From positions 1 to 12,567 of the forward strand of contig VGRA01000025.1 in assembly GCA_016875515.1 (NCBI GenBank): 12,567 bases of DNA. Direction: 5' to 3'. The notes below the pieces were generated by a model. The model saw only the letters and a program-made list of their open reading frames with translations. It made no database searches and was not told the DNA's origin. Shown here in pieces: positions 1-12,567 of this stretch. Numbering within the stretch: the stretch's first letter is position 1; each line of letters starts with the position of its first letter. Both the position numbers and the translations under genes were made by a program. Origin of the DNA: Deltaproteobacteria bacterium. Its GTDB lineage: Bacteria > Myxococcota > Myxococcia > Myxococcales > Myxococcaceae.

Positions 1-2
1 CA

Positions 3-905
3 GCTCCTTCGGCGGCCCCTGCGTCTGCCCCGCCCGTCGCTGCGGCTGCGCCCCCGCGCGCCCCCGCTGCCGCCGCACCGGCAGCTCCCGCGGCGGCCCC
101 TGCGCCCGCACCGCCCGCCGCTGCCCCCCCCTCGGGACCGGCGCCCGAGGCCCCTCCCGCCGCCGCGTCCCCTGCGCCTGCGGTCGAGGCGCCGGCTGCC
201 CAAGTCTCCGAGGCAGACGCCGCCACCATCCGCGAGCTCGAGCAGCGACTCGACGCGCTCAAAGGCGTGGACCACTTCACCGTGCTGGGGCTGGGGCAGG
301 ACGCCAACGGCGGGCTGGTGAAGATGGCCTACTTCAAGCTCGCCCGGACGCTGCACCCGGACACCGTCCCGCAGGGCGCGCCGCCACAAGTCCTCAAGCT
401 CAAGAGCGCCCTGTTCGCCCGTGTGGGTGAGGCCTACCGGCGGCTCGCGGACGACAACGCCCGGGCCGCTTACCTCCAGGAGCTCAAGAGCGGCACCGCA
501 GACCAGGAGCAGGTGGACGTGCAGCGGCTCTTCCTCGCCGAGGAGCTGTTCCAGAAGGGCAGCATCATGGTGAAGGCCCGCAAGTTCGCGGACGCCATCA
601 AGATGCTGACGGACGCCATTGCGGCCAACCCGGACGAGGCCGAGTTCTACGCCTGGCGCGCCGCGGCGCGCTTCTACGCGGAGGCGGACAAGCGCGTCTC
701 CTTCGCCGAGGCGCTCAAGGACGTGGAGGCCGCCATCCACCGCAACCCCAGGTGCGCGCAGGCCTACTACTTCCACGGCGGCATGCTGAAGCTGCTCGGG
801 GACCAGGTGGGGGCGCTCAAGCTTTTCAAGAAGGCGCTGGAGTTCAACAAGGACCACGTGGAGGCGCAGCGGGAAGTGCGCCTGCTCGAGGGAACCAAGA
901 AGTGA
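3..905 (+). CDS. J-domain/TPR protein, C-terminal part (5' end outside window)
   Basis: The frame is open from base 3 to the TGA at 903-905, so the gene starts upstream of the window; the GTG at 267 is internal, not a start. In order it shows about 65 residues of almost pure Ala/Pro linker (3-200), a short charged helix, then a J-domain beginning VDHFTVLGL at 267 with the diagnostic His-Pro-Asp triad at 354-362. From about 530 come TPR-like helices (AEELFQKGSIMVKARKFADA, then a second and third repeat ending near 890). J-domains stimulate the ATPase of DnaK-type Hsp70; TPRs bind partner proteins. There is no Gly/Phe region or zinc-finger domain, so this is not canonical DnaJ but a type III J-protein, probably recruiting Hsp70 to one client or complex. 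The unseen N-terminus may carry another domain; many myxobacterial proteins of this layout do, but that is inference. The stop overlaps the next gene by four bases. Confidence 0.85.
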   Translation, partial: APSAAPASAPPVAAAAPPRAPAAAAPAAPAAAPAPAPPAAAPPSGPAPEAPPAAASPAPAVEAPAAQVSEADAATIRELEQRLDALKGVDHFTVLGLGQDANGGLVKMAYFKLARTLHPDTVPQGAPPQVLKLKSALFARVGEAYRRLADDNARAAYLQELKSGTADQEQVDVQRLFLAEELFQKGSIMVKARKFADAIKMLTDAIAANPDEAEFYAWRAAARFYAEADKRVSFAEALKDVEAAIHRNPRCAQAYYFHGGMLKLLGDQVGALKLFKKALEFNKDHVEAQREVRLLEGTKK

Positions 906-1336
906 AAGGACACCCCGTGCCTCTGGACGGAAGGACGCGCCGCAAGCTGCGTGCGCTCGGACACCACCTCGACCCGGTCGTCATCATCGGCCACCAGGGG
1001 GTGACGGACGGCATCGTCGCCGCCGTGGACCAGGCGCTGCACGACCACGAGCTGGTGAAGGTGAAGGTCAACGAGGGGCCGGCCGAGCGGCACGAGGCCG
1101 CGGACGCGCTCGCCTCCCAGACCGGCTCGGAGGTGGCTCAGGTGCTCGGCCGCGTCATCCTGCTGTTCCGCCAGCGCCCCGAGGCCTCCCGGTTTGACCT
1201 CGCGCAGCCGGACGCCCGCGCCAAGCCCGCCGCTGCGAAGAAGAAGGCTGCCGCTGCCCCCGCGCGGGCATCCCGAAAGAAGCCTGCGCGAAGCGCCGGC
1301 ACGGACGGTACGCGCCGCCGCCCCAGCCGCCGCTAG
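902..1336 (+). CDS. yhbY: YhbY-type CRM-domain RNA-binding protein
   Basis: The 144-residue product matches the YhbY/CRM fold: RRKLRALGHHLDPVVIIGHQ, then GVTDGIVAAVDQALHDHELV, then KVKVNE, and a final strand around QVLGRVILLFRQ. The segment around the GHQG turn is the conserved RNA-contacting GxxG-like loop. Family members associate with pre-50S ribosomal particles and act in ribosome assembly. After the roughly 95-residue domain comes a low-complexity Lys/Ala/Arg tail (about residues 103-144), absent from E. coli YhbY, probably an extra RNA-binding extension. The GTG at 902 is chosen because it overlaps the upstream stop as GTGA and has a purine-rich SD (gaggga, 888-893) eight bases upstream. 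A GTG at 917 is the alternative and removes only five residues. Translation is probably coupled to the J-domain gene. Confidence 0.88.
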   Translation: MKGHPVPLDGRTRRKLRALGHHLDPVVIIGHQGVTDGIVAAVDQALHDHELVKVKVNEGPAERHEAADALASQTGSEVAQVLGRVILLFRQRPEASRFDLAQPDARAKPAAAKKKAAAAPARASRKKPARSAGTDGTRRRPSRR

Positions 1337-1579
1337 GCACCCCCGGGCAGGCTCGGGACACGGCACCGCTCAACGGCGTGCGGCGGTAGACCCGGTGAAC
1401 CATGGCCATGTACGCGGCCAAGAGCACCACCATGCCCCACAACGTCGTGGCGACCATGGGACGAAGCTGGGCATGCTGCCGCTCGCCTTCAAGCAGCCGG
1501 CCATGGGTGTGCGCGGGGCATGACGGCGCACCGGGCATGGTTGTGGGGACTCCACCCGGAAGGGCATAACGGAGGCACC
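1337..1579. other. Intergenic, yhbY to purF
   Basis: This is 243 bases with no gene I can support. No stem followed by a T-run is visible after yhbY. The purF Shine-Dalgarno (1571-1575) lies at its right end. A minus-strand frame here encodes one hydrophobic stretch ([17 protein letters not shown]) but lacks a ribosome site and runs into yhbY; see the rejected list. Confidence 0.5.
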
Positions 1580-2950
1580 ATGTGCGGAATCTTCGGCATC
1601 CAGGGCCACGCGGAGGCGGCCAACCTCGCCTACCTCGGGCTCCACGCGCTGCAGCACCGCGGGCAGGAGTCCGCGGGCATCGTGTCTGCGCAGGATGGCC
1701 GGCTGCACGCCCACCGGCAGCTGGGGCTGGTGGCGGACGCCTTCTCCGCCGAGACGCTTTCCGGCCTGCCGGGGAGCGCAGCCATGGGGCACGTGCGGTA
1801 CGCCACCACGGGAGGACACGGGCTGGCCAACGCGCAGCCCTTCACCGTGGAGTACGCGGGCGGACCGCTCTCCATTGCGCACAACGGCAACCTGGTGAAT
1901 GCGCAGGCGCTGCGGGACGAGCTGTCGGCGGCAGGGGCGGTGTTCCAGTCGGACTCGGACACGGAGGTGCTGCTGCACCTGGTCGCGCAGGCGCGGGGCA
2001 GCTCTCTGGAGGAGCGGCTGGGCGAGGCGCTGCTGCGCGTGCAGGGGGCGTACAGCCTGCTGCTGCTGGCGCCGGACCGCATGGTGGCCATGCGGGATCC
2101 CCACGGGCTGCGACCGTTGGTGCTGGGGCGCGTCCGGGACGCGTGGGTGTTCGCCTCCGAGACGACGGCGCTGGACCTCATTGAAGCCACCTACGTCCGG
2201 GAGCTGGAGCCAGGCGAGATGGTCACCGTGGTACCGGGGGGCGGGCCGTTCTCGCGCCGCCCGCTCCCGGCCGTGCCGCCTGCCCGCTGCGTCTTCGAGC
2301 AGGTGTACTTCGCCCGGCCGGACGCCACGCTGTTCGGGCAATCCGCCTACGCGGTGCGCAAGCGGCTGGGGGCACAGCTGGCGAAGGAGCACCCGGCGCA
2401 GGCAGACGTGGTGATTGCCGTGCCGGACTCGGGCGTACCGGCAGCCATGGGGTACGCGCAGGGGGCGGGGCTGCCGTACGAGGTGGGGCTCATCCGCAGC
2501 CACTACGTGGGACGGACCTTCATCGAGCCGCAGCAGGCCATCCGGCACTTCGGGGTGAAGCTGAAGCTGGCCGCGGTGCGCGAGGTTCTGGCCGGCCGCC
2601 GCGTGGTGGTGGTGGACGACTCCATCGTTCGCGGCACCACCAGCCGGAAGATCGTGAAGATGTTGAAGGACGCGGGGGCGGCCGAGGTGCACCTGCGCAT
2701 CTCGAGTCCCCCTACCCGCTGGCCGTGCTTCTACGGGATCGACACGCCGAGCCGGCAGGAGCTGATTGCCGCCACGCACGGCGTGAACGAAATTGCGCGC
2801 TACGTGACGGCAGACTCGCTGGGCTACCTCTCCGTGGAGGGGATGCTGGAGGCCGTCCGCGGAGAGGGGTACTGCACCGCGTGCTTCACCGGGAAGTACG
2901 TGGCGGGGCTGCCGGGGGAGCCGGCCGCGCTGCGGGCCCTGGGCGGCTAA
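1580..2950 (+). CDS. purF: Amidophosphoribosyltransferase (Fe-S type)
   Basis: PurF makes 5-phosphoribosylamine from PRPP and glutamine, the committed step of de novo purine synthesis. The 456-residue product begins [10 protein letters not shown]: Cys2 becomes the N-terminal nucleophile of the Ntn glutaminase once Met (and any short propeptide) is removed. The glutaminase half contains [14 protein letters not shown] and GHVRYATTG; the phosphoribosyltransferase half has the PRPP loop [14 protein letters not shown]. Cys237, Cys383, Cys432 and Cys435 (the last two in YCTAC) match the four [4Fe-4S] ligands of Bacillus subtilis PurF, so this is the oxygen-labile cluster type, not the cluster-free E. 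coli type. The ATG at 1580 is fixed by the need for Cys at position 2 and by the SD ggagg at 1571-1575; the frame upstream to 1520 is not part of the protein. It stands alone, with no other pur gene in the window. Confidence 0.97.
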
Positions 2951-3134
2951 CGCCCAGCGCTGCACGTCGGCGATGGGGCCTCCACCCGCGCCAGCACGGC
3001 GGGCGCGCGCTGCGGCATGTCAACGCGCCTCTTCCAGCGGCTCGAGGGCGAGGAGACCAACCGGACCGCCCACGCTCGCGCGCCTCCGCACGGGGTTGGA
3101 AACGGACCCCACCGGGCTGCTCGCAGGCCCCGTT
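2951..3134. other. Convergent intergenic region, purF to AbiEi-like gene
   Basis: This is 184 bases between the converging ends of purF and the minus-strand gene. The only structure seen is a weak inverted repeat, gaaacgg at 3099-3105 with ccgtttc at 3130-3136, with a long interior and no T-run. I do not call it a terminator. Confidence 0.4.
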
Positions 3135-3803
3135 TCAGGGCTGGTTGACGCCACGGGTGGATGGCTCTGGGTGTGTCTTGCGGTGCGCCTCGGGGGCGAA
3201 CAGCACAAACATCACGTCCCCTGCGCGGCTCCGCGTGACTCCCAGACGGATCATGGACTCGACCAACGCTTCCGGACGTTCACCTGCTCCCACCAACGCC
3301 CTGCCCACCTCGCCCGCCGTGTCCACGTGCCCTGCCGCCGCCAGCTCCCCAAAGGTGCGCAGCGGCCTGAAGCAGCGGACCGCAATCCCCGGGGGGCCGG
3401 GGACGGCCACGGTCACCACGTCCGCCTCGGTCCACGCTCCCCCGTGCCTCGCGCACCGCAGGCCCACAGGTGCGGTCCGCGGAAAGTGGTGGCGGCGCGG
3501 GAGGGCCACGTCCACGGTTCCGAACCACTCCCCCGTCAGCCGGAGCAATCCAGCGGCGGTCTCGAGCGTGATGACGCCCTCCGGCACCCTCGCACAGACA
3601 TGGGCGATCCGACCGTCCACCGGCCGCCGGGCATCCACGTAGAGCCCCGGGGCCACCCGGCGAATGACCCTCTGCGTCAGCGCGCAGCCCACCATCCGAA
3701 GCCCGCAGCCGAGGTCCCGCAGGTCCTCCCTCGTCATTGCGGACCAACGGTCCAGGAACCGGCACAGCGGGGTGAAGGCATCGCCGCTCTCTCCGAAATA
3801 CAT
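3135..3803 (-). CDS. Orphan AbiEi-like antitoxin/regulator protein
   Basis: This 222-residue protein has a strongly GC3-biased frame, so it is very likely real. Its pattern resembles AbiEi (COG5340, the antitoxin/regulator of type IV toxin-antitoxin systems). Residues 16-57 look like a small winged helix with the usual wing, RVIRRVAPGLYVD; 71-91 is ARVPEGVITLETAAGLLRLTG, like the family's RVPxGVICLxSALxxHGLT; and 99-108 is VALPRRHHFP, like its IALPR stretch. Known AbiEi proteins repress their own operon and neutralise AbiEii, a nucleotidyltransferase toxin. Here no AbiEii gene lies on either side, and the usual SPAKTVADCF motif is replaced by RPLRTFGELA (residues 146-155). The ATG at 3803 is chosen because a G-rich run (ggggtggg) precedes it; the frame upstream to 3917 does not look coding. 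It may be a domesticated regulator or a decaying antitoxin. The family match is from pattern memory, so moderate confidence. Confidence 0.6.
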   Translation of the reverse strand: MYFGESGDAFTPLCRFLDRWSAMTREDLRDLGCGLRMVGCALTQRVIRRVAPGLYVDARRPVDGRIAHVCARVPEGVITLETAAGLLRLTGEWFGTVDVALPRRHHFPRTAPVGLRCARHGGAWTEADVVTVAVPGPPGIAVRCFRPLRTFGELAAAGHVDTAGEVGRALVGAGERPEALVESMIRLGVTRSRAGDVMFVLFAPEAHRKTHPEPSTRGVNQP

Positions 3804-4100
3804 GTCCCACCCCAGTCCTGAATGACGGGCGGAATCTGCAAGTCCAGCGCCGGGACCCGGGGCAGGGGTTCGCGTGCTTGCAACGGATTGCACCCGGGGC
3901 ACCCCTCCCGGGTGCACTCCGTGTCAGGCGCGTACGGGGCTCCTCCCGGCCGCGCGGCGGCCCTGTCCGTCAAAGTCCAGGGTCGGAGTCGTGACCCGGA
4001 GGGTCCTCCCTGTCCCCGGGAAGCAGCGGCTCAGGGGGGAGGTAAGGTGGCGACCGGCCCGGGACGCCGTTACGCCGCGATGGCTCACTCGGAGAACTGC
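3804..4100. promoter_or_regulatory. Divergent intergenic region, AbiEi-like gene / lipoprotein
   Basis: This is 297 bases between divergent starts, so both promoters should lie here, but I see no convincing -35/-10 pair on either strand. It holds a perfect 9-bp inverted repeat (gcacccggg at 3890-3898, cccgggtgc at 3907-3915) with an 8-base loop, and a shorter one (gaccc/gggtc, 3993-4005). Neither is followed by T's, so an operator or leader-RNA structure is more likely than a terminator. The plus-strand reading frame through it does not look coding. Confidence 0.4.
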
Positions 4101-5066
4101 ATGCGCCCACTGCTGCCGGTCCTCCTCCTGCTCGTCGCCGGCTGTGGCCGTACCCTTCCGGCTGGGATCCACCGGGACGAGGCAGTACCGCCCCCCGCGA
4201 AGGGCGGAAGCGAGGGGACCCCGGCCCGCCTGTTCTCAGTCCAGGGCACCGTGACGCAGGGACTGGTGGCGTCGCCGTCCTCCCCCCTGGAGGTGGGGGT
4301 GCTGTGGCTGAACCGCGTCGAGGCGGACAACACGGTGCTCGTGGAGACGACCCCTGCGGACGCCATTGGCGCCACCCTGCCCGCGGACTTCGACGTCTCC
4401 ATCCTCCGCGCCCCGAGCGATGCCATGCTCGGCACCACCCTCCTCAGCTACACCGAGGACGGCCGGAGCACCTGGGCCGCGGACCGGAACCGCGTTGCGT
4501 TTGGGCTGGTGGTGGTTGCGCCCGAGGGCACGTTCGCCAACCTGCCCGGCTCGGTGAGCTTCCTGGACTTCATCCAGGCAAGCCAGGGGGGGCCGGGGCC
4601 GCTGCTGCAGCAGTTCACCTACGTGTCTCCGTATACCGTTCGCTACGTCAAGGGTGCCACGGCGGAGGGACTCACCATCCGTGACATCAACGGGGTGGAG
4701 TCCGTACTCGAGGACATGACCGTCTACGAGGTGAGCGCGTGGGCCACCGGCATCACCGCCGCCGTATGCCGGGACCGGATACTCGGGGAGGGCTGGTCCA
4801 CCTCCGAGGTGAACGACTGCATCGCCGCGCAGACCGCAGCCAACCCCTACCGCGGCAGCGGCGACATCGGCAACGAGTGCCTGTACGCTTGGCAGCAGGC
4901 GAACCTCGCCGCGTTCGACACAGCCTGCGGGCCGTCGCCAGACTTCGCCGCGTCCGACTTCCGCAACAGCCCCCGGCTTGCCCCCTCCGCGCCGCTCACC
5001 CTGCCCCTGGGCGTCAACGACGTGCGGGATGCGCTCTCCTACGGTGGGTTCATCTTCATCGACTGA
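4101..5066 (+). CDS. Lipoprotein of unknown function
   Basis: The 321-residue product begins MRPLLPVLLLLVAGCG: a short basic start, a Leu-rich hydrophobic core and the lipobox LVAGC, so Cys15 should be lipidated and the mature protein anchored to a membrane, probably the outer membrane. The ATG at 4101 is chosen over the ATG at 4080 because SD ggag (4091-4094) lies six bases upstream and gives a correct signal peptide. After a disordered Pro/Gly stretch (to about residue 45) comes a beta-rich part (residues 46-205), then a C-terminal part with four cysteines (223, 240, 260, 276) that could form two disulfides. I recognise no family. Nothing in the sequence gives a reaction. It is transcribed away from the AbiEi-like gene, and its stop overlaps the convergent pseudouridine synthase gene by 11 bases. 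Confidence 0.8.
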   Translation: MRPLLPVLLLLVAGCGRTLPAGIHRDEAVPPPAKGGSEGTPARLFSVQGTVTQGLVASPSSPLEVGVLWLNRVEADNTVLVETTPADAIGATLPADFDVSILRAPSDAMLGTTLLSYTEDGRSTWAADRNRVAFGLVVVAPEGTFANLPGSVSFLDFIQASQGGPGPLLQQFTYVSPYTVRYVKGATAEGLTIRDINGVESVLEDMTVYEVSAWATGITAAVCRDRILGEGWSTSEVNDCIAAQTAANPYRGSGDIGNECLYAWQQANLAAFDTACGPSPDFAASDFRNSPRLAPSAPLTLPLGVNDVRDALSYGGFIFID

Positions 5067-6096
5067 CGGGCGCGGGGTGGTCGGCTTCTACGAGGCCTTC
5101 AGGTTCCGCGCGCGGGCGCACCTGGCGCGCCCACGAAGGCCTCGGGTCTGACAGCGGCCGTCCCGCGAGGAAGTCCTCCAGATCCCCCGGCAGCGGCGCC
5201 TCCACCACCAGCTCCTTGCCGGTGGACGGGTGCGGGAAGGAAATCCTCGCCGCGTGGAGCGCGTGCCGGGGCAGCCGCAACCGCGCCCACGCCTCCTCCT
5301 CCAGGCAGTGCCTGCTGAAACGGTCGAAGTACCCGCTGTCCGGCCCGTACATCTTGTCCCCGACGATGGGGAACCCCGCCAGCTGCAGGTGGATGCGGAT
5401 TTGATGCTGCCGCCCCGTCACCGGGAAGCAGCGCAAGAGCGCGAACCGCTCCCCGTCCCGCTCAAAGCGATGCAACACCCGGAACCGCGTCCGCGCCGGC
5501 TTGCCCACCTCGCGGTCAATCCGCACCGCAATCCGGATGAGCTCCGTGCCCTCCGCGATGGGCGCGTCCACCTCGAACGCGTCCTCGGGTGGCGCCCCCT
5601 CCACCACCGCCACGTACTCCTTGTGCACGTCCCGCCCGGCGAACAGGCGCATGAGCCGCCGGCTCGTCTCCGTGTCCCGCGCGCAGACGACAATCCCGCT
5701 CGTCTCCCGGTCCAGCCGGTGCGCCGGGTCCGCCTGGAAGTCCGCCCCGTACAGCTCCTTCACCCTTCCGACGAGCGTCCCGTGGAAGTACCGAGCGCTC
5801 GGGTGGATGGGCAGCCCCGCCGGCTTGTCGAACACGATGAGCACGTCGTCCCGGTACAGCTCCGGCAGCTCCGCGGGCGTCTCCGGCTCCGCCTGCGCCT
5901 TGCGCCGCAGCCGGAACGTCATCCCCCGCCGCACCAGCGTGCTCGGCTTGAGGACGTGCCCCTCCTCCTGCACCAGTTCGTTCTGGATGATGCGCTGCAC
6001 CCGCGTGCGGGACAGCCGCCGCAGCTTCTCGCGGAGGTACCGGTCCAGCCGCCAGCCGTCGTAATTCGGCTCCACGGTGAAGGGGATGTCGATCAT
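5056..6096 (-). CDS. RluA-family pseudouridine synthase
   Basis: This family isomerises specific uridines in rRNA or tRNA to pseudouridine. The 346-residue protein has an N-terminal S4 RNA-binding domain (about residues 14-63, with WRLDRYLREKLRRLSRTRVQ) and a catalytic domain with the motif HRLDRETSGI; Asp129 is the expected nucleophile. Later motifs are VTGRQHQIRIHLQLAGFPIV followed by GDKMYG, typical of RluA/RluC/RluD proteins. A C-terminal tail of about 35 Arg/Pro-rich residues follows. The exact RNA target cannot be read from sequence, so no symbol is given. ATG 6096 is chosen because the minus strand carries GGAG five bases upstream (6102-6105) and it starts directly at the conserved domain; an in-frame ATG at 6168 adds 24 residues but has no ribosome site. 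The end overlaps the convergent lipoprotein gene by 11 bases. Confidence 0.93.
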   Translation of the reverse strand: MIDIPFTVEPNYDGWRLDRYLREKLRRLSRTRVQRIIQNELVQEEGHVLKPSTLVRRGMTFRLRRKAQAEPETPAELPELYRDDVLIVFDKPAGLPIHPSARYFHGTLVGRVKELYGADFQADPAHRLDRETSGIVVCARDTETSRRLMRLFAGRDVHKEYVAVVEGAPPEDAFEVDAPIAEGTELIRIAVRIDREVGKPARTRFRVLHRFERDGERFALLRCFPVTGRQHQIRIHLQLAGFPIVGDKMYGPDSGYFDRFSRHCLEEEAWARLRLPRHALHAARISFPHPSTGKELVVEAPLPGDLEDFLAGRPLSDPRPSWARQVRPRAEPEGLVEADHPAPVSR

Positions 6097-6101
6097 CCCC
6101 T

Positions 6102-6105
6102 CTCC
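6102..6105 (-). promoter_or_regulatory. Ribosome binding site deciding the RluA-family start
   Basis: On the minus strand GGAG is followed by AGGGG and then ATG at 6096. No comparable site precedes the upstream ATG at 6168, so the shorter protein is preferred. Confidence 0.6.
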
Positions 6106-6290
6106 GGGCTCGCAAGGCTGCGTCGGTTCATGGTCTGGAGCGGACACGTGCCCTCGGTCAGACGCCATGCCGCGGAGTTCTGCGAACCCAGAAGCAGTGG
6201 GACGGCGTTTGTCGCTTATCAGACCTCGTACCCGGGACGGACTTGAAGCGGACAGGTCCGGCGAATTCGGGCGCGAATCTGCAGCGCGAG

Positions 6291-6309
6291 CGGTCTAGAC
6301 CGTTATACG
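6291..6309 (+). promoter_or_regulatory. Palindrome and possible -10 upstream of the rhodopsin gene
   Basis: The 12-bp sequence cggtctagaccg (6291-6302) is a perfect palindrome, followed at once by ttatacg, in which TATACG (6304-6309) matches four of six -10 positions. A start near 6316 would give a leader of about 40 bases containing the ribosome site. No good -35 is seen 17 bases upstream, so the promoter would need an activator or another sigma factor, or is not real. The palindrome's place just upstream of a -10 suits a MerR-type operator, but that is speculation. Confidence 0.35.
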
Positions 6310-6344
6310 AGCACGACTGCGCGGATCTTCCCGCGCCTCCAGCC

Positions 6345-6350
6345 AGGAGG
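6345..6350 (+). promoter_or_regulatory. Strong Shine-Dalgarno for the rhodopsin gene
   Basis: The sequence aggagg lies five bases before the GTG at 6356. It fixes this start and suggests efficient translation despite the non-ATG codon. Confidence 0.8.
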
Positions 6351-6355
6351 GCCTC

Positions 6356-7150
6356 GTGCCCGAACTCAGCGTTTCGCAGTTCAGCCTCGTCTACAACATG
6401 TTGTCGCTCGCCATCGCAGCCATGCTCGGCTCATTTGCCTTCTTCGTGATGGCGCGCTCGCAGGTGTCACTTCGGTTCCGGCCGGCGCTGGTCATGTCCT
6501 CGCTGGTCGTTGGCATTGCCGGCTACCACTACTGGCGGATTTTCGGCTCGTGGGACGCGGCCTACCGCCTCAACGACGCGCACACGGCCTACGTCGCCAC
6601 CGGCAAGCCCTTCAACGACGCCTACCGCTACGTCGACTGGCTCCTGACCGTGCCGCTCCTCGTGGCGGAGTTGGTGGCAGTGATGACGCTTCCCAAGGGC
6701 AAGCGTGGGGCCATTATGGGCAAGCTCATCATCGCTTCGGCCCTGATGATCGCCCTGGGGTACCCGGGCGAGGTGTCGAACGACCAGGCCACCGCTCTGC
6801 TGTGGGGGACCCTCTCGAGCGTGCCGTTCGCGTACATCCTGTACGTGCTGTGGGGTGAGCTCTCCAAGTCCACTGCGGGCGAGTCTGGCGAGGTGAACAT
6901 CCTGCTCCGCAACACCAAGCTCCTGCTCATTGGCACGTGGGGCTTCTACCCCATTACCTACATCCTGGGCATCGAGTCGCTCGGGCTGGTGAGCGGGGCC
7001 AACGCCGTGGTCGCGCTCCAGGTTGGGTACAGCCTCGCGGACATTGCGGCGAAGTGCGGCTACGGGCTGATGATCTACGCCATCGCGCAGGCACGGATGG
7101 CCGCAGCAGGGGAGACCGTGGACGGCACCGCGGCCCAGGCTGCCCACTAG
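6356..7150 (+). CDS. Xanthorhodopsin-like light-driven proton pump
   Basis: This is a 264-residue seven-helix microbial rhodopsin that binds retinal and pumps H+ outward across the inner membrane. Approximate helices: A 10-32, B 43-63, C 89-112, D 118-137, E 146-167, F 183-206, G 216-243. Helix C reads RYVDWLLTVPLLVAEL: Arg91, proton acceptor Asp94, Thr98 and donor Glu105, the DTE set of proteorhodopsin and xanthorhodopsin. His58 (GYHYW) matches the helix-B histidine that pairs with the acceptor. Retinal is held by Lys233, with Asp229 as counter-ion partner and Trp195, Tyr198, Pro199 in helix F. Leu102 sits at the green/blue tuning site and predicts green absorption. Gly151 (LLWGTLSS) sits where xanthorhodopsin has the glycine that opens a carotenoid-antenna window and bacteriorhodopsin has Trp138. 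The stretch GYPGEVS and WGFYPITYILG also resemble Salinibacter xanthorhodopsin. GC content looks lower than in kdsB or pyrG, a hint of transfer. No retinal or carotenoid gene is in the window. Confidence 0.97.
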   Translation: MPELSVSQFSLVYNMLSLAIAAMLGSFAFFVMARSQVSLRFRPALVMSSLVVGIAGYHYWRIFGSWDAAYRLNDAHTAYVATGKPFNDAYRYVDWLLTVPLLVAELVAVMTLPKGKRGAIMGKLIIASALMIALGYPGEVSNDQATALLWGTLSSVPFAYILYVLWGELSKSTAGESGEVNILLRNTKLLLIGTWGFYPITYILGIESLGLVSGANAVVALQVGYSLADIAAKCGYGLMIYAIAQARMAAAGETVDGTAAQAAH

Positions 7151-7172
7151 CCACCGCGCGCAAGGTCAGGCC

Positions 7173-7379
7173 ATGACTGAACATCCTTACGAACAACACC
7201 ACCTCGTAGGCTCCGCGTTGATGGGGTTCAGTACACTCGGGATTGGCTTGGGGCTCGTGATGACGGCGCGTGGGTTCGTGAACGAGGGCTTCCTCGACGG
7301 GCCGAACGCCGTGGCCATTGGGGTTCTCACCTTCCTGGTCGGGCTCTCGCTTCGGAGAGCAGGTGTGTCCAGGCGCTGA
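7173..7379 (+). CDS. Small two-helix membrane protein in the rhodopsin operon
   Basis: A 68-residue protein starts 22 bases after the rhodopsin stop, with a modest ribosome site (aaggtcagg, 7162-7170). It has two hydrophobic segments, about residues 10-33 (VGSALMGFSTLGIGLGLVMT) and 44-61 (NAVAIGVLTFLVGLSL), and a short loop between them (RGFVNEGFLDGP). The basic end RRAGVSRR suggests that both termini face the cytoplasm. The N-terminus is polar with three histidines (MTEHPYEQHH). Glycine and alanine are abundant in the helices, as in tightly packed membrane subunits. I recognise no family. Its position between the rhodopsin and a strong terminator implies co-transcription, so it could be an accessory or packing partner of the rhodopsin, or an unrelated small membrane protein. 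Coding status rests on length, hydrophobic pattern and spacing. Confidence 0.75.
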   Translation: MTEHPYEQHHLVGSALMGFSTLGIGLGLVMTARGFVNEGFLDGPNAVAIGVLTFLVGLSLRRAGVSRR

Positions 7380-7401
7380 CCCACCCGGACCGTCAACGCC
7401 G

Positions 7402-7438
7402 AGGGCGCGGGCACCACTGCCCGCGCCCTTTGTTGTTT
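7402..7438 (+). terminator. Intrinsic terminator of the rhodopsin operon
   Basis: A perfect 11-bp GC-rich stem (gggcgcgggca at 7403-7413, tgcccgcgccc at 7418-7428) with a four-base loop (ccac), extended by an A-T pair at 7402/7429, is followed by tttgttgttt (7429-7438). It lies 22 bases after the small membrane protein stop. The minus-strand side has no T-run, so it works mainly for plus-strand transcripts. Confidence 0.9.
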
Positions 7439-7445
7439 CCGCAGT

Positions 7446-7910
7446 TCAGCCCCGCGCCCGCCGCGCCTCCCCTCCGAGCAGCCGCGCGTACACGTCCCCA
7501 ACCCGCTCCGCCGCGCGCCCGTCCCACAGGTCCGGCACCCGCCCGCGCTTGCCCTCTCCGCGCAGCACCCGGTTCAGCTCCTCCGGCATCCCCCGGTCGA
7601 AGCTGTGCAGCCCCGCCTCCACGTGGGCGAGCAGCACTCCGGCGCGCGCCGCCACCAGCGCCGCCGCCAGGGTCCCGTGCACGTCCCCCACCACGGACAC
7701 CAGCCCGGGCCGGTTCCGCTCCAGCTCGCGCTCCAGCGGCACCCTCACCCGCGCCACGGCCTCCGCGTGCGTGCCGCTCCCCACGCCCAGGTGCACGTCC
7801 GGCTCCGGCAGCCCCAGCTCGCGGAAGAAGACGCCGCTCATCGCCTCGCCGTGGTGCTGCCCGGTGTGGACCAACCGCGGCGGCACGCGCCGCCGCTCCA
7901 GCGCCCGCCG
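7446..7910 (-). pseudogene. wecB: Remnant of UDP-N-acetylglucosamine 2-epimerase
   Basis: The intact enzyme (about 370 residues) converts UDP-GlcNAc to UDP-ManNAc for cell-surface polysaccharides. The minus strand here encodes clear family blocks in one frame: RALERRRVPPRLVHTGQHHG, MSGVFFRELGLPEPD, LGVGSGTHAEAVAR, VSVVGDVHGTLAAALVAARA and AHVEAGLHSFDRGMPEELNR. Right after NRVL (near 7563) the frame jumps to RGRVPDLWDGRAAERV, which is the C-terminal end of the family; roughly 200 residues, including the catalytic His region, are absent. The amino end, with the usual FGTRPEA motif, is also absent: upstream of about 7910 the frame becomes Arg/Gly-rich noise through a C10 run. The frame stays open to 7446 because the internal loss is in frame. 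It is a decayed gene, and an active copy, if any, must be elsewhere. Left and right edges of the homology are approximate. Confidence 0.8.
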
Positions 7911-8047
7911 CCGCGTGAAGCACGTTCTCCATGGCGCGCGAAGGTGGCGCGGGCCCCCCCCCCGCGGGGAGCGCCCCCCGCGCACAAGCTGTCCTGCGGC
8001 GGGCACTCGCGCACCGGGGCCCGTCTCTGTCAGGGTGACTACCCGCC

Positions 8048-8920
8048 ATGTCCCTCCTTCCCGAGTGCCAGCCCCCCTACCCCGGCTGCGGCGCTGTGCC
8101 GCCCAACGGCACCCGGTGCACCGCGTGCGAGGCGCTCGCCGAAGCCCTCGCCCGCGCCCCCCGCCCCGTCACGCTCGCGGTCATCCCCGCCCGCTTCGCC
8201 TCCAGCCGCTTTCCCGGCAAGCCCCTGGCGCTGCTGCGCGGCCGGCCCATGGTGCAGCACGTCCACGCCCGCGCGGTGGCCTCGGGCGCGTTCGCCGCGG
8301 TGGTGGTGGCCACGGACGACGCGCGCATCGCGGAGGCCGTGCGGGGGTTCGGCGGGCACGTGGCCCTCACCTCGCCCACCTGCAGCAGCGGGACGGACCG
8401 CGCCGCGGAGGTGCTGGCGCGCTTCCCCGGCGTGGAGGTGGTGGTGAACGTGCAGGGGGACGAGCCGCTGGTGGACCCGGAGGCCCTGCGGACGCTCGCC
8501 GAGGCCTTCCAGGACAGCGCCGTGCAGATGGCCACGCTGGTCCGACCGCTGGAGGAGGAGGAGCGGGGCAACCCCAACGTGGTGAAGGCGGTGGTGGCCG
8601 GCAGCGGGGACGCGCTGTACTTCTCGCGCGCGGAGGTGCCGTTCTCGCGAGACGGCAAGCCCGCGCCGCGCTGGGCGCACGTGGGGCTGTACGGCTACCG
8701 GCGCGCGGTGCTGGAGCGGCTCGCCCGGCTGCCCCCTTCCCCGCTGGAGCAGGTGGAGCTGCTGGAGCAGCTGCGCGCGCTGGAGGACGGCATCCGCATC
8801 CGCTGCCTGCCCACGGCCTTCCGCGGCGTGGGGGTGGACACGCCCGCGGACCTGGCGAGGGCGGAGGCGCTCCTGCCCCCGGGCGACTTTTTCGTTGACG
8901 CCTCCCCCAAGGTTCGGTGA
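8048..8920 (+). CDS. kdsB: 3-deoxy-manno-octulosonate cytidylyltransferase (CMP-Kdo synthetase)
   Basis: KdsB activates Kdo with CTP to CMP-Kdo, the donor for the LPS inner core. The catalytic domain starts near residue 41 with VTLAVIPARFASSRFPGKPL and continues with VVVATDDARIAEAV, SGTDRAAEV, VVNVQGDEPLVDPEA, YFSRAEVPFSRDG, HVGLYGYRR and GVGVDTPADL, all characteristic. The protein has 290 residues against about 250 for E. coli KdsB; the surplus is an N-terminal extension of about 40 residues with Cys7, Cys14, Cys24 and Cys27 (GTRCTACE at the end), resembling a small zinc-ribbon. No ATG, GTG or TTG lies next to the catalytic domain, which supports the ATG at 8048; its ribosome site is weak (agggtga near 8032). 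It is first in a four-gene operon and is followed after nine bases by pyrG, whose product CTP it uses. Confidence 0.95.
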   Translation: MSLLPECQPPYPGCGAVPPNGTRCTACEALAEALARAPRPVTLAVIPARFASSRFPGKPLALLRGRPMVQHVHARAVASGAFAAVVVATDDARIAEAVRGFGGHVALTSPTCSSGTDRAAEVLARFPGVEVVVNVQGDEPLVDPEALRTLAEAFQDSAVQMATLVRPLEEEERGNPNVVKAVVAGSGDALYFSRAEVPFSRDGKPAPRWAHVGLYGYRRAVLERLARLPPSPLEQVELLEQLRALEDGIRIRCLPTAFRGVGVDTPADLARAEALLPPGDFFVDASPKVR

Positions 8921-11387
<2,467 letters not shown>

Positions 11388-11391
<4 letters not shown>

Positions 11392-11957
11392 CGGGGCGGC
11401 TGGACAAGCCCTCCGCGGGGGAGCTGCAGGCGCGGGCCGCCGCGGTGAAGCTGCTGGTGCTGGACGTGGACGGGGTGCTGACGGACGGAGGCCTCTACTA
11501 CGGCCCGTCCGGCGAGGCCCTCAAGCGGTTCAACGTGAAGGACGGCCACGGCATTGTCATGGCGCGGCTGTCCGGGCTGCCCACCGCCGTCCTCACCGCG
11601 CGCACGAGCGAGATGGTGGCGGTGCGCGGCCGCGAGCTGGGCCTGGCGGCGGTGCTGCAGGGCCGGCGGGACAAGGCGGCGGGCTTCGCAGAGCTGTGTG
11701 ACGGGCTGAAGGTGCAGCCCTCCGAGTGCGCCTACATGGGGGACGACACCAACGACCTGCCGGTGCTGCAGCGCTGCGGGCTGCCCGCCTGCCCGGCAGA
11801 CGCGGTGGCGGAGGTGCGCGCGGCCTCGGCGTTCATTGCGCGCGCCGCGGGCGGCCACGGGGCGGTGCGGGAGTTGGTGGAGCTGTGCCTGAAGGCCTCC
11901 GGCCGCTGGGAGGCTGCGCTCTCCCACGCCACCGGCAACGGCCTGCCCCCGCGCTGA
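11388..11957 (+). CDS. kdsC: Kdo-8-phosphate phosphatase (HAD family)
   Basis: KdsC removes the phosphate from Kdo-8-P to give Kdo for KdsB. The 189-residue protein is a cap-less HAD phosphatase: motif I LLVLDVDGVLTDGGLYY (nucleophile Asp26, acid/base Asp28), substrate loop RFNVKDGHGI, motif II AVLTART, motif III Lys in GRRDKAAGF, and motif IV YMGDDTNDLPVL binding Mg2+. The order and the VLTDG wording are specific for KdsC rather than for general HAD enzymes. A C-terminal tail (about residues 165-189, ending NGLPPR) extends past the core. GTG 11388 is chosen because it forms the GTGA overlap with the kdsA stop; its ribosome site is weak, consistent with coupling. It is the last gene of the operon. 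The Kdo/lipid-A transport genes (lptC, lptA, lptB) that often follow kdsC elsewhere are absent here. Confidence 0.95.
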
Positions 11958-12019
11958 GCGGAACCTCTTGCGGGGCCGGAATGGCGGGGCCTGCCGGGGC
12001 CGGGTAGGATGATCGCCCC

Positions 12020-12567
12020 ATGGGCGCTACCCCGCGAAATCGCGTTGCAGAAATCCTCATCCGCGCCAAGGTCATTGACGACATGCAGTCCCGCAGCGCC
12101 CAGGCGCACGTGGAGCGCTGGGGGCTGCGCTTCACCGCAGCGCTGGTGGACCTGGGGCTCGCGGACGAAGAGCTCATGGTGGAGAAGCTGTGCGCCGGCA
12201 CGGGCACCAAGCGGGCCAACCTGGGGATGTGGCAGAAGGACGAGAACGTCCTGGGGATGATTGAGGTCGAGGTCTGCGAGGAGAAGGGGGTCTTCCCCAT
12301 GGGGGTGAAGAACCGCGTCCTCACGCTGGCCATGGCCAACCCCACGGACGTCATCACCATTGACGAGCTGGTGCGCGAGACGAAGGTGTCCCGCATCCAG
12401 GTGATGACCGCCGGCGAGCGCGAGCTGCTCACGGCCATCAGCCGCCACTACCACGGGGTGGAGCCGCAGCTGAACCAGCAGATGATCCGGAAGCAGACCC
12501 GCTCGGAGAACCCGGACGAGCTTCCGCCCGAGGACGAGGAGTTCAAGGTCACCGACATGAGCGGCAA
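12020..12567 (+). CDS. MshEN/GspE N-terminal domain protein, 3' end outside window
   Basis: The frame is open from the ATG at 12020 through the window end, giving 182 residues. It shows the two-helix start of the T2SSE_N/MshEN domain (AEILIRAKVIDDMQSRSAQA, then a helix around FTAALVDLGLADEELMVEKL) and its second half, VFPMGVKNRVLTLAMANPTD, VITIDELVRETKVSRIQVMT and ISRHYHG. This domain sits at the N-terminus of type II secretion (GspE) and type IV pilus (PilB, MshE) ATPases, where some members bind c-di-GMP, and also occurs in myxobacterial proteins without an ATPase. After it comes an acidic, probably flexible linker (around DELPPEDEEF). No Walker motifs are visible before the edge, so which type it is cannot be decided. 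A weak ribosome site (agga, 12006-12009) lies ten bases upstream. It is 62 bases after kdsC; no terminator is seen between them. Confidence 0.8.
   Translation, partial: MGATPRNRVAEILIRAKVIDDMQSRSAQAHVERWGLRFTAALVDLGLADEELMVEKLCAGTGTKRANLGMWQKDENVLGMIEVEVCEEKGVFPMGVKNRVLTLAMANPTDVITIDELVRETKVSRIQVMTAGERELLTAISRHYHGVEPQLNQQMIRKQTRSENPDELPPEDEEFKVTDMSG

Follow-up and report, generated by a model that had tools for sequence, protein, structure and literature searches.

Ion-pumping rhodopsins have, to our knowledge, been regarded as single-gene systems whose only further requirements are retinal and, in some cases, a carotenoid. For Kin4B8, the structurally characterised protein nearest to the rhodopsin described here, 3-hydroxy carotenoids are reported to be the best antennae, whereas salinixanthin binds without energy transfer; the antenna site is recognised by a fenestration glycine together with a conserved tyrosine (Tyr204 in Kin4B8), and the pigment is reported to be decided by the pair Ser208/Tyr209 (PMC12308411). 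At these two positions a polar pair goes with 3-hydroxy carotenoids and a hydrophobic pair with 4-keto carotenoids. Salinixanthin itself is described as the glucoside ester of a monocyclic carotenoid (PMC5822342), and its ring as a 4-keto one (PMC13093654). Rhodopsin genes have also been reported in metagenome-assembled genomes (MAGs) of Ca. Houyibacterium (without blh) and Ca. Kuafuhalomonas, other members of the Myxococcota (PMC10576062), and heliorhodopsin has been reported to bind glutamine synthetase, the product of an adjacent gene of its operon (PMC9529153).

We analysed a stretch of 12,567 nt (the window), which is a whole contig of the MAG G000 (3.92 Mb in 904 contigs, 87% complete and 3.4% contaminated). 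Its rhodopsin is of a familiar kind and its host an unusual one; what is new here is the partner gene that lies behind the rhodopsin, a small gene at 7173-7379 that went unmentioned in an earlier note on this DNA. The features at the centre of the locus are the following.

6356..7150, + strand: rhodopsin ORF, predicted xanthorhodopsin-type proton pump of 264 aa with a D94-T98-E105 motif (Pfam, PDB matches, tree and AlphaFold model)
6345..6350, + strand: Shine-Dalgarno sequence AGGAGG, read from the sequence upstream of the rhodopsin
7173..7379, + strand: small two-helix membrane protein (68 aa), separated from the rhodopsin stop by 22 nt (position, hydrophobicity and profile)

The rhodopsin ORF starts with GTG and matches the Pfam family Bac_rhodopsin (PF01036) with 121.4 bits (E 5e-35). 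All eight residues that the earlier note had named, His58, Arg91, Asp94, Thr98, Glu105, Gly151, Asp229 and Lys233, are found at the numbers it gave, and Gly151, which it had equated with the antenna glycine of xanthorhodopsin, does align with Gly153 of Kin4B8 and with the SrXR glycine. The protein has the Schiff-base lysine (Lys233) and the microbial rhodopsin fold, and its Asp-Thr-Glu pump motif and helix-B histidine are identical in every row of the tabulated alignment. A sequence search of the PDB placed Kin4B8 at the top (298.6 bits), followed by Gloeobacter rhodopsin, psXR, Salinibacter xanthorhodopsin and thermophilic rhodopsin at 267-255 bits (267 for the Gloeobacter and 262 for the Salinibacter protein); chains of the xanthorhodopsin type scored 254-299 bits, against 85-87 bits for green proteorhodopsin. 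The AlphaFold model (pLDDT 88) gave TM values of 0.87-0.91 to xanthorhodopsin-type structures, with Kin4B8 as the best match (TM 0.90).

In a tree of 107 rows, made by a quick method with SH-aLRT support only, holding no marine proteorhodopsin and rooted on one distant row (L108), the window rhodopsin falls inside a 35-row branch with a support of 99 that excludes Kin4B8, GR, psXR, SrXR and TR. Its grouping with xanthorhodopsin and Gloeobacter rhodopsin, away from marine proteorhodopsin, rests mainly on the scores. Scores, tree and fold match to Kin4B8 all agree with the xanthorhodopsin-type assignment proposed earlier, and on this sequence evidence we class the protein as a xanthorhodopsin-type pump in a branch of its own. 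Several of its 120 best listed database homologues bear Myxococcota names, and the homologue P0003 has a rhodopsin at 92%. As its residues match those of characterised pumps, the protein would be expected to pump protons: light would isomerise retinal on Lys233, the Schiff-base proton would pass to Asp94, with His58 and Asp229, and Glu105 would reprotonate the Schiff base, so that one proton would leave the cell.

The small protein has two hydrophobic stretches, and a weak AlphaFold model (pLDDT 67) places helices at residues 5-32 and 43-66. Candidates in the window and at loci L002-L034 were first picked for their position and hydrophobic character, and a first profile was built from 16 aligned sequences, those of the window and 15 loci, which match it by construction. 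Among the best 80 of 577 confirmed loci, the partner gene lies behind the rhodopsin on the same strand at 15 (L002-L014, L020 and L022) and was not found at 65, three of which (L046, L048 and L071) have less than 300 nt downstream and are too short to judge. With the start codons chosen, six of the 15 partner genes overlap the rhodopsin stop by 1-4 nt and 14 lie within 80 nt of the rhodopsin, the one at L006 being 488 nt away; at the window and all 15 loci the two genes are in different frames. No convincing fusion of rhodopsin and small protein was found among the 120 best listed homologues (best 11.6 bits).

The pair is present in 18 genomes, namely those of the window and the 15 loci, G123 and G090, with L106 and L007 belonging to one genome that was counted once, and 18 of the 19 partner-bearing rows (L007 and L106 again from the same genome) lie in one branch of the tree (SH-aLRT 99). 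Ten rhodopsin positions carry clade-specific residues, which were considered as a possible interface. The only copies seen away from directly behind a rhodopsin are a weaker second copy (36 bits) at L010 (5461-5679, + strand), which lies upstream of the rhodopsin with a normal one downstream, and a member (25 bits) at the contig start of L166 (2-250, + strand), before an RPE65-type carotenoid oxygenase, where a rhodopsin, if any, would lie beyond the contig end. One partner-bearing locus, L008, comes from a record titled Klebsiella pneumoniae. In all likelihood this is an environmental MAG with the wrong label; both its rhodopsin and its partner gene group within the Myxococcota-type branch.

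Partner and rhodopsin co-occur, and we regard a functional tie between them as highly likely. That the partner would bind the pump as a physical subunit is a closer question, to which we give slightly better than even chances. On balance, we read the two genes as probably a phototrophy cassette in a chromosome of the Archangium family, consisting of the pump and a two-helix accessory subunit; beside the pump, the small protein could serve assembly or the stability of an oligomer, or it could hold a lipid or a carotenoid.

The supply of retinal bears on this reading. The earlier note had named a genome without retinal synthesis genes as evidence that would count against its proposal, and this was borne out in part: profile searches of G000, itself 87% complete, found neither Blh nor an RPE65-type oxygenase. 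The Blh profile was positive in 10 of 26 rhodopsin genomes and, among four further genomes, in G090 and G197, and it found nothing in G123 and G210; the RPE65 profile was positive in 12 of 23 genomes, including G007, G011, G014, G015 and G123 of the same family. Neither enzyme family was found in seven of the 18 partner-bearing genomes (G000, G040, G041, G046, G047, G057 and G058, with completeness stated for G000 only), two of which, G040 and G041, are the genomes of the two closest rhodopsin loci, and the other 11 have at least one of the families. Working rhodopsins have been reported from a bacterium without a known retinal gene (PMC7734400). The window rhodopsin might receive its retinal from the surroundings, or the host might make it with an unrecognised enzyme or with one whose gene escaped the incomplete MAG.

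The same data give some ground to an explanation that we nevertheless find unlikely, in which the small protein is no fixed subunit and instead serves to take up, hold or pass on retinal or a carotenoid. Hosts without either enzyme family may need help with retinal from outside, and the small gene lies near retinal-forming genes at five loci: flanked by rhodopsin and blh at L005 and L107, in a pair adjoined by a divergent blh at L011, in a pair adjoined by an RPE65-type oxygenase divergent from the rhodopsin at L012 (1650-3218, - strand; this enzyme might stand in for Blh in supplying retinal), and at L166. However, the small gene occurs both with and without a retinal-forming enzyme, so that it does not replace one, and no known family resembles its product above cut-off. 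Neither Pfam (searched with six members) nor NCBIfam (four members) gave a match over the curated cut-off, and a database search returned 27 proteins, including the window's own, none of which has a precomputed Pfam domain or a functional name; 26 of these, with L105 and L107, were added to a second profile, which brought out the additional copies at L010 and L166.

It is also quite unlikely, in our view, that the rhodopsin is an ordinary xanthorhodopsin and that the small gene serves some other membrane function and moves along with it from an old adjacency. The loosely conserved sequence of the small protein (33% mean column identity), which by dN evolves faster than the rhodopsin in six of six pairs, would fit this. 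Against it, the first profile, run over 195 genomes of the phylum with at most 30 candidates scored per genome, gave three matches (G000, G210 and G123), each beside a rhodopsin, and none away from one. The association has a Fisher p of 8e-6 (3 of 5 versus 0 of 190), to be read with the genomes being related rather than independent and with G000 and G210 being in the profile; the G123 match is independent of the set from which the first profile was built. The remaining two of the five genomes with a confident rhodopsin, G090 and G197, gave no match to the first profile; a divergent copy in G090 was seen by eye and then added to the second profile, and none was seen at G197 (L108). Given the missed G090 copy and the limit of 30 candidates per genome, absence from the profile search is no proof.

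Also against a mere travelling companion, the pair is kept across differing neighbourhoods (judged by eye, and by tblastn for L105 and L106), and the small gene is, by its substitution ratios, under purifying selection. In each of the two closest of six pairs compared, dN/dS is about 0.33 (L002/L003, dN 0.080 and dS 0.239; L008/L020, dN 0.146 and dS 0.445), and the four more distant pairs, in which dS exceeds 1 and the ratios run from about 0.2 to 0.54, say little. The possibility that the small gene is a chance ORF was rejected on its conservation at 15 loci, the genome-wide profile search and dN/dS.

Haloarchaeal sensory rhodopsin II signals through the two-helix membrane part of HtrII, a type of transducer in which two membrane helices are followed by a cytoplasmic signalling domain, and two membrane helices beside a rhodopsin recall that arrangement, but a photosensor of this kind is very improbable here, as the small protein of 68 aa ends after its helices and leaves no room for a signalling domain, no kinase or chemotaxis protein was found by Pfam among the ten window ORFs scanned, and the pump residues are complete, Glu105 included.

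The rhodopsin and the small gene are likely to be on one transcript, and two candidate signals lie on either side of them.

6291..6302, no strand assigned: 12-base perfect palindrome CGGTCTAGACCG, possible operator, upstream of the rhodopsin start
7401..7430, + strand: terminator-like hairpin of 13 pairs (10 G-C) with a T-rich tail, separated from the small gene by 21 nt

The palindrome, the only perfect one of at least 12 bases in 6101-6360, may be an operator; the corresponding upstream regions at L002 and L003 lack it, so it is not conserved at these two loci. A promoter scan of 6100-7700 found none, and the hairpin scan found one hairpin against a mean of 0.7 in shuffled sequences, so it may be due to chance.

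The cassette is flanked by genes that are shared with relatives of the host.

5056..6168, - strand: RluD-type pseudouridine synthase, to the left of the insertion (Pfam and relatives)
7446..8006, - strand: WecB-type UDP-GlcNAc 2-epimerase with about 195 internal residues missing, to the right of the insertion (Pfam and relatives)
8048..8920, + strand: KdsB, conserved neighbour (Pfam and relatives)

A probable myxobacterial host had been suggested, and the 120 best CTP synthase matches do include Archangium, Cystobacter, Vitiosangium and Myxococcaceae, the closest named match among them (94%) being a MAG labelled only Pseudomonadota; the database homologue P0152 has PyrG at 94%. G000 belongs to the family that holds Archangium. 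We compared the regions round RluD from 15 relatives. RluD, WecB and KdsB occur in the window's order, free of rhodopsin, in seven of these, all of the same family (L135, L136, L137, L138, L140, L141 and L144), and outside the three genes some of the seven also show PurF, YhbY, DnaJ/TPR, PyrG or KdsA where the stretch reaches. The gap between RluD and WecB is below 1 kb in four of the seven and about 2.3-2.4 kb, with other ORFs, in three, the gaps measured at L136 and L141 including the end of WecB, and the small-protein profile found nothing in these seven regions. Six other relatives, all with long stretches, have rluD neighbours that differ from the window's (only PurF-RluD is kept at L146 and L147, and only RluD is seen at L142, L143, L148 and L149); the contigs of L139 and L145 are short. 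A mis-binned or chimeric contig is unlikely, since both flanks keep the gene order of the seven same-family genomes.

The rhodopsin is found in only one of 40 genomes (the host's own and 39 relatives), which is the host's own, and above cut-off in five of 195 genomes of the phylum, with two more giving weak matches below cut-off. Within the same family, G123 has a rhodopsin that is 64% identical, on a 16-kb stretch without any other window gene. The placement between rluD and wecB, together with this rarity, supports acquisition by transfer or patchy loss elsewhere. The earlier note had argued for acquisition from low GC, and its figures hold (65.0% in the rhodopsin versus 76.1% in kdsB), but its argument does not: third-position GC is 89.8% in the rhodopsin and between 89.0% and 96.4% in the seven genes measured around it (73.9% in the small gene), so that most of the gap reflects the amino-acid make-up of a membrane protein, and low GC was rejected as proof of acquisition. 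That the gene may be acquired stands instead on synteny and on its rarity in the order and phylum. Elsewhere in the window, wecB is a single open frame despite the missing residues and matches only residues 37-141 and 337-369 of the 379-residue frame at L138, the gap being either a deletion or an assembly collapse, and an ORF of 414 aa (3822-5066, + strand) between purF and rluD has no Pfam match.

A search of the genome for crtI, crtB and crtY had been proposed, and crtI, crtB and crtYc-crtYd are present on contig G000:C1. There, on one strand, lie a CrtI-family desaturase (cut by the contig end), a phytoene synthase, a second desaturase of the CrtI/CrtD type, a CrtC-type hydratase, a GT21 glycosyltransferase, two lycopene cyclase domain proteins, an acyltransferase and a MerR-B12 regulator that is nearest to CarH; several of these genes score below NCBIfam equivalog cut-offs. 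The order crtI-crtB-crtD-crtC-glycosyltransferase-crtYc-crtYd-acyltransferase-CarA/CarH-type regulator is the same as in the carB operon of Myxococcus xanthus (PMC8156234), with the differences that crtE is unseen, because the contig ends in crtI, that only one CarA/CarH-type gene was noted, and that the ketolase was not identified. A CrtW-type ketolase sought through PF00487 was rejected, as the better of two hits is nearest to a DesA-type fatty acid desaturase; the second hit in G000 has 34 bits. The product of the M. xanthus operon is reported as myxobacton ester, a monocyclic compound whose ring bears a keto group and whose opposite end bears an acylated sugar (PMC8156234). Gene order suggests that the host carotenoid is probably of the myxobacton-ester type, and would place the pigment in the salinixanthin class.

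The host's own carotenoid could then act as antenna of the pump. Such antenna use is possible, as judged from the site: the fenestration glycine and the conserved tyrosine are present as Gly151 and Tyr202, and the site also has Ser155. The residues at Kin4B8 positions 208/209 are Ile206/Glu207 in the ungapped alignment, Ile206/Leu209 with MAFFT and Ser208/Leu209 with HMMER. The three readings arise from the placement of a two-residue insertion, and the sequence does not tell which pigment would be preferred. Alanine takes the place of the fenestration glycine in five of the 18 partner-bearing rhodopsins (L005, L008, L009, L012 and L020), which counts against the antenna role being obligate.

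That one branch of pumps has kept a partner gene suggests a dedicated protein subunit. As a speculative extension, which we hold to be rather doubtful, the mostly-Myxococcota branch of xanthorhodopsins might be a two-subunit light pump whose partner perhaps clamps an acyl-glycosylated carotenoid or sets the oligomer, and the Archangium-family predator might pair the pump with a CarH-controlled, light-induced photoprotective pigment of the salinixanthin type as antenna and obtain retinal from outside, e.g. from prey. The combination of a light pump and a carotenoid operon of a light-switched type in a well-studied predatory family links two research fields, and with neither known retinal-forming enzyme found, the question of retinal supply becomes testable.

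Titles and the starts of abstracts, with subscription papers outside this coverage, mentioned no such partner gene and no rhodopsin in the kin of Archangium. The rhodopsins of Ca. Houyibacterium and Ca. Kuafuhalomonas are called proteorhodopsin in a report that studies those MAGs for photosynthesis genes, and its available portion mentions no partner gene (PMC10576062). Kin4B8 (PDB 7ytb and 8i2z) has the same pump residues and fenestration glycine as the window rhodopsin, but the two are 58-59% identical and lie in different branches, and the two Kin4B8-like loci in the tree (L024 and L031) lack the partner. Salinibacter xanthorhodopsin (3ddl) and Gloeobacter rhodopsin (6nwd) likewise share the pump residues and the glycine and belong to other branches; no partner was found at the Salinibacter locus L067 or at the cyanobacterial loci examined, L048 being the one too short to judge. 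The pairing of heliorhodopsin with glutamine synthetase, as far as the available portion of that report goes (PMC9529153), also joins a rhodopsin to the product of its neighbouring gene, but it involves no pump of the window's branch and its partner is a soluble enzyme, whereas the partner here is a two-helix membrane protein.
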